NCBI RefSeq assembly: GCF_014750655.1 | Contig: NZ_JABBXD010000006.1 | Span: forward strand, 124,001-188,000 | DNA: 64,000 nucleotides | Direction of reading: 5' to 3' | Source: Salinimonas profundi | Lineage (GTDB): Bacteria; Pseudomonadota; Gammaproteobacteria; Enterobacterales; Alteromonadaceae | Shown: piece after piece, positions 1 through 64,000 of the stretch | Numbering within the stretch: position 1 is the first letter of the stretch | How the letters are laid out: every line of letters starts with the position of its first letter | Position numbers and translations under genes: made by a program | Notes under the pieces: generated by a model | Seen by the model: only the letters and a program-made list of their open reading frames with translations | Told to the model about the DNA's origin: nothing | Databases searched by the model: none

Positions 1-359
1 CCCAGTATACGAGCCTGCATCGCCGCATCAGCAATGGCTGAGCCCGACACTCCGCCCATCAGTGCGCTGAGAATAATGGTGACATGGGCCAGGCCGCCGG
101 CAATCCAGGCCACCAGCAAATTTGAAAAACTTATCAGCCGCTGCGTGATGCCGGAATGATTCATAATATGTCCGGCCAGAATGAAAAAAGGCACTGCCAG
201 CAACGGAAAGCTTTGACTACTGGCGACCAGCCGCTGCACAGCCACTGCCATGGGCAGGCTATCTGCGTTTACAAAATAGCTCAGCCCGGCAATGAGAAGA
301 CAAAATGCCAGGGGAAGCCCAATAGCCAGCAAAAGAAGAAACAGCAACAGCATCATCAT
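1..359 (-). CDS. dctM: TRAP transporter large permease, DctM family (partial, 3' end outside window)
   Basis: Only the first ~119 residues are present; the gene runs off the left edge. The N-terminus is strongly hydrophobic (MMMLLLFLLLLAIGLPLAF), followed by the DctM-type stretch FPLLAVPFFILAGHIMN and the glycine-rich segment ALMGGVSGSAIADAA. DctM is the 12-helix inner-membrane subunit that carries the substrate, driven by a sodium gradient. The start ATG at 359 overlaps the TGA of the small permease (ATGA), and a GGAGG ribosome binding site lies about 9 bases upstream; three ATG codons follow one another, so the exact start could be 359, 356 or 353. It forms an operon with dctQ and dctP. Given the neighbouring glucuronidase and glucuronate isomerase, the substrate is probably a uronate or a glucuronate-containing oligosaccharide (inference). 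Confidence 0.93.
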   Translation of the reverse strand, partial: MMMLLLFLLLLAIGLPLAFCLLIAGLSYFVNADSLPMAVAVQRLVASSQSFPLLAVPFFILAGHIMNHSGITQRLISFSNLLVAWIAGGLAHVTIILSALMGGVSGSAIADAAMQARIL

Positions 360-823
360 AATCCTGCCTCCGGATTCTCACGATGATGACGCCCTGTCAG
401 GCGGCTAACCAGAGTCAGAATCATTAGTACAGCGCCTACCGGTACACAAAGTGTTACCCAGCGATAGGCAATGCTGGTGCTCCCCAGTGTTCGCTGCGGA
501 TTTGCCATAAACAGCTCAACTCCAAACCAAACAAGAACACCAAGAACGACGATCATCAGCACATCCAAGCCAGAGAAAAGCAGTTCTCTGTAGGCCGGAT
601 GTAGACGCCGGGTAAAAATATCCACACTCGCGTGTTGTCCGTGATGAAATGTCTGATTGGCCGCAAGCATTGCCAGCCAGGCGAACAGTAACTGTGCAAC
701 ATCTACCGACCAGATAATCGGATAGCCAAGTGTTCGCATAATGGCAGCGATAAACACCAGAAACACGATGGCAACCAGCAACAGCACACACAGCCAACGC
801 TCAATGCGATGAATCATTTGCAT
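356..823 (-). CDS. dctQ: TRAP transporter small permease, DctQ family
   Basis: A 155-residue membrane protein with four hydrophobic segments (about residues 8-30, 38-58, 85-105 and 120-140), which is the DctQ topology. The second segment includes WSVDVAQLLFAWLAMLAANQTF, matching the DctQ pattern in which a conserved tryptophan/glutamate region precedes helix 2. DctQ pairs with DctM in the inner membrane. The start at 823 is preceded by GGAGG, and the gene overlaps the 3' end of dctP by 23 bases and dctM by 4 bases, so the three genes are translationally coupled. A second ATG two codons later is possible. The family call is firm; the substrate is inferred only from context. Confidence 0.92.
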   Translation of the reverse strand: MQMIHRIERWLCVLLLVAIVFLVFIAAIMRTLGYPIIWSVDVAQLLFAWLAMLAANQTFHHGQHASVDIFTRRLHPAYRELLFSGLDVLMIVVLGVLVWFGVELFMANPQRTLGSTSIAYRWVTLCVPVGAVLMILTLVSRLTGRHHRENPEAGL

Positions 824-1844
824 CGTCAGCCTCCTGTAACAGTGTTTGGATATCCTGGAACAATGCTGCGTAGCCTAGATTTTTATAAACCACCTTGGCA
901 GATTGCCGGAACGGCGCAGTATCAGGCTCTGCAATCACCACCCCGTGCGCTTTAAGCGCCTCTTCAATTTTTACCTCTTCAGCGCGTACCTGCTGCGACG
1001 CAAAACTGCCTGCCTCTATGGCCGCTCGCGTAACAATTTTTTGCTGGCGTGGAGTAAGTGACTGATACCAGCGCTCACTTCCCACCAGACCGGAGATGAG
1101 CTGGATGTGCCCGGTTTTGGTGACATGCGTTATAACTTCATATAAGCGCGCGCCCCACATACCGGTATATTGCGCCTCTGCTGCATCTATAACCTGCTGC
1201 TGAAGACCGCTGTACACCTCCGCCCAGGCCAGTGGTGTGGGTGTGGCGCCCATCGCTTCGATAGTTTGTATCCAGACCGGTGCGCCGATAGTGCGCATTC
1301 TTATTCCTTGCAAATCCGCTGGTGCAGACACCGGTTTTTGGGTCAGCAGATGTCTTGCACCCTGCCACCAGTTAAATGAAAAAATATGCAGTCCGTGGCG
1401 CGTAGCCAGGCTGTCTGCCCATTCAGAAAAAAGAGGCGAATCAACCAATACATTGAGCTGCCCGTAATCTTCAACAAGGTAAGGGGCCCCAAGTATGCCA
1501 AGCTCATTCTGGTAAACCGCCAGCCTTCCTCCATCGGCAAGTACGGCCACGTTGGCGCCCAGCATCGCCTGTTCGAGCATATCGCTGTCATTGCCCAGCT
1601 GCGATCCCACAAAAATGCGCACAGAAAGACGCCCCTGTGACGCCGTCTCTACCTGATTTTTAAATTTCACCAACCCTTCGTACATAGGATCGTTGGTACT
1701 TAGTGATGTGATGACATTCAGGGTAGAGTCAGCAGCCACAGGCATCGCTAACAATAAGAAGGCAGCAACACTCAGAACACGTTTGCGCAGACACGCGGTT
1801 ACCCATGTTCTGAATGTTTTGGCGATTGATGCAAGTACGGACAT
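801..1844 (-). CDS. dctP: TRAP transporter substrate-binding protein, DctP family
   Basis: A 347-residue periplasmic binding protein. A signal peptide is visible at about residues 20-38 (RKRVLSVAAFLLLAMPVAADS), preceded by an unusually long N-terminal stretch, so a later start is possible. DctP features are the motif AQYTGMWGARLYEVITHVTKTGH and the segment MRTIGAPVWIQTIEAMGATPTPL, in which an arginine (here MRT) normally salt-bridges a carboxylate substrate. This fits an organic acid or uronate ligand. It is the first gene of the TRAP operon, only 11 bases downstream of the alpha-glucuronidase gene, so both are probably on one transcript. It likely captures glucuronate released in the periplasm by that enzyme (inference). 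Confidence 0.92.
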   Translation of the reverse strand: MSVLASIAKTFRTWVTACLRKRVLSVAAFLLLAMPVAADSTLNVITSLSTNDPMYEGLVKFKNQVETASQGRLSVRIFVGSQLGNDSDMLEQAMLGANVAVLADGGRLAVYQNELGILGAPYLVEDYGQLNVLVDSPLFSEWADSLATRHGLHIFSFNWWQGARHLLTQKPVSAPADLQGIRMRTIGAPVWIQTIEAMGATPTPLAWAEVYSGLQQQVIDAAEAQYTGMWGARLYEVITHVTKTGHIQLISGLVGSERWYQSLTPRQQKIVTRAAIEAGSFASQQVRAEEVKIEEALKAHGVVIAEPDTAPFRQSAKVVYKNLGYAALFQDIQTLLQEADDANDSSH

Positions 1845-1855
1845 ACCTTGCTACG

Positions 1856-4015
1856 TTATCCCTGCCCGGGGGCATGAGGAAACGACATTTTTTGGTATTG
1901 CTTTAACGATTTTTCAGGTTTTGGCAGACCATCGGGAATCGGCATGTCAGAGAACTGCTGAAAATAGAGCACACACGCATTGCGCCACCACAGAGCTTCT
2001 TTTACATGAATATCCATCGCCATCTGTACCTGGTGAAATTGCAGCGGATCTATTTCTCCTTTGAGACTGTCCCACTGCTGCTCCAGCGCTTTAACATCGT
2101 CGGCGCCTTTGTAGTAGCGGTGTACCAACTCATTCCAAAGCGTGCGCCCGGATGATTTAATCTGATAGTCCCACGGCAGATGATGGAACCAGAGCAGGTA
2201 TTTCTCTGGTGTGGTGGCGGGATCGGCCAATTGCTCTTTAAGCGGTGAGAAATACTGCTCCACCGCATTGACGCCGGAAGGTGAGCGGTCAAACCCGATG
2301 CCCTCATCGTCGGCGCGATGATAGTACACCGAATTCCAGTCAGCACGCCCCAGTGAGTCTACCCAGGGAGCGGGACCATAGTGGTGTCCGGCGCCCATGA
2401 TGTGATGCAAACCTAGCGGAGTCATAGTATTAACTGTGATTTCGTGACTTTTCATCATCATGTCAGTCACTGTGGCAACCACCTCGTTATCATTGCTTAA
2501 TGTCATGCGAACCCACTCGTCAGCAACCTGCTCGGCGGAAATTTCCGGGTTCCAGGCCATTCTGCCGAAGACGTACCAGTTCGATTGCAGGATAATGTGC
2601 CCGGTCCAGTTGCGATCGGAACCAATGTTCGCCACACCCGCCATTCCTGAGATATTGTTATCAAACAAACTACCATCAATCACTTTGGCTACTGTGGAGC
2701 CTTCTCCCCTGGCATAGGTATCAGCGCTAAGCACTTCCTCATACATGGGCCCCAGATAAACAAAGTGCGTGCTGAATCCCAGGTACTCCATGGTTATCTG
2801 AAACTCCATCATCAACGGGGTCTCAGGTGTCGCGCCAAACAAAGGACTGAACGGCTCGCGGGGCTGAAAGTCGATGGGCCCGTTTTTCACCTGCACCAGC
2901 ACATTGTCATCAAACTTGCCATCCAGCGGTTTAAATTCAGAATAGGCTTGTTTGGAACGTTCTTCGTTCTTTTCATTGGCATACACAAATGCACGCCACA
3001 TCACTGTGCCACCGTGAGGTGCAAGGGCACTGGCGAGCATGTTCGCGCCTTCGGCATGGGTGCGTCCAAAGTCACCCGGGCCAGGTTGCCCTTCAGAATT
3101 GGCTTTAACCAGAAAGCCACCAAAATCCGGAATGTGTTTATAAATGTCGTCAACTTTGGCTTGCCACCATTGCTGTACATCTTCATCCAGCGGATCGGAC
3201 GTATCCAAGCCACCAATTAACTGCGGCGAGCTGAACTTTACGGAGAGATAAACCTTGATGCCATAAGGCCGGAACATATCTGCTAGTGCTTTCACTTTTT
3301 CCAGATAATGATCGGTTAGAATCAACGGGTCAGCGTTAACATTGTTAAGTACCGTCCCGTTGATGCCGATTGATGCATTCGCCCGAGCATAGTCAACATA
3401 GCGTTGATAGCGATAATCAGGCAGCTTATGCCAGTCCCAGATAGACTCCCCCGCATAACCGCGCTCTACATGACGGTCCAGATTGTCCCAGTGATTAAGC
3501 ACCCGCAACTGGATATCTGGTTGTGACACAATTGCCATGTCTGCTAGTGGCTGACGGGTTTGCAACTGACGCAGCAACCGGTAGGTGCCATACAATGCCC
3601 CCACCTCTGTATTTGCCAGTATCATCACCTTTTCGGCATTACCATGCTTTACCTGATAAACCAGATACCCCTCATCGCCCGCCGCCTTTAAATCAAGCTT
3701 ATGGCGGGCCGCCAGTGCACTTGCCTTATCGCCGGCCGCAACAATCAGCCCGGCCTGCGATGCGTTTACCTGCTTAGCCTGCGCAAGCATACCGTTAAGG
3801 GCAAAGATAAGTTCCTCACCAATGACCTTCATGGTGTCCGAATCGCCGCTAAGATAAAACGACGAGACCTGCTTGGCATAAGTTGCTTTGAGGTCATCGT
3901 CGTTAATCGGATCGTATTTTAGCCACAACCGGTAGCCGTCTTCGCCATCAACAATTGAAGCGCCAGCCGCGCCATAGGTGATTAGTAACAACCCAATCAG
4001 GAATATATATTTCAT
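1856..4015 (-). CDS. aguA: Alpha-glucuronidase, glycoside hydrolase family 67, exported
   Basis: A 719-residue GH67 enzyme. GH67 removes (4-O-methyl)glucuronic acid from the non-reducing xylose of aldouronic acids derived from glucuronoxylan. The three catalytic carboxylates known from Cellvibrio GlcA67A have clear counterparts: E in KANSEGQPGP, D in NGPIDFQPREP and E in MMEFQITMEYLG. A cleavable signal peptide (MKYIFLIGLLLITYGAAGAS) indicates export to the periplasm or outer membrane, as in Cellvibrio and unlike the cytoplasmic Geobacillus enzymes. Length fits the family. It lies between the TonB receptor gene upstream and the TRAP operon 11 bases downstream, which suggests the order outer-membrane import, periplasmic cleavage, then TRAP uptake of the freed uronate. 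A stable hairpin precedes it at 4031-4053. Confidence 0.96.
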   Translation of the reverse strand: MKYIFLIGLLLITYGAAGASIVDGEDGYRLWLKYDPINDDDLKATYAKQVSSFYLSGDSDTMKVIGEELIFALNGMLAQAKQVNASQAGLIVAAGDKASALAARHKLDLKAAGDEGYLVYQVKHGNAEKVMILANTEVGALYGTYRLLRQLQTRQPLADMAIVSQPDIQLRVLNHWDNLDRHVERGYAGESIWDWHKLPDYRYQRYVDYARANASIGINGTVLNNVNADPLILTDHYLEKVKALADMFRPYGIKVYLSVKFSSPQLIGGLDTSDPLDEDVQQWWQAKVDDIYKHIPDFGGFLVKANSEGQPGPGDFGRTHAEGANMLASALAPHGGTVMWRAFVYANEKNEERSKQAYSEFKPLDGKFDDNVLVQVKNGPIDFQPREPFSPLFGATPETPLMMEFQITMEYLGFSTHFVYLGPMYEEVLSADTYARGEGSTVAKVIDGSLFDNNISGMAGVANIGSDRNWTGHIILQSNWYVFGRMAWNPEISAEQVADEWVRMTLSNDNEVVATVTDMMMKSHEITVNTMTPLGLHHIMGAGHHYGPAPWVDSLGRADWNSVYYHRADDEGIGFDRSPSGVNAVEQYFSPLKEQLADPATTPEKYLLWFHHLPWDYQIKSSGRTLWNELVHRYYKGADDVKALEQQWDSLKGEIDPLQFHQVQMAMDIHVKEALWWRNACVLYFQQFSDMPIPDGLPKPEKSLKQYQKMSFPHAPGQG

Positions 4016-4030
4016 GGTTACCCTCTTACC

Positions 4031-4053
4031 GGGCCGGCATAAAAAACCGGCCC
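4031..4053 (-). terminator. Hairpin between TonB receptor and aguA
   Basis: The sequence GGGCCGG, a 9-base loop and CCGGCCC form a perfect 7-bp GC-only stem in the 56-base gap between the receptor and aguA. The T-run is in the loop (on the minus strand) and not after the stem, so this is not a textbook terminator. It may partly terminate transcription or protect the end of the receptor mRNA, setting different levels for receptor and enzyme. Confidence 0.5.
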
Positions 4054-4071
4054 TTAGATTAAGATGTGAAG

Positions 4072-6978
4072 TTAAAATGACCCTCGAAGGCCCAGCGTAT
4101 AAGTCGCTCCCGGATAGAAGGCATTAAACGCAATGCCCTTGTACTCGTGCCAGTTGCCGACCGGTTCGTTGGTCAGATTATAAGCGTCCAGCGTAACGGT
4201 CATATTCATATCCACCGGCAGGTTATAGCTTGCTGATACGTCAATCTGGGTGCGATCAAACGAAAAGACTTCTTTGCCTTGTGTATAGTAGCTTGCGGCC
4301 CCGTCCTGATGATTAACTGTCAGACGCGTCTGAAACGACTCATTTTCATAAAACAGCGTCCCGTTGTAACTTAAATCAGAAATACCGGTGATAATGGCAT
4401 CATCATCGCTGGCGTCCTGACGGATTGTGGTGGCACTGATATTAAAGCCCATGCCTTCAAGCACGATATCCAGTGGCTGCACCCAGACCGCCTCAAAACC
4501 GGTAAGTGTGGTGGCACCGTCAATATTATTACGCGTATTCACCGTAGCGGTACATTGTGAAGGCCCACCGCACTCCAGCAGCGCCTGCTGACGGTCATCA
4601 CCAATATCATTGATATCAATACCATACTGGCCAAGGTCTTCAAACGCGACGGTGATGCTGTCTGAGCGGGTAAACCCGGTCACTTCTTTTTCAAAGAAAG
4701 TCAGACCAATATAGCCAAGCTCAGAGAAATACCACTCACCACCGATATCAAAATTAGTCGCCTCGAAGGGGGACAGATAAGGATTACCCGCATTTACGGT
4801 TTCGATACCTGAACCACCCCACGAAGCATTGGGGAAAAGATCGGATGGATTAGCCCGGGTCAGGCTGCGTGATGCACTGGCCCGGATCTTCACATCTTCC
4901 ATCGCGTCATACACTAAACTCAATGACGGCAATAGCTTGCTGTAACTGGTGCTGGTACTGCTTTCAGAGGTTGCCACGCTTTGCTCTGTATCCACCCAGC
5001 GAACGCCGGTATTTACACGAAGCAGTTTACCCGCCACCTCGGTTTCAGTATTGGCCTCAATATAGATTCCCAGCACTTCTTCGTTGATATCACCCACGGT
5101 GGCACCAAACTGGTCCCCCTGAGAGGGGACTGCCTCAAAACTGTCGTAATTGGTGGCTGCCTTGATGCGGTCCCAGTCAACCTGGGCAATGCCGGTATAG
5201 CCATTGTAGCCATCAATGCCCGTCCCCAAATCATCCACAATTGACGGCGACAGGTATTCCGCAAAATTACCGTAGGCAGCAGAATTCATCACATTATTTT
5301 CGGTAAACTCAGCGGTACCACCGAAGGCATCCATGTTGGATGTATTTTCATCCCAGGCAATACCAAACTTGAAGCCGTTATAATCAGGTGCTTCACCGTA
5401 AGCAAAATCCAGGTGGAAGCCTTTCGTTTCAGTTTCGCGATGGTTACGCTGGATACGGAACATGTCGCCAAACTTTTCATCCTCGCTGATCACTCCATCT
5501 TTATTTTGGTCATACTCCTGTTGCCAGGTATAGCCAATGTTCGGATCAGCAGGGTTTTGACTGAAATTGAAACTAGGCACATCGCCATTGGTAAATTGCA
5601 TGGTGCCAGCAGGTGACATATACAGCACATAGGGCTCATCACGATCGAATTCTGACTTTGTTAAGCTGGCAGAAACATCAACAGTCAGCATATCTGATGC
5701 AATCCAGGACACACTGGGCATGATGCTGTAAAAATCCAGGTCTTCCTGATAATCGTGTGAACCAACCCAGATGTGGGAGTTATAAAATGTTCCGTCGGTC
5801 ACATAACCGTTATTATCTACCGTTACATCTTCAGGGATGATCGCGCCACCCTGATGCAGATAGTTACGTCTTCCCCACCACATCGCTTCGGTTCTGACAA
5901 AATCTTTGGACGCTTTTGCATACATGGTATCCAGCACCGCATCTACACGATCATTAGGACGATACTGCAGTGAAATGATGCCCGATACGCGGTCCCGATC
6001 ACCATAGGTAAACATGGGTCGGCCCAGATAAGGAAGTAAGGCTGTATCTAGCGTGTCAGCAGCCAGTCCGGATGTCGCAACTGGGTCCACCGGATCACCG
6101 ACACTCACTCCCGGATTTGCCGCAGCGTAATCCGGTGTTGCTTCCGGGCTCCAGAAAAAGTGGTTCAAGCCCTGACTACCCTCTACACATCCCGACGCGG
6201 TATGCTCCGGATTATCCCACTGCGCCACACAGCCATCGGTAAACAGCGCCACCGCTTCATAACCGTCAACCCGTGACTTTGTATTTGCACCTGCAACGCC
6301 GACCAGCACACCGAATTTATCATTAACTGTCTTTTTATAGATGGCTGAATAACGCGGACTGATATCCCCACGCAAGTCGCCATAAGCGCCTTCAAGTGAG
6401 TATTTGAACGTCTGGTCACCTGCATCAAATGGACGTGCAGTGCGCATATTCACAAAGCCAGACACGCCGCCTTCAAGTTGATGGGCTTTGGCGGTTTTAG
6501 AAACAGACAGACTGCTGAACAGTTCAGTGGGGAAAATATCCAAATCCACCTCACGGTTACGGTTGCCCGATCCCAGACTTCCGTCAGAGGCAATGGAAAT
6601 GGAGTTACCATTTAGCGCTATTTTGGTGAAGCTGGGGCCAAGTCCGCGCACCGAGATTTGTTGCCCTTCACCGGTCACTTCGCGGTTGATTTTAACGCCC
6701 GGAATCCGACTTAATGATTCAGCCAGGTTCTGACTGGGCATTTTACCGATATCATCAGCAAACACTTCATCTACGAATCCCTGCGAATCACGTTTAGCGA
6801 CAGTAGAGTTAAACAGGCTTCCGCGATACCCCTTTACCTCAATAACTTCGGTTTCCCGCTCCTCTACCTGTGTGTCTTCATCTGTCTGCTCCTGAGCGCC
6901 TGCAGTACCGAAAGCCGAAGCCACTGCTAACATTAGAAGTCCGCGTTTACTCAGCGAAAAAGCCTTGCGTGTGTTCAT
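4072..6978 (-). CDS. TonB-dependent receptor (probable glucurono-xylooligosaccharide importer)
   Basis: A 968-residue outer-membrane receptor of the TIGR01782-like (TonB-Xanthomonas-Caulobacter) type. The signal peptide ends at about GTAGAQ. The TonB box region is TEVIEVKGYR, followed by the plug (ADDIGKMPSQNLAESLSRIPGVKI and ISVRGLGPSFTKIALNG) and a long beta-barrel ending in the aromatic TLGLRGSF. I chose the ATG at 6978 because AAGGGG precedes it and the signal peptide begins there; an in-frame start 27 codons earlier has no signal sequence. A palindrome at 7066-7075 sits about 90 bases upstream. Next to GH67 and a TRAP system, it most likely imports glucuronic-acid-decorated xylooligosaccharides. 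The receptor class is certain; the ligand is inferred. Confidence 0.94.
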   Translation of the reverse strand: MNTRKAFSLSKRGLLMLAVASAFGTAGAQEQTDEDTQVEERETEVIEVKGYRGSLFNSTVAKRDSQGFVDEVFADDIGKMPSQNLAESLSRIPGVKINREVTGEGQQISVRGLGPSFTKIALNGNSISIASDGSLGSGNRNREVDLDIFPTELFSSLSVSKTAKAHQLEGGVSGFVNMRTARPFDAGDQTFKYSLEGAYGDLRGDISPRYSAIYKKTVNDKFGVLVGVAGANTKSRVDGYEAVALFTDGCVAQWDNPEHTASGCVEGSQGLNHFFWSPEATPDYAAANPGVSVGDPVDPVATSGLAADTLDTALLPYLGRPMFTYGDRDRVSGIISLQYRPNDRVDAVLDTMYAKASKDFVRTEAMWWGRRNYLHQGGAIIPEDVTVDNNGYVTDGTFYNSHIWVGSHDYQEDLDFYSIMPSVSWIASDMLTVDVSASLTKSEFDRDEPYVLYMSPAGTMQFTNGDVPSFNFSQNPADPNIGYTWQQEYDQNKDGVISEDEKFGDMFRIQRNHRETETKGFHLDFAYGEAPDYNGFKFGIAWDENTSNMDAFGGTAEFTENNVMNSAAYGNFAEYLSPSIVDDLGTGIDGYNGYTGIAQVDWDRIKAATNYDSFEAVPSQGDQFGATVGDINEEVLGIYIEANTETEVAGKLLRVNTGVRWVDTEQSVATSESSTSTSYSKLLPSLSLVYDAMEDVKIRASASRSLTRANPSDLFPNASWGGSGIETVNAGNPYLSPFEATNFDIGGEWYFSELGYIGLTFFEKEVTGFTRSDSITVAFEDLGQYGIDINDIGDDRQQALLECGGPSQCTATVNTRNNIDGATTLTGFEAVWVQPLDIVLEGMGFNISATTIRQDASDDDAIITGISDLSYNGTLFYENESFQTRLTVNHQDGAASYYTQGKEVFSFDRTQIDVSASYNLPVDMNMTVTLDAYNLTNEPVGNWHEYKGIAFNAFYPGATYTLGLRGSF

Positions 6979-7392
6979 ACTTAACCCCTTGCCTATAGCA
7001 TCGAACGGTATTGAAAGTGTCGATAGCTGACTCGCAATCAGAAGGTCGAACCGACACATGAATACTTGTATACAACTTGAATGTGGGCTTACTATAACGG
7101 TGAGAATTGAACGCGACTACCACAAATGATCTAAATTTTAACAATTATTAAAAATCATAAAGGCGGTGTAACTTTTGATTAACATGTAAGCACGTATAGC
7201 AGTGATAATGGGCCATGCAGTGTTAGATTTCTTATAACGACAGCTGGCAGTCATGCAGAGGTTTCAGGTAAGCATAGTGAAGCCGGAACACGTAGTATTG
7301 CTTTTGATGTCAGTTATCAGGCAATAATAAGTGGTTAATCAATTACAGATTATCAATAGCTGTTATCTAACTTCAGCTTTGGCGGTATTAGA
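6979..7392. other. Divergent regulatory intergenic region
   Basis: This 414-base AT-rich spacer separates the leftward receptor-aguA-TRAP genes from the rightward GntR regulator gene. It must contain both divergent promoters. The only clear palindrome I see is at 7066-7075. No convincing ORF or RNA gene is present. Confidence 0.6.
7066..7075. promoter_or_regulatory. GTATAC-centred palindrome, candidate UxuR/ExuR-type operator
   Basis: TTGTATACAA is a perfect 10-base palindrome about 90 bases upstream of the TonB receptor start. Its GTATAC core and TTG/CAA arms resemble the E. coli UxuR/ExuR consensus (TTGGTATACCAA), which is bound by GntR/FadR-family uronate regulators. The GntR gene at 7393 is the natural candidate to bind it. 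This is inferred from similarity and position. Confidence 0.6.
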
Positions 7393-8115
7393 GTGAATGT
7401 AAAGAAAAACAAACCAACAGTAACAGAACCAGATATTCAGCTTTCCTATCATCAGTCTACATCAGACCAGCTATTCGAGCATTTGCGCGATGAGATTGTA
7501 AATATGGCTATCGAACCGGGTTCGATAATGTCTGAAAATAAATTGGCCGCCAAGTATGGTGTCAGCCGTACCCCGGTCAGGGAAACCATTGCTAAACTCG
7601 TCACGCTGGGATTTGTTGAAGTCAGGCCTCAACGCGGTACATTTGTGTCGAAGCTGAGTATTTCAAAAATTGTAGAAGCGCGGTTTATTCGCGAAGCGCT
7701 CGAGGTAGCCGTCGTGGCCCACTGTGCACAACACGCCAGTGACTCACTCATCGCAACGTGCGAATCCCTGATAGACAAGCAACGCAATGCCGCCAGCCAG
7801 CTCAACGCTTTAGGCTTTCAGCAACTTGATGATGATTTTCACCAGACCCTCGCTGACTTTGCGCAATACAAACGAGCAGCCAGTCTTATTCAGTATGAAA
7901 AGGCGCATATGGATCGGGTAAGAAATCTAAGCCTGAAAGAGTTTGGCGGACAGTATGACAGCGTACTGGAGCAGCATACTGCAATCATTGATGCGCTGCG
8001 CGCCCGTGACCCTGTTGCGGCCCGTGAAGCTATGAGTAGTCACCTGCATCTGATACTACAGGTTTTAGAAAGTGTGAAAACCCGGCACCCGGCGTATTTT
8101 GAAGATGTTGAGTGA
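7393..8115 (+). CDS. GntR-family regulator, FadR subfamily (probable uronate-responsive, UxuR-like)
   Basis: A 240-residue GntR regulator. The N-terminal winged helix-turn-helix (about residues 25-90) contains SENKLAAKYGVSRTPVRETIAKL and RPQRGTFVSKL, both diagnostic. The C-terminal all-helical FCD domain shows the metal/ligand residue pattern D..FH (DDDFHQTL), then H in EQHTAIIDAL and H in SSHLHLIL. FCD domains bind carboxylated effectors, and the UxuR/ExuR uronate regulators belong here. The start codon is GTG. Divergent from the receptor-aguA-TRAP genes and just upstream of a second regulator and the uxaC operon, it probably represses this locus until uronate or fructuronate is present (inference). 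Confidence 0.9.
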   Translation: MNVKKNKPTVTEPDIQLSYHQSTSDQLFEHLRDEIVNMAIEPGSIMSENKLAAKYGVSRTPVRETIAKLVTLGFVEVRPQRGTFVSKLSISKIVEARFIREALEVAVVAHCAQHASDSLIATCESLIDKQRNAASQLNALGFQQLDDDFHQTLADFAQYKRAASLIQYEKAHMDRVRNLSLKEFGGQYDSVLEQHTAIIDALRARDPVAAREAMSSHLHLILQVLESVKTRHPAYFEDVE

Positions 8116-8246
8116 GCCACGGCTGGCGCTCACCTTTGCCCATCGGCGTTGCTATATGACAAGCCTGTGGGAAAAAGCTTTGTCTGAACAGCATTCGCAC
8201 GATAGGCTTCTCCATTATTAATTTCTCTGGCGTGCTGCGGTAACCC

Positions 8247-9275
8247 ATGAAAAAACGTCCCACTATCAATGACATTGCCCAACAAGCAGGCGTTTCCAAA
8301 CGTACTGTATCAAGAGTGATTAACGGGGCGACAAATGTAAATGCGAAGACCCGTGAAAATATTCAGCAAATTATCAGGGAACAGGGATTTTCGCCGGATA
8401 AAAAAGCGCGCGGTCTGGCAGTGAGACGCTCTTACCTGCTGGGTATTATTTATGATAACCCGGGCACGTTCTATATTGATCAGGTCCAGGAGGGTGTCCT
8501 ACAGGTAATCACCGAAAAAGGCTATGAACTTATCGTTCACCCCTGCAGCTATCAGGATGCCGGATTTGTTGATAACTGTACCGGATTCGTACACCGCTCA
8601 AATGTAGACGGGGTTATTGTACTGCCACCGGTTTCTGAGTCTGCAGCGCTCGCCGACGCATTTAATCGTCACAGTGTTAATTACGTTCGCATGGCCTCTG
8701 TCGCACTGGATGAGCCATACAGAATGGTTATTTCCGATGATCGCCACGCAGTGGCTGATTTAGCCCGCTATCTGGTGGCTCAGGGGCATAAAGACATAGC
8801 AGTAATCAGTGGCCCTAACGCGTATTCGTCGACCACCGAGCGATTAGAAGGATTTTGCCAGGCATTGCACAAACAAGGTATCCCCCTTCCTGACAACAGA
8901 ATCATTGAGGGAGACAACACCTATGAAAGTGGTATTGCCTGCGGTCGGGCATTATTAACGCAGGATCCAATACTGGATACCATTTTTGCCAATAACGATG
9001 ATATGGCTATTGGCGTTATCAGGGCTGCGCACGATCTGAAAATCAATATTCCGCAGTCGCTGTCAGTAGTAGGGTTTGATGACAACCTTATGGCCGCCCG
9101 TATGCTCCCGTCACTGACAACCATACGTCGGCCGGTGCGTGACATGGCCGCCATCGCAGCGCAAAAGCTTATTGCTCAGATTGAGAATCTGCCTGCCGAC
9201 AACATCGCCACACAACCAGTTAAAGCGCAGTTAATTGTGCGCGAATCCACCCGCAAAAAGTCAGATTTCTCTTGA
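8247..9275 (+). CDS. LacI-family transcriptional regulator
   Basis: A 342-residue LacI/PurR-type protein. The N-terminal DNA-binding domain reads INDIAQQAGVSKRTVSRVIN, with the hinge helix around KKARGLAVRR. The rest is a periplasmic-binding-like sensor domain (LGIIYDNPG, VDGVIVLPP, TIFANNDDMAIGV, SVVGFDDN, TTIRRP). The residues normally setting operator specificity in the recognition helix are K-R. The gene precedes uxaC by 90 bases, and a palindrome with central CG lies in that gap, so it probably controls uxaC-uxuB-kdgK. The effector could be a uronate catabolite such as 2-keto-3-deoxygluconate (inference). Having both a GntR and a LacI regulator in one uronate locus suggests layered control. 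Confidence 0.93.
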   Translation: MKKRPTINDIAQQAGVSKRTVSRVINGATNVNAKTRENIQQIIREQGFSPDKKARGLAVRRSYLLGIIYDNPGTFYIDQVQEGVLQVITEKGYELIVHPCSYQDAGFVDNCTGFVHRSNVDGVIVLPPVSESAALADAFNRHSVNYVRMASVALDEPYRMVISDDRHAVADLARYLVAQGHKDIAVISGPNAYSSTTERLEGFCQALHKQGIPLPDNRIIEGDNTYESGIACGRALLTQDPILDTIFANNDDMAIGVIRAAHDLKINIPQSLSVVGFDDNLMAARMLPSLTTIRRPVRDMAAIAAQKLIAQIENLPADNIATQPVKAQLIVRESTRKKSDFS

Positions 9276-9298
9276 TAAGGAATTTTTCTGCTCCTATT

Positions 9299-9314
9299 AT
9301 GCCACCGGTGGCAT
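9299..9314. promoter_or_regulatory. LacI-type palindromic operator upstream of uxaC
   Basis: ATGCCACCGGTGGCAT is a perfect 16-base palindrome with a central CG, the layout of LacI-family operators. It lies in the 90-base gap between the LacI regulator gene and uxaC, about 52 bases before the uxaC start. I did not see another copy upstream of the other uronate genes. Binding by the adjacent LacI protein is inferred. Confidence 0.68.
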
Positions 9315-9365
9315 TAATAATTATTTGATGCTTTTCCCCGCTTCACCAGATGATAAGAGGACGTG

Positions 9366-10784
9366 ATGGAACCGATTTTATTGCATGAAGACAGGCTTTT
9401 TCCGGCAGATAAACCAACCCGCGATATCGCAAAAGCGCTGTATAACTCTGTGAAAGCGTTACCCATTATCAGCCCGCACGGTCACACTGATCCGCGCTGG
9501 TTTGCGTATGACGACAACTTTACTAACGCAACCGAACTGTTTATTACGCCCGACCATTACGTATTCAGAATGTTGTACAGTCAGGGGGTAAGTCTCGAGT
9601 CTTTGGGCATTGCGCGCGTGGACGGGAAACCATCTGAGCAGGATCCCCGTAAGGCCTGGAAAATATTTGCAGACCACTATTATTTGTTCGCCGCTACGCC
9701 TTCAAGACTGTGGCTGGATACAGTTTTTCATGATGTGTTCGGCATGCAGGAAATGCTTTGCAGTGAAAATGCGATGGCCTATTACGACCATATTACCGCA
9801 GAGCTTGCTACGGCGAATTTCAAGCCCCGTGCACTGATGGATCGTTTTAACATCGAGCTGATTGCGACCACCGAAGGGGCGCTGGACCCGTTAACACACC
9901 ACCAGCAGTTACAGGGCTCTGGCTGGGAAAAGCGCGTAATTACAACATTTCGACCCGATGATGTAGTAGATGCCTCGCGGGATGATTTTGCAGGAAATAT
10001 TGAAAAACTAGGCGCGCTAACCGGTGAAAACACCATGTCCTGGGCCGGCTATCTTAATGCGCTCAGAAAGCGGCGGGAAGTCTTCAGAGCGCACGGGGCT
10101 ACCGCCACCGACCACGGCCACCCAACTGCACTGACGGCGGACTTGTCCACAAATGAATGCGAGACCCTGTTTGAAAAAGTGCTGACCCGACAAGCCAGCA
10201 GCGCCGATAAAGAACTGTTTCGCGCTCAGATGCTGACCGAGATGGCGGGAATGAGTGTGGAAGATGGCATGGTTATGCAAATCCATCCGGGATCCCATCG
10301 CAGCCATAATGTGCCTTTGCATCAACAGTTCGGTGGTGACAAAGGGCACGATATTCCTGTTGCGGTGAATTTTGTCGATGCTCTTAAGCCGCTGTTAAAC
10401 AAATACGGTAATGAACCGGGGCTTTCGATTATTCTGTTTACGCTTGATGAAACAACGTACTCTCGGGAGCTGGCACCGCTGGCTGGCCATTACCCCTGCC
10501 TGAAGCTGGGCCCGGCCTGGTGGTTTCACGACAGTCCGGAAGGCATGCTTCGTTTTCGCCACCAGACCACTGAAACCGCAGGTTTTTTCAATACTGCGGG
10601 CTTCAATGATGATACCCGTGCGTTTCTGTCTATTCCAGCCCGCCATGATGTTGCGCGACGCATTGACTGTCGATTTCTGGCTCAGCTGGTCGCCGAGCAC
10701 CGGCTAAGTGAAAATGAGGCGTTCAGGGTTGCTCGCCAACTTACTTACACGCTCGCCAAAAAGGCGTATAAGCTGGAGGCATAA
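9366..10784 (+). CDS. uxaC: Uronate isomerase (glucuronate isomerase)
   Basis: A 472-residue protein of the UxaC family (amidohydrolase superfamily). It interconverts D-glucuronate and D-fructuronate, the first cytoplasmic step of glucuronate catabolism. Visible signatures are the metal-binding-type SPHGHTDPRWFAYDD near the N-terminus, RFNIELIATTEGALDPL in the middle, MQIHPGSHRSHN, and KLGPAWWFHDSPEGMLRF toward the C-terminus. Length matches E. coli UxaC (470). I place the start at the ATG at 9366; a GTG one codon earlier is also possible, with AGAGG upstream of both. It overlaps uxuB by one base (TAATG), so the two are translationally coupled. Confidence 0.95.
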   Translation: MEPILLHEDRLFPADKPTRDIAKALYNSVKALPIISPHGHTDPRWFAYDDNFTNATELFITPDHYVFRMLYSQGVSLESLGIARVDGKPSEQDPRKAWKIFADHYYLFAATPSRLWLDTVFHDVFGMQEMLCSENAMAYYDHITAELATANFKPRALMDRFNIELIATTEGALDPLTHHQQLQGSGWEKRVITTFRPDDVVDASRDDFAGNIEKLGALTGENTMSWAGYLNALRKRREVFRAHGATATDHGHPTALTADLSTNECETLFEKVLTRQASSADKELFRAQMLTEMAGMSVEDGMVMQIHPGSHRSHNVPLHQQFGGDKGHDIPVAVNFVDALKPLLNKYGNEPGLSIILFTLDETTYSRELAPLAGHYPCLKLGPAWWFHDSPEGMLRFRHQTTETAGFFNTAGFNDDTRAFLSIPARHDVARRIDCRFLAQLVAEHRLSENEAFRVARQLTYTLAKKAYKLEA

Positions 10785-12247
10785 TGACCAGACTATCTTA
10801 CCAAACTCTGAAGCAGCTACCTGATAATGTAGCCACTGCCAGTGTTGATCCTGCTTCTACACAAATCGGCATTGTCCACCTTGGTCCCGGCGCGTTTCAT
10901 CGTGCACATCAGGCCATTTACACACAACAGGCTGATACAGAGGGACGCTGGGGTATCAGTGCGGTTTCACTGCGCAGTGCGCATTTAAAAGAAGCATTAG
11001 GCCAGCAGGACAATCTGTATACTTTAATGATCCTGGATAACATTCCGCAAACGATCGTTGTAAGTGCACTCAAAGAAGTATTGGTGCTGGAGCAGGAACG
11101 CGAGCAGGTGATGGCCAGAATGACATCACCGCAAACCCATATTATTTCGCTGACGATTACCGAAAAAGGGTATTGCCTCAACAATGATGGCACTCTTAAC
11201 CTTAAGCACCCCGATATTCGTCACGATCTTGTCCAGCCTGACAAGCCTGTTTCAGCGGTTGGCCTGTTAACTGCTGCGCTGAAACAACGCATGAATAAAA
11301 ACATCGGAGAATTAACGGTCATCAGCTGCGACAATTTACCCGATAACGGTGACAGGCTGCGCGGCGCAGTGCAATTGTTTGCCGACAAATCAGATCAGGC
11401 GCTCAGTGCGTGGATTACAGATACCGTCAGTTTTCCCAACACCATGGTGGATAGTATCACGCCGGCCTCGGATGACGATTTACAAAACGCCAGCCGGCAA
11501 GCCACCGGTCTTGACGATGCCTGGCCGGTCCAGCGCGAAGCGTTCAGCCAGTGGGTTATTGAGAACAAGTTCAGTGGCCCGCGCCCTTCCTGGGAGAACG
11601 CAGGCGCCATTATTACTGATGATGTCCGGGTGTTTGAAAAAGCCAAGCTTCGTATTTTGAACGGCAGCCACTCTGCCCTTGCTTACTTAGGCTCACTCTG
11701 TCATTTGAAAACGGTATATGAGGCAGTCTCCCACGACGCAATGTATACGTTTCTGAATAAGCTGCTGGAAGAAGAAATTTTGCCTACGGTTGATGCCAGT
11801 GATGCGCTGAACCCTGAGCACTATGTCGCACAGACATTGACGCGTTTTAAAAACCGGCATATTCAGCATTTACTGTCGCAGATTGCCTGGGACGGGTCGC
11901 AAAAACTGCCGCCCCGCCTGTTAAATACCGTGAAAGATAATCTGGCCGCCAACCGCAGCATTCATCTGTTATCGGCAACGGTAGCGGCCTGGATAATATT
12001 TGTTATCCGTTCAGTGCAGACGAACAAAAAGCTTGTGGATCCGATGGACGATATGCTTATTGGTGTCGTGAAAAATCATGACGGAGAGGCGTCCGGGGTG
12101 GCAAACGCCCTGTTGGACGATTCGCGTATCTTTGGTGATTTGACGCAGCATACTGATTTTCGCAAGACTGTATTAGCGCAGTTGGCAATTGTCGCGACCA
12201 TCGATAAGCAGAATGCATCCACACAGCTGACCGCACTATGTCAGTAA
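10784..12247 (+). CDS. uxuB: Mannitol dehydrogenase family; D-fructuronate (mannonate) reductase
   Basis: A 487-residue NAD-dependent polyol dehydrogenase. The Rossmann start is IGIVHLGPGAFHRAHQAIY, typical of fructuronate/tagaturonate reductases, and the catalytic region contains KLRILNGSHSALAYLG, with the conserved lysine, asparagine and histidine of the family. It would reduce D-fructuronate to D-mannonate. Length agrees with E. coli UxuB (486). Its coupling to uxaC and kdgK supports UxuB rather than mannitol dehydrogenase. The next enzyme of the pathway, mannonate dehydratase (UxuA), is not in this window. Confidence 0.92.
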   Translation: MTRLSYQTLKQLPDNVATASVDPASTQIGIVHLGPGAFHRAHQAIYTQQADTEGRWGISAVSLRSAHLKEALGQQDNLYTLMILDNIPQTIVVSALKEVLVLEQEREQVMARMTSPQTHIISLTITEKGYCLNNDGTLNLKHPDIRHDLVQPDKPVSAVGLLTAALKQRMNKNIGELTVISCDNLPDNGDRLRGAVQLFADKSDQALSAWITDTVSFPNTMVDSITPASDDDLQNASRQATGLDDAWPVQREAFSQWVIENKFSGPRPSWENAGAIITDDVRVFEKAKLRILNGSHSALAYLGSLCHLKTVYEAVSHDAMYTFLNKLLEEEILPTVDASDALNPEHYVAQTLTRFKNRHIQHLLSQIAWDGSQKLPPRLLNTVKDNLAANRSIHLLSATVAAWIIFVIRSVQTNKKLVDPMDDMLIGVVKNHDGEASGVANALLDDSRIFGDLTQHTDFRKTVLAQLAIVATIDKQNASTQLTALCQ

Positions 12248-12284
12248 ACCTACACGCGTTTAAATGAACACCGGAATCCGTGCC

Positions 12285-13190
12285 ATGAATCACATCGTTA
12301 TATTCGGCGAATGCATGATAGAGCTAGTGACACAGTCCGCCCATCAGCTGGCTAAAAGTTTTGCCGGCGACACCTTCAATACTGCCGTCTATCTTAAACG
12401 CTGTGCACCTGTGTTAGAGGTGCACTACCTCACCGCTATCGGCAGTGATGAGCAAAGCGACGAACTTTATCATTTTATGCAACAGGAAAAGCTTGGTGTT
12501 GATTTGGTTCACCGCTCTGCCAGCCGGCATCTTGGTCTGTATATGGTGCATACCGATAACACCGGTGAGCGCAGTTTTACCTACTGGCGCAGTGAATCGG
12601 CAGCCACTCAAACCTTGCATAGCGTCGATGGCGAGTTACCTGATACTGATCTGTTTTATCTCAGCGGTATTTCCGTGGCCATCCTTGATGATACGCAACG
12701 TCATATGCTAGTGGATAAGCTGACAGCGCTGCGCCAACGCGGCTGCAAAATTGTCTTTGATCTCAATTATCGGCCTGCGCTGTGGAAAAGCCCTGACCAC
12801 GCCAGGCAGTGGGCCGATCGCTTTTATGCTATGGCCGACATCGCGCTATCCGGTGTGGATGATCACGCCCAGCTATACGCCCACCAATCTGTCAGCGAAA
12901 TTGTTACGCATTTGTCCCGGTTTTCTATTGATGAGCAAGTTATAAAGCACGGGGCATACGGAGTTGTCGTTAATACACAGAGCGATAGCTGGTCTGTGCC
13001 TGTTGAGCCAGTAGAAACTGTTATTGATACGACTGCGGCAGGCGATGCTTTTAACGCAGGCTACCTGGCCGCCCGCGGTAAGGGTGCAGATCCGGTCAGT
13101 GCTGCAAAATACGCCGCAAAGGTGGCTGCCTTTGTTATAGGTTATCCCGGGGCAATAACACCGCCTGAAAAAGCGTTACCCCGCCTTTAA
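12285..13190 (+). CDS. kdgK: 2-dehydro-3-deoxygluconate kinase, PfkB family
   Basis: A PfkB/ribokinase-family sugar kinase of about 301 residues. The family's second signature, DTTAAGDAFNAGYLAAR, is near the C-terminus and holds the catalytic aspartate and the anion-hole glycines. The N-terminus IVFGECMIELV and the segment FAGDTFNTAVYLKR match KdgK enzymes, which phosphorylate 2-keto-3-deoxygluconate to KDPG. I prefer the ATG at 12285, preceded by GGAA, over the in-frame ATG at 12264, which has no ribosome binding site. As third gene in the run after uxaC and uxuB, it feeds the glucuronate branch into Entner-Doudoroff metabolism. The aldolase (eda) is elsewhere. Confidence 0.92.
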   Translation: MNHIVIFGECMIELVTQSAHQLAKSFAGDTFNTAVYLKRCAPVLEVHYLTAIGSDEQSDELYHFMQQEKLGVDLVHRSASRHLGLYMVHTDNTGERSFTYWRSESAATQTLHSVDGELPDTDLFYLSGISVAILDDTQRHMLVDKLTALRQRGCKIVFDLNYRPALWKSPDHARQWADRFYAMADIALSGVDDHAQLYAHQSVSEIVTHLSRFSIDEQVIKHGAYGVVVNTQSDSWSVPVEPVETVIDTTAAGDAFNAGYLAARGKGADPVSAAKYAAKVAAFVIGYPGAITPPEKALPRL

Positions 13191-13198
13191 TTGTCAGT

Positions 13199-13238
13199 TT
13201 GTGCAGCAACAGGTAATCCGTTACCCGTCGTTGCACAA
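13199..13238. terminator. Long imperfect hairpin between convergent kdgK and PQQ-dehydrogenase genes
   Basis: TTGTGCAGCAACAGGTAA and its imperfect reverse complement form an 18-bp arm with three non-Watson-Crick positions and a 4-base loop. It fills the 57-base gap between two convergent genes, so it probably stops transcription from both sides. No U-run follows on either strand, so Rho-independent termination is not assured. Confidence 0.5.
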
Positions 13239-13247
13239 GCCTGCGCA

Positions 13248-15371
13248 TTACCGGCTTGAGGGTTTATCGCCTATCTTCTGCTGCTGAAGCGTTTTAAGAT
13301 AGCCACTCAGCGCCTCTACCTCACTGCGCTTAAGCTTGCCTTCAAACGATGACATTCCTCTGCTTTGCAACGCGCCATCAAGTATGACCACTGGCAAAAC
13401 CTGCTTTTCAATCATGTGACTGGTTAGCAGATTTGGCGCTATCCCACCCCGGCTATCGTCAACCACATGGCACACCGCGCAGTTTGTATTGAAAACAGTC
13501 TCTCCCTGAAGGAATGTTTTTTTGGATATTGTTACCTTCGGCCCTGGCTGTATTGGCGCATTTTTGGGGGCATACCGATGAAAAGCTACCTGATTTTCTC
13601 CATGGAGCACTTTCACCTTGCTTTCTTTACTGTCGACAGCCAACCTGAACGTTAACACCAGGTCTGATCGCAACTTATCGGTAAGAATATTCTTCATACC
13701 GTATCCACCGCCCCAGCCGGCAGCTACGGTGACATACTGCGTACCATCGAGCATGTAGGTAATGGGTGGGGCCAGGATGCCTACCCCCACGTCATAACTA
13801 AATACCTCTTTACCGTTACGGCTATCGTACGCTTTTAAATGACCGTCAGATGTTCCCTGAAATACCAGGTTACCGGCGGTGGACAGAACCCCGCCATTCC
13901 ATGAGTCGTGCTGGTCAATCGTCCAGGCGGGCTTTCCTTTAACCGGATCCCAGGCTTTCAGAAAGCCTCTTTTTTGGGGTGCCTTCTTATCATAAATATC
14001 CGGCTTGTCAGCCTGATTTCCCGTTGCCAGATTCCACCCGGCGCCAGTACCAAATCCACGCTCGTTGTATTTCCAGTCCAGATCCCGCCCGTAAAACGAC
14101 ACGGTATCCCGGCCAGGTATAAAAACATAACCAAGCTCAGGGTTATAAGCCATAGGGTGCCAGTTATGGCCACCATCATAGTTTGGGACTATCTGCGCAT
14201 TGACCTCACTGTAACGCGCAAAATCCGCCTCTACCGGTTTTCCCGTTTGCTTATCAACGTGGGTAGACCAGTTCATGTAGGTGAACGCATCAGCACTGAT
14301 CAGCTCTCCACTGACCCTGTCGATAACATAAAAATAGCCATTTTTAGGGGCCTGCATCAGTACTTTGCGAGTCAGTCCTTCAATTTCAATATCCGCCAGA
14401 ATCATGTGCTGGGTCGCAGTGAAATCCCAGGAATCGCCCGGCGTTGTCTGGTAATGCCATTTCAGCTCGCCGGTCTTAGGTTCAATGGCAAGAATAGATG
14501 AGAGATATAAATTATCGCCGCCTTCAGGGCTGCGCTGGTGACGATCCCAGGGTGAGCCATTACCCGTTCCGACATACAACAGATCAAGCTCAGGATCATA
14601 GGCCATTGAATCCCAGACCGTACCGCCCCCGCCGTACTTCCACCATTGTCCGGTCCAGGTATCGGCGGCTTTGCGCATCGCTTCATTCTCAAAGCCTTCG
14701 TCCGGGTTTCCCGGCACCGTATAAAAGCGCCACTGCATTTCACCGGAGTCAGCATCGTAGGCGGAGAAATAGCCTCGCACACCAAACTCAGCACCACCAT
14801 TACCAATAAACACCAGCCCGTTTACAACCCGCGGCGCACCTGTGATGGTGTATGGTTTACTATTATCAACCGTTAGCTGCTCCCACACTTTTTTGCCGGT
14901 CTTTCTGTCGAGCGCGATAAGTCTGCCATCGAAAGTGCCAAAAAATAGCTTATCGTCCCACGCAGCAACGCCACGGTTAACCACATCACAGCAGCCGTTA
15001 ATTGCTGCCTGCCGGGGAACTTCAGGGTCGTAGGACCATTGAATTTCACCGGATTTAGCATCAACGGCGAAGACTTTACTCCAGGGGCCGGTGACATAAA
15101 TTATGCCATCAATCAGCAGTGGTGTAGCCTCAACACCTCGCCAGTCCGGCAGTACCGTTTTATTCAGTAATACCAGATCCTTTACCGTGTCGGTATTTAT
15201 CTGTTTCAGGGGACTATGACGGGTTTCGCTGTAATTTTTGCCGTGAGCGAGCCACTGATCATTCTTAGAGTCTGCTTCATTCAGTGTTTGTTGGTCGACT
15301 GAGGTAGCAGCAACGCCGCAGAAAACGATCCATGACGCTATCAAATCAGTCATAAATTGCATTGTAGTCAC
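13248..15371 (-). CDS. PQQ-dependent dehydrogenase with C-terminal cytochrome c (quinohemoprotein type)
   Basis: A 707-residue periplasmic dehydrogenase. A hydrophobic export sequence occupies the first ~25 residues. The eight-bladed propeller contains the vicinal disulfide motif NGCCDVVNRG, typical of quinoprotein alcohol dehydrogenases, and GDSWDFTATQ, where the catalytic base aspartate is expected. Tryptophan-docking repeats recur (DAKSGEIQWSY, DRKTGKKVWEQ). Near the C-terminus NTNCAVCHVVDD is a CXXCH haem c site, making it a type II quinohemoprotein. Its substrate is unknown; candidates are alcohols or sugars, with electrons passed to the respiratory chain. The start is GTG at 15371 or ATG at 15362. 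It converges on kdgK. No PQQ biosynthesis genes are in the window. Confidence 0.9.
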   Translation of the reverse strand: MTTMQFMTDLIASWIVFCGVAATSVDQQTLNEADSKNDQWLAHGKNYSETRHSPLKQINTDTVKDLVLLNKTVLPDWRGVEATPLLIDGIIYVTGPWSKVFAVDAKSGEIQWSYDPEVPRQAAINGCCDVVNRGVAAWDDKLFFGTFDGRLIALDRKTGKKVWEQLTVDNSKPYTITGAPRVVNGLVFIGNGGAEFGVRGYFSAYDADSGEMQWRFYTVPGNPDEGFENEAMRKAADTWTGQWWKYGGGGTVWDSMAYDPELDLLYVGTGNGSPWDRHQRSPEGGDNLYLSSILAIEPKTGELKWHYQTTPGDSWDFTATQHMILADIEIEGLTRKVLMQAPKNGYFYVIDRVSGELISADAFTYMNWSTHVDKQTGKPVEADFARYSEVNAQIVPNYDGGHNWHPMAYNPELGYVFIPGRDTVSFYGRDLDWKYNERGFGTGAGWNLATGNQADKPDIYDKKAPQKRGFLKAWDPVKGKPAWTIDQHDSWNGGVLSTAGNLVFQGTSDGHLKAYDSRNGKEVFSYDVGVGILAPPITYMLDGTQYVTVAAGWGGGYGMKNILTDKLRSDLVLTFRLAVDSKESKVKVLHGENQVAFHRYAPKNAPIQPGPKVTISKKTFLQGETVFNTNCAVCHVVDDSRGGIAPNLLTSHMIEKQVLPVVILDGALQSRGMSSFEGKLKRSEVEALSGYLKTLQQQKIGDKPSSR

Positions 15372-15526
15372 AAATCACCCTAACCTATTGGTCAGAAATA
15401 CATTTGCCACAATTAATCACAAAAAAATTCGGGTCGCTACGAGAAGTGAAATTAGATAAGCTCAACCAGAAAAATCGGTATACACCATCATAAATCGGCG
15501 AAAGGGCTAATACCGTTAGTAAGGAT

Positions 15527-16213
15527 TTACTGTACGGCTGACGGCAATTTCTCTGACATCATTTTTTTGCACAGATGAATAAAACGGGTGTCCTCCTCAT
15601 ACCATTCATTTAATGCACAAACCCCCTCTTCTTCGATAGACTTATCCAGATTGGCCGGGTTTTTATGTGCTTCAACGCCATCTTTTGGCAACGCAATGCC
15701 CTCGGGAAGCGCTAACAAATCTTTTAGTTTGTCGAAGTCACTGTTCAACGATTCCTGAAACCCTATGAACAAAATATCATCGGCGCGGGAGTTAAAGTAA
15801 TCCAGGTCTACATACCAGTTATGGTAGTGACTAAAATGCTTTACGCTATCCATTGCCGCAACCGCTGAAGGCTGCTTTTGCGCAAGCGACATCGCCACAT
15901 CGTTGGGTGTCGCGTATTGCTCAAATACTTTTTTTTCTTTCGGACTCCACTCAGAATAGTACCTTGGCTGACCTTTTCGTTGTCGGCTGTAAAACCCGCT
16001 GACGAACCTGGAGACAGGATCTCTTAGAAATAAGATTACCGCCTCGCCTTTAGGGATATCTTTTAAAGATACACTGTGTCCATGCAGTTCGATTGAGTAT
16101 TCCGGTGTTTCCTGAAACTTCTTCAGCACGGATTTTATAGCGCTACCGCCGGTTTTTCCTACGTGTAAAAAATGAACTTTCTTTTTCTTATTTTTCCATA
16201 GAAATTGAAACAT
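15527..16213 (-). CDS. Sulfotransferase family protein
   Basis: A protein of about 228 residues. The start region HFLHVGKTGGSAIKSVLKKF is the 5'-phosphosulfate-binding loop of the sulfotransferase fold. VILFLRDPVSRFVSGFYSRQRK is the 3'-phosphate-binding arginine/serine region of PAPS-using enzymes. I use the ATG at 16213, preceded by GGGAG, rather than the upstream in-frame ATG at 16264, which adds 17 residues without homology. It stands alone between the PQQ dehydrogenase and a small membrane protein gene. The acceptor could be a surface polysaccharide or a small molecule; nothing nearby decides this. Confidence 0.85.
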   Translation of the reverse strand: MFQFLWKNKKKKVHFLHVGKTGGSAIKSVLKKFQETPEYSIELHGHSVSLKDIPKGEAVILFLRDPVSRFVSGFYSRQRKGQPRYYSEWSPKEKKVFEQYATPNDVAMSLAQKQPSAVAAMDSVKHFSHYHNWYVDLDYFNSRADDILFIGFQESLNSDFDKLKDLLALPEGIALPKDGVEAHKNPANLDKSIEEEGVCALNEWYEEDTRFIHLCKKMMSEKLPSAVQ

Positions 16214-16521
16214 ATCGTGCTCCCTGTGCCGTCCTGTGATGAATAACGCCGACTCGTTGATCAAGGAAATTATTCACCAGCAACTTGTATATTTTCTTTA
16301 CCGCATAAACAAAACGTAGCCGAATATTCTGTTGAGATCCACAAAGACAGGCCTAGGAGGGAGGAAAATGTTGAAAAAATGTTAATTTACGTAAAAACTT
16401 ATCGGAACAGCGTCTGACCGACATGACTGTGAGCAATGATATTTGTTGCATAACGGCATGATGTGAAACACAAACTGTATAGAATGCGTTCGTAGAGAGA
16501 CGCTGGGCGTCTAATCACAGA

Positions 16522-16884
16522 TTACGTTAAAAAACCGTTCACAAGCATTCCTGGCATGAGGAATGCCGCGGAAAGCACGACAGATCCGGTTAGCATAAAA
16601 GCGACAGAGCAAAACACTGCTTGCGTGAAATAAACCCTGGGTTTTGCAGCAGCACTTGACTGGTAAGTTACGATGGCGAGGGTTAGCGCTTGCCTGAACT
16701 TAAAGTAATAAGTCTGAATCTGCCTGAGGATAGGAATGAGGTAAAATGCCAGAAACGCAAAAACAACTTCAATCCCACCAAAATGAAACAGCAGCGCAAT
16801 CTCCGGTGAAAACCAGCCCACTACACCGATAACAATCCAGAACGCCGCTTTTTGTTGCCAGCTCAAATCTTCCCATTTGATCAT
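16522..16884 (-). CDS. Hypothetical small inner-membrane protein
   Basis: About 120 residues. I take the ATG at 16884 as start because AGGG lies 8 bases upstream; an in-frame ATG at 16929 adds 15 residues. The sequence MIKWEDLSWQQKAAFW is followed by hydrophobic segments IVIGVVGWFSPEIALLF, VVFAFLAFYLIPI and, near the C-terminus, AVFCSVAFMLTGSVVLSAAFLMPGML, so three to four membrane helices are likely. I do not recognise the family. It is the last ordinary gene before the cassette array. Confidence 0.6.
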   Translation of the reverse strand: MIKWEDLSWQQKAAFWIVIGVVGWFSPEIALLFHFGGIEVVFAFLAFYLIPILRQIQTYYFKFRQALTLAIVTYQSSAAAKPRVYFTQAVFCSVAFMLTGSVVLSAAFLMPGMLVNGFLT

Positions 16885-17068
16885 CGGATTTCCCTGTAAA
16901 TTAATCATGCGAAGCAACTTTACGACCATCGCCCTGTTTTACAACAATATGCACTATTATTCATATTTCAAGCGCCAGCAGCAAAAGCTTGATGAGTGCG
17001 CTGAACAAGGACAGCTTCTGATTTACATCACACTTATAAAGTCACTGTTCACATCCGGGCATCACCGT

Positions 17069-17173
17069 TTATTTACCACCAGCAATTTCAATAAACGACC
17101 CTGTGACATACGACGCTTCATCTGACAGTAACCATGCTATTGCGGCGGCAACTTCCTCAGGCTCACCGCCTCG
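17069..17173 (-). pseudogene. C-terminal remnant of a short-chain dehydrogenase/reductase
   Basis: On the minus strand this stretch encodes RGGEPEEVAAAIAWLLSD followed by EASYVTGSFIEIAGGK and a stop. This is the standard C-terminal end of classical SDR enzymes (the E-EVA---WL-SD--SYVTG----GG pattern). Everything upstream, including the Rossmann motif and the YxxxK active site, is missing. The frame stays open only to about 17219 and that part does not resemble an SDR. The gene was evidently truncated, probably when the cassette array was inserted or rearranged, and it marks the left edge of the array. A separate 24-codon GTG-initiated frame lies at 17225-17299 and may be another remnant. Confidence 0.72.
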
Positions 17174-17283
17174 TTGTGTAAACCGAAAAACTTTAAAAAG
17201 GTATGTCGCTATTTTATGGGAGGTTTACATAGCAGCGAGTTCATCAATCGATACTTCAATATCAATGTTACTTCTAAGGGAAT

Positions 17284-17352
17284 CTGACTTCTTGCTCACC
17301 GCACAATTAGGAGCGCAGCGAGTAATTTTCCGAGTGCAGCAATTTGTTATGT
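17284..17352 (-). repeat. attC-like site, left end of array
   Basis: The right core GTTATGT is intact; the left core is degenerate (around CTGACTT). Inner arms TTGCT.../...AGCAA pair, and the GGAGCGCAGCGA segment resembles the sites at 22630 and 25057. The stop codon of the adjacent cassette ORF lies inside the right core. The damaged outer core fits a terminal, no longer recombining site. Confidence 0.6.
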
Positions 17353-17907
17353 ACTTCTGCTGGATAGCCCTGGAAACTCTGCTGCGGCCACCAAGGCAGT
17401 AAACTCGCGTTCGAACTCATAGTCTCCCACATATGCCTGGGCAATCGCACCCAACCACGTAATCCTGAATTGCATGGAGTTGCCAATCCGCTCAAACCTG
17501 ATCCGGTGCTTACCGACCGCATCATGACCAAGCAGATAAATATGAAATGCAAGATCGTCCCAGTCCTTTAGGGTTTCGGGGGTCGGATCGACTACTACCT
17601 CAAGACCGTTCAGAAAATCGGGTGTGTATTCGGCGACGGTGCACACCCTAAATCCGCCTTTGTGCCAATAATTGGAAGACAGTGTGCATGAGTGATAATT
17701 ACCCCAGACAATCGGCGCCGCCCAGTCAGATGGATAGTCGACATCCTCATCAACTTCTATATCGCGTTCCGCATAGTAATCAGCTGACTCAAGATGCAGA
17801 TCGAACCACACATCTTCACCCACCACTTTCGCCGACCATGAGAACGCCTTGATTGGATGCCCTTCTGGCCAAGGATTGTCCTTGAAGTAAATTCTGTCAG
17901 ATTCCAT
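17347..17907 (-). CDS. Cassette-encoded hypothetical protein (186 aa)
   Basis: I do not recognise this protein. It is soluble, acidic and rich in aromatic residues (WSAKVVGEDVWFDLHLESADYY; EVDEDVDYPSDWAAPIVWGNYHS). No signal peptide or membrane segment is visible. The pattern suggests a compact beta-rich protein, as often seen among immunity-like or structural cassette products, but no function can be assigned. It is bracketed by attC-like sites at 17924-17986 upstream and 17284-17352 downstream, and its stop codon falls in the latter. Confidence 0.75.
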   Translation of the reverse strand: MESDRIYFKDNPWPEGHPIKAFSWSAKVVGEDVWFDLHLESADYYAERDIEVDEDVDYPSDWAAPIVWGNYHSCTLSSNYWHKGGFRVCTVAEYTPDFLNGLEVVVDPTPETLKDWDDLAFHIYLLGHDAVGKHRIRFERIGNSMQFRITWLGAIAQAYVGDYEFEREFTALVAAAEFPGLSSRST

Positions 17908-17923
17908 GTGCCAACCCTATTAA

Positions 17924-17986
17924 TGCATTACGCCCGCGTAAAGCGCGCGACGTAGAGGAACGTTGTTTTTGCCGCGCTTGTTAGCT
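17924..17986 (-). repeat. attC site
   Basis: A 63-base imperfect palindrome runs from GCATTAC to GTTAGCT on the plus strand, with inner arms GCCCGCG and CGCGC pairing. The left core has GTAATGC on the minus strand where GTTATGC is expected, a single-base departure. Confidence 0.7.
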
Positions 17987-17993
17987 GCCGGAC

Positions 17994-18263
17994 TCAAGCA
18001 AACTGCCTGATGAGACTGTTATATAGACTATTATCCTTTTTCAACGCAACATAATTGTCATGCGATATTTGCCGGACTATGAATTTGGATGCGAAGTGAC
18101 CGATGTCGAATTCGATAAAGCACCTGTGATCCTTATCCTTGTAAATTAACCAGTAATCTCCGTAAAAGTAATCCAAATGATTTGCGTGCTTCTTCCATCT
18201 AGCTTCGGCCACCAGTTCATCTGTAGGATATACACCTTTTTCATTATGTATGAACTTACTCAT
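17994..18263 (-). CDS. Cassette-encoded hypothetical protein (89 aa)
   Basis: A small soluble protein that I do not recognise. It is rich in aromatic and charged residues (HANHLDYFYGDYWLIYKDKDHRC) and has no membrane segment. The ATG at 18263 is preceded by a GGAG-like sequence (GTCGGAGATTTCG), which supports translation. Its 3' end lies a few bases from the attC core at 17980-17986, so this is a normal single-gene cassette. Confidence 0.7.
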   Translation of the reverse strand: MSKFIHNEKGVYPTDELVAEARWKKHANHLDYFYGDYWLIYKDKDHRCFIEFDIGHFASKFIVRQISHDNYVALKKDNSLYNSLIRQFA

Positions 18264-18283
18264 CGAAATCTCCGACTCAAGGA

Positions 18284-18342
18284 AGCTAACATTTAAATGA
18301 TGCAGACCCTGAGAACCGCATATTAATTTTTATGTCTTGCTA
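18284..18342 (-). repeat. Degenerate attC-like site
   Basis: The left core AGCTAAC is good and the arms ACATTTAAATGATGC and GCATATTAATTTTTATGT pair imperfectly. The right core is poor (around CTTGCTAC instead of GTTRRRY). Position between two cassette ORFs supports the call; sequence alone would not. Confidence 0.45.
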
Positions 18343-18350
18343 CCGGTACT

Positions 18351-18794
18351 TTACTCAAGAGTCAACTCGCTATTACCAATAATCGGCTTACGATAATAAT
18401 ACCAATTGGCGGAGCGTGACCAGTGATGCTTTTTCTCATTGCATACCCCCCAGATACATCCAACCGTTTCAGTTGTGCTCGCCATAAATTTTTCGTCAGC
18501 AGCTTTCAGACGTTGTTTGTAAGGCGCTGTAAATTGAGATGGTGCTTGACCAGTAAATACATGAATAAGATGCCGACCATCAATATCATTCAAATAATCA
18601 TCTATGGTCATTTGATAACCTTTAGAAACATGGGCGACAACCTTAACCCAGCCGAAGACTAAGCCCTCAAGATCACCTTGTACGACATGCTTCGCACATC
18701 CAATTTTATATAAAGTTTTTTGGGTATCAGAGTTCATAGACATAACTGTCCCAGCGCGCCAAGCGCACGTTTTAATTTTTTCGTTATAACTCAT
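18351..18794 (-). CDS. Cassette-encoded hypothetical protein, second gene of a two-gene cassette
   Basis: A 147-residue soluble protein, unrecognised. It has four cysteines (CAWRAG, IGCAKH, VGCIWGVC) and a tryptophan/tyrosine-rich C-terminus (HHWSRSANWYYYRKP). Its start overlaps the stop of the upstream ORF at 18791-19348 by 4 bases (ATGA), so the two are translationally coupled and likely work together. No attC lies between them, so they travel as one cassette. A start at the internal Met-18 or Met-20 is possible. Confidence 0.68.
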   Translation of the reverse strand: MSYNEKIKTCAWRAGTVMSMNSDTQKTLYKIGCAKHVVQGDLEGLVFGWVKVVAHVSKGYQMTIDDYLNDIDGRHLIHVFTGQAPSQFTAPYKQRLKAADEKFMASTTETVGCIWGVCNEKKHHWSRSANWYYYRKPIIGNSELTLE

Positions 18795-19348
18795 TCCCGC
18801 TTCCAGATTTCGAGGTTAGCACTATTTGCTATGGCAAAATAATCCCCACACCAAGAAAATCCATATGCTTCAATAAAATCAGTTAGAAGCTTGATACAAT
18901 TTTTTTGAAATTTCTCTATTAATGGGTTTCCCTCGGGACCACAGAAGTACAAACTATGTTGAGGCCAATTCGGTGAGCAAAGCCTTAACGTTTCTCCAAG
19001 ACATGTGCTATTCGGAAGTCCACCACCGTTTGGCCCTGCAATAAGAATTTTTTCTCCGGCAATCTCACCTATTCCTTCGCAAAAAATGCCAGAATCATCA
19101 ACTCCTTTGAACTCCTCGTAGTCACGATCAATTTTCTCTGCAGAATCACAGTTGACGAGTGCTCTTCCAGAAGTAGAGACGACCAGAATTAAGTTGGTTT
19201 TACTTCTAGCGAAGCCAAAGCCAATAAATCCGCTGATCGCTATTTCACCTATCCGCTCCCATCCATCAGGGCTAGCCGCGAATGGAATATTAGCTAGAAG
19301 TTCAATGAGCCTATTTCTGTTTTCAATAAGACATTCTGACATATTCAT
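18791..19348 (-). CDS. Cassette-encoded hypothetical protein, first gene of a two-gene cassette
   Basis: A 185-residue soluble protein, unrecognised. A notable segment is GEIAGEKILIAGPNGGGLPNSTCLGE, which superficially resembles a phosphate-binding loop but lacks the GKS/T ending, so I do not call it a nucleotide-binding protein. Six cysteines are spread through the chain. The ORF starts at 19348, with a second Met two codons later. It is coupled by an ATGA overlap to the downstream ORF. Coupled pairs in cassettes are often toxin-antitoxin or effector-immunity pairs; here that is speculation. Confidence 0.68.
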   Translation of the reverse strand: MNMSECLIENRNRLIELLANIPFAASPDGWERIGEIAISGFIGFGFARSKTNLILVVSTSGRALVNCDSAEKIDRDYEEFKGVDDSGIFCEGIGEIAGEKILIAGPNGGGLPNSTCLGETLRLCSPNWPQHSLYFCGPEGNPLIEKFQKNCIKLLTDFIEAYGFSWCGDYFAIANSANLEIWKRE

Positions 19349-19349
19349 G

Positions 19350-19455
19350 GGTTATATCGCCCGGCTAGGGCGCCGGAAAGGAGATGCTTTTTTTGTGCGG
19401 GCGTAGCGAAAAAGCACAAAACGAGCAACGCAGTGTAGGTCGGCTTGTGCCATAT
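19350..19455 (-). repeat. Degenerate attC-like site with strong central hairpin
   Basis: The left arm TATATCGCCCGGCTAGGGC parallels the arm of the site at 25057, but TATAACA has become TATATCG. The right end CGGCTTGTGCC parallels CGGTTTGTTATGC. The central part holds a hairpin with arms around TTTTTTTGTGC and GCACAAAA. Both cores are damaged, so the site is probably inactive. Confidence 0.5.
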
Positions 19456-19456
19456 T

Positions 19457-19879
19457 TTACAAGGCATTTACAGCGGCCTCTATTTGTTCTTTGCGCAATG
19501 CCTCGTATTTTCCAAGCACTTCGTAAAAAGATTTTTTCCGAACGAACGGGAATTGTAGATAATAATGATTAGAGAAGCCATTGATATGGGCTTTATCTCT
19601 ACCGAATATAGCTTGCTCTTCACTCTACTCATTATTCGCGCCACGTAATGTTGTTTTATAAACACTTATAGATTGATCTTTGATATCTAAGATATATGTG
19701 CCGAATGCACCTTTAAGGCATAAATAACGACTACATTTCGATTGTTCAATGCATTTCAAATAATCTGTATGGCCAATGAAAATAGGTACATCTTTAAATA
19801 TATCAAAGTCGCCAAAATTTGTTTTGATAGAAATGCCATAAGCGTCACAACCCATTCGAATTTCTCCGAGAGGATTCAA
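19457..19879 (-). pseudogene. Cassette ORF interrupted by an in-frame TAG
   Basis: The first open part (19625-19879, TTG or unknown start) encodes 84 residues beginning near NPLGEIRMGCDAYGISIKTN and ending RGANNE before TAG. The same frame continues without another stop for 55 codons (SEEQAIFGRDKAHING... to ...KEQIEAAVNAL, stop at about 19457), ending just before the next attC-like site. The downstream part has normal protein-like composition (FVRKKSFYEVLGKYEALRKEQIEAAV). This is what a nonsense mutation in a ~140-codon gene looks like; stop-codon readthrough is an alternative. The frame also extends upstream of 19879 as far as the attC core (RHKIIHHEAVLENIEL) without an ATG, so the true start is unclear. 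Function unrecognised. Confidence 0.66.
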
Positions 19880-19929
19880 TTCAATATTTTCTAATACAGC
19901 TTCATGATGAATTATCTTATGCCTTGTAT

Positions 19930-20019
19930 TGCCAACCTAAGAGGTGGAAACGTGTGCGCGAAAATGGCAAAGCCGCGCACATGTTTATGTCCAAATGCGG
20001 CTTAAGCGCCTTGTTAGGT
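19930..20019 (-). repeat. attC site
   Basis: A 90-base site with right core GTTAGGT and left core TGCCAAC. The arms CCTAAG/CTTAAG and the central arms CGTGTGCGCG and CGCGCAC pair. It separates two cassette ORFs. Confidence 0.75.
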
Positions 20020-20026
20020 ATCGCGC

Positions 20027-20269
20027 TCACCAAAACTTCCACCTAGATTTTGGTTTGCGCCATTCACCTGACCAAAGTTCATAGTGCTCCAGCTTAGCGA
20101 GCTGTTCGAAGATAGCGTACTCACCAAGAGTATCAACGACTTTTGTTGGAATGGACACTCCAAATAAACCATTATCGAGGGGGAACACCTCAATTTGTGA
20201 AAAGGTCGCGCCCAAGGCTAATTCGATACTCTCAAAATTCGTAGTTTTTACGATTGCTTGGATTCCCAT
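20027..20269 (-). CDS. Cassette-encoded hypothetical protein, second of a coupled pair
   Basis: An 80-residue soluble protein ending in a basic, tryptophan-rich tail (ELWSGEWRKPKSRWKFW). It is not a family I recognise. The start overlaps the stop of the upstream ORF (TGATG), so the pair is translationally coupled within one cassette. The small size and coupling fit a toxin-antitoxin or regulator pair, but no motif confirms this. Confidence 0.66.
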   Translation of the reverse strand: MGIQAIVKTTNFESIELALGATFSQIEVFPLDNGLFGVSIPTKVVDTLGEYAIFEQLAKLEHYELWSGEWRKPKSRWKFW

Positions 20270-20529
20270 CAGCTTTTAAATTCCAGAGCACAGGCATGGC
20301 TGAGAGCTTCGCGAATTTGACTGATCACACTTTCTGATACCACTTGCCCCCGTATGTCATAGATGAGACGGCACCTTTGTAAGTGTGCTGGCAGTTGTGA
20401 GACTCCAAATTCGATGCGGGCACGATTGTAAGCAATGCTTAGCTCTATTGCTTCAGCATTCTCAAGACTGTGATTAGCGACAAGTGTGTACTCGCCTCGC
20501 TCTTCACTGACAAATTCAGGTGTAAACAT
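20269..20529 (-). CDS. Cassette-encoded hypothetical protein, first of a coupled pair
   Basis: An 86-residue soluble protein, unrecognised. The first half appears beta-rich (GEYTLVANHSLENAEAIELSIAY) and the C-terminal part helical (SESVISQIREALSHACALEF). It is followed directly by the 80-residue ORF with a stop/start overlap. Upstream lies an abnormally short attC-like element at 20538-20565. Confidence 0.66.
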   Translation of the reverse strand: MFTPEFVSEERGEYTLVANHSLENAEAIELSIAYNRARIEFGVSQLPAHLQRCRLIYDIRGQVVSESVISQIREALSHACALEFKS

Positions 20530-20537
20530 AGTTTAGT

Positions 20538-20565
20538 ACCTAACGCCTGCCGTCACTTGTTATAA
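20538..20565 (-). repeat. Collapsed attC: two core sites only 14 bases apart
   Basis: ACCTAAC and GTTATAA are both present as facing cores, but they lie only 14 bases apart (28 bases overall). Normal attC sites are at least about 55-60 bases. The central stem needed for single-strand folding is missing, so it is probably a deletion derivative that fused two cassettes into one unit. Confidence 0.6.
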
Positions 20566-20871
20566 TCCGGGGGGCCAGGTGCATTGAATCTTGTTTTCTC
20601 TAAGATAATTGCTGGCTAGATCATTCCGGCCAACAATGTACTCAACACGACCATCCTTTATACCAACAGCCGGAATGCTGAATAGATGCTTTCCGGCGCA
20701 ATAAACATCGATGATTCTATGAGTTCCAGTGAACTGAAGAAAATTAGCCTCTCCAATTTCCCTAGCCAGCTCCCAGACCATTGCCTTCTCAGGAATGTCT
20801 ATTTCGATAGAAAGAGGGCCAGCCTGGTCATCTTGAGAACAGCAGGCCTCACGAATAACTTCAATTGTCAT
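20560..20871 (-). CDS. Cassette-encoded hypothetical protein (103 aa)
   Basis: A soluble protein I do not recognise. It shows an alternating pattern (TIEVIREACCSQ, LSIEIDIPEKAMVWELAREIGEANF, HLFSIPAVGIKDGRVEYIVG), suggesting a small alpha/beta fold. It has a CC pair at residues 10-11. The ATG at 20871 follows GGAGCTTAT-like sequence in the promoter-proximal side on the minus strand (AAGCTCCT), giving only a weak ribosome binding site. Its stop codon TAA falls inside the collapsed attC, as is common for cassettes. Confidence 0.68.
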   Translation of the reverse strand: MTIEVIREACCSQDDQAGPLSIEIDIPEKAMVWELAREIGEANFLQFTGTHRIIDVYCAGKHLFSIPAVGIKDGRVEYIVGRNDLASNYLRENKIQCTWPPGL

Positions 20872-20884
20872 AGGAGCTTATAAA

Positions 20885-20982
20885 GCTAAGCTGAGGGGCG
20901 CGAATGTGCGGCGAAAACGGCGAAGCCGCCGTGCGCTTGCGTCCCAGCGAACGAAGTGAGCGACTTGAGCGTTTTATTAGGT
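20885..20982 (-). repeat. attC-like site, both cores mutated
   Basis: The left core reads AGCTAAG (AAC expected) and the right core ATTAGGT (GTTAGGT expected). The arms CTGAG/CTTGAG and the central hairpin CGGCG...CGCCG are preserved. Folding is likely intact, but recombination activity is doubtful. Confidence 0.62.
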
Positions 20983-21004
20983 GCATGCCTGTGACTCTCA
21001 TATA

Positions 21005-21190
21005 TCATTGTTCCAACCTCAAAATAACTTCGTAGGCGTCTTGCTCTGAAACCTTAGCTTTTTGCATTTGCTCATGTGATATTTCTTTTTCAATTGATGA
21101 GGCTCCAGCGGATTGACCACTGTCAAACCGGATAAAAAAACGGCCTTCTCGTTCAAGAATTTCACACCCATAATTTGAGAAGATTTTCAT
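21005..21190 (-). CDS. Cassette-encoded hypothetical protein (61 aa)
   Basis: A small soluble protein. The first half is a likely beta-hairpin (GCEILEREGRFFIRFDSG) and the second half is helical and charged (EKEISHEQMQKAKVSEQDAYEVILRLEQ). The arrangement resembles small immunity-like or regulatory cassette proteins, but I cannot name a family. It is flanked by attC-like sites on both sides. Confidence 0.68.
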   Translation of the reverse strand: MKIFSNYGCEILEREGRFFIRFDSGQSAGASSIEKEISHEQMQKAKVSEQDAYEVILRLEQ

Positions 21191-21201
21191 ATCCCAAGCG
21201 T

Positions 21202-21312
21202 ACCTAACGCCAAGCTAAGGGTCGCGAATGCGTGGCTATTATGCCGAAGCCGCCGCGCGTTTGCATCCCAGCGATTGCCGAAGGTAATTGCGATTTAAGT
21301 GCCTTATTAGAG
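21202..21312 (-). repeat. attC site
   Basis: A 111-base site with left core ACCTAAC and right core ATTAGAG (one base off GTTRRRY). Arms GCCAAGCTAA and TTTAAGTGCC pair imperfectly. The stop of the upstream cassette ORF lies in the right core. Confidence 0.7.
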
Positions 21313-21852
21313 TGCAAGCGCACTGTTGACAACATTTTCATATTCGGTGGCAGTAAACTTGAAGGGGCCGATCTCCTTGATTGGTTGTGGTTCTTCGTAC
21401 CCATTCTCATATGCAAATTGACTCCAAATATACTCTTGGCCCACCTTGGAAATTTTGCATCCATAAGCACCACAACCTATATCAGCGCACTCTGGACAAA
21501 CATAAATAAGACTTCTACCAGATTCAGTTTCAGGCGGTTGCTGAAGTAAAAGCTGTTTTAAACTGTGCTTATTCAGTTTATCCCAGCCTTTTGCGAAGCA
21601 ACCCATAAAATCGCGGTGGCCGTCAGCCTTAGTTACTAAAGTTGTCAGTAGGGATTGTCCTTCAATAGTGAAGTCAGAAGAATAACATTCATGGATACCC
21701 TTACTCTCTTTTCGATGAAGAATATTAAATCCTAATTGTTTCATATTTAAATCTACTTCTGTTACTTCACCACAGGAAGAACATACGTAATATTCAACTT
21801 TATCAATAACAGCCGAATCTCTAAGTGATTCTCCGCAATTTCTACATTTCAT
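21307..21852 (-). CDS. Cassette-encoded zinc-ribbon protein, unknown function
   Basis: About 181 residues with two cysteine-rich regions. The first is an N-terminal ribbon: CRNCGE and, 15 residues later, CSSCGE, a four-cysteine zinc site. The second, YVCPECADIGCGAYGC, is followed by WSQFAYENGYEEPQP. The pattern C-EC-D-GCG----K----W-FAYEN recurs in uncharacterised bacterial proteins that I associate with immunity-like families, though I cannot name one with confidence. No enzymatic motif is visible. I place the start at ATG 21852 (GTG at 21855 is equally in frame). Flanked by attC sites. Confidence 0.72.
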   Translation of the reverse strand: MKCRNCGESLRDSAVIDKVEYYVCSSCGEVTEVDLNMKQLGFNILHRKESKGIHECYSSDFTIEGQSLLTTLVTKADGHRDFMGCFAKGWDKLNKHSLKQLLLQQPPETESGRSLIYVCPECADIGCGAYGCKISKVGQEYIWSQFAYENGYEEPQPIKEIGPFKFTATEYENVVNSALAL

Positions 21853-21859
21853 CACTGCA

Positions 21860-21970
21860 CCCTAACTTTAAGCTAAAGGACAAAAACACAATTCTACAAT
21901 CGCGGCGCAGCATTGTGTTTTTGTCCTAGCAACCCGCCCTGCAGGTTGCGTTTAAAGCATATTGTTAGTG
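21860..21970 (-). repeat. attC site with two stems
   Basis: A 111-base site with left core CCCTAAC and right core GTTAGTG. A long perfect stem, AGGACAAAAACACAAT with its complement, forms the centre. A second hairpin (GCAACCC...) lies beside it. Outer arms TTTAAGC/GTTTAAA also pair. The C-terminal codons of the upstream ORF run into the site. Confidence 0.8.
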
Positions 21971-22227
21971 GGAGTCACAGGTTTATAAAACGATGAGCTG
22001 TTAGTCCAAAATTTATCGTGTATATCTACTTTTTTCTGAAGTAATGAATCAAGGCGTTCATCATCAAACCCCACTTCACTTACTATTTCTGCTTCGATTT
22101 TTCCAATTTCGTAAAGTTCATTGTAGTAGCGATGAATAACACCGCAAACAGCGGCCTCAACGTTATCGTAAAACTCTGGTAGATTTCGGATCCTGTCTAC
22201 CAGAATCAATGCTTCGTTTATTTTCAT
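21952..22227 (-). CDS. Cassette-encoded hypothetical protein (about 91 aa)
   Basis: A soluble, mainly helical acidic protein (INEALILVDRIRNLPEFYDNVEAAVCGVIHRYYNELYEIGKIEAEIVSE). I choose the ATG at 22227 because GAGGGAGCT stands directly before it; an in-frame start at 22242 adds five residues. The last residues (TPTNNML) are encoded within the attC site, so they may vary if the cassette is moved. Family not recognised. Confidence 0.7.
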   Translation of the reverse strand: MKINEALILVDRIRNLPEFYDNVEAAVCGVIHRYYNELYEIGKIEAEIVSEVGFDDERLDSLLQKKVDIHDKFWTNSSSFYKPVTPTNNML

Positions 22228-22233
22228 AGCTCC

Positions 22234-22323
22234 CTCTAACACCCCGCTAAACGGCGAGCGGTAGCGAGTTCGGTAGAAGCCACGCTTTGTGTGGCTGGAA
22301 CGAATTTAAGCGGCTTGTTATGA
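22234..22323 (-). repeat. attC site (Vibrio-repeat-like)
   Basis: A 90-base site with left core CTCTAAC and right core GTTATGA. Outer arms ACCCCGCTAAA and TTTAAGCGGCTT pair well. Central stem GCCACGC/GTGTGGC is present. One of the clearest sites in the array. Confidence 0.85.
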
Positions 22324-22605
22324 GTTTTGGTTAAGTTCAATACGGGCCTCCTGCCATTGCTCCCAAGCATACTCTGGGTTTAGGTCTGGATACCCTCGTG
22401 ATTCTTCCATTTTATCTCGTGCTGAGATTGGCAACATCATACATACAGCATTATCGCGAATCTCAAGCACTTCACTTTCAGTTAATGGCGAACCTTTTTC
22501 TCGCTCTTTGTTTAAGAGAATCGCTAGCAAAGCTGGGGTAGGAGTCGGCACTAATTCCTCTTCGGGTTCTTCGAGTTTTCTTTTCTTGAATAGATCTTTA
22601 AACAT
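22318..22605 (-). CDS. Cassette-encoded hypothetical protein (about 95 aa)
   Basis: A charged soluble protein. A basic N-terminus (MFKDLFKKRKL) is followed by an acidic/proline linker (EEPEEELVPTPTP) and helical segments (LAILLNKEREKGSPLTESEVLEIRDNAV, PEYAWEQWQEARIEL). I prefer the ATG at 22605, preceded by AAGG, over the ATG at 22626, which lies beside the attC core and would be separated from the gene on recombination. No family recognised. Confidence 0.68.
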   Translation of the reverse strand: MFKDLFKKRKLEEPEEELVPTPTPALLAILLNKEREKGSPLTESEVLEIRDNAVCMMLPISARDKMEESRGYPDLNPEYAWEQWQEARIELNQNS

Positions 22606-22629
22606 CCGATGTACCTTATGACTCATAAC

Positions 22630-22694
22630 GCCTAACTCACCGGAAATTTGGGAGCGAAGCGAGCAAAGTTTCCGAGTGCAGTGACTTGTTATAC
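22630..22694 (-). repeat. attC site, classic 65-base form
   Basis: GCCTAAC and GTTATAC are the two cores. Arms TCACCGGAAA and TTTCCGAGTGCAGTGA pair with a few unpaired bases, as needed for recognition of the folded bottom strand. Length is 65 bases. It shares GGAGCGAAGCGA with the site at 25057. Confidence 0.87.
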
Positions 22695-22707
22695 GGTTTT
22701 ACACCAA

Positions 22708-25017
22708 TCATGCAACAACCTCGAGCATTTCGTTGTAATGAATGTCATCAACTTCCTGAATCCATGTAAATATATCACCAATGACATTTTGGCTTTCACC
22801 TAATAAGTTTTCTGATGAATCCTCATTGATTTCAATCACAGCGCTATGAGAATATTTATTTATGAAGCGATAAATCTTTTCTTTGGTTGCTTCATCTGTG
22901 ATTTTACAACCGTTCAAGCCACAACTCATTAGCTGTGCAATATCACTTCGGTACTTTGGAAACTTGAAGCTAAAAAATGATTCAAGTAATTTCCTTGCAA
23001 GATTCGCTGTTAAAAAAGCTTCGTCACGTGAAAGTGACGGATTGTCTTTGTAGAAATTAAGCTTTGAAAATATATAATGGTATTCTGAATTGTATCTAAC
23101 CAGAGTAGAGTCAGCGTCTTTAAATGTTGATTGGCGTGGAACGACTGTTGACGCTTCAATTGTATAAAAGAACGCATTGGGTTCTTTAGGTGGATTCTTT
23201 CTCCTTATATTACGGTTTACACCTTCGAACCAATCACGTATCAATTTGAAGTAAGTAAAGTTGTGCGTAAATACGAATAGCTGTTTCGCCTTGTCACAAT
23301 TGCTACGAAGAAACGAATACGCATGAAACAAGTGGTTCGAGTCAAAGCTTGAAACAGGATCATCGACAACAACTATAGTATTTTCCATCTTGTTATCGTT
23401 TTCTTTTAGTTTGGTCACAAAATAAACAAATGCAATAGCGGTTTTTTCACCTTCACTCAAGTTTCCTTCTGCCGGAACGGAATCGTTCCGCAATATCTCA
23501 TACCCTTTTTTAACCGGATTGAAACGAAGAGTTAATTCACTTCGTCCAAGAAATTTATGAAGTGATTCATTGAACTGGTCAGCGCCCAGACCTTCATTTG
23601 ATAGTGAATCTTCAAGTGTGCGAATCTCTGTGTTTCTTGAGTCAATTTTTGTTTTTAGTGTTTGATTTGCGGCTATTCGATCAACCACTTCTTTTTTCTT
23701 GTCGTGATAACCGAATGACTTTACTTCAGTGGTTGAATAGTGAAGTTCAAGCTGCCTTTTAGCTTTGTCAGTTTCTTCTTTAAAATTCCCTGACTTGTGA
23801 TTGTGCTTGTCAATAGCTGCACCAATAGCGGTCATGGCATCATTGAACGCCTTCACAGATGATTCACTGATAACTTCAATCGTTAGACCAGTCTTAAGTG
23901 GATTAGCTGTCTTAGCCTTTAATACAGTGTGCCAAACAGTTATTTCTTCGTTCAGGTCTGTAATCGCTTTTTCCAACGTGGTACATGCTTCGCTGTAGCG
24001 CTTTTTGAATTCGTCATAAAAATCACTTACGGAAGGTAGCATTGGGGGTTGAATATATTGGCTGGAAAGCCAGCCATCAGCACTTTGAAGCCGGGTTTGA
24101 AAGGCTTTGTAGTCGTCATTAAAGTGGGCTTCAAGCTGTTTGGTACGTTCTTCGGTTATGGTGTTGCCACAAAATTCACACTGATTTGTATCGTGGCGCT
24201 TATGAAGATCAAGACCAATTTCAATCCAAGACTTTATATCACTATGATCGACAAGTCGCTGAATAGTTTGGCTGACAACGCTAGTTTTCAACAGATCATC
24301 AAGACGTTCTTTAGCTTTGTTGAAAGTTTCTTGGTTAATGGAATGTTTATTAAAGGTAATCGGTGACTTTTGATCAGGCTTGGCCGCATTGGTCAATTCA
24401 ACAATTTTTTGATCATCAAGAAGCGGGGTATCTGACTTGCTTGCTTCAAGGTTGTCGGTAATAAATTTTTCAAATTTCCGTTTGTCGTAATTAAGATAGT
24501 AGCGGTCTGTAGTATCAATTGACTGAAGGCTGCTTTTCATGTGCCGTGCGCTATCAGTTCCAAACTTTGAAATAGCACCTTCGAGTTTTCTTATTTTCTC
24601 AGCTTCTTTGCTGTGTGCTGTAGTATCCGCTTCCTGTTCTTTTTTTAGCTTTTCTAATTTTTCACGCTCTTCAATTTTTTCTTTATCGACAAGCAATATG
24701 CTTTTTACGACACTATCCCATGAAATGTTTTCGTCAATAAAATCATGGTTGAAGGTATATATATTCAGATCAGCATTTCCCACGTTCGCTTGTGTGATAA
24801 GCGTTCCGTTGTCTATGCTTACCGAGAATTGCGAAGAAGGAAATTTACTTGAAGTGGATTTATTTTCGATACACCTAAACAACCCCGAAAGCGTAGACTT
24901 ACCGCTCCCGTTCCAACCATAAAACAGGTTGTACTTCCCAAAATCTTTAGCATAGGCGTTTGTGTGATCCTGATAGATACCGAACTGTTTTAGTTTTTGT
25001 ATGCTTTTTATTGACAT
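22708..25017 (-). CDS. RloC-like ABC ATPase with zinc-hook and putative anticodon-nuclease domain (defence candidate)
   Basis: A 769-residue AAA_13-type SMC/ABC ATPase. Walker A is GWNGSGKST (residues 34-42), the ABC signature LSEGE (520-524), Walker B VVVDDPVSSFD (549-559), and the H-loop FTHN (about 585). Between them are long coiled-coil arms with CEFCGN (C280, C283), a CXXC zinc hook as in Rad50 and RloC. After the ATPase the C-terminal part contains ARKLLES (R675, E679) and NKYSH (H724), an R-xxx-E...H arrangement like the catalytic triad of PrrC/RloC anticodon nucleases. RloC cleaves tRNA and is thought to act as a phage-exclusion ribonuclease. Length is close to known RloC. It is a single 2.3-kb cassette ORF between attC sites. 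ATPase type is sure; nuclease activity is inferred. Confidence 0.82.
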   Translation of the reverse strand: MSIKSIQKLKQFGIYQDHTNAYAKDFGKYNLFYGWNGSGKSTLSGLFRCIENKSTSSKFPSSQFSVSIDNGTLITQANVGNADLNIYTFNHDFIDENISWDSVVKSILLVDKEKIEEREKLEKLKKEQEADTTAHSKEAEKIRKLEGAISKFGTDSARHMKSSLQSIDTTDRYYLNYDKRKFEKFITDNLEASKSDTPLLDDQKIVELTNAAKPDQKSPITFNKHSINQETFNKAKERLDDLLKTSVVSQTIQRLVDHSDIKSWIEIGLDLHKRHDTNQCEFCGNTITEERTKQLEAHFNDDYKAFQTRLQSADGWLSSQYIQPPMLPSVSDFYDEFKKRYSEACTTLEKAITDLNEEITVWHTVLKAKTANPLKTGLTIEVISESSVKAFNDAMTAIGAAIDKHNHKSGNFKEETDKAKRQLELHYSTTEVKSFGYHDKKKEVVDRIAANQTLKTKIDSRNTEIRTLEDSLSNEGLGADQFNESLHKFLGRSELTLRFNPVKKGYEILRNDSVPAEGNLSEGEKTAIAFVYFVTKLKENDNKMENTIVVVDDPVSSFDSNHLFHAYSFLRSNCDKAKQLFVFTHNFTYFKLIRDWFEGVNRNIRRKNPPKEPNAFFYTIEASTVVPRQSTFKDADSTLVRYNSEYHYIFSKLNFYKDNPSLSRDEAFLTANLARKLLESFFSFKFPKYRSDIAQLMSCGLNGCKITDEATKEKIYRFINKYSHSAVIEINEDSSENLLGESQNVIGDIFTWIQEVDDIHYNEMLEVVA

Positions 25018-25056
25018 AACATCCTTGCTCTAAAAGTCACGCGGTGTTCAATTGGC

Positions 25057-25171
25057 GTATAACACCCCGCTTAGGGGCAATAACACGTGGGCTAAAATTT
25101 GGAGCGAAGCGACTGAGCCCACGTGTTATTGTCCCAGGGAGCTTGCGACCGACTACAGCGGTTTGTTATGC
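25057..25171 (-). repeat. attC site (longest in the array)
   Basis: A 115-base site with cores GTATAAC and GTTATGC. Arms ACCCCGCT and AGCGGTTT pair, and the centre holds a near-perfect stem (CAATAACACGTGGGCT with its complement). It shares GGAGCGAAGCGA with the site at 22630. Confidence 0.85.
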
Positions 25172-25172
25172 G

Positions 25173-25691
25173 TTAACGCCGATGATACAAAATACCAAGT
25201 GAACCACGAATCCAGACTTCCTTGAACTCTGAACCAACTTCAAATGTATTGAAGTGCGCTTTTGATACATCCAGTTTCACCGGCTCATTTGAGTTCGGAA
25301 GTGAAACGTACACGTAGTAACTCATACCGCCTTTTGTACTTTTATATGTATCAAGTTCGACGACAGTACCTTTTAGATAAACTTCATCTTGGCTACCCAC
25401 ATAAGCATTAAAGAACAAAACATAGCCGCCACTAAACAGTAATAGTAAAGCTGCAACCATTGAAGTCCATGCAATACCTTTAAATTTTCCAGCTTTACGT
25501 CGAAATCTTGGTAGCTTATAAAAATAAACGTAGAAAGATATGCCAAAGATTGGAATAGACAGATATTTAAAGGCCCAGTGATAAGGCGCATTCAAAACCG
25601 TGTCAAATAGAAAGTTGGGTACTATGGCAACAATTGCTACAAGAATAAAAAGCCAGTCTCCATACTTTTTTAGATAAAACTCCAAGGTCAC
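25173..25691 (-). CDS. Cassette-encoded membrane protein, unknown function
   Basis: About 172 residues: three membrane segments (WLFILVAIVAIVPNFLF, YLSIPIFGISFYVYFY, WTSMVAALLLLFSGGYVLFF) and a C-terminal soluble domain of beta character (EVYLKGTVVELDTYKSTKGGMSYYVYVSL...). The frame reaches an ATG at 25709, but that ATG lies on the upstream side of the core crossover point, so it would not travel with the cassette. An AAAGGAG sequence favours GTG at 25691 or TTG at 25685. First cassette of the array. Function unknown. Confidence 0.68.
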   Translation of the reverse strand: MTLEFYLKKYGDWLFILVAIVAIVPNFLFDTVLNAPYHWAFKYLSIPIFGISFYVYFYKLPRFRRKAGKFKGIAWTSMVAALLLLFSGGYVLFFNAYVGSQDEVYLKGTVVELDTYKSTKGGMSYYVYVSLPNSNEPVKLDVSKAHFNTFEVGSEFKEVWIRGSLGILYHRR

Positions 25692-25700
25692 TCCTTTGAC

Positions 25701-25707
25701 GCATAAC
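25701..25707 (-). other. Isolated integron core site (attI-like or cassette junction)
   Basis: GTTATGC on the minus strand matches the crossover core G|TTRRRY and lies at the upstream end of the first cassette, with no attC-like stem upstream. That is the position of an attI site in a complete integron, but no integrase gene follows within 450 bases or anywhere in the window. Confidence 0.55.
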
Positions 25708-25709
25708 AT

Positions 25710-26151
25710 ATTAATAGATCCCCAAATAATGTGATTCCCAGCCCCACTTTGGGATATTTACTTTTATTCTTTCTCAAAGATTACGCGATAAGCCGTTCTG
25801 ATAAAAGTGAAAAGACAAAGTGGTGTATTTCACGCTACTCATCAAATACAACAAAACGCCTATCCAATAGAGATGGTAGTTTTTGCGCATAAGCGTAATG
25901 GCAGATACAAATAAAATTTATATTCTTGGTCGGATTTCGGCGTCTATCAGCAGATTGATGAAAATTTGAATTGGCGTGGAATACAGAAGAAAACAGAACG
26001 GCTTAAGCGAAGCAGAGTCGGATGAATATTAAGCTGGGGAAAATGAGCGATGTGCGTTAAACCATGCATAGACAACATACCGCCAGCACCATACTGACTA
26101 AACGAACGCATAAACAAAAAAGGCCTCGCATTTCTGCAAGGCCTTCAATGA
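25710..26151. other. AT-rich spacer between cassette array and tRNA-Phe
   Basis: About 440 bases without a convincing gene. A short plus-strand frame (about 25915-26031, YSWSDFGVYQQIDENLNWRG... to KRSRVG) has no start codon and no recognised family; it could be a gene remnant. I searched both strands for integrase motifs (HxLRHS, LGH) and saw none. A promoter for the first cassette presumably lies here. Confidence 0.5.
26120..26145 (-). terminator. Rho-independent terminator of tRNA-Phe
   Basis: On the minus strand AAGGCCT-type arms (7 bp) with a 12-base loop are followed by a T-rich run. It lies directly downstream of the tRNA 3' end and should stop tRNA transcription before the cassette array. 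Confidence 0.75.
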
Positions 26152-26227
26152 TGGTGCCCAGAGGCGGAATCGAACCACCGACACGAGGATTTTCAATCCA
26201 CTGCTCTACCGACTGAGCTATCTGGGC
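26152..26227 (-). tRNA. tRNA-Phe (anticodon GAA)
   Basis: A 76-base tRNA with the CCA end encoded. The acceptor stem GCCCAGA/TCTGGGC, D-arm GCTC...GAGC, anticodon stem-loop with GGATTGAAAATCC (anticodon GAA) and T-arm GGTTCGATTCC are all present and paired. It is the first conserved gene to the right of the cassette array. No second copy of its 3' end is visible in the left flank, so there is no sign that it served as an island attachment site here. Confidence 0.97.
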
Positions 26228-26365
26228 AAAACTGGTTAGCGTTTTGGCGTTAACTGCCTCTCTCGCTGTGGGTGCGTATTAAACGGATTTCCGCGTTCCA
26301 AGTCAACACCTTTTTTGAAAACTTTGTCTGTTTGCACAGACTTTGCACAAAATAGGCTTTTTTGC

Positions 26366-26638
26366 TTATTTTTCAGGCGGAACATACCCTTCAATGGTTG
26401 GTTCCTGCCCTTCAAACAAATAAGCAACCATTTGCTCTTCAAGGAACTTTCGTGCATTAGGTTCCATCATATTCAGCTTGTTCTCATTTATCAACATCGT
26501 CTGCTTTTTCTGCCATTCTGCCCAGGCTTCTTTGGAAATGTTGTCATAAATGCGTTTACCCAGTTCACCAGGGTATAGTTGAAAATCCAGGCCTTCTGCG
26601 TCTTTTTCCAGTCGCTGGCAATATACTGTTCTGCTCAT
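26366..26638 (-). CDS. yggX: Probable Fe(2+)-trafficking protein YggX
   Basis: A 90-residue protein with the YggX pattern: [43 protein letters not shown], including the single N-terminal cysteine at residue 7, and [15 protein letters not shown]. YggX protects iron-sulfur clusters from oxidative damage and helps iron supply. It is 30 bases downstream of mutY, which encodes an iron-sulfur protein; the mutY-yggX pair is conserved in gammaproteobacteria and forms an operon. Confidence 0.96.
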
Positions 26639-26668
26639 AGTTGTTCCTTCACTGGCTGCAAGTTTAAC

Positions 26669-27712
26669 TTACAGCATGGTTTGAATTTGGCTGATAATCT
26701 TTTTAGTCGGGGCGGCCAGCCCAACTTCAATGGGTTCATGCAGGGAAAACCACTTTACCTGTCGCGCTTCATCGACCTTGCGCGTTTTTGCAGCCGCACT
26801 GATAATCACAAACGGTGATATATCCAGATGGAAATGACTGAAAGTGTGCCTGAATTCTGGCAGGGCTTCTATCTGATAATCATCCACGCCCAGCTCTGCT
26901 GCTACCTGTTGATGATCGCTTTCGCTTTCCACTAATCCATATAAGCCACCCCACAGGCCCTGTGATGGCCGCTGCACCAGCATAACCGCCGGTCCGTTAA
27001 GCACGGCAAACATATTGGTGGTTTTTACCGGTAATACTTTTTTAGGCTTCTTCCCCGGAAACTCTGCCTGCCTGCCCTGTGCGTACGCCAGGCAGTTATC
27101 CTGAAGCGGGCAGTGATCGCAATCGGGTTTGCTTCGCGTGCAAATCATCGCCCCTAAGTCCATCATCGCTTGCGTATAATGATTACATCGCTGGGCTGAT
27201 GTATTGCGCTGCGCATAATCCCACAGCGTGTTTTCTACCGGCTTTTTGCCCGGCCAGCCTTCCACCGCATAATAACGGGCCAGTACACGCTTAACATTGC
27301 CATCAAGAATAGGATGCTCCTGCCCGCACGCCAGTGAAAGTACCGCACCTGCCGTCGAACGTCCTATCCCCGGTAGCGCCATCACCTCGTCAAGCGTTGT
27401 CGGAAACTCGCCGCCGTGATCATCCACTATAGCCTGCGCGGCTTTATGCAGATTACGGGCTCGTGCGTAGTAGCCCAGCCCCGTCCAGTGATGCAGTACC
27501 TCATCCTGATCGGCTGCCGCCAGCGCCTGAACATCCGGAAAGCTTTGCATAAAGCGGGTAAAGTACGGAATAACGGTGGTTACCTGGGTCTGCTGCAACA
27601 TAATTTCTGACACCCAGACTTTGTAAGGCGTTACCTGTTGTTGCCAGGGCAGATGTTTGCGTCCGTGTAAATCAAACCAGGCCAGTACCTTGTCGGCAAA
27701 CGATGAGCTCAT
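26669..27712 (-). CDS. mutY: Adenine DNA glycosylase
   Basis: A 347-residue glycosylase that removes adenine mispaired with 8-oxoguanine. Features in order: [12 protein letters not shown], with the catalytic glutamate; the helix-hairpin-helix [15 protein letters not shown] followed by the catalytic aspartate in [12 protein letters not shown]; four cysteines of the 4Fe-4S cluster ([17 protein letters not shown]); and the C-terminal NUDIX-like domain ([23 protein letters not shown]) that reads 8-oxoguanine. Length matches E. coli MutY (350). The open frame extends 75 codons further upstream, but the ATG at 27712 begins the family N-terminus ([20 protein letters not shown]). Confidence 0.97.
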
Positions 27713-27795
27713 GAATCGCAAAACCTGTATCACTGAAGTAAAGAAGCGGTATGATACCATGCCTGCATGATCAGTTAACAAGAACGGAGTAAGCG

Positions 27796-28503
27796 GTGTT
27801 TGAAGAACCGGTTTTATTTTTACCCGGAACCCTTTGTGATGAGCGCGTCTGGTTACCGGTCTGGAAACAGCTGTCGCTGGCCCAGCGCCGCTATGTGCCG
27901 CTGCAGTGGGCCACTTCCCTGGATGATATGCTTGCACTCACCGCGGACCGGGTACTGCCTGACGAAAAAGTGCATATTGTAGGGTTTTCAATGGGCGGGT
28001 ATATTGCCAGCAAATGGGCCTTAGAAAACGTATCGCACGTCGCATCACTAACCCTTATCGGTTACAACCCTCAGGGTCTGGGCGTAGAGGAGCTAAAACG
28101 CCGCAAACAATTACTTACCTTTTTAAAAAATGGCCCCTTCACGCCACGTAGCGCCAAATACCTGGAAAAATTTGTGCATCCTGACGCCCTCTCGCGGGAC
28201 GATGTCGCTGGTGTTGTCGCCGACATGGGCGAAGATTTGGGTAAAGGTACGCTTTTAGCACATACCCATGCCACCACGCCGCGTGAAGACCTGGTTGCAG
28301 GATTACGAAATGCGCCTTTCCGTACGCATATGCTGGCGGCAAAACAAGATATGATTGCGCCGTTTGACGTCGTCAGCGCCGTTGCCGCACAGCTAAATGA
28401 CTGCACGCTTTATCCCATTGAAGATGCCGGCCACATGATGCTGCTGGAAAAACCTGAGGAAACCGCCTCGGCGCTGCAACACATTTTGCATAAATCGGTG
28501 TAA
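27796..28503 (+). CDS. Alpha/beta hydrolase
   Basis: A 235-residue alpha/beta-hydrolase fold enzyme. The oxyanion region is [13 protein letters not shown], the nucleophile elbow GFSMGGY (serine), and the remaining triad members are probably D in AAKQDMIAP and H in [14 protein letters not shown]. No signal peptide, so cytoplasmic. GTG start at 27796 with GGAG upstream. It is divergent from mutY and lies upstream of trmB. The substrate is unknown; esterase or thioesterase activity is possible. Confidence 0.85.
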
Positions 28504-28595
28504 AATACTCGCGCGCACGGCGAATTAATTGCAAAGTTGCAGTCAGGCTGGATAATGCGCGCCATCTTATATATTAACCGTTGTTGAGTGCGGAT

Positions 28596-29315
28596 ATGGG
28601 TCAGTATAAAAGTCAGGAAGAAGCAGAAGCGGCTGGTGTATACGTCAGCAAAGTAAAAAGTTTTGTTAAGCGTGAAGGCAGAACCACCAAAGCACAGGCC
28701 AGAGCGCTTGAGGAATTCTGGCCCACGATGGGCATTGAATATACCGGCGAGCCTGTTGATCTGAAAGAGATTTTCGGACGCGATGCACCGGTAGTGCTGG
28801 AAATCGGCTTTGGCATGGGTAAATCTCTGGTAGAGATGGCTGCCAATGCGCCAGACATGAACTTTATCGGCATTGAAGTACATCGTCCCGGCGTCGGCGC
28901 CTGTTTGTCAGAGGCGGGTGAACTGGGTCTGACAAACCTGCGCGTGATGGAGCATGATGCGGTTGAGGTATTCAATAACATGCTGCCTGATAACAGCCTG
29001 TCGCGAATTCAGCTTTATTTTCCGGACCCGTGGCATAAAAAGCGCCATCATAAGCGCCGTATTGTGCAAGCTGAATTTGCACAAACCGTACGCAGCAAGC
29101 TGGCCATTGGCGGGCATTTTCACATGGCGACCGACTGGGAAAACTATGCTGAGCATATGGCCGAGGTAATGAATAACGCTGCCGGCTATAAAAATACAGC
29201 TGATGAAGGCGATTATGTCCCTCGCCCTGATTACCGTCCTATCACCAAGTTTGAAACCCGCGGTCAGAATCTGGGCCATGGGGTGTGGGACTTGATTTAC
29301 GAACGGATTAGCTAA
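28596..29315 (+). CDS. trmB: tRNA (guanine-N7-)-methyltransferase
   Basis: A 239-residue SAM-dependent enzyme that makes m7G46 in tRNA. The SAM site is [16 protein letters not shown], followed by [16 protein letters not shown] and the family signature [18 protein letters not shown]. The C-terminal part [17 protein letters not shown] and [17 protein letters not shown] is also typical. Length equals E. coli TrmB. I use the ATG at 28596; the TTG at 28581 is in frame but less likely. Overlaps rsmC by one base (TAATG), so the two RNA methyltransferase genes are coupled. Confidence 0.97.
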
Positions 29316-30397
29316 TGTTATCTGCACAAAGCCAGTTGCTGGAGCGCAACCTTACCCTTTTTGATGAGGGGCAGTGGTTAATCATCAATCCCACAGATGC
29401 CTATTTCTGCGATTTAATTGCTGATAGAGAAACCGACATTCTGCATCAGTATTTCGATATTTTTTCTGAAAGTGCGAAGGTGATTCAGTCGCACGAGTTA
29501 GATAGCCGCGATGTTGCCTCACAGTCTACTGGCTTTTCAATCGAGCAAAAGGTGAGCAAGCACTTACATACTTTCTCACCCTTCGTAGATACCACCAAAA
29601 CATACTCGCATGTCCTGATTTACATACCTAAATCCAAAGCACATCTGGCGATGTTGTTGCAGATGGCCAGTGCGGTATTGCCTGCCGATGGACAAATTTA
29701 TCTGGTGGGTGAAAACAAGGGCGGCATTAAAAGCGCGGGAAAACTGGCTGAAAAGTATGGCACGGTCAGCAAGATTGATTCTGCCCGTCATTGCAGTCTG
29801 ATAAATATTCACGTTGATGAGCCCGGTGCGTTTTCCATCGAGCCGTGGCTTGATACGCAGACATATGAATTACAAGGCAATGAGTGGGAAGTAACCTCAA
29901 TGCCAGGGGTATTCAGTTACAAAGAGCTGGATGCTGGCACCCGCTTGTTGCTGGAAAAGCTCCCCTCTACACTGCGCGGTGATATTCTCGACTTTGCCTG
30001 TGGCGCCGGTGTCATTGGTGCCAGCCTGTTAAAGCAGTACCCACACCTGTCGCTGACGCTGCTTGATGTTAATGCGCTTGCTTTGTTCTGCGCAGCCAGA
30101 ACGCTGCAGGATAACGGGCAATCCGCTACACTAATTGCAGCCAACGGGCTGCACGGCGTAAACGGTAAATTTCACCATATTGTGACTAATCCGCCCTTTC
30201 ATACCGGTGTGAAAACAGATTACAGCGTAACCCGTCGCTTTATCACAGACGCCAAGCAGGTTTTAACCGCAAAAGGCAGCATGCACATGGTTGCGAACCG
30301 CTTTTTGCCTTATCCGGGGCTGCTGTCTGACACTTTCGGGCAAGTGCGGACACTGGCACAAACTTCGCAGTTTTCGGTTTATCTTGCGTTGGTCTGA
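29315..30397 (+). CDS. rsmC: 16S rRNA (guanine-N2)-methyltransferase, RsmC type
   Basis: A 360-residue protein with a duplicated methyltransferase architecture: an N-terminal degenerate domain and a C-terminal active one. The active domain has DILDFACGAGVIGASLL (SAM loop) and the N6/N2-methylation motif VTNPPFHTG. RsmC methylates G1207 of 16S rRNA. The related RsmG/RlmG proteins share the NPPF motif, and RlmG (23S) is the main alternative, but length and order fit RsmC better. Start codon overlaps the trmB stop. Confidence 0.88.
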   Translation: MLSAQSQLLERNLTLFDEGQWLIINPTDAYFCDLIADRETDILHQYFDIFSESAKVIQSHELDSRDVASQSTGFSIEQKVSKHLHTFSPFVDTTKTYSHVLIYIPKSKAHLAMLLQMASAVLPADGQIYLVGENKGGIKSAGKLAEKYGTVSKIDSARHCSLINIHVDEPGAFSIEPWLDTQTYELQGNEWEVTSMPGVFSYKELDAGTRLLLEKLPSTLRGDILDFACGAGVIGASLLKQYPHLSLTLLDVNALALFCAARTLQDNGQSATLIAANGLHGVNGKFHHIVTNPPFHTGVKTDYSVTRRFITDAKQVLTAKGSMHMVANRFLPYPGLLSDTFGQVRTLAQTSQFSVYLALV

Positions 30398-30517
30398 TAG
30401 CCGCAGCGCACGGGGTGTGTTAGTTTTTATCCACATGTAACAGGCCGCTGACTCGCTTTTGTCAGTATTCGGTGATTTTGGTGGCATACGTCCTGCCAGA
30501 ACATGGAGTGAAGCCAG

Positions 30518-31945
30518 ATGAAAATTGTTTTTGCGATATCAGAAGTAGAAGAGCTGGTTAAAACCGGTGGATTGGCCGACGTTGGCAAAGCGCTGCCTCT
30601 GGCACTCAAAGCATCAGGTCATGACGTAAGTATCGTTATGCCCTATTACAAAGCGATAGCCGAAGAATATAAGCTGGCTGAGTCGCTGCCACAACAAACG
30701 CTGTTTGCTGAAAGTCAGGTGTATCATTTTAAAGTCCGGCAACTGAGCTGGAATGACATCACTATTCACTTTATCGATTATCCTGAATACTTTGACCGTG
30801 ATGGTCTGTACAGCAATGCCTACGAGGCTTATCAGGATAACGGTGAGCGCTTCAGCTTTTTCTGCGGTGCAGCCCTGATGGCGATGCAATCTCTGGCACT
30901 GAACCCGGATGTGGTGCATTGTCATGACTGGCACACCGCGATGCTACCGTTTATGCTGCGCACCGATAAAAGTGGTTATTTTGATAACACCCGCACCGTT
31001 TTCACTATACATAACGCTGCTTTCCAGGGCGTTAACAAATTAGACGATATTCCGTTTTTACGCCATCACCCGTCAATACTCAGTCAGGTACATGGCGGAT
31101 ATATCAATATGCTGCAAACGGGGATTGAGTTTGCAGATAAAATTACTACGGTAAGCCCGAATTATGCGCAGGAGCTTCTGACTAACCTGGGCAGTCACGG
31201 CTTGCACGATCGACTTGTTGGCCGCCAGCAGGATTTGGTCGGTATTTTAAATGGTTGCGACTACGGGCAGTGGAACCCGGCCACGGACACCTACCTGCCG
31301 GCAAATTTTGATGCTGAAAATCTGACACCCAAGTCGCGTTGTAAAACAGCCCTTCAGAAAGTCGCAGGGTTGCCGGAAAAAGACGAGGTTCCTGTACTGG
31401 GCATGGTGTGCCGTCTGACGGAGCAAAAAGGGTTTGGTTATTTGTTACCCATTCTCAACGACCTGATGGACCACAATATTCAGTTAGTGATTGTTGGCAC
31501 GGGTGATCCGTCGGTGTGCATGGATTTAAATGAATATGCACATAAGCATCCTGACCAGTTCGCGTTTATCAATGGCTTTAGCACTGAACATGCGCACCTG
31601 GTTGAGTCCGGCGCCGACTTCTTTTTGATGCCTTCTCAGTTTGAGCCTTGTGGTCTGAATCAAATGTACAGCCTCGCCTATGGCACCATTCCTATTGTGC
31701 GGGCTGTGGGCGGATTAAAAGACACTGTTTATGACCCGCTCAATTATGGCGAAAATGCTACCGGCTTTGTCTTTACAGAGCCGACGCCTGAAGCGTTACT
31801 GTCGTGTATACGCCGCGCGCTACTGTTCTATTATGAGCACCCGGAGCGCTTTCGCGCAATGCAGGTTCGCGGCATGCAAACACGCTTTACCTGGCAAACA
31901 GCAGCTGACGAATATAGTAAACTGTATCAGACACTTATACGGTGA
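30518..31945 (+). CDS. glgA: Glycogen synthase (ADP-glucose)
   Basis: A 475-residue GT5 enzyme that extends alpha-1,4-glucan from ADP-glucose. The N-terminal KTGGLADVGKALPLAL is the ADP-glucose-binding loop with the conserved lysine. HCHDWHTAMLPF and TVFTIHNAAFQG match the family, as do MVCRLTEQKGFGYLLP and the C-terminal FFLMPSQFEPCGLNQMYSLAYGTIPIVRAVGGLKDTV, with the conserved glutamate. Length agrees with E. coli GlgA (477). Other glycogen genes (glgB, glgC) are not adjacent, which is unusual in enterics but not in Alteromonadales. A strong terminator follows at 31951. Confidence 0.96.
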   Translation: MKIVFAISEVEELVKTGGLADVGKALPLALKASGHDVSIVMPYYKAIAEEYKLAESLPQQTLFAESQVYHFKVRQLSWNDITIHFIDYPEYFDRDGLYSNAYEAYQDNGERFSFFCGAALMAMQSLALNPDVVHCHDWHTAMLPFMLRTDKSGYFDNTRTVFTIHNAAFQGVNKLDDIPFLRHHPSILSQVHGGYINMLQTGIEFADKITTVSPNYAQELLTNLGSHGLHDRLVGRQQDLVGILNGCDYGQWNPATDTYLPANFDAENLTPKSRCKTALQKVAGLPEKDEVPVLGMVCRLTEQKGFGYLLPILNDLMDHNIQLVIVGTGDPSVCMDLNEYAHKHPDQFAFINGFSTEHAHLVESGADFFLMPSQFEPCGLNQMYSLAYGTIPIVRAVGGLKDTVYDPLNYGENATGFVFTEPTPEALLSCIRRALLFYYEHPERFRAMQVRGMQTRFTWQTAADEYSKLYQTLIR

Positions 31946-31950
31946 TGCCC

Positions 31951-31982
31951 GCGCGGGCTTTTGGGGCCCGCGCTTTCTTTTT
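31951..31982 (+). terminator. Rho-independent terminator of glgA
   Basis: GCGCGGGC and GCCCGCGC form an 8-bp GC stem with a 7-base loop, followed by TTTCTTTTT. It begins 5 bases after the glgA stop. Confidence 0.88.
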
Positions 31983-32047
31983 CGGCCATATTGGGCCACT
32001 ATAGTTCTATTCGCTGCTTTCCACTCTATCGCGGTTAAACGACAAGA

Positions 32048-33691
32048 ATGACAGCCACATCGGCACGGCTTTCCATACGCAGTTTGTTTCTGTGGGTGAT
32101 AATGGCAATCGCCACCATTACGCTGGTTCTGGCAACCGGTTTGTCCCTGTATCTGCAAATTAGCTCATACCGCGAAGATCTTGAAGAGACCGTGGTGATG
32201 CTGGCCAATATCATCAGCGAAAATGCCGCGCAGGATATTGCCAGTGGTGATGAACAGTCCACCATGCGCCACCTCAGCAGTGCTGCCCAAGCAGAAATTG
32301 TCGCCCATGTTCACGCCTATTGGTATAACCCGAACCGCTCTGATGACTTAAGTTTTTTATCCAGTTATCACAAACCCGGTGAGCCGCCTATACAGGACCA
32401 GTCACGTCGTATACATCTTCTCAAAACGCCGTCCATGGGCGATGGTACCGTCGAAGTTGCCCGCCCGGTGACCTACAACGACAATTATGTCGGATATATT
32501 TATCTGAGCGCCTCTGCAGCCAAATTCAACAGCCTGGTGGGTCAGGCTATCTTGCTGAATCTGGGCGTGATGTTCGTCATGATGATACTGACACTTATAC
32601 TGGCGTTGCGGCTGCAAAGCGTGATCGTCGGACCTATCGAGTCAATGGCGGATTTTCTACAGCGCACCGCCCGCTTACGGGATTATTCAGCGCGTACTCC
32701 TACCTCCAGCATCAATGAGCTGAACATTCTCACCGATGCAGTTAATGTTTTGCTGGCGCGCATGCAGGATTATGTGCAAAAGCAACATGAGGCTGAAGAG
32801 CAGCACCGCCAGTTAAATGCCAGCCTTGAAGATATTGTCAGTCAGCGCACGGTCGCGCTTAAAGAGGCGAACCAGGAGCTGATTCAGACGCTGGAGAAAT
32901 TACACCAGTACCAGCGCCAGATAGTGGAAAATGAAAAAATGGCGTCATTGGGCGACATGGTGGCAGGCGTAGCGCATGAGGTAAATACGCCAATAGGTCT
33001 GGGTGTGACGGCTTCCACGATGATGTTGGATCAGATTGGTGACATTCAGAAGGATTTTGAAAACCGGACGCTAAAAGCCAGCGCGCTGGACCGGTTTTTA
33101 AGCGACAGCCAGGAAAACCTCAATATTATTTACCGGAACCTGAACCGGGCCGCTGAACTGATTTCCAGTTTTAAACAGGTTGCAGTCGATCAAACAACTG
33201 AATCCAGCCGAACTTTTTGCGTTTCACAGTTAATTAATGAGATACTACTATCTCTGAGGCCTCAGCTTAAAAAGCACCAGCATAAAATCAACGTTCACTG
33301 CGACCCTACCTTACACGTTGAAACAAAAGCGGGCCCGATAAACCAGATACTGATCAACCTGATTGTGAACTCCGTAGTCCACGGCTTTGAAGACACAGAA
33401 AGTGGCACGATAGATATCACGGCGGATCTGATGACAACCAGTACACTGAAACTGGTGTATAAAGATAATGGCAAGGGAATTCCCGACGAAATACGCAAGC
33501 GTATTTTTGCCCCCTTTGTTACTACCCGGCGCGGGCAAGGCGGTTCGGGGCTGGGTATGCACCTGGTATACAATCTTGTCACGCAGGGATTAAACGGTTC
33601 TATCACACTTTCCAGCGAAGAAGGAAAAGGCGTGGAATTTCTTATCGTTTTTCCTGTCGAAACAGCAACCGCCGGAAATGAAAACGAATAG
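32048..33691 (+). CDS. Membrane sensor histidine kinase upstream of arcA
   Basis: A 547-residue kinase. Two membrane segments (about 13-36 and 170-192) enclose a ~130-residue periplasmic sensor, followed by a HAMP domain (about 192-245) and a coiled coil. The H-box is MASLGDMVAGVAHEVNTPIG with H310. The ATPase domain shows the N-box NQILINLIVNSVVHGF, G1 DNGKGIPDEIRKRIF and G2 GGSGLGMHLV. The H-box with AHEVNTPIG is typical of a non-ArcB group; there is no receiver or Hpt domain, so it is not ArcB. It ends 145 bases before arcA on the same strand, making ArcA its probable partner (inference). The sensed signal is unknown. Confidence 0.92.
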   Translation: MTATSARLSIRSLFLWVIMAIATITLVLATGLSLYLQISSYREDLEETVVMLANIISENAAQDIASGDEQSTMRHLSSAAQAEIVAHVHAYWYNPNRSDDLSFLSSYHKPGEPPIQDQSRRIHLLKTPSMGDGTVEVARPVTYNDNYVGYIYLSASAAKFNSLVGQAILLNLGVMFVMMILTLILALRLQSVIVGPIESMADFLQRTARLRDYSARTPTSSINELNILTDAVNVLLARMQDYVQKQHEAEEQHRQLNASLEDIVSQRTVALKEANQELIQTLEKLHQYQRQIVENEKMASLGDMVAGVAHEVNTPIGLGVTASTMMLDQIGDIQKDFENRTLKASALDRFLSDSQENLNIIYRNLNRAAELISSFKQVAVDQTTESSRTFCVSQLINEILLSLRPQLKKHQHKINVHCDPTLHVETKAGPINQILINLIVNSVVHGFEDTESGTIDITADLMTTSTLKLVYKDNGKGIPDEIRKRIFAPFVTTRRGQGGSGLGMHLVYNLVTQGLNGSITLSSEEGKGVEFLIVFPVETATAGNENE

Positions 33692-33836
33692 TCGTGAGTC
33701 CGGGCCTTGTAATTTTATTACAAACCCTTATACCGTAGGTCAGGTTTTATTCGTCACAAACTTGAAAAGAAAGTAACGAATAATACACTTAAACCAGAAT
33801 ATTGCTTTAACCGATTGTAAAAGAGTGCGAAACACC

Positions 33837-34544
33837 ATGCAGACGCCAAATGTATTAATTGTTGAAGATGAAGTGGTCACACGTACCACCCTCAAAAGCT
33901 TGTTTGAAGCTGAAGGCTATAACGTTTTTGAAGCCGAAAATGGCGACCAAATGCATGATTTTTTCGAGAATCACTCCATCAATCTGGTCATCATGGATAT
34001 CAACCTGCCAGGAAAGAATGGGCTGATTCTGGCCCGGGAAGTGCGTGACCGTAAAAATGTCGGGTTAATCTTCTTAACCGGCAGAGATAACGATGTTGAC
34101 CGTATTTTGGGCCTTGAAATCGGCGCCGATGATTATCTGACCAAGCCGTTTAATCCGCGTGAGCTGACCATTCGTGCCCGCAACCTGTTATCACGTACCA
34201 CCAATACAGCAGAAGATGACGACTTACCAAGTCGTGTCAGCTTTAATGGCTGGACGCTGGATGGTGACAGTCGCTCGCTGATCTCGCCTAACGGCAAAGA
34301 GTTCCGCCTGCCGCGCAGTGAGTTCAGAGCCTTGCATCTGTTCTTAAGCAATCCGGGCAAGATTCTTACCCGTGAGCAACTGATCATGGAGATGACCGGC
34401 CGCGAGCTGCGTCCCAATGACAGAACAGTTGATGTAACGATTCGTCGTATCCGTAAGCACTTTGAATCTGAGCCGAGCGATGAGGAATTGATTGTAACCA
34501 TCCATGGTGAAGGTTATCGCTTCTGCGGTTCCGTTGATGGTTAA
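33837..34544 (+). CDS. arcA: Response regulator ArcA (aerobic respiration control)
   Basis: A 235-residue OmpR-type regulator. The receiver domain reads [11 protein letters not shown]...[15 protein letters not shown] with phospho-acceptor D54, then [43 protein letters not shown], nearly the same as E. coli ArcA. The winged-helix C-terminal domain contains [13 protein letters not shown] [38 protein letters not shown] and [10 protein letters not shown] use the ATG at 33837, which matches E. coli MQTP; an upstream GTG is in frame. ArcA represses aerobic metabolism when oxygen is low. A histidine kinase gene precedes it and a bidirectional terminator follows it. Confidence 0.97.
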
Positions 34545-34558
34545 TTCGCCAGCATGAA

Positions 34559-34591
34559 TAAAAAAGCGCAGTCATTACTGCGCTTTTTTTT
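34559..34591. terminator. Bidirectional terminator between arcA and pmbA
   Basis: AGCGCAGT, a 4-base loop and ACTGCGCT form an 8-bp stem with A- and T-runs on either side, so it can end transcription from both convergent genes. Confidence 0.88.
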
Positions 34592-34621
34592 GTTTTAACG
34601 TTTCGTTCTTAGATAGCCGGA

Positions 34622-35953
34622 TTAGCTTCCTGCCACCTTCATATTGTCGATAAGCACAGAACCTGTTTGCACGCCACCACGCACATCGCGCTCTTTACCT
34701 ATTGCGCGAATATTCGCGAACATATCTTTAAGATTACCGGCAATGGTAATTTCATGCACCGGATACTGGATAACGCCGTTTTCAACCCAGTAGCCTGCTG
34801 CGCCGCGTGAGTAATCTCCTGTCACTACACTGACACCCTGCCCCATCAATTCGGTTACCAGCAGCCCGGTTCCCATCTCTTCCAGCAATGCTTTATCATC
34901 ATGACCGGTATGCCCGACAATCCAGTTATGGATACCACCGGCATGACCGGTAGGGGTTGTATTTAACTTGCGCGCAGAGTAAGTGGTATAAAGATAATGT
35001 GCCAGCTTGCCGTCCTCTACAACCTGCAAATCGCGGGTTGCCACGCCTTCAGCATCAAAATTCGAGCTGGCCAGCCCGCCTTTCAGGTGCGGTAATTCTT
35101 CAATGTCCAGCCACTTAGGAAATACCTGCGCACCCAGCTTATCCAGCAGGAAACTGGAGCGACGATACAGGTTGCCGCCACTGATGGCACTGACGTAGTG
35201 ACCAAACAGCGAAGAGGCGACATCTTTGTGCAGAAGCACAGGTACATTCGCCGTATTGATTTTACGGGAGCCAAGTCGGGTAACAGTATTATCAGCCGCT
35301 TCCTGACCTACCGATACCGCGCTTTTCAGGCCATCCGGACGACGGCTGACGGTATAAGCATAATCGCGCTGCATATCGTCATCTTCTGCCGCTATCGTCA
35401 TACAGCTTAAGCTGTAGCGGCTGCTAGGATAGCCGGCGTTGATGCCGTGGGTATTACCATATACACGCATACCGTGGTTAGCGTTGTAATTCGCGCCGTC
35501 TGAATTCACCACCCGGGGATCATAATCCAGTGCAGCGGTTTCTGCTTCAATGGCAATCTGCATGGCTTGTTGTGGATCCAGCTCCTGCGGATGATACAGT
35601 TCAAGATCCGGAAATGATGTTGCCATTAGTTCAGCGTCGGCCAACCCGGTGCAAGGGTCCTCGCTGGTATAGCGGGCGATATCAATGGCCTTTTCCACCG
35701 TCAGCTTTAATGCCTCTTTGCTCAAATCGGCGGTAGAGGCACTGCCTTTATGTTTGCCCACATAGACGCTGATGCCCAGGCCACCGTCATTGGTAAACTC
35801 GACATTTTCGACTTCTTTCATTCGGGATGACACCGCAATACCCTGCACTTTCGACATGCTGGCTTCAGCCTGCGTAGCCCCTTTGGCTTTTGCCATGCCA
35901 AGTACATCATCAACAATATTTTGTATTTCTGCGATTTGCTGGTCAATTTGCAT
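34622..35953 (-). CDS. pmbA: Metalloprotease subunit PmbA/TldE
   Basis: A 443-residue TldE/PmbA protein. With TldD it forms a heterodimeric protease that degrades unfolded peptides, matures microcin B17 and is linked to CcdA turnover in E. coli. Family features: FTNDGGLGISVYVGKHKGSAST near the N-terminus, and GSFNPDAEG-like regions such as GGLASSNFDAEGVATRD and HNWIVGHTGHDDKALLEEMGTGLLVTELMGQGVSVVTGDYSRGAAGYWVENG. It lacks the HExxxH zinc motif carried by TldD, as expected. I start it at the ATG at 35953; the open frame extends to 36049 but overlaps the divergent darP gene. Its partner tldD lies 0.7 kb away on the same strand. Confidence 0.96.
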   Translation of the reverse strand: MQIDQQIAEIQNIVDDVLGMAKAKGATQAEASMSKVQGIAVSSRMKEVENVEFTNDGGLGISVYVGKHKGSASTADLSKEALKLTVEKAIDIARYTSEDPCTGLADAELMATSFPDLELYHPQELDPQQAMQIAIEAETAALDYDPRVVNSDGANYNANHGMRVYGNTHGINAGYPSSRYSLSCMTIAAEDDDMQRDYAYTVSRRPDGLKSAVSVGQEAADNTVTRLGSRKINTANVPVLLHKDVASSLFGHYVSAISGGNLYRRSSFLLDKLGAQVFPKWLDIEELPHLKGGLASSNFDAEGVATRDLQVVEDGKLAHYLYTTYSARKLNTTPTGHAGGIHNWIVGHTGHDDKALLEEMGTGLLVTELMGQGVSVVTGDYSRGAAGYWVENGVIQYPVHEITIAGNLKDMFANIRAIGKERDVRGGVQTGSVLIDNMKVAGS

Positions 35954-36024
35954 AGTCAGTTTCGCTATCCCGAAGTTGTGTGTCACAATTATAAGTATTA
36001 TCAGTGTAACACTTAGAGATACCA

Positions 36025-36576
36025 ATGAGCGACCATAAGCATCATTCACCTGAAGATTCTGACTTTGATGATATCCAGGCAGATGAATCTGAAGAGTGGG
36101 TCAGTAAAACTGAGCTTAAGCGTCAGTCAGCGCTTATGCAAAAACGCGGTGAGGAACTTATTTTGTTGTCACCGGCGCACCTGCAAACTATCCCTATGGA
36201 TGAACAGCTTGAGGAAGCTGTCATGCAGGCCCGGGCGATGAATCGTAAGAAGGAAGGTTACCGTCGCCAGATTCAGTACATTGGAAAATTGCTGCGTCAG
36301 CGCGATGTTACGCCCATCAATGAGGCGATGGACAAGCTGACTCATCAGCATCAGCAAACCAACGCGGCGTTCCATGCGATGGAAAAAGCGCGCGAAGACA
36401 TTATCGAACAGGGCGACGATGCCATTCAGCCCTTAATTGAAAGCTATCCTGAAATGGACAGACAAAGGTTGCGTCAGTTACATCGCCAGGTAAAAAAAGA
36501 GCGCGAAAAAAATGCGCCACCCAAAGCCTACCGGGAACTGTTTCAGTACCTTAAGTCGCATATGGAACCTGAGTAA
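36025..36576 (+). CDS. darP: Ribosome maturation protein DarP (YjgA, DUF615)
   Basis: A 183-residue, highly charged helical protein of the DUF615/YjgA family. The family pattern is WVSKTELKRQSALMQKRGEELILLSPAHL near the N-terminus, then RRQIQYIGKLLRQRDVTPINEAMDKL and a basic C-terminus. DarP binds late 50S precursors and aids their maturation. It is divergent from pmbA (72-base gap), the usual arrangement in gammaproteobacteria. An acidic N-terminal segment (EDSDFDDIQADESEEW) is typical of marine homologues. Confidence 0.95.
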   Translation: MSDHKHHSPEDSDFDDIQADESEEWVSKTELKRQSALMQKRGEELILLSPAHLQTIPMDEQLEEAVMQARAMNRKKEGYRRQIQYIGKLLRQRDVTPINEAMDKLTHQHQQTNAAFHAMEKAREDIIEQGDDAIQPLIESYPEMDRQRLRQLHRQVKKEREKNAPPKAYRELFQYLKSHMEPE

Positions 36577-36592
36577 CGCTCTTTCGCTGCAT

Positions 36593-36631
36593 AAAAAAGC
36601 CCCGCTGTTTAAACGCAGCGGGGCTTTTTTT
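36593..36631. terminator. Terminator between convergent darP and tldD
   Basis: AAAGCCCCGCTG and CAGCGGGGCTTT form a strong stem with flanking A- and T-runs, suited to terminating both genes. Confidence 0.9.
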
Positions 36632-36655
36632 GTCAGTCAGAGTACAGCCGCTATG

Positions 36656-38098
36656 TCAGGCTGTACCGCCTACCGTCAGCTCATCAACTTTCAGGGTCGG
36701 CTGCCCTACGCCCACCGGTACGGACTGACCGTCTTTACCACAGACGCCAACACCACGATCCAGTGCAACATCATTACCAATCATTGACACTTTCTGCATC
36801 ACTTCCGGGCCGTTGCCAATTAACGTTGCGCCTTTTACCGGCGCAGTAATTTTACCGTTTTCAATTAAATACGCCTCAGCGCTTGAAAACACAAACTTAC
36901 CGGATGTGATATCCACCTGGCCACCAGCGAAATTAGGCGCATAAATGCCTTTATCGATAGTCTGGATAATTTCCTGAGGGTCGTATTGACCGGCCAACAT
37001 GTAGGTATTGGTCATGCGTGGCATTGGCAGATGCGCAAAAGACTCACGACGGCCGTTACCGGTTGGTTTAACACCCATCAGACGCGCGTTCATTTTATCC
37101 TGCATGTAGCCGGTCAGAATACCATCTTCAATAAGCACGTTACGCTGAGTAGGCGTTCCCTCATCATCCACTGACAATGAGCCACGACGATCCTGCAGGG
37201 TGCCATCATCTACAATGGTTACGCCCTTTGCGGCTACCCGCTGCCCCATCTTACCACTAAACGTAGATGCGCCTTTTCGGTTAAAGTCACCTTCCAGACC
37301 GTGACCTACTGCTTCATGCAGCAACACACCGGGCCAACCACTACCCAGTACCACGGGCATCGTACCGGCCGGCGATGCCACCGCCTGCATATTTACGCGG
37401 GCCATGTGAAGCGCATCATCAGCCAGCTGCTCATAAACCGGTCTGCCGTTATCATCAGACTGAAAAAATGAATAGCTGTGACGGCCGCCCGCCCCCGAGC
37501 TGCCCCGTTCACGCCGGTCGCCATTTTCCATTAATACAGAACAGTTCAGCCTTACCAGAGGACGAATGTCAGTCGCAAAGGTGCCGTCGCTGGCGGCCAC
37601 GAGGACTTCTTCGTATACCCCGGTGAGACTAACCACAACCTGATTGATATCAGGCTCCTGGCGTCGTACATAGGCATCAACAGCTTTAAGTAAGGCGACT
37701 TTTTCGGCTTCTTCCATTCCCAATAACGGATTATCAGCCTGATAGCGGTGCGGATACTGCTGTTCACCGAACCCGCTGACTGCGGTTTTGCCACCGGCAG
37801 GAGCGATAGTCCGTGCAGCTTTACAGGCTTTGGTTAAGGCTTCAGTGCTGATCTCGTCAGAATACGCAAAACCGGTTTTCTCACCACTGATGGCTCGAAC
37901 GCCAACGCCGCGCTCAATGTTATAACTGCCTTCTTTTATGATGCCGTCTTCCAGCACCCAGCTTTCATGCTGACTGGACTGAAAGTACAGGTCAGCGTAA
38001 TCGGTATCATGACTGTGAATCTGCCCCAGCGCTTTTTCCAGCGAGGACATGTCCAGTCCCGAATCCGTCAGTAAATGGCTAGCTACGTTATTTGACAA
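36656..38098 (-). CDS. tldD: Metalloprotease TldD
   Basis: A 480-residue protein, the catalytic subunit of the TldD-TldE protease. The zinc-binding motif [11 protein letters not shown] is present, together with [12 protein letters not shown] before it and [20 protein letters not shown] near the N-terminus. The C-terminal [22 protein letters not shown] is the family signature. Length equals E. coli TldD (481). It overlaps the upstream nitrilase gene by 11 bases and closes the mreB-to-tldD gene series found in many gammaproteobacteria. Confidence 0.97.
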
Positions 38099-38909
38099 AA
38101 TCGCTCCTGAATTGGTTATGTTGGCTTACCGGCATGCTCATTTTGATCGCTTCTCTGTCGCTGACAGAAACCTTCGCGTGAGCGGTACCTAATTGTTCGC
38201 CAAGCTCGGCCAGCGTCTCGCCCCACGGCGAATAAATAACGCTGTGCCCGAATGTCTGGCGCCCGTTAGCATGTTCACCGGATTGATTCGGTGCCACAAC
38301 AAAGCATTGCTTTTCTATTGCCCGCGCCCGGACCAGTGTATGCCAGTGCGCATTCCCGGTATGCCGTGTAAATGCGGCAGGTAATACCAGAATATCGACA
38401 TCACCCATAGCATTAAACAGCCCGGTAAAGCGCACATCATAACACACTGCCAGCCCGATACGCCCTATTGGCGTGTCGCAAACCACAACCCGGTCACCGG
38501 CCTGGGTGTATTTGGACTCCTGATAGCTGCCGGTATTGTCCTTGATGGCGACGTCAAACATATGAATTTTCTTGTATTCATCTATAACATTGCCATCCGG
38601 CCCGACTAAAAGGCAGGACGCTGTAAATTTGTCAGGATCCTCAGATACCAACGGGAAGGTACCGGTAACCAAATAGACACCGTGTTTTTTCGCCATCGCC
38701 TGCATGGCCTGTCCAATTTTGCCGGTGTAGCGCGGCTCAGCCACATCAAGCAACTCGCGATCGCGGGTTCCAAACCGTGCAAAGCATTCCGGTAACACTA
38801 CCAGTGTCGGTTCGCCGGTATCCAGCGCATCCAGTTGTTTTTCTACATACGCCAGATTTTCGTCTATATCAGGCTGACTTGTCATTTGTACGGCGACCAG
38901 ATTAACCAT
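38088..38909 (-). CDS. Carbon-nitrogen hydrolase, nitrilase/omega-amidase family
   Basis: About 273 residues. The catalytic triad of the nitrilase superfamily is visible: E in [12 protein letters not shown] in [10 protein letters not shown] and C in [11 protein letters not shown]. Members next to tldD and yhdP are usually amidases of the Nit1/Nit2 type that repair deaminated glutathione or cleave omega-amides; which applies here is not certain. The ATG at 38909 overlaps the yhdP stop by 8 bases, and the 3' end overlaps tldD, so the genes are coupled. Confidence 0.92.
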
Positions 38910-41900
38910 CTTGTACCTCCAGATTGAGTCTTTCCAGGTCGGGTTTGGACAGCGGTGCCGGTTTTTCCTTGTCATTTTTCTGTCTTGCCGGCAGTGTCAC
39001 TTCTTTACTGTCTCGCCCAACCTCGATGAATTCAGGATTGTCCCAGGTACCTGTTACCTTGTAATTAACATTGGAGATTACTTTGGCCGACGTCAACACC
39101 TGGTCGATGGCAAGCGCAGCAAGCGCAGTAGGCGGTGACGCCAGAAAATAGACAAGAACCGGCAGGTTACCGGTGACATTAGGGGTAAAAGACACATCAT
39201 AATTTAATTTTTGTGCGGCCAGATTGGTCACCCCTTTAATGGTGATCTCACCGGCGCCACCATCAATAATCGTATCGTCTGTTGTCGCTCTGCCATCAGC
39301 AATCGAAAGCGTGCCGCTCATGTCATCGTAGAAAAAGCCTTTAGCAAACACATCCCTGAAATCCAGGCTGAGCTTACGAACTAACGAGTTAAGGCTGAAT
39401 AAGGTAAATATGCGAGAGCCTTTGTCACTGAGCTCACTTAAATACCCGTCGGTCAGTCGCCAGTTTATATCGCCGTTAAGCTTTTCCAAGGAAAAATCCA
39501 TGGGAGAGTCTGGCCAGCCAAGCGTAAACGCTATTGAGGCCGCGGAGTCCTTTATCCCTGAGTTAACGTTAAGGTCCTGTAGCATACGCCCCACATCATC
39601 ACTTTTCAGCGTTCCGTTCAAAGTAGTGGTTTGTGTCTGCGTATTCCAGTTTCCGCTGGCATTTACCTGCGTATGTTTATTACTGGTGCTCAGTTGACGA
39701 ATAACCATACCGCTGTCGCCGCGCACCACGTCGAGCGTGACCTGCCCCAACGCATTGCCCAGCAATGTACACTGCTGACAAAATGCGTATACCGGGGGCA
39801 AGGTCTCGGCCGACCATTTTACCGCCGGAGCTGTTTCTGCCGGGTCAGATGCAGTCCAGGTGGGCAGATTTATATAATCAGCCTCTATGCGAATCCCTCT
39901 TTTCAGAAAGTCTTCATAAATACTGACATTGGCCCGCGCCTGCGTTGTATCGATATCCAGCAACCAGTTATTACTGTTTTGTTTGGCGGTGATATCCACA
40001 TTGGTCAATGTCTGACCGGCTACGATCAGCTCATCGGTGTTAATAAAAAGGCGCTGGGGAACAGCGAACAATGCTCGCTGCTCATCGTTAACTTCTTGCT
40101 GTTGTCCGATTAACTCATCAATGACCGTGTACCAGCTACCAGCATCTATGCGCGGCAAATTTGCCGAGACGCTTAAACCGATACCTCGTCCGGTAAAATC
40201 ACTTTTGCCCAATGCCAGGTGTGCTCTGGAAAATTGCATCTCCTGGTGCGGGAGTATGCCGTCAAAGGCAACATCGTCACCGAACAGGGCTTTTATCGTG
40301 GATGCTTTTTCATCTCCCACGCTGGAAATAGCAAACCGTTTTACTGCATCGGCAGGTTTATTAAACGGCGCGGGCAAGCCGGACTGCACATTTTCAAGGG
40401 TTGAGGTAATACTGGCGTTATAGGAGAAGCCATCTTCAGGAAGCTGCACCGATACATTTGCCTGCCAGTCACTGGAACCGCTCAGGTAGCTGCTAAGCGT
40501 GTCACTGAAACGCTCGGAAAGCGCTGCAACATCCCATTGTCCGTTAGCCCCGATATCTACACCATAGCCATCATCTGTTTTTCCGCCTGTAAGAGCCAGC
40601 GAGACCGGCTGCCCTAGCAGCCAAGCCTGCAAGGACTCTGTATTAATATTTTCATTCAAAAAAGCAATTTTTCCCCGCGCATCTTCAAGCGTCATTTTCA
40701 GCCGGGGCAGTTTGACCACATTTCCTTTCAGGCTGGCAGTACCTTTGGCAACCACATTCGCATCGTTCAACGGAATTGTCAGAGTCAGGTCAGTGCTGAT
40801 GGGGCCGCTGATTTGAACTTCTTCGGATAGCACATTGCCCAGGGATGCAGACAGCGAGCTTTGCATCATCAACGCCGCTAATTGTTCCCCCGTTCCCCTG
40901 CCGCCAGCCGCGATGTTCAAATCGGCTGAGCCGGTCAGCGGAATAATCGAGGCAGTGACATCAGTTAGCTCGATATCGGCCAGCGACGCATCGGGTGCAA
41001 TCATCGTTAGCCCGTCATTTTCAAATTGCAGCGCCATGTTCATGTTGTTCAGAGCAGGCCAGGCATCTGAAAATGCAAAGTCTGTATCGTGTAATGACGT
41101 AAAGGCCTGAAAAATACCGCGGTTAGCATTAAACGGAAAGTCGCCGGGATTACCGTGCCATAAAATTCGTGTTTCAGAGACCTCTCCGGCGCCGGTCAGG
41201 GCGCGGTTTAGATACGCGGTAGTGTTTTCACCCATCAGCGAAGCCGGAAACAGCTTTTTCGCATTTTCTACCGGCATATCACTCACGGTGGTGAGCAGAC
41301 TTAAATCAGCATCAGAAAGGTTTAGTCGCAGGCTTTGCGTCACTGTTGCCAGTGCTGTGTCAAGCACCAGGTCATCGTAACTGAGCATCCAGTTCTGCTG
41401 CCCGTCTGATTGCAAGGGGTAAACATAGATGGTGGCATCAAGCTGATTAAGGCCTATATTTTCTGGTAAGAGCGTGTCAGTGAGCAGCATGGTGTCACGG
41501 CTTTGTACCTGCACAGCCCCCTGAGCATTAGCCCAATTGATATCAATATCCAGTTTTTGCAGTCCTGGAATGCCATTGTGCTGCTGCCAGCTAACACCGA
41601 GTAATTTGGCCGTTAACGCCAACCCGCTTTGGTCAGCCCTCATCTGTAAGGTGGCAAGCTGGCCGGTGGGTGCTAACTCTCTGACATCATCATCAGCGGT
41701 GTCATCGGTAAATAAGGGCAACAATACCAGGAACGGGTTAACCGGTGTGGGTTTGATGGTATTAATTATTAAACCGTTATCGGGAGACCACCGCCCCACC
41801 AAATCAGTGACCAGACGCTGATTATTCGACACCACTTCTAACTGATCGACACGAAAATACCAGTTGTTATTCCTGGGCAGAGCCTGAAAGCTTCCGTCCT

Positions 41901-42780
41901 GAATACCCGTACTCACTGTGACGTTGTCCTGCCCGCCCCAGGTCAGGCGACTATCATGTAGCTGCGTAAACACCGCGCTAATTTTGCTATTTTCCACCTC
42001 AGCCCAGGCTTCCAGATTGGCCCGGCTTTCTTTCAGCGGCCGGCGGGTTTGCAGCATGCCGCTTACCCATGGCGAAATATCAACATCTTCGGCCTTTGCG
42101 TAAAGGGTGCCACGAAGGTTGTCTTTACCACCCTGAAGGTCAATAAGAAACGTAGCGGCATTACTGGCCAGCTCCTGTACGCGGAATGCGCCGGCCCCGC
42201 GATGCTGACCGTCACGGTTCAGCCAGGACAACTCGCTTATTTCAATGACCTGTTCAGTCTCTTGTTTGAGCAGCGTAACCACACCATTGCGCAGTGAAAA
42301 CCGCTCAAGCTGCTCAAGAAACAAATCGTTGAGGGCATCTATAACGGGAAATTGCGCTTGCTGCTCATCACCACTTAAACGCGTGGTATCTACGGTAAGA
42401 GCGACACCATCAAGATTGAACTGTTTAGAAGAAAGCTGTGCGGTGGAAAGTGACTGCCAGAAATTCAGCTCGATATCGATATTATCGACATTAAGCGCAA
42501 TAGGCGATTGTGCGTTGCTTCGAAGTCTGACGTCTTCAAGCACGATACTTGGGCCGCTTTGCAGCCAGTCCGCTTTGAGGGTACCAATGGAAAGTGCGAC
42601 CCCATATTGCTGGTTAATGTAGTCTTCCAGCAACGGCTTTTTGTTATCAAGATAAGGCAGTGAGTAGCGCAGGACACTAAGCAGCACAGCAAAGAGTACC
42701 AGAAACACCGCCAGTCCCAGCCATAGCTTTTTTGCCGTCCAGATGACGACGTTACCTGCTATTTCTCTTTTCTTTCCCAC
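38902..42780 (-). CDS. yhdP: YhdP family AsmA-like envelope protein
   Basis: A 1292-residue protein: one N-terminal membrane helix (LWLGLAVFLVLFAVLLSVLRY) followed by a very long periplasmic beta-rich region with AsmA/DUF3971 character and a C-terminal AsmA-like part (FDFSLEKLNGDINWRLTDGYLSEL; GGAGEITIKGVTNLAAQKLNYDVSFTPNVTGNLP). YhdP, TamB and YdbH form bridges for phospholipid transport to the outer membrane. Length agrees with E. coli YhdP (1266). The start is GTG at 42780. It lies between rng and the nitrilase gene, its standard position. Confidence 0.94.
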   Translation of the reverse strand: MGKKREIAGNVVIWTAKKLWLGLAVFLVLFAVLLSVLRYSLPYLDNKKPLLEDYINQQYGVALSIGTLKADWLQSGPSIVLEDVRLRSNAQSPIALNVDNIDIELNFWQSLSTAQLSSKQFNLDGVALTVDTTRLSGDEQQAQFPVIDALNDLFLEQLERFSLRNGVVTLLKQETEQVIEISELSWLNRDGQHRGAGAFRVQELASNAATFLIDLQGGKDNLRGTLYAKAEDVDISPWVSGMLQTRRPLKESRANLEAWAEVENSKISAVFTQLHDSRLTWGGQDNVTVSTGIQDGSFQALPRNNNWYFRVDQLEVVSNNQRLVTDLVGRWSPDNGLIINTIKPTPVNPFLVLLPLFTDDTADDDVRELAPTGQLATLQMRADQSGLALTAKLLGVSWQQHNGIPGLQKLDIDINWANAQGAVQVQSRDTMLLTDTLLPENIGLNQLDATIYVYPLQSDGQQNWMLSYDDLVLDTALATVTQSLRLNLSDADLSLLTTVSDMPVENAKKLFPASLMGENTTAYLNRALTGAGEVSETRILWHGNPGDFPFNANRGIFQAFTSLHDTDFAFSDAWPALNNMNMALQFENDGLTMIAPDASLADIELTDVTASIIPLTGSADLNIAAGGRGTGEQLAALMMQSSLSASLGNVLSEEVQISGPISTDLTLTIPLNDANVVAKGTASLKGNVVKLPRLKMTLEDARGKIAFLNENINTESLQAWLLGQPVSLALTGGKTDDGYGVDIGANGQWDVAALSERFSDTLSSYLSGSSDWQANVSVQLPEDGFSYNASITSTLENVQSGLPAPFNKPADAVKRFAISSVGDEKASTIKALFGDDVAFDGILPHQEMQFSRAHLALGKSDFTGRGIGLSVSANLPRIDAGSWYTVIDELIGQQQEVNDEQRALFAVPQRLFINTDELIVAGQTLTNVDITAKQNSNNWLLDIDTTQARANVSIYEDFLKRGIRIEADYINLPTWTASDPAETAPAVKWSAETLPPVYAFCQQCTLLGNALGQVTLDVVRGDSGMVIRQLSTSNKHTQVNASGNWNTQTQTTTLNGTLKSDDVGRMLQDLNVNSGIKDSAASIAFTLGWPDSPMDFSLEKLNGDINWRLTDGYLSELSDKGSRIFTLFSLNSLVRKLSLDFRDVFAKGFFYDDMSGTLSIADGRATTDDTIIDGGAGEITIKGVTNLAAQKLNYDVSFTPNVTGNLPVLVYFLASPPTALAALAIDQVLTSAKVISNVNYKVTGTWDNPEFIEVGRDSKEVTLPARQKNDKEKPAPLSKPDLERLNLEVQDG

Positions 42781-42835
42781 GCGATTTTTTCACTTACTGC
42801 TAAAGGACTGGCCGTAATTAACGGCCACATATTCA

Positions 42836-44302
42836 CTACATCATGACAACGTCGTATTTGTCCTGATTATAAAGCGGCTCGGTCTGCACCTTAATTTGCT
42901 TAGAGACAAACACTTCCAGCTCGGCCAGCATGTGTGACTCCTCACCTAACAGCGCTTCGGCAACATGCGGAGAAGCATAAACCACAAACTTGTCGGCGTC
43001 GTAAGCCCGGTTAACCCTGACGATTTCGCGCATGATTTCAAAGCAGATCGTCTCTATGGTTTTCATGGTCCCGCGCCCTTTACAGACCGGGCAGTCACCA
43101 CAAAGCACGTGCTCCAGACTTTCACGGGTACGCTTACGGGTCATCTCAATTAGCCCTAATGCGGTAAAACCGTGAATATTAATCTTGGCGCGGTCCTTAC
43201 TGGTCGCCACTTCCAGACTATGTAAGACCCGTCGTTTATGATCAGATTCAGTCATATCGATAAAGTCGATAAGAATCATCCCGCCCAGATTGCGCAGCCG
43301 TAACTGTCGGGCTATCGCCAGCGTTGCTTCGATATTGGTGTTAAAAATAGTTTCTTCGAGATTTCTGTGACCAACAAACGCACCGGTGTTGATATCAATT
43401 GTGGTCATAGCCTCAGTCTGGTCGATAATCAGATAACCACCGGATTTCAAGTCGACTCTGCGCTCGAGAGCCCGCTGGACCTCGTTCTCGACATCATACA
43501 AATCGAATATAGGGCGATCACCGCGATAGTAATCCAGCTTGTTGCTTAACTCAGGCACATATTCTTTGGTGAATTCCTCAAGCTCGTGAAAAGACAGTTT
43601 TGAGTCAATGCGAATGCGATCAAGTTCGGTGCCCACAAAGTCACGGATGACCCGTCTTGCCAGTGGCAGGTCTTCATAAAGCACATTCGACTTTTTCTTT
43701 TTCATCCGCTGCTGAATTTTGTTCCACAACCGACGTAAGAATGCCGCATCCTGAGAAAGCTCAGTTTTACTTACGCCTTCTGCCGCAGTGCGCAGAATAA
43801 AACCACCATCATCATCACAAAATTCTTCCATCAGCGTTTTCAGACGCTCTCGCTCATTCTCATCTTCAATGCGCTGAGATACCCCTACGTGGGTCACACT
43901 GGGCATAAATACCAGATATCGTGAGGGAATAGTTATATCGGTGGTCAGGCGCGCGCCCTTGGTGCCGATAGGATCTTTAACCACCTGCACCACAATTTCC
44001 TGCCCTTCGCGGACCAGTTCGCGGATATCCTGCTTTTGAATATGGTTGGCAGTCACTTCGCCCACAATCTCGTTGTGAAGAACAATATCGGATGCGTGCA
44101 AAAACGCGGCTTTTTCCAGACCGATATCGACAAATGCCGCCTGCATACCCGGCAATACCCGACTGACCTTGCCACGGTACATATTACCTACCAGACCTTT
44201 TTTGGTATGACGCTCTACATGTATTTCCTGCAATATGCCGTTTTCAATCAGTGCCACCCGCGACTCTGATGGTGTGACATTTATCAGCAACTCACCACTC
44301 AT
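42836..44302 (-). CDS. rng: Ribonuclease G
   Basis: A 488-residue endoribonuclease that processes 16S rRNA 5' ends and some mRNAs. The N-terminal S1 domain (KGLVGNMYRGKVSRVLPGMQAAFVDIGLEKAAFLHASD) is followed by the catalytic core with metal-binding aspartates in TTIDINTGAFVG and GGMILIDFIDM. The Zn-link region is CGDCPVCKGRG. It lacks the long C-terminal scaffold of RNase E, so it is RNase G. I start at the ATG at 44302, which matches E. coli Rng (489). It overlaps maf by 4 bases (ATGA). Confidence 0.97.
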   Translation of the reverse strand: MSGELLINVTPSESRVALIENGILQEIHVERHTKKGLVGNMYRGKVSRVLPGMQAAFVDIGLEKAAFLHASDIVLHNEIVGEVTANHIQKQDIRELVREGQEIVVQVVKDPIGTKGARLTTDITIPSRYLVFMPSVTHVGVSQRIEDENERERLKTLMEEFCDDDGGFILRTAAEGVSKTELSQDAAFLRRLWNKIQQRMKKKKSNVLYEDLPLARRVIRDFVGTELDRIRIDSKLSFHELEEFTKEYVPELSNKLDYYRGDRPIFDLYDVENEVQRALERRVDLKSGGYLIIDQTEAMTTIDINTGAFVGHRNLEETIFNTNIEATLAIARQLRLRNLGGMILIDFIDMTESDHKRRVLHSLEVATSKDRAKINIHGFTALGLIEMTRKRTRESLEHVLCGDCPVCKGRGTMKTIETICFEIMREIVRVNRAYDADKFVVYASPHVAEALLGEESHMLAELEVFVSKQIKVQTEPLYNQDKYDVVMM

Positions 44303-44877
44303 GCATCCACCCCGAATTCGTTTAACAGGCATCGTGTTTCATATAATGGCAGACCAATCACTGCACTTACACTACCTTTAACAGATTTTACAAACTGGCC
44401 GCCTATCCCCTGAATCGCATAACTGCCGGCTTTATCTGCCGGCTCGCCGGTGGCCCAGTACTGACGGCTCTGGGCCTCACTTACCGGAGCAAAGTGTACC
44501 TGGGTGATAATTGTCTGGGTCACCTGACGCTGCGCATCCAACACGCTGATAGACGTCAGTACCTCGTGCACCTGACCGGACAGTCGTTGCAGCATGGCAA
44601 CGCAATCTGCTTCATCGGCCGGCTTTCCCAGACTTTCTCCCTCAAAGGCAATTAATGTATCTGATGCAAGGATAATAGCATCACGCTTTTGCTCATCATC
44701 TAAACGTTGATACGCTGTTAGCGCTTTTTCAGCCGCCAATCTTTCCACCAGTATTTCAGGTTTTTCACCGGCTTTGGGAGACTCGTCAATGTCTACCGGC
44801 ATTTGCGTGTGGGCAAATCCCATTTGATTTAACAGTGCGGTACGGCGAGGTGAAGCGGAAGCAAGGATAAGCGTCAT
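44299..44877 (-). CDS. maf: Maf-family nucleoside triphosphate pyrophosphatase (YhdE type)
   Basis: A 192-residue house-cleaning pyrophosphatase. The Maf motif LILASASPRRTALLNQMG at the N-terminus binds phosphates; ILASDTLIAFEGESLGKP holds the catalytic aspartate; and the C-terminal KAGSYAIQGIGGQFVKSVKGSVSAVIGLPL is typical. The YhdE subgroup acts on dTTP, UTP and modified pyrimidine nucleotides. Position between mreD and rng is the conserved one for YhdE. Confidence 0.96.
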   Translation of the reverse strand: MTLILASASPRRTALLNQMGFAHTQMPVDIDESPKAGEKPEILVERLAAEKALTAYQRLDDEQKRDAIILASDTLIAFEGESLGKPADEADCVAMLQRLSGQVHEVLTSISVLDAQRQVTQTIITQVHFAPVSEAQSRQYWATGEPADKAGSYAIQGIGGQFVKSVKGSVSAVIGLPLYETRCLLNEFGVDA

Positions 44878-44895
44878 AATAATAGAAGCCCTGAT

Positions 44896-45375
44896 TCAGG
44901 TAATGGTTAGCTGACGGCGTAGCTTTCTGAGTAGCCAGAAAATCCATGGCCACAAGATCATTGAGCTGAAAATCGGCCATAAATAGGCAAACTGAAACGG
45001 GATATCGGTCAGCAAATGCTGCAACCAGAACAACACCAAATGATACAACGAGCAAAGCAGCCCTATTATGATGGCCTGTTGCCATACCGAGTAATTGCGC
45101 AAACGCTGATAGTTAGCCGCCAGAACATACACCGACGCACTGAGGGCAAGACTGTGAATGCCCAGCGCTGTCCCCAACAGAATATCCATTGCCAGCCCGG
45201 CTAAAAATGCCACGCCAACATTCACCCTGTGGGGCAACGCCATTGTCCAGTACGCCAGTACAATGAGTACCCAGTCAGGCCTGTATAAATCAGCCTGGAT
45301 AGGCAACGGCATAATTTGTAAAACCAGTGCAACAAGAATGGTTGAAGCGATAACGTAGTGGCGGGCCCGCAACAT
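44896..45375 (-). CDS. mreD: Rod shape-determining protein MreD
   Basis: A 159-residue inner-membrane protein with five hydrophobic segments. The motif RPDWVLIVLAYWTMALPHRVNVGVAFLAGLAMDILLGTALGIHSLA is the MreD signature. It joins MreC and MreB in the elongasome that guides lateral cell-wall synthesis. It is 8 bases downstream of mreC. Confidence 0.96.
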   Translation of the reverse strand: MLRARHYVIASTILVALVLQIMPLPIQADLYRPDWVLIVLAYWTMALPHRVNVGVAFLAGLAMDILLGTALGIHSLALSASVYVLAANYQRLRNYSVWQQAIIIGLLCSLYHLVLFWLQHLLTDIPFQFAYLWPIFSSMILWPWIFWLLRKLRRQLTIT

Positions 45376-45383
45376 AATTCTGT

Positions 45384-46271
45384 CTACTCTCCCTGCTGCG
45401 AGGCAGCACTTTGTGGTTCCTGCGCCTGCTGCTCAGTATCTGCATCAGGGCGTTGTTGCGGCCATAGCAGCAACAAATGCTTCAGACGATCAAGTCTGGC
45501 TAGCGGTTGTGCGGTAACAGTGGCAAAAGGCCGGCCCTCATCGTGTACGACGGATGAAACGCGCGCCACCGGATAGCCTTCAGGGAAAACCTCGCCCAAG
45601 CCTGATGACACCAGCATATCGCCTTCCTGCACATCCACACTGTGAGGAACATGCTCTAAAAACAGCTCATCGAACGCGCCGTTACCGGTTGCCACAAAGC
45701 GAATATTGTTGCGAAGTGAGCGAACAGGAATAGCGTGAGTGACATCCGAGATAAGCACCACCCTACTGTTCGTCGTGCCTACTTCCATCACCTGCCCCAC
45801 AATCCCCCGGTCATCTAAAACAGACTGTGACAGATAGACACCATCCAGGGCGCCCTTATTAATCATAATTTGCTGACTGAACGGGTTGTTGTCCACGGCC
45901 ATCAGCTCTGCAACCATTTTGCGAACCTGAGGTTTTACCGGTACATCCAGTAATTTTCTCAACTCAGCGTTTTCAGCCTGCAACACATTAAACCGCTGAA
46001 GTTGCTCGCTCATTTTAAGGTTCTGGTTTGTCAGCCGCTCGTTATCCGCCAACAAGGCCTGGTGTGAAGTAAGCCGCTGCGCACTTTCGTTAAGCAAGAC
46101 TTTCGGTAAGTTCGCAATGTACTGCAGCGGACTCATAATAGAGTTCAGGTACACGCGGGTTGACTGAAAGGCATCAAGTTTGTGGTCTGCAAAGATCAAC
46201 AAAACCGACAAGGCTATGGCAAGCGCAAGTCGGTTGTTCAGCGATGGGCCGCGGGTAAATATGGTATCCAT
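45384..46271 (-). CDS. mreC: Rod shape-determining protein MreC
   Basis: A 295-residue bitopic protein: a short cytoplasmic N-terminus, one membrane helix (LALAIALSVLLIFAD), a coiled coil (about residues 65-105, HQALLADNERLTNQNLKMSEQLQ), and the beta-rich periplasmic MreC domain (AVDNNPFSQQIMINKGALDGVYLSQSVLDDRGIVGQV; TNSRVVLISDVTHAIPV). It scaffolds PBP2 in the elongasome. It has a glutamine-rich tail (QQRPDADTEQQAQEPQSAAS). Confidence 0.96.
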   Translation of the reverse strand: MDTIFTRGPSLNNRLALAIALSVLLIFADHKLDAFQSTRVYLNSIMSPLQYIANLPKVLLNESAQRLTSHQALLADNERLTNQNLKMSEQLQRFNVLQAENAELRKLLDVPVKPQVRKMVAELMAVDNNPFSQQIMINKGALDGVYLSQSVLDDRGIVGQVMEVGTTNSRVVLISDVTHAIPVRSLRNNIRFVATGNGAFDELFLEHVPHSVDVQEGDMLVSSGLGEVFPEGYPVARVSSVVHDEGRPFATVTAQPLARLDRLKHLLLLWPQQRPDADTEQQAQEPQSAASQQGE

Positions 46272-46310
46272 TAAGAACCAACAGGCAGCGTGATTGCTGC
46301 CTGCCCGATA

Positions 46311-47444
<1,134 letters not shown>

Positions 47445-47610
47445 TTAACAACGGGGGGTGGTTTGGGCAAGTCAAGACCACTCTCAACACGCCTTTTTCC
47501 CCATTAAATTTGCTTTGTCTCAGGCTAGTGACAACTTACCTTTCCAGACAACAGCAAAATAAGACCGGGCCATATTTTTGTTAATTTTTACCACGCAGGC
47601 AAAACCACGG

Positions 47611-48132
47611 CTACCAGTCAATTTTTCCGGTGCGAATAATATAATCAAACCGGTCACCACAGCTAATAGAAAATCGACAATATGCGTTCACCGCCTCCCC
47701 GTTTTCCAGGTCGCCGCGTATATATCGTCCTTTCACTCTGAACCCTTCGACTTCCATAGGTGCATCCAGAAGCTGCATCCACAGTGTATCGCAGGCATCT
47801 TCATCGTCTGCGACTCTGGGGTAGCCGAAACTGGCCATGGCCAGTGGGCGTCTGGATTTTTCCCTGTCCTGCGCATCATAATGAACCATCATTATACGTG
47901 GTGGCTGTTTTTCTGACTGCCACTGCCAGTGAGCATACCCGGCATTGTTTTGCAGACGTGTCGCCATTTTTTTCAGAGCCTGGCGATGAAATCCGGGATC
48001 GGCCTGATCGAAATACCAGATAAGTCCTGCCAATACCGAAGCAAAAATGATGGCGATGAGCACATTTAACTGCACTCCTCCGCGTGAACAGGCTATTGCA
48101 TAATGTCTGTTATTCACCAATGGCGACTTCAC
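47611..48132 (-). CDS. Hypothetical single-pass membrane protein upstream of mreB (possible MSHA-pilus MshF relative)
   Basis: 173 residues. One membrane helix (LNVLIAIIFASVLAGLIWYF, about residues 22-41) near the N-terminus is followed by a periplasmic domain with an amphipathic helix (HRQALKKMATRLQNNAGYAHWQWQSEKQPPRIMMVHYD). The layout resembles pilus-assembly proteins of the MshF type, and MSHA pilus genes often lie directly before mreB in Vibrio, Shewanella and Alteromonas. No other pilus gene is here, so it would be an orphan. Two cysteines occur near the C-terminus (YCRFSISCGD). The family assignment is tentative. Confidence 0.6.
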   Translation of the reverse strand: MKSPLVNNRHYAIACSRGGVQLNVLIAIIFASVLAGLIWYFDQADPGFHRQALKKMATRLQNNAGYAHWQWQSEKQPPRIMMVHYDAQDREKSRRPLAMASFGYPRVADDEDACDTLWMQLLDAPMEVEGFRVKGRYIRGDLENGEAVNAYCRFSISCGDRFDYIIRTGKIDW

Positions 48133-48207
48133 TCTATCAGCTATAATAGGTTATGTATCGGCGTTACTGACACATAAGTTTAATACTATGTCATGGTACA
48201 GCATACT

Positions 48208-48774
48208 TTAGTGCTGTTGCGCCCGTTTGCGCAGCACAATAACGCCCCAATACCGATGATCTTTTTCGATAACCTGCCAGCCGCGGCGCGTTAAGTAGCG
48301 ACATAAAAAACGGTTGGTCATAGCATGAGCAAACAGTACAACGCTTTGATGCGTTGTTGCTCTCTCTACAAGCAAGTCACATGCCTTCTCAATTCTGCGC
48401 CTGGCCTGTGAAAAAGATTCGAACGGACCACCCCTGCCAGCAATCCACATCGCGCGGTTCAGGTATACCCAAGTCCAGGCATTGAGCCTGACGGGTAACC
48501 GGTAGCGGGGAATTTCCATCTCGTTAAATAAAGAATTGGACTCTGCGACTGGTTCACCGGTATATCGATGCGCCGATAATCGTGCACGATGCAGGGCACT
48601 GGAGATGATATAGTGATTGGTAAAGTCGCGCTGACAGTGTGGCTGGCTGTCAGGGTGTAAATCGCAACGATTGTAGTTTTTTACCCAGCGGGCAAATCCG
48701 GAGCTGGACAACCTGTCGTTATTTTCAGACGCAGGACGCCCATGACGCACCAGCACAATTTCCCTGTCAGACAT
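48208..48774 (-). CDS. Histidine phosphatase superfamily protein
   Basis: A 188-residue protein. The catalytic RHG motif is in IVLVRHGRPASENN at the N-terminus, and the second histidine is in SVVLFAHAMTNRFL. It has SSALHRARLSAH, which supplies a phosphate-pocket arginine, and an acidic EME motif. It may act on a phosphorylated small molecule or protein; no context fixes the substrate. It is divergent from the acyltransferase gene at 48805. Confidence 0.85.
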   Translation of the reverse strand: MSDREIVLVRHGRPASENNDRLSSSGFARWVKNYNRCDLHPDSQPHCQRDFTNHYIISSALHRARLSAHRYTGEPVAESNSLFNEMEIPRYRLPVRLNAWTWVYLNRAMWIAGRGGPFESFSQARRRIEKACDLLVERATTHQSVVLFAHAMTNRFLCRYLTRRGWQVIEKDHRYWGVIVLRKRAQQH

Positions 48775-48804
48775 TAATGTATCGATCTATTCGGATAATT
48801 CGTC

Positions 48805-49356
48805 ATGCACCATAATCAAAGCGACGCTGTAGCGCAACCGGAACGTCGGCACGGCGATATCCAGTATTTTATGGCGACCAGTCATAATCAGCAGATCGTT
48901 GATAAACACCGCAGACTGCAACAGGAAATCACTCAGTCCGGCGAGCAAAAACGCAGTAGTGTGTTTCGTCGCTTGTTTACTGAGCCCGCCGCATTTTTTG
49001 TCGAGCCTGATTTTTTCTGCGAATCTCCCGAACTGGTTCGTGTCGGTGAAGGTTCGTTTTTCAACCATAACTGTGCATTGCTGGGTTATCAGAACATTGT
49101 CATTGGTAAAGGGGCCTTTATCGGCCCCAATGTCATTATCAGTAGCGGCCCGGTGGCAGGCTATACGTCATCGCCTGGCCCCGTTGTGATTGAGGACAGC
49201 GCGTGGATTGGCGCTAATTCGCTGCTGCTCCCCCACACCCATGTCGGCAATGCTGCAATTATCGGCGCTAACAGCGTCGTTAACCAGCATGTTGCCGCTG
49301 CCAGTCGCTTTTACAACGCACCGGTTTTCAGGCCAGACGATTCAAGCCATTCCTGA
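48805..49356 (+). CDS. Left-handed beta-helix acyltransferase (maltose O-acetyltransferase-like)
   Basis: A 183-residue hexapeptide-repeat protein. The repeats are visible in GEGSFFNHNCALLGYQNIVIGKGAFIGPNVII, and in VVIEDSAWIGANSLLLPHTHVGNAAIIGANSVVNQ, the typical C-terminal coil of CoA-dependent O-acetyltransferases. A catalytic-type histidine may be in FFNHNC. The enzyme probably acetylates a sugar or surface polysaccharide. Its 3' end overlaps the convergent acyltransferase-3 gene by 46 bases, unusual for two full-length genes. Confidence 0.85.
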   Translation: MHHNQSDAVAQPERRHGDIQYFMATSHNQQIVDKHRRLQQEITQSGEQKRSSVFRRLFTEPAAFFVEPDFFCESPELVRVGEGSFFNHNCALLGYQNIVIGKGAFIGPNVIISSGPVAGYTSSPGPVVIEDSAWIGANSLLLPHTHVGNAAIIGANSVVNQHVAAASRFYNAPVFRPDDSSHS

Positions 49357-51230
49357 GGCATCAGTGATATCAGGGCCTGCGCCCCAAATACAGAAGGATG
49401 GTTGCTATCAAAATAAAGGGCTTTGCCCCCTTTCACCGCATAGCAGTTTGCCTCATCGCACCAGGTATCTGCCGGACGAATCATTTTTACATTGTCCGGA
49501 TACGCTGTGCTTTTAAGATGTTCGAGGATCACGGCGTTTCGCTTTTCGTAGTACGCTCTCGTTGTCCCGATAATTTGCTCGGTATTGTCTTTAAACAGAT
49601 AGCCTGAGGCCACCAGCAGCGGTACGGTACGAGCAATCTCCGGGACCGGATAGACAATAATCACCTGAGACTTCTGGCTGGCCAGTTCACGGATGGCTGC
49701 ATCGAATGAACGCAGAATTCGCGCGGTGCGCTCAGGGTCGTCATCTTGCGGCACGGCCGGATAATCGGGCACATGATCGCCAAACAATGCCCAGGAATAG
49801 CGGTGATTGATAAGCACACTATCGATTCTCTTATCACTGATAATGTCTGCTACCGCCTCTTTGTACCAGCGGGTGCACCGGCTGGTGCCATTTTCCTGTA
49901 ACAGCGACGGGGCACATCCTGAAAAGGTGTAGTGCTTTATGCCCTGATCCTGCCGTGCCAGCCTGTCTGCAAGTGCGTAAGCGAGTTCTACACTGTGACT
50001 GTCACCGAATACCGCCCATGTCACATTGTTATTTTCGTATTCACAGGCATTATCCGGATCGTCATAGTCATCGATATGGCACTTTTCACGATAAGGGCTC
50101 GGACTCATCGATGAGAGCAACGATTGCATCTGTGGCGTGAAACGCTCCGTCAGACCCTGGTTTGTCATTATAGTAAGCCCCGTAACCAGAGCCAGCGCGC
50201 CGATCCACACAGGCTTTGCGCGCCACAGACCTGGAAGTGACTCAATGCGTTGCCAGCGGATATTTTCAATAAAACGGTAACTTAAAAAGCCAAATAGTAC
50301 AGAGAGCGTGACACCGGCCACCCACCAGTATTCGATATCGTAGCGATAACCAAATACCACCAATGGCCAGTGCCACAGATAAATGGAGTACGACCAGCGA
50401 CCCAAAGGCTGAAACAGCCAGTTGTTGGTCAGCCAGCTATTTTGAACGCTCGCCATGATGACCATTGCAGTCCCAAGTACAGGAATGATAGCCAGCGTTC
50501 CGGGCCAGGGGTGTGTTGCATCAACAATTGCATACGCCAGCCCGATAAGCAAAATGCCAATCCAGGCGACAACACGTGCCTGACTTTCACGTAGCGACAC
50601 CGGGTAAAGAAACACCAGCCCGCCGGCCAACAGCTCCCAGGAACGGGTGGCCAGCAGATAATATGAAGCACTTGGCCATAATGCAGAGGTCTCAATACTG
50701 AACAACAGGAAAGCCAATGTGAGTGCTAATACCGCGTGGCGTAGCTTATTGACGCCCAGCAGAGGTTTAAGCGCTAACAATATGAGCGGGTAAAGCAGAT
50801 AGAACTGCCACTCTACCGCCAGTGACCAGGTGTGGAGCAACCATTTTTCATGGGAGGCGGCATCGAAATAGCCCGCTTCCTGCCAGTAAACAAAGTTTGA
50901 AATGAAGGCGACGCTACTGGCTGCGTGCTTGCCTAACGCTGCGTATTCAGCCGGAAAAAGAATGAACCATCCGGCCAGCAGAACAGCCAGGCATAATGCG
51001 GCCAGTGCAGGCACGATGCGGTTTGCTCGGGCAATATAGAATTTAACCAGATTAAAAGAAGATTTCTCAAAACCGCGAAAGATAATGCTGGTCATCAGAA
51101 AGCCGGAGATGACGAAAAAGACATCGACCCCGGCAAAGCCGCCCGGTAGCCAGGTGGGATCAAAGTGAAAAATAACAACGGCAATAACCGCGATAGCCCG
51201 CAGGCCGTTAATGTCGTATCGAAAATTCAA
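49311..51230 (-). CDS. Acyltransferase-3 (OafA-like) membrane protein with C-terminal SGNH domain
   Basis: About 639 residues. The N-terminal half is an acyltransferase-3 domain starting FRYDINGLRAIAVIAVVIFHF, with about ten membrane helices and GGFAGVDVFFVISGFLMTSII. The C-terminal half is a periplasmic SGNH domain with WAVFGDSHSVELAYALAD (block I serine) and DSNHPSVFGA (Asp/His). This architecture O-acetylates lipopolysaccharide or other surface glycans. The longest ORF begins at 51323, but that ATG lies within the hairpin at 51305-51337; the family N-terminus fits a TTG at 51230 better. The protein is followed by the convergent overlap with the hexapeptide acyltransferase. Confidence 0.9.
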   Translation of the reverse strand: MNFRYDINGLRAIAVIAVVIFHFDPTWLPGGFAGVDVFFVISGFLMTSIIFRGFEKSSFNLVKFYIARANRIVPALAALCLAVLLAGWFILFPAEYAALGKHAASSVAFISNFVYWQEAGYFDAASHEKWLLHTWSLAVEWQFYLLYPLILLALKPLLGVNKLRHAVLALTLAFLLFSIETSALWPSASYYLLATRSWELLAGGLVFLYPVSLRESQARVVAWIGILLIGLAYAIVDATHPWPGTLAIIPVLGTAMVIMASVQNSWLTNNWLFQPLGRWSYSIYLWHWPLVVFGYRYDIEYWWVAGVTLSVLFGFLSYRFIENIRWQRIESLPGLWRAKPVWIGALALVTGLTIMTNQGLTERFTPQMQSLLSSMSPSPYREKCHIDDYDDPDNACEYENNNVTWAVFGDSHSVELAYALADRLARQDQGIKHYTFSGCAPSLLQENGTSRCTRWYKEAVADIISDKRIDSVLINHRYSWALFGDHVPDYPAVPQDDDPERTARILRSFDAAIRELASQKSQVIIVYPVPEIARTVPLLVASGYLFKDNTEQIIGTTRAYYEKRNAVILEHLKSTAYPDNVKMIRPADTWCDEANCYAVKGGKALYFDSNHPSVFGAQALISLMPQEWLESSGLKTGAL

Positions 51231-51304
51231 AAATTGACTACCAGACAGCGTGCCGCAACGGCATACCCGTCTGCGGTAAAAAATGGATAGAACAGATACT
51301 CTGG

Positions 51305-51337
51305 CAAGCACGGGCAGGTTCATCCTGCCCGTGCTTG
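51305..51337 (-). terminator. Terminator-like hairpin after the MFS gene
   Basis: CAAGCACGGGCAGG and its complement form a perfect 14-bp stem with a 5-base loop, starting 10 bases after the MFS stop codon. There is no long T-run, but the stem is very stable. Its position argues that the acyltransferase-3 gene has its own promoter and a later start. Confidence 0.65.
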
Positions 51338-51347
51338 ATGAGCCTGG

Positions 51348-52556
51348 TCAGCTTACGGCAGTATCAGCCGGCAGCAGCACGTTTCTACCTACCCGCGTAC
51401 CCAAAAGCGCCTGGGCAATACTGAAAAAGACGCAAACCCATAATGCCAGTTGCCACTCACCCAACGCATCATAAATGGCACCAAGCAATAAAGGGCCGGT
51501 TGCAGCAATGCAATAGCCCAGCGTTTGCGCGGCACTGGATAAAGATGCGGCCTGGTCGCCGTTGCGTGCCCGTAAGCCTAAAAATGACAGCGCCAGAATA
51601 AAGTTCGCTCCGATTCCAAAACCCAGCAGCGCCGCCCACAGGTATGCCAGCGACGGCAGCACCATAATGCCGGCGAATCCAGCCAGGTTTACCGCGGTCA
51701 TACTGGCGCTTAATCCGCGCTGATCAGAAAGTCTTGCCATTGCCGGCACAATTATCAGACCGGGCAGTGCCCCGGCAAACTGGAAAACACCATGAATCGA
51801 TCCGGCCTGTGCATCACTAAAGCCAGCTTCACCGACCACAGCGGGCAACCAGCTGACCACCGAATAATATAAAAACGAATTGCAGGCAAAAAAGCCACAC
51901 ACCTGCCAGGTAAGTAGTGATCTGAAGATAGACCGCCCCGGCGCTTTTGTACTGCCTGAATCTGGCTTGCGAGCTCCCTTGAGCTGAGTAAGCCACAAAA
52001 TGCCTGAGATGACCGGCATGATTATCATGGCTACCAGCGCTATTTGCCAGTTCCCCCATGACGCATTGGCAATGGGGATGACAAGCGCCGACCACAGCGC
52101 AGCCATGATTCCCATTGCCAGTACATAGGCGGAAGTCAGCAGTGCAATATGATTTGGAAACCGGGACTTCACCACACCAGGAAGCAGCACATTTCCGGCA
52201 GCGATGCCCGCACCGATAACAATCGTTCCGGCAAACAGCCAGAACAAACCTCCCACCGAGCGCACTGCTATCCCCACACCGATGAGCACCAGTGCAGCCA
52301 GCAACATCCTTTCCATGCCGTAGCGTCTGGACAAGCGTGGAATAAGCGGCGACACCACCATAAAGACAATCAGGGGGAAGGTGATCATCAGGCCAGCGGT
52401 ACTGGCATTAATGGACAAGCTGTTTTGCAGGTCTGTCAGCAGTGGTGCCACACCGGTAAATGGCGCGCGCAGATTTGCGGCCACCATCATAATGGCGAAA
52501 AACAAAAACAACGGAAAGCCGGTAGCGGCGGCTGATGATGACGGTTTAGTGTGCAT
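51348..52556 (-). CDS. MFS transporter, CynX/NimT family
   Basis: A 402-residue major facilitator with twelve membrane segments. The N-terminal region NLRAPFTGVAPLLTDLQNSLSINASTAGLMITFPLIVF, with the RRYGMERMLLAALVL loop between helices 2 and 3, is typical of the CynX/NimT (cyanate/2-nitroimidazole) group, whose members also export various small molecules. No neighbouring gene suggests a substrate. Single gene, with a hairpin downstream. Confidence 0.88.
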   Translation of the reverse strand: MHTKPSSSAAATGFPLFLFFAIMMVAANLRAPFTGVAPLLTDLQNSLSINASTAGLMITFPLIVFMVVSPLIPRLSRRYGMERMLLAALVLIGVGIAVRSVGGLFWLFAGTIVIGAGIAAGNVLLPGVVKSRFPNHIALLTSAYVLAMGIMAALWSALVIPIANASWGNWQIALVAMIIMPVISGILWLTQLKGARKPDSGSTKAPGRSIFRSLLTWQVCGFFACNSFLYYSVVSWLPAVVGEAGFSDAQAGSIHGVFQFAGALPGLIIVPAMARLSDQRGLSASMTAVNLAGFAGIMVLPSLAYLWAALLGFGIGANFILALSFLGLRARNGDQAASLSSAAQTLGYCIAATGPLLLGAIYDALGEWQLALWVCVFFSIAQALLGTRVGRNVLLPADTAVS

Positions 52557-52690
52557 TATGTCCCGGGCAGTGAAATTCTCAGGCGCAGTATTCTACGGAT
52601 ATGTTCGCAGAATGCAGCTTTTAATCGTTTACCTGCGCCTCTTGTCAGTGCAGTCGGAGACTTTATCGTTTCAAGCTCACCACTTCAGGC

Positions 52691-52725
52691 AAAAAAAAAG
52701 CTCCGAACATTGTCGGAGCTTTTGA
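52691..52725 (-). terminator. Rho-independent terminator of the GH3 gene
   Basis: AAAAGCTCCGA and TCGGAGCTTTT pair around a short loop, and a run of nine T residues follows on the minus strand, 25-50 bases after the GH3 stop. Confidence 0.92.
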
Positions 52726-52749
52726 CTTAGCGAAATAACAACATGCCTG

Positions 52750-55296
52750 TTACGGGCAGGTTGGTACATCCTGCATAGAAGGTTCGATGCGAATGTCAGA
52801 TACCTTCAGCGTTACCGGTGCTGATGCACTAAAGCCAAGCACGGAGAACACTTCATCGAAAGCTACACCGGCGTCTTTCAAACACTGCGTGGGAATGGCA
52901 ACGTCCTGCCACTGCGTTGTCTGCTGTGCAAAATCCTGCAACGCAACGCTTCCTTCACAGTCTTCACCACACATCATACTTATCTGAACATCAGCGTCGG
53001 CTTGTGAAAGCTGAACAGCCATTTGAATAGCGGCACTGTCAGATAAATAGTCACGCAAATCTTCCGGGAACTGAGCGGCAAAGCGAACTGTCGCCTTATC
53101 TTTGAAGGTTAGTTCCAGTGTGTCTTCCTGCACATTGCGATCGGTGGTGCGAACATCCGCGCCTTTCACTGACATCGTGTTGCTGGTCATAACATGCTGA
53201 CCATCGGCATCGAGTACCTCAAGGTGCCACGGTTTTTGAATGTCGCGCACAAAGATATCGTGCGCAAGCACCAGGTCTTCATCTGCACCCGCTTCCTCGG
53301 AAAGTGGCGCCGTGATGGGGTCGTCTTCACCGTAACGCAGACCGTAGCCATAGGCGAACTGGGCTTTTTGACCATCGTCTTTGTTTACGATTTGCGTAGG
53401 TTTCGCCGGCCATGAAAATGACAGCTTACCCTGCATGGGATAGTCAACATCACCGTTTTTATCGGTGAATAATACATCGGCCACGCCCTGCCCTTCTGAG
53501 CCAGGCAACCAGGCCACAACAAATGCATCACTGGCGTTAATTTCAGGATTGGTCCACAGCGGCCGGCCAGTAATAAATACTGAAATCACCGGAATACCCT
53601 GTGATTTTAACTTACGCAGAAGTGCCAGGTCGGTTTTATCACCACGCTGGTATTCCAGATTCGACAAATCACCATTTCCTTCGGCATACGGGTTTTCACC
53701 AAAGACCACGATAGCGGCGTCTGGCTTTTCTTCAAAGCTTCCATCTTCTGAAAGTGTTGCTGTACCACCGGCTGCAGAAACCGCTTGCTCGATGCCAGAG
53801 TAAATAGACGTTGCACCCGGGAAGTCGCTGTTTTTGTTGCCTGTTCCCTGCCAGGTAATGGTCCACCCACCTGATTGCTTACCGATGTTATCGGCGGCAT
53901 CACCGGCCACAAGCACGTTCATGTCAGGCGATAGCGGTAACAGATTGTCCTGGTTTTTCAGCATCACCAGTGACTTTCTGACCGCTTCACGTGCGACAGC
54001 ACGGTGTTCATCAGACCCCACGACATCTGCTTTTGCTGACAATGCTCTGTTGGCTGGCGATGGCAGGTCAAACAGCCCTACCCGCATTTTAACGCGAAGT
54101 ACACGACGCACGGCATCATCAAGCCGCTCCTGAGAAATCTCGCCGCTTTTAACCTGCGCGACGGTATTTTCAAATAACGGCTTCCACGCATCGGTGGGCA
54201 CCATATACACATCCAGGCCGGCATTAATTGCCTGAGGACAACTTTCATTTGTACAGCCTTCGATCTGGCCATGACCATTCCAGTCACCCACTACAAAGCC
54301 GTCAAAGCCCATTTTTTCTTTCAAGACATTGGTCAGCAGGTACTTGCTACCGTGAATTTTCTTTCCATGCCAGCTATTAAACGACGCCATAACAGACTGC
54401 GCGCCGGCATTCAGGCCATGAACATAGCCCTGAGCGTGAATGCGATAAAGGGTTTCTTCATCCGCCAGGTTATTGCCCTGATCATCACCGCCGTCCGTAC
54501 CACCGTCGCCAACGAAATGTTTAACAGTGGAAACCACATGCTCCTCATCGATATTGCCGTCGCTGAGATCGCCCTGCAGCCCACTGACAATGGCACGTGC
54601 ATACTGCCCGACAATTTCCGGATCTTCAGAATATGACTCATAGGTGCGTCCCCACCGGTCATCACGCGCGGTTGCAACTGTCGGTGCGAAAATCCAGTCA
54701 ATGCCTGTCGCACGCACTTCTTTTGCTGTGGCTGTGGCAATTTCTTTCATCAGCTGCGGCTCGTGCATTGCGCCCAGACCAATGTTGTGCGGGAACAATG
54801 TAGCACCAATTACATTGTTGTGACCGTGAACCGCATCGGTTCCCCACATGGTCGGAATTGTGCTGCCATCCAGTGAATCGTCAACCGACGCTTCATACAT
54901 TTTGTCAGCAAGCGATATCCAGTCTTCGAGTGTGGCCTGCTTGTTTCCATCAGGAAACGACCCACCGCCGTTCAGGTAAGAACCGAAACCGTATTTACGC
55001 ATATCTTCCACGGTGACATCGCGAATTTCAGGCTGCATAATCTGCGCAACCTTCTGCTCCAGCGTCATGTCGGCCAGAAGGGCATCTACCTTGGCCTCAA
55101 CCTCGTCACTGTTTTCCACCTCAAAGGTGATCTCAGGCCAGTAATCCGGCACTTTTGCATCAGCTGATGGCGGCATTGTCGATGCCGCAGCCGTTGCCGC
55201 CGTATCGGTTGTGGTATCAGCCTCTTTCTGCTGGCAGCCGCTTATTAGTAATGCCGCTGCAATCAGACTCAGCGACTGTTTAAAGACTGGTTTCAT
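52750..55296 (-). CDS. GH3 beta-glucosidase / exo-beta-glucanase lipoprotein (ExoP-like)
   Basis: An 848-residue GH3 enzyme. The lipobox LLISGC ends the signal peptide, so the mature protein is lipid-anchored in the envelope. The (alpha/beta)8 domain contains [28 protein letters not shown] and [17 protein letters not shown]; the nucleophile aspartate is in [12 protein letters not shown]. The second domain has [24 protein letters not shown] and [12 protein letters not shown]. The C-terminal jelly-roll part and overall length match the exo-1,3/1,4-beta-glucanase ExoP of Pseudoalteromonas. The ATG at 55296 was chosen for the signal peptide; it overlaps the transporter stop (ATGA). It releases glucose from beta-glucan oligosaccharides. 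Confidence 0.95.
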
Positions 55297-56540
55297 GAAT
55301 GTGACTCCTTGCTGGTTGCCGGTATTGAACCAATCACGCCATAAAACGCGATATACAGGTAACAAAGCACCGGAAGTAGGAACGATATCTGCAGGCCGAA
55401 GGTATCGGCTAATGCACCTTGTACCAACGGCACTATCGCACCGCCTACGATCGCCAGACACAGCATACCCGATCCCTGGGCAGCCTGGCTGCCTAGCCCC
55501 TTAAGGGCCAGACTGAAAATTGTGGGGAACATGATTGAGTTACACAGACCTACTGCCAGAATGGTCCACATTGCGACCGAGCCATCGCTTACTACCGAAA
55601 TGATAATAAGTGCACATGATAGCAAACTATTGAATGCTAACAGTTTGCCCGGATCGATTTTCTGCATAATAACCGCGCCGATGAACCGACCTACCATGGC
55701 ACCGCCCCAGTAATAGGCGATGTAGGATGAGGCTTCTGCCTCACTCATGCCCATGACATTTTCAAGTCCCAGGTAATTGACCAAAAAGCTGCCAATAGCA
55801 ACTTCGGCGCCCACATAAGTAAACAGACCCACAACACCCAACGCCAGATGGCGATGTTTCAGCACGGAGCTGTCAGCAGAGGTAGCAAGTTCAACATCAT
55901 CATGCTGCGGTGTAGGCAACGAAATCTTAACCATTATAGCGGCCATGATTGCCAGCACAGCGGCTAACGCCAGATAGGGAAGCACTACCGAATCTGCCTG
56001 CACCTGCGTTTCCATCGCATCATGGGATGAAAACAGCAGCATTCCGCCGATAATCGGCGCGACAGTGGTACCTAATGAGTTAAAGCCTTGTGTCATGGTT
56101 AACCGGCTGGACGCGGTATCAGGATCACCCATTACAGTAACCAGTGGGTTAGCGGCAACCTGCAAAATAGTTACGCCAGAGGCAAGAACAAATAAGGACG
56201 CCAGGAACATCCAGTACTGCGTCAAGAAAGCTGATGGAATAAACATGACACAGCCGATTGCGGCCGTAATCAGGCCTACACCAATTCCCTTCTGATAGCC
56301 AACCCGGCTGACCAGTTTACCGGCGGGAATAGACACCAGAAAATAGGCACCAAAAAAACAGAACTGTACCAGCATTGCCTTGGTATAACTGAGCGCAAAC
56401 AGCGCCTTAAGGTGCGGAATAAGAATATCGTTCATGGCGGTAATGAAACCCCACATGAAGAATAAAGATGTTAGTGCCCACAATGCGAATTGTGAAGTCG
56501 AGGGCCTATCAGATGCTATTGCCTGTGACTGGTGACTCAT
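55293..56540 (-). CDS. Glucose/galactose-type MFS transporter (FucP/GluP family)
   Basis: A 415-residue sugar:proton symporter. Features are [66 protein letters not shown], the standard FucP/GluP N-terminus, and [15 protein letters not shown] and [14 protein letters not shown], shared with glucose/galactose transporters. The ATG at 56540 is used because the family N-terminus follows it. It is coupled to the GH3 gene, so it most likely imports the glucose released in the periplasm. An operator lies about 125 bases upstream. Confidence 0.93.
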
Positions 56541-56665
56541 ACAACGAACCTTATAATTAGGTAAAAAGTGCTGTAGTGGCAAAAGCTTAGGTTAATACCC
56601 TAAGTTAATACCGTTGCTTCACTTGTTAATGGTTTGTTGGGCAGTATAGAGTTACGCACACAAAA

Positions 56666-56679
56666 TGCAAGCGCTTACA
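56666..56679. promoter_or_regulatory. LacI-type operator, copy 1
   Basis: TGCAAGCGCTTACA differs at one position from TGTAAGCGCTTACA. It lies about 125 bases upstream of the transporter start, so it probably controls the transporter-GH3 operon. Confidence 0.8.
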
Positions 56680-56932
56680 TTTAGGTTTGAGGTACTACTG
56701 ATAGGTTAATTGCAGTAAAGCCTGCACGATAATTAACGATTATTTAATCTCTGCAAAGCGCAAAATATGCGCGTTTTACTACACTTAGAAAGATGTTTGG
56801 AGATTTGGACTGTTCAAATGTTCAACTATATGCGCTGGCTTTTTACACAAATTTTAACATTTTCGATTGGTAATTTTTTGATTAACAACTTAAAAACACT
56901 TGCATTACAAGTTCGTTATTCGTACATTACGC

Positions 56933-56946
56933 TGAAAGCGCTTACA
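56933..56946. promoter_or_regulatory. LacI-type operator, copy 2
   Basis: TGAAAGCGCTTACA, one mismatch from the palindrome. It lies 18 bases before copy 3, so cooperative binding or looping is possible. Confidence 0.78.
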
Positions 56947-56964
56947 AAGCGTAAGATGTATTTT

Positions 56965-56978
56965 TGTAAGCGCTTTCT
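56965..56978. promoter_or_regulatory. LacI-type operator, copy 3
   Basis: TGTAAGCGCTTTCT keeps the AAGCGCTT centre, with the right arm weaker. Close spacing to copy 2 suggests the two work together. Confidence 0.72.
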
Positions 56979-57080
56979 TTTACCCATGTCCGCTGAAGGT
57001 GGCTTTTGTGATAAATGCGTTTGACGTTCATTTTGTAACAGGGACCAAAGGGAAAACCGGCGTATCAGATTACTGTTATC

Positions 57081-57094
57081 TGTAAGCGCTTACA
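57081..57094. promoter_or_regulatory. LacI-type operator, copy 4 (perfect)
   Basis: TGTAAGCGCTTACA is a perfect 14-base palindrome with central CG, 36 bases upstream of the TonB receptor start. It resembles CcpA-type cre and sugar-utilisation LacI sites. It likely represses the receptor promoter when the glucan is absent. Confidence 0.85.
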
Positions 57095-57130
57095 AGAAAG
57101 CGGACGTTGTTAATCAGGCTGGGGAAACAC

Positions 57131-60088
57131 ATGAAAACTACTACATTTAATAAAACACGTATTGCGACATGTTTGTCGCTTGCGATGGGTGCGATGTTAT
57201 CGCATCAGGCTATGGCTCAGGAAGCGCAGGCCGATGAGCAGGAAATTGAAGCAGGTAACTTCGAAGTTATCGAAGTAAGCGGTATCCGTGAAAGTTTGAC
57301 CAAAGCAATGCTGACAAAGAAAGCAGCATCAGGTGTGGTAGACGCTATCTCAGCTGAAGATATTGGTAAATTCCCGGACACCAACCTTGCAGAATCTCTA
57401 CAACGTATCACCGGTGTTGCAATCGACAGAAGCAACGGTGAAGGTAGCCGTATCACGGTTCGTGGTTTCGGCCCGGACTACAACCTGGTAACGCTGAACG
57501 GCCGTCAAATGCCGGCTGCAAATATCGAAGCGACCAGTGCATCATCTTCTCGTTCTTTTGACTTTGCCAATCTGGCATCAGAAGGCGTATCGGCTGTTGA
57601 AGTATTTAAAACCAGCCTGGCGTCACAGCCTACCGGTGGTATCGGTTCTACCGTTAACCTGGTTACGGCAAAGCCACTAAGCAACCCGGGCCTTAAGGCC
57701 AGCGTGGGTGCCAAGGGTGTTATTGATAACTCAACGGAAACCGGCAGCACAATTACACCGGAAGTGTCAGGTATCTATAGCCAGACATTTGCGGACGATA
57801 CATTCGGTATTCAGTTAATTGGTTCTTATCAGGATCGTGATGCAGGCGCAGCAGTAGCTGAAACCGGCAACGGCTGGTACACCATTCGTGGTGACGGCGG
57901 TGACTGGGGTTCACTACCACGTGACGGTAGTTTCACTAACCTGCCTGGACCGAACGATCTGTACTCAGTACCTCGTAACCTGGCGTACAACTTCGACGAG
58001 ATTCGTCGTACCCGTACTAACGGTCAGCTGACTTTACAATATCGTCCTATCGACGATTTGACAGCAACACTTGATTACACGTATTCAGAGCTTGAAACCC
58101 GCACCATGCGTCAGCAGCTGTCTACCTGGTTCAACGGCGTTCCAGCATTCGGTGAGTATACGCCTGGCACCAACACTGAAGGTTCAGTAATGGGTCCGGT
58201 AATCTATGCGGATGCAACATGCTGTGATATCGGTTTAGGTACCAGCGATTACACTGCGGTTAACGAAAACAACTCAATCGGTCTGAACGTAGAGTGGATG
58301 GCGACAGATAACCTGACGCTGGAAGTGGATTATCACGTATCTGACGCTGAAGCCGGTCCTAAGAACAATCTGGGCAGCAACAACGTTGTTTCAGCGGTTC
58401 AGTTCGACCGTGTACTGACTGAAGTAGACTATTCACAGGATTTCCCTGTGATGGATATTACCTATGCAGACGGCGTGAATGGTTTAAGTGCTGATCGCAT
58501 GCTGACATCTGGTACGTCTATCCGTAACAGCTACATGAAGTCTGAAATCGACCAGCTTCAGTTCCGCGGTAATTACTACCTGGACGAAGGTATCATCACC
58601 AGCATCGATTTTGGATTATCTGCCATCGAAGTGAAAAACCGTTCAGCTTACTCTGTCGCACAGCGTGATACGTGGGGTGGTTATGGTACACCGGAAGATT
58701 ATCCGGATGATATCTTCATGCAGGAAAACCTGCCAGGTCGTTTTGACGATGTACTGGGCAGCAACGGTGCGGATCTTGAGCCGTTCTACTATGGCTCTAA
58801 TCTGGGCGACCTTATCAGCGCAATCTCTTCAATCGCTGTTGAAACAGGCGACAACCTTGGTCCGTGTGGCACAACACTGTGTATGGATCCTAATTACCAG
58901 GTTGACCGTCGTACGACAGAAGAGCAATGGGCTGCCTATCTGCAGGCGAACATGCAGTTTGATATCGGTAATATGCCAGCATGGTTATCTATCGGTGCGC
59001 GCTATGAAGATACAACCGTAGATTCTAGTGCACAGGTTCCTGAGATTGCGTACCTGCGCTGGGATGGCGCCAACGAATTTGGTCTGGTCCCAGGTGACTA
59101 CCAGTTCACATCACTGGACGGTGGCTACGATCACTTCCTGCCTTCTGTTGACTTCAAAGTTGAAGTACTGGAAGACTGGTTTGTACGTGCCTCTTACAGC
59201 AAGACCATCACGCGTCCTGGTTATGCTGATATCCAGGGTGGTCTGACGGTTAACCAGCTGGCACGTTTCAATGGCGGTACCGGCGGTGCGGGTAACCCGA
59301 ATCTGTTACCATTTGAATCAACTAACTTCGATATCTCTACCGAGTTCTATTACGGTGAAGGTAGCTACGTATCTGTTGCTTACTTTGATAAAGAAGTAGA
59401 TAACTTTATCGGTACTGACACTTACACCGACACCTTGTTCGATATCGCAACGCCAATCGGTGGTCCGCGTTACGACGAAGCTGTTGCTGCAGTGGGTGAC
59501 GATCTTGGTGCAATCCGTGACTATTTCATCAGCCAGGGTTATACCAATGAAGCCGGTGAGATTGTAGGTCTGGACGGCGAAGATCCGTTACTGCCGATTA
59601 CGGTTACTCAGCCGGTTAACTCTGATGCCAGCCGTTCGGTTGACGGTATGGAGTTTGCGGTACAGCACATCTTCGGTGATACTGGTTTCGGCGCTATCGT
59701 TAACTACACCATGGTTGACGGTGATGTAGAATATGATAACTACAGCACTGAAACACAGTTTGTACTGTTAGGTCTGAGCGACACTGCCAACGCAGTATTG
59801 TTCTACGAAATGGATGCATGGGAAGTGCGTGCAGCGTGGAACTGGCGTGACAAGTTCCTGGCAGCAACCGTTGATGGTAACGGTGGTCAGAACCCAACGT
59901 ATGTTGAAGCCTACGACCAGTTAGATGTTAACGTTCGCTATGCGGTTAACGAAAATCTGGAAGTGTTTGTTGAAGGTATCAACGTTACTGGTGAGTACCA
60001 GCGTTCTCACCAACGTCATCCGAACATGCTGGTTAACATCGCTGACGTAGAACCACGTTACAATATTGGTGTACGTTACGCGTTCTAA
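57131..60088 (+). CDS. TonB-dependent receptor (probable beta-glucan oligosaccharide importer)
   Basis: A 985-residue outer-membrane receptor. A signal peptide ends near HQAMAQ. The TonB box is FEVIEVSGIRESL, followed by the plug (SAEDIGKFPDTNLAESLQRITGVAIDRSNGEGSRITVRGFGPDYNLVTLNG), typical of the TonB-Xanth-Caul group used for oligosaccharides, and a barrel ending VEPRYNIGVRYAF. I use the ATG at 57131, after GGGGAAACAC. A perfect LacI-type operator overlaps its promoter region and it is divergent from a GH3 enzyme and a sugar transporter, so beta-glucans such as laminarin or cellodextrins are the likely ligands. Receptor class is sure, ligand is inferred. Confidence 0.94.
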   Translation: MKTTTFNKTRIATCLSLAMGAMLSHQAMAQEAQADEQEIEAGNFEVIEVSGIRESLTKAMLTKKAASGVVDAISAEDIGKFPDTNLAESLQRITGVAIDRSNGEGSRITVRGFGPDYNLVTLNGRQMPAANIEATSASSSRSFDFANLASEGVSAVEVFKTSLASQPTGGIGSTVNLVTAKPLSNPGLKASVGAKGVIDNSTETGSTITPEVSGIYSQTFADDTFGIQLIGSYQDRDAGAAVAETGNGWYTIRGDGGDWGSLPRDGSFTNLPGPNDLYSVPRNLAYNFDEIRRTRTNGQLTLQYRPIDDLTATLDYTYSELETRTMRQQLSTWFNGVPAFGEYTPGTNTEGSVMGPVIYADATCCDIGLGTSDYTAVNENNSIGLNVEWMATDNLTLEVDYHVSDAEAGPKNNLGSNNVVSAVQFDRVLTEVDYSQDFPVMDITYADGVNGLSADRMLTSGTSIRNSYMKSEIDQLQFRGNYYLDEGIITSIDFGLSAIEVKNRSAYSVAQRDTWGGYGTPEDYPDDIFMQENLPGRFDDVLGSNGADLEPFYYGSNLGDLISAISSIAVETGDNLGPCGTTLCMDPNYQVDRRTTEEQWAAYLQANMQFDIGNMPAWLSIGARYEDTTVDSSAQVPEIAYLRWDGANEFGLVPGDYQFTSLDGGYDHFLPSVDFKVEVLEDWFVRASYSKTITRPGYADIQGGLTVNQLARFNGGTGGAGNPNLLPFESTNFDISTEFYYGEGSYVSVAYFDKEVDNFIGTDTYTDTLFDIATPIGGPRYDEAVAAVGDDLGAIRDYFISQGYTNEAGEIVGLDGEDPLLPITVTQPVNSDASRSVDGMEFAVQHIFGDTGFGAIVNYTMVDGDVEYDNYSTETQFVLLGLSDTANAVLFYEMDAWEVRAAWNWRDKFLAATVDGNGGQNPTYVEAYDQLDVNVRYAVNENLEVFVEGINVTGEYQRSHQRHPNMLVNIADVEPRYNIGVRYAF

Positions 60089-60110
60089 TTAGCAGAACGT
60101 CTCTTAATGT

Positions 60111-60134
60111 GGCATCGCCGGTTACGGCGGTGCC
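60111..60134 (+). terminator. Hairpin after the TonB receptor gene
   Basis: GGCATCGCCG, GTTA and CGGCGGTGCC form a 10-bp stem with one G-T pair, 22 bases after the receptor stop, followed by CTTTAAG. It may reduce transcription into the halogenase genes. Confidence 0.6.
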
Positions 60135-60239
60135 CTTTAAGTAACGCTCAGTAAGTTACCAGGTACGGGTGATTTACTCAGCGTTATTTTTGTTTATGAA
60201 TCTGGTGATTACGATTCGTCGTCGTGTCAGGAGTTTACC

Positions 60240-61790
60240 GTGTATCAGTCTGACTCAGTTAATTCCATCATCGTGCTTGGCGGTGGTACAGCAGGCTGGC
60301 TGACAGCCGCCGTTATTGCTGCTGAACACGATATTGCAAAACGTCAGGACCTGACGGTGACAGTGGTTGAGTCACCGCAAGTCAAAACCCTGGGCGTGGG
60401 AGAAGGTACCTGGCCCACTATGCGCGATACTCTGCGCAGAATTGGTATCAGTGAAACTGAGTTTCTTATTCGCTGTGATGCATCGTTTAAACAGGGCACC
60501 TGCTTTAAACAGTGGACAGGCACCGGCGGCGATGACACCTATTACCATCCTTTCGATTTACCCACAGGTTTCTTTGAGACTGATCTCGCGCTTTGGTGGG
60601 CTGCCGAAAAACCCGATGCTGACTTTGCCGATATATTTTCTGCCCAGCCCGCTTTGTGCGCTGCCGGCAAGGCGCCCAGACAGCTGCAAACACCTGCTTA
60701 TGCGGCGGTGGCTAATTATGGTTATCACCTGGATGCCAACAAATTTGCTGACATGCTTCGCGAACATTGCGTAGACGTGTTGGGTGTTAAGCACATCAGT
60801 GCGCACGTCCAGGATATTCAGTGCGATAAAGACAATTACCTGACGGCACTGCGCACTGAAGCCGGAGACATCCGGGGCGACTTGTTTGTCGATTGCAGCG
60901 GCTTTGCCGCACGACTGATTGGTCAGCACTATGGTAGCGCTTTTAACAGCGTCTCAGATGTACTTAAAAATGACACGGCAATGGCGGTGCAGGCGCCGTA
61001 TGCAGACGCTGAGTGCGACATTGCCTCTGCCACGATATCTACCGCACACAAAAATGGCTGGATCTGGGATATCGCCCTGCCCCACCGAAAAGGCGTAGGC
61101 TGTGTTTACAGCAGCGAATTTTGCAGCGACGATGAAGCGACAGAAACACTGCTTCGCTACCTAAAAAATGACTCTGTCACCGCACCGGTGAATGCCGACG
61201 CCATCAGAAAAATATCCTTTACGCCGGGTTACCGCGAAACGCCGTGGATTAAGAACTGCGTAGCCGTTGGAACATCTGCCGGCTTTTTTGAGCCTTTAGA
61301 AGCCTCTGCGCTGGTAATGACGGAATTAGCGGCCTTACATATCGCGCGTCAGTTACCGCGCAGTAAACCTGAGCTGGCACCGATCAGCCGTCAGTTTAAT
61401 CGTAGTTTTGCCACTAAATGGCAACGTATTATCGACTTTCTGAAGCTCCACTATGTATTAAGCGCCCGTACTGACAGTGACTACTGGCAGGCAATGGCTA
61501 ATACAGACAGTGCCTCTGATCAGCTTCAGGATTGGCTGCACATGTGGCAACACCGCCCGATTAATCAGCATGACTTTTTATACCAGGATGAGGTTTTCCC
61601 TCAGGCCAGCTATTTATATATTCTGAACGGGATGGGCTTTGCTCAGTCCGCCCCTTACCATCATAATAACGATACCAACCGGTTCATTCAGCAAAACGAA
61701 AAACGAAAGCAACAATTACTTGCGGGTTTGCCCTCAAACCGTAATTATCTGAATGCCCTCAATCAGTACCGGCAACAAAGCGCCGGGTAA
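60240..61790 (+). CDS. Flavin-dependent tryptophan halogenase family protein (first copy)
   Basis: A 516-residue FAD-dependent halogenase-like protein. The FAD site is VLGGGTAGWLTAAVIA; the active-site lysine of PrnA-type enzymes appears in CDASFKQGTCFKQW; and GWIWDIALPHRKG corresponds to the halogenase WxWxIP segment, here with ALP in place of IP. The segment VGEGTWPTMRDTLRRIG is the family's conserved GVGEAT region. GTG start at 60240. The substrate is unknown: such proteins are common next to TonB receptors in carbohydrate loci of marine bacteria and may not act on free tryptophan. It begins a compact run with SapC, cupin and a second halogenase gene. Confidence 0.92.
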   Translation: MYQSDSVNSIIVLGGGTAGWLTAAVIAAEHDIAKRQDLTVTVVESPQVKTLGVGEGTWPTMRDTLRRIGISETEFLIRCDASFKQGTCFKQWTGTGGDDTYYHPFDLPTGFFETDLALWWAAEKPDADFADIFSAQPALCAAGKAPRQLQTPAYAAVANYGYHLDANKFADMLREHCVDVLGVKHISAHVQDIQCDKDNYLTALRTEAGDIRGDLFVDCSGFAARLIGQHYGSAFNSVSDVLKNDTAMAVQAPYADAECDIASATISTAHKNGWIWDIALPHRKGVGCVYSSEFCSDDEATETLLRYLKNDSVTAPVNADAIRKISFTPGYRETPWIKNCVAVGTSAGFFEPLEASALVMTELAALHIARQLPRSKPELAPISRQFNRSFATKWQRIIDFLKLHYVLSARTDSDYWQAMANTDSASDQLQDWLHMWQHRPINQHDFLYQDEVFPQASYLYILNGMGFAQSAPYHHNNDTNRFIQQNEKRKQQLLAGLPSNRNYLNALNQYRQQSAG

Positions 61791-61802
61791 ACAGGAGTGC
61801 CC

Positions 61803-62504
61803 ATGGCAAATCATGTTCTGCTTAATAATGTTGAGCACAAAAATTTGAAAATTCGTCAGGTACACGGCGAAAAGTATAATGAAAATCAAATGTGTGTACC
61901 TGTCTTTCCTGCTGAAATGCGCCTGGCACAAGCGCACTACCCGCTGATGTTCGCCAAAGATAAAGAAGGCAATTATCAGATGGTGGCATTGCTGGGCTTT
62001 GAACAGGGTGAAAACCTGTTTTTAGACGGTGATCAATGGCTGGCCAGCTATAAACCTTTGGTTATCGAGAAAGGCCCGTTTCTGATTGGCCGAAATGACC
62101 AGCAGCCTGATCAGCTCAGTATCCACATTGATATGGATGATGACAGAGTTAACGAACAGGACGGTGAAGCCATATTCTTACCTCACGGCGGCACCACTGA
62201 ATACACAGATAACATCAGCAATGTGCTAAGCGCCCTTCACGAAGGTCAGCAAGCACATCAGGCATTTATTGAAAAGTGTGACGCTTTGTCGCTGATCGAA
62301 CCGTTTGTATTGGATATCGATATGGACAATGCCGGCACGCAACGTCTGGCAGGCTTTTTTACTATTAATGAAGACACCTTTGCCAGCCTGACCAATGAGC
62401 AAATTATTGAGCTGCGCAATGCCGACTGCCTTGAATCAGTCTATATGATGCTGGCTTCACTCTCGCAGCTTTCTTCACTTATCCGCAAGAAAAAAGCCGC
62501 CTGA
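61803..62504 (+). CDS. SapC family protein
   Basis: About 233 residues of the SapC family (PF07277), named after a Campylobacter surface-layer-associated protein. The pattern is HKNLKIRQVHGEKYNENQMCVPVFPAEMRLAQAHYPLMFAKD near the N-terminus and ALLGFEQGENLFLDGDQWLASYKPLVIEKGPFLIG. No signal peptide or membrane segment, so cytoplasmic. Biochemical role unknown; genes of this family recur beside TonB receptors and tryptophan halogenases. I use the ATG at 61803, with AGGAG five bases upstream; a GTG two codons earlier is in frame. It is one base from the next gene, so it is translated as part of an operon. Confidence 0.9.
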   Translation: MANHVLLNNVEHKNLKIRQVHGEKYNENQMCVPVFPAEMRLAQAHYPLMFAKDKEGNYQMVALLGFEQGENLFLDGDQWLASYKPLVIEKGPFLIGRNDQQPDQLSIHIDMDDDRVNEQDGEAIFLPHGGTTEYTDNISNVLSALHEGQQAHQAFIEKCDALSLIEPFVLDIDMDNAGTQRLAGFFTINEDTFASLTNEQIIELRNADCLESVYMMLASLSQLSSLIRKKKAA

Positions 62505-62505
62505 T

Positions 62506-63507
62506 ATGCAACCGGTAGCCACGGCCCCCTGCCCCGACGATAACCAGTTACTGGCGCATCTGCGCAGTTTGCGCGAGCCGCAGGTCATGCGGGGCCTGGT
62601 TTCCCACTGGCCAGTAGTAAAGGCCGCTAAGACCTCCAATGAGGCGTTGGTGGATTATCTGTCCCGGTTCGACAACAACACTGTGGTGGACAGCTTACAC
62701 CTTGAGGCCAGACATGACGGCCGGATGTTTTATAACGAGAACATGGACGGCTTTAATTTTTCGCGCAAGCGCCAGCCGTTTATGTCAGCACTACATGCGT
62801 TACTCGAGCGTCAGCATTCAGCTGAAGCGGACTCGCTGTACGTTGGCTCAACCAGCGTCGCGCATTGTCTGCCGGGTTTTTTGACTGAAAACCCTATTGC
62901 GCTGGAAGAGGCCGACCCGTTAGCGACGTTGTGGATAGGTAACAAGAGTCGTATTGCTGCGCATTATGATGCACCAGATAATCTGATTTGTGTCACTGCA
63001 GGTAAGCGCAAAGTCACCTTATTTCCGCCTGAACAAGTGGAAAATTTATACGTGGGCCCGCTGCATATTACACCAGCGGGTCAAGCAGTAAGCCTGGTAG
63101 ATTTTCACGCACCGGATTTTGAGAAATTTCCCCGCTTTCGTGAGGCACTGGCGCAGGCGCAGACAGTTGAACTGGAACCGGGCGATGCCCTCTTCATTCC
63201 ATCGATGTGGTGGCATCATATAGAAGGGCAACAAAGCCTGAACATGCTGGTGAATTTCTGGTGGCGCGACGCGCCGGCGCATCTGGGAAGAAGTGAGAAT
63301 GCGCTTTATCATGCATTATTAGCGCTAAAAGCCCTGCCGGATAAAGAACGTCAGGCATGGCAAGCGATGTTTAATTTTTATGTGTTTGGTCAGGATCAGG
63401 ACCGGTTCGACCATATTCCCGATGCGCTTAAAGGCCCATTGGGCGAGCAAAGTGAGCAAACCCAGCGGCAATTTCGCGCCTGGCTGGCAAATCACTTAAA
63501 GCAGTAA
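62506..63507 (+). CDS. Cupin-like / JmjC-type Fe(II)-2-oxoglutarate oxygenase family protein
   Basis: A 333-residue cupin_8 protein. The metal ligands are probably H and D in AAHYDAPDN and the distal histidine in SMWWHHIEG; these are the HxD...H triad of factor-inhibiting-HIF-like hydroxylases. ICVTAGKRKVTLFPPEQVENLY is the typical strand that follows. Such enzymes hydroxylate proteins or small molecules using 2-oxoglutarate. Its position between SapC and the second halogenase suggests joint action on one substrate. It starts one base after the SapC stop. Function inferred from fold only. Confidence 0.9.
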   Translation: MQPVATAPCPDDNQLLAHLRSLREPQVMRGLVSHWPVVKAAKTSNEALVDYLSRFDNNTVVDSLHLEARHDGRMFYNENMDGFNFSRKRQPFMSALHALLERQHSAEADSLYVGSTSVAHCLPGFLTENPIALEEADPLATLWIGNKSRIAAHYDAPDNLICVTAGKRKVTLFPPEQVENLYVGPLHITPAGQAVSLVDFHAPDFEKFPRFREALAQAQTVELEPGDALFIPSMWWHHIEGQQSLNMLVNFWWRDAPAHLGRSENALYHALLALKALPDKERQAWQAMFNFYVFGQDQDRFDHIPDALKGPLGEQSEQTQRQFRAWLANHLKQ

Positions 63508-63519
63508 AAGGTGAGTAAA

Positions 63520-64000
63520 ATGAATCAGGCCCAGAAAAAAACACGGGTAGTCATCGCCGGCGGTGGTACCGCTGGCTGGATGGCAGCGGCAGCGCTGACC
63601 CGGGTGCTGAAAAATAAAGTTGATGTCACTCTCGTTGAAAGCTCTGAAATCGGCACGGTGGGTGTCGGCGAAGCTACCATTCCGACACTGGTGTTCTTTC
63701 ATAAACTGCTCAAACTCAGCGAGCAGGAATTTATGTCTGAAACCAACGCGACCTATAAGCTGGGCATCAACTTTGAAAACTGGAAAGATCTTGATCACAG
63801 CTACCTGCACGCCTTTGGTGTTACCGGAAAGGACTGTTGGGCTGCGGGATTTCAGCATTTCTGGCTGCGCGGCCTCAAAGAGGGGCTGAGCGGCGACTTC
63901 GGCGATTATTGCCTGGAACGGCAAGCGGCAGAAGCTAACAAATTTGCCCATCTACCTAATAATGGCCTGAATTACGCTTACCACATTGATGCCACCAGCT
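63520..64000 (+). CDS. Flavin-dependent tryptophan halogenase family protein (second copy, partial)
   Basis: The first 160 residues are present; the gene continues past the window. The FAD loop VVIAGGGTAGWMAAAAL, the GVGEATIPTL motif and a lysine in NATYKLGINFENW (equivalent to the PrnA active-site lysine) are all intact. It is a distinct paralogue of the 60240 gene, with the more classical GVGEATIP sequence. The ATG at 63520 is preceded by AAAGGTG; a GTG three codons earlier is in frame. Confidence 0.92.
   Translation, partial: MNQAQKKTRVVIAGGGTAGWMAAAALTRVLKNKVDVTLVESSEIGTVGVGEATIPTLVFFHKLLKLSEQEFMSETNATYKLGINFENWKDLDHSYLHAFGVTGKDCWAAGFQHFWLRGLKEGLSGDFGDYCLERQAAEANKFAHLPNNGLNYAYHIDATS

Follow-up and report, generated by a model that had tools for sequence, protein, structure and literature searches.

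A predicted RloC-family ATPase-nuclease carried as a 2.4-kb, probably mobile integron cassette

We find that the window, by which we mean the whole 64,000-nucleotide stretch of DNA analysed here, probably carries an integron cassette of 2.4 kb that is likely to be mobile still and encodes a protein of the RloC family, predicted to sense DNA breaks and cut tRNAs and so to act as an abortive anti-phage system. The cassette anatomy at both ends, the relatives in unrelated hosts, the RloC hallmarks and the two-module build of the protein are read from the sequence. DNA-end sensing, tRNA cleavage and phage defence are predicted for the window protein: its Rad50-like, zinc-hooked ATPase half would sense DNA breaks and set off the cutting of tRNA anticodon loops by its HEPN-like C-terminal half, and this cutting would stop translation in infected or damaged cells, an abortive-type anti-phage response.

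The gene is an ORF on the minus strand (22708-25017) that encodes 769 aa from an ATG start without internal stop. Its product matched the Pfam family AAA_13 (PF13166) over residues 11-750 (E=1.2e-164) and was the sole AAA_13 match found in its own genome; it also matched the PADLOC profile PDC-S06 (E=2e-175), which we take to be a candidate defence system. A preliminary description of this DNA had called the protein RloC-like, and the profile searches bore this out. The motifs on which that description relied were all located, on the minus strand: Walker A (GWNGSGKS, residues 34-41, 24895-24918; motif and conservation), the zinc hook CEFC (residues 280-283, 24169-24180), the ABC signature LSEGE (residues 520-524, 23446-23460; sequence motif and alignment) and Walker B (DDP, residues 552-554, 23356-23364). 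The predicted catalytic triad consists of R675 (22993-22995), E679 (22981-22983) and H724 (22846-22848), arranged as R675-X3-E679-X44-H724 with S723 preceding the histidine, and H585 is also present.

In an alignment of 107 homologs that are 27-92% identical to the window protein, G39, K40, both hook cysteines (C280 and C283), D552, D553 and the whole DDP, H585, R675 and H724 were invariant, and position 679 was Glu in 106 rows and Asp in one. Where both E and H are present (106 rows), they were separated by 44 residues in 60 rows and by 38-41 in the other 46. In a second alignment of 44 rows, composed of diverse AAA_13 proteins of other genomes down to 21% identity, C280, C283, R675 and E679 were invariant and H724 nearly so (>=90%), the exceptions perhaps being caused by misalignment. 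Passages of PMC2610378 describe RloC as an ABC ATPase of 658-897 aa split by a CX2C zinc-hook insert, with a triad R-X3-E-X36-52-H in which Ser often precedes His, and report that mutating any triad residue of Geobacillus kaustophilus RloC abolished activity. At 769 aa, with ABC ATPase motifs, a CX2C hook and a spacing of 44, the window protein lies within each of these ranges, and its RloC membership rests on this published motif definition together with the AAA_13 profile. The long E-to-H spacing remarked on in the preliminary description is indeed longer than in PrrC, but it is nothing odd for RloC, given the X36-52 range in the same passages. The analysis supports the earlier reading of the gene as an integron cassette for a zinc-hook ATPase that resembles RloC and has the ACNase triad.

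The cassette itself had been described as attC-bounded and 2.3 kb long. Its boundaries were supported, with attC sites recognised on both sides by a covariance model and identity between hosts falling at the core, but the size is 2,434 bp, counted from the first T of the 5' core and ending with the G in the core of the cassette's own attC (22629-25062, minus strand). The model was built from eight attC sequences, those of the window and seven other hosts, which were picked by hand and aligned with MAFFT; they follow the usual attC plan, and in 12 of 23 pairs both partners vary. Paired cells made up 91.8%; shuffles gave 75.9% (sd 1.9), and sliding the partners by 1-3 columns gave 29-45%. None of 500 shuffles reached any of five covariation measures, a result that is helped by the structure having been predicted from this very alignment. 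Within the window the model gave four matches at E<=1, all in the array and all on the minus strand; in other loci it gave 28, seven of them training sequences, all in cassette orientation.

The cassette's own attC (22622-22698, minus strand), with R''/R' stem, unpaired spacer, L''/L' stem and extrahelical bases, scored 91 bits (E 9.9e-25) as part of the training set. From outside that set, the attC of the upstream cassette (25056-25175, minus strand), with an R' core GTTATACG that bounds the RloC cassette on its 5' side, scored 27.8 bits (E 3.3e-5), and a site near the far end of the array (17281-17356, minus strand) scored 50.9 bits (E 2.7e-12). A further site, at the junction of cassettes 21952-22242 and 22318-22626 (22233-22327, minus strand), matched at E 0.0079 and shares 89% identity with one on contig C13. 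Upstream matches stopped 39 nt short of the start codon, both in the window (E as above) and in loci L014 (E 1.2e-7) and L021 (E 0.012), with weak matches at this position in L011 (E 0.11), L018 (E 0.9) and L010 (E 0.91).

Other approaches to the sites were tried and set aside. A strict pattern scan (RYYYAAC...GTTRRRY) returned nothing and then one irrelevant pair. Two home-made stem scans were not clear of shuffles, the first giving 6 matches in the window where 20 shuffles gave 0-5 and the second 3 in the 8-kb array (mean 1.1, maximum 4 in 50 shuffles) with 6 elsewhere in the window, and they were therefore replaced by the covariance model. The upstream attC has a fold energy z of -5.9; folded alone, the RloC attC has an ordinary energy (z -0.7 and -1.2 on the two strands), so energy was not used as evidence for it. 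At gathering thresholds Rfam reported only a tRNA in the window.

The flanks of related loci point to the same boundaries. By eye we compared 19 upstream and 18 downstream flanks, and the 18 loci counted on both sides comprise the window, 16 of 21 loci (L019, L020, L026, L027 and L028 being set aside as truncated or with an unclear start) and the plasmid locus L064. Among these 18, the core GTTATACG, allowing at most one mismatch, stood 46 nt (once 49 nt) before the ATG in 12 and was absent in L016 and L023; a clear R'' lay within 30 nt of the stop in 10, and both elements were present in 8. Mean ungapped identity across 18 upstream flanks (including L028 and omitting L024, which has a 3-nt shift) was 0.59 in the leader (25018-25062, minus strand) and 0.71 in the core, and the 40-nt blocks preceding the core each had 0.24-0.28, so that on average the leader is conserved between hosts up to the attC core and not beyond. 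R'' paired with the cassette's own 5' end at 8 of 8 positions in the window and 6-8 of 8 in seven other hosts, and with the next core at 6 of 8 in the window and 3-6 of 8 in the others; a better match to the own 5' end than to the next core is the mark of insertion from a circle. The RloC gene thus shows attC stems, spacer and extrahelical bases, a circle signature and homology that on average ends at the core, as an integron cassette does.

Hosts of related loci include Spongiibacter, Marinomonas, Colwellia, Brachymonas, Shewanella, Simiduia and Methylophaga. The Shewanella putrefaciens plasmid pSA70-2 (L064), typed as conjugative, carries an RloC of the B type defined below with an attC match behind it (E 2.1e-10) and a decayed 5' core. 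On this plasmid the RloC and its attC are directly followed by a Thoeris TIR gene that resembles ThsB (PADLOC E 2e-122), which places two candidate defence genes side by side (L064:6001-9094). More distantly, the RloC-like gene of plasmid NZ_CP029142 is 51% identical in a full-length match with the same motifs, and two plasmid relatives at 51% identity (L065 and L066) had, by eye, no such core or R'' in their flanks. The family is sporadic: among 60 relatives, the window's own genome and four others matched, those four at 25-28% identity.

This distribution bears on what the protein is for. The abstract of PMC3874168 reports that DNA-break inducers activate the RloC of Acinetobacter baylyi, whose targets are tRNA-Glu and tRNA-Gln, which it disrupts, and a passage of PMC12447246 calls the function of RloC unknown and finds that it correlates with susceptibility, contrary to a defence role. 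Both are consistent with a gene that is a brake under genotoxic stress, or a toxin that stabilises the array, instead of a phage defence; we consider this unlikely but worth taking seriously. The sporadic spread argues against it, as does a defence-like setting elsewhere, namely the ThsB-like gene beside one copy and an AbiV gene (HEPN family; PF18728 E 9.6e-26, PADLOC E 1.7e-9) between attC matches in the array of sister genome G277 (L111:16608-17336). In the window array, however, PADLOC matched none of the 10 other ORFs, and a role for these as known defence genes is unsupported.

The array that contains the cassette (17241-25701, minus strand) sits at a fixed locus near a tRNA-Phe. Of 30 congeners compared at mutY, G277 is the closest (95% identical), and between the borders it shares with the window (17240 and 25702 there) lies a different array of 7.2 kb: BLASTN of the window array against this insert gave only 48-121 nt matches, and tblastn of 12 window array ORFs against the G277 array matched none of the 12. 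The content of the locus therefore changes between sister genomes, with other cassettes in G277 at the same borders. The tRNA-Phe beside the array may be an island hot spot. In G277 (its C1:292415-302294), an insert of roughly 10 kb, which has weak integrase matches at 296905-297384, is flanked by a partial duplication of tRNA-Phe. A sulfotransferase-like gene (15527-16264; PF03567, E 1.3e-8) lies just beyond the left border of the window array.

One full copy of IntI above the curated cut-off was found in the genome, on contig C4 with its own array, and we infer that this intact integrase, encoded elsewhere, would mobilise the cassette. The upstream attC (25055-25173 in this comparison) shares 80% identity over 110 nt with one site of the IntI array, and the window site at 19345-19470 is 86% identical over 92 nt to a site there; in the four stretches of the genome compared, from the IntI array and contigs C1, C2 and C13, the RloC cassette's own attC had no match outside the window. 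Away from IntI, further matches to the attC model lie at C1:27014-29094, C2:387185 and C13:3026-4589. The C13 array includes a 388-aa ORF (L095:4984-6150) that is presumably a transposase, and it holds a second copy (L095:4586-4888) of the cassette adjoining RloC (22318-22626), 90% identical over 101 aa and with an attC 89% identical.

It is rather unlikely that the cassette is a fossil, immobile in an array without an adjacent integrase gene and with its own gene unexpressed. The sole IntI above the cut-off does lie on another contig, the ends of the cassette are decayed in several other hosts, and promoter-like sites in 22500-26300 numbered 5 against 9.1 expected, none of them in the leader on the coding strand. 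Against this stand an intact ORF with all predicted catalytic residues, an R'' that pairs perfectly with the cassette's own 5' core, attC types common to the IntI array and the window array, and the other cassettes that G277 holds between the same borders.

We turn to the predicted structure of the protein, whose N-terminal part models as a Rad50/SMC-like ATPase with long helices flanking the zinc hook, the hook region itself having low pLDDT (53-60). Residues 643-767 (22717-23091, minus strand) form a predicted HEPN-like nuclease domain, on suggestive evidence from the model and structural matches, and these matches were to generic HEPN toxins, with none to an ACNase. The resemblance of the C-terminal part to HEPN RNases is thus suggestive. 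A Foldseek search with the C-terminal piece gave no significant match, its first row being an unrelated helical protein, and the full-length structure-match list (VIA) covers residues 1-650 only and is uninformative on a C-terminal ACNase. A search of PDB for sequence relatives of the full protein found none, and with a profile the matches were weak ones only, to AriA, ABC proteins and coiled coils.

These results leave some room for a HEPN RNase that is governed by a Rad50-like ATPase and RloC-like in build only, with a natural target other than the anticodon loop, such as mRNA or another RNA; HEPN domains include mRNA-cutting and RNA-processing enzymes, according to passages of PMC3710099. 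We regard such a target as improbable, since the RloC spacing and triad are kept, the zinc hook is invariant in the large alignment, and mutation of the triad abolishes ACNase activity in the family member described in PMC2610378.

Comparison of the window protein with its 119 nearest relatives, together the best 120 of 722 matches, revealed two types. A-types number 81 of these 120 with the window included, and the other 80 are 0.73-0.92 identical to the window in the N-terminal part, here called the chassis, and 0.77-0.94 in the C-terminal part (C-part). The 39 B-types, defined by a length of 762-763 aa, are the same 39 rows that have a C-part identity of 0.50-0.53 to the window, with a chassis identity of 0.84-0.88. 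Residues diagnostic for A or B number none in 1-540 and 49 from 555 on, and the difference begins in residues 541-555 (23353-23397, minus strand), as both diagnostic residues and DNA identity profiles indicate: in seven B loci, DNA identity to the window was 0.79-0.80 at nt 1450-1650 of the gene and 0.53-0.59 at nt 1750-2150, and in 11 other A loci it stayed at 0.79-0.84. R675, E679 and H724 were invariant in 19 aligned C-parts of both types. B-types occur in isolates (L014, L015 and L018) and on a complete plasmid, so metagenome chimeras are no explanation.

Trees were made with FastTree and quick IQ-TREE runs. On the chassis tree (126 rows) the B type needs 8 type changes, at least 5 of them forced by well-supported branches. 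Making B a single clade in a 44-row subset, which combines 3 outgroup rows with the 20 A rows closest to B and with alternate B rows and one more, costs 190 log units and was rejected (p-AU 0.0004), in a test that does not allow for the groups having been named after the identities were seen. Diagnostic residues, DNA profiles, trees and the AU test together point to several exchanges of the modules as the most likely history and place the break in the conserved stretch between signature and Walker B. That the split instead reflects accelerated C-terminal divergence in one lineage is very improbable: B does form one clade in the C-part tree, but the forced changes on the chassis tree, the rejection of a single B clade in that subset of groups named post hoc and the absence of diagnostic residues before 541 speak against it, as does an outgroup clade that is nearer the window than B in the C-part (mostly 0.56-0.64 versus 0.50-0.53) and far more distant in the chassis (0.45-0.50 versus 0.84-0.88). 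Repeated module exchange may alter the tRNA target or help the protein to escape phage counter-measures. One further protein, P0013, combines a B-like chassis (0.95 to a B-type) with a C-part that is 0.77-0.80 identical to two A-types and 0.57 to a B-type, and possibly represents a further C-terminal subtype; additional C-types may exist beyond the best 120 of the 722 matches.

The window protein resembles the RloCs of G. kaustophilus (Davidov and Kaufmann 2008) and A. baylyi (Klaiman et al. 2013) in size, in its ABC ATPase with a CX2C insert, in R-X3-E-X36-52-H and in the Ser before His; unlike those RloCs, its gene is an attC-bounded cassette, its close relatives carry two exchanged C-terminal modules, and its activity is a prediction. 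With PrrC it shares an ABC ATPase and a C-terminal R-X3-E...H, as described in passages of PMC2610378. PrrC, however, is about half as long (341-416 aa in the same passages, against 769 aa), lacks the zinc-hook insert, has a shorter E-to-H spacing (R320/E324/H356) and is linked to a type I R-M enzyme; Pfam found no R-M domain in the 10 proteins scanned here. As in the integron-borne defence cassettes of Vibrio and mobile integrons (via passages of PMC12409362), a defence-type gene lies between attC sites in an array that serves as a reservoir, but the cassette defence systems reviewed there are streamlined and small, unlike this 2.4-kb cassette with one 769-aa predicted ATPase-nuclease.

Defence cassettes in integrons are established (passages of PMC12409362, which cites Darracq 2025, Kieffer 2025 and Getz 2025 for them, and of PMC12444791 and PMC13064858). 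RloC has been reported in CASTs (a passage of PMC12452197) and in an ICE (a passage of PMC13231603), and a passage of PMC3710099 describes a different HEPN integron cassette protein (PDB 3jrt). In the titles and abstract openings searched, with the three 2025 papers just named covered through the review PMC12409362, we found no description of an RloC cassette or of nuclease-module exchange. RloC and defence cassettes are therefore already known, and an RloC cassette with exchanged nuclease modules appears to be new relative to the papers searched.

Integron arrays have newly been recognised as reservoirs of defence genes and are thought to favour small ones (passages of PMC12409362). A 2.4-kb cassette with a whole predicted ATPase-nuclease suggests that large one-protein systems also travel in this form, and a locus with other cassettes in a sister genome offers a setting for following how an array changes when no integrase lies next to it. 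We tentatively propose, at somewhat less than even confidence, that RloC is a mobile plug-in defence cassette in which a conserved damage-sensing chassis has its tRNA-cutting head repeatedly replaced at the Walker B segment, so that cassette pools would swap nuclease specificity faster than phages adapt their tRNA counter-measures. Repeated exchange of heads on a constant chassis amounts to a natural experiment: as the fixed A/B differences start only at residue 555, comparing natural A- and B-types could separate what the head decides (tRNA target and phage range) from what the chassis decides (the trigger).
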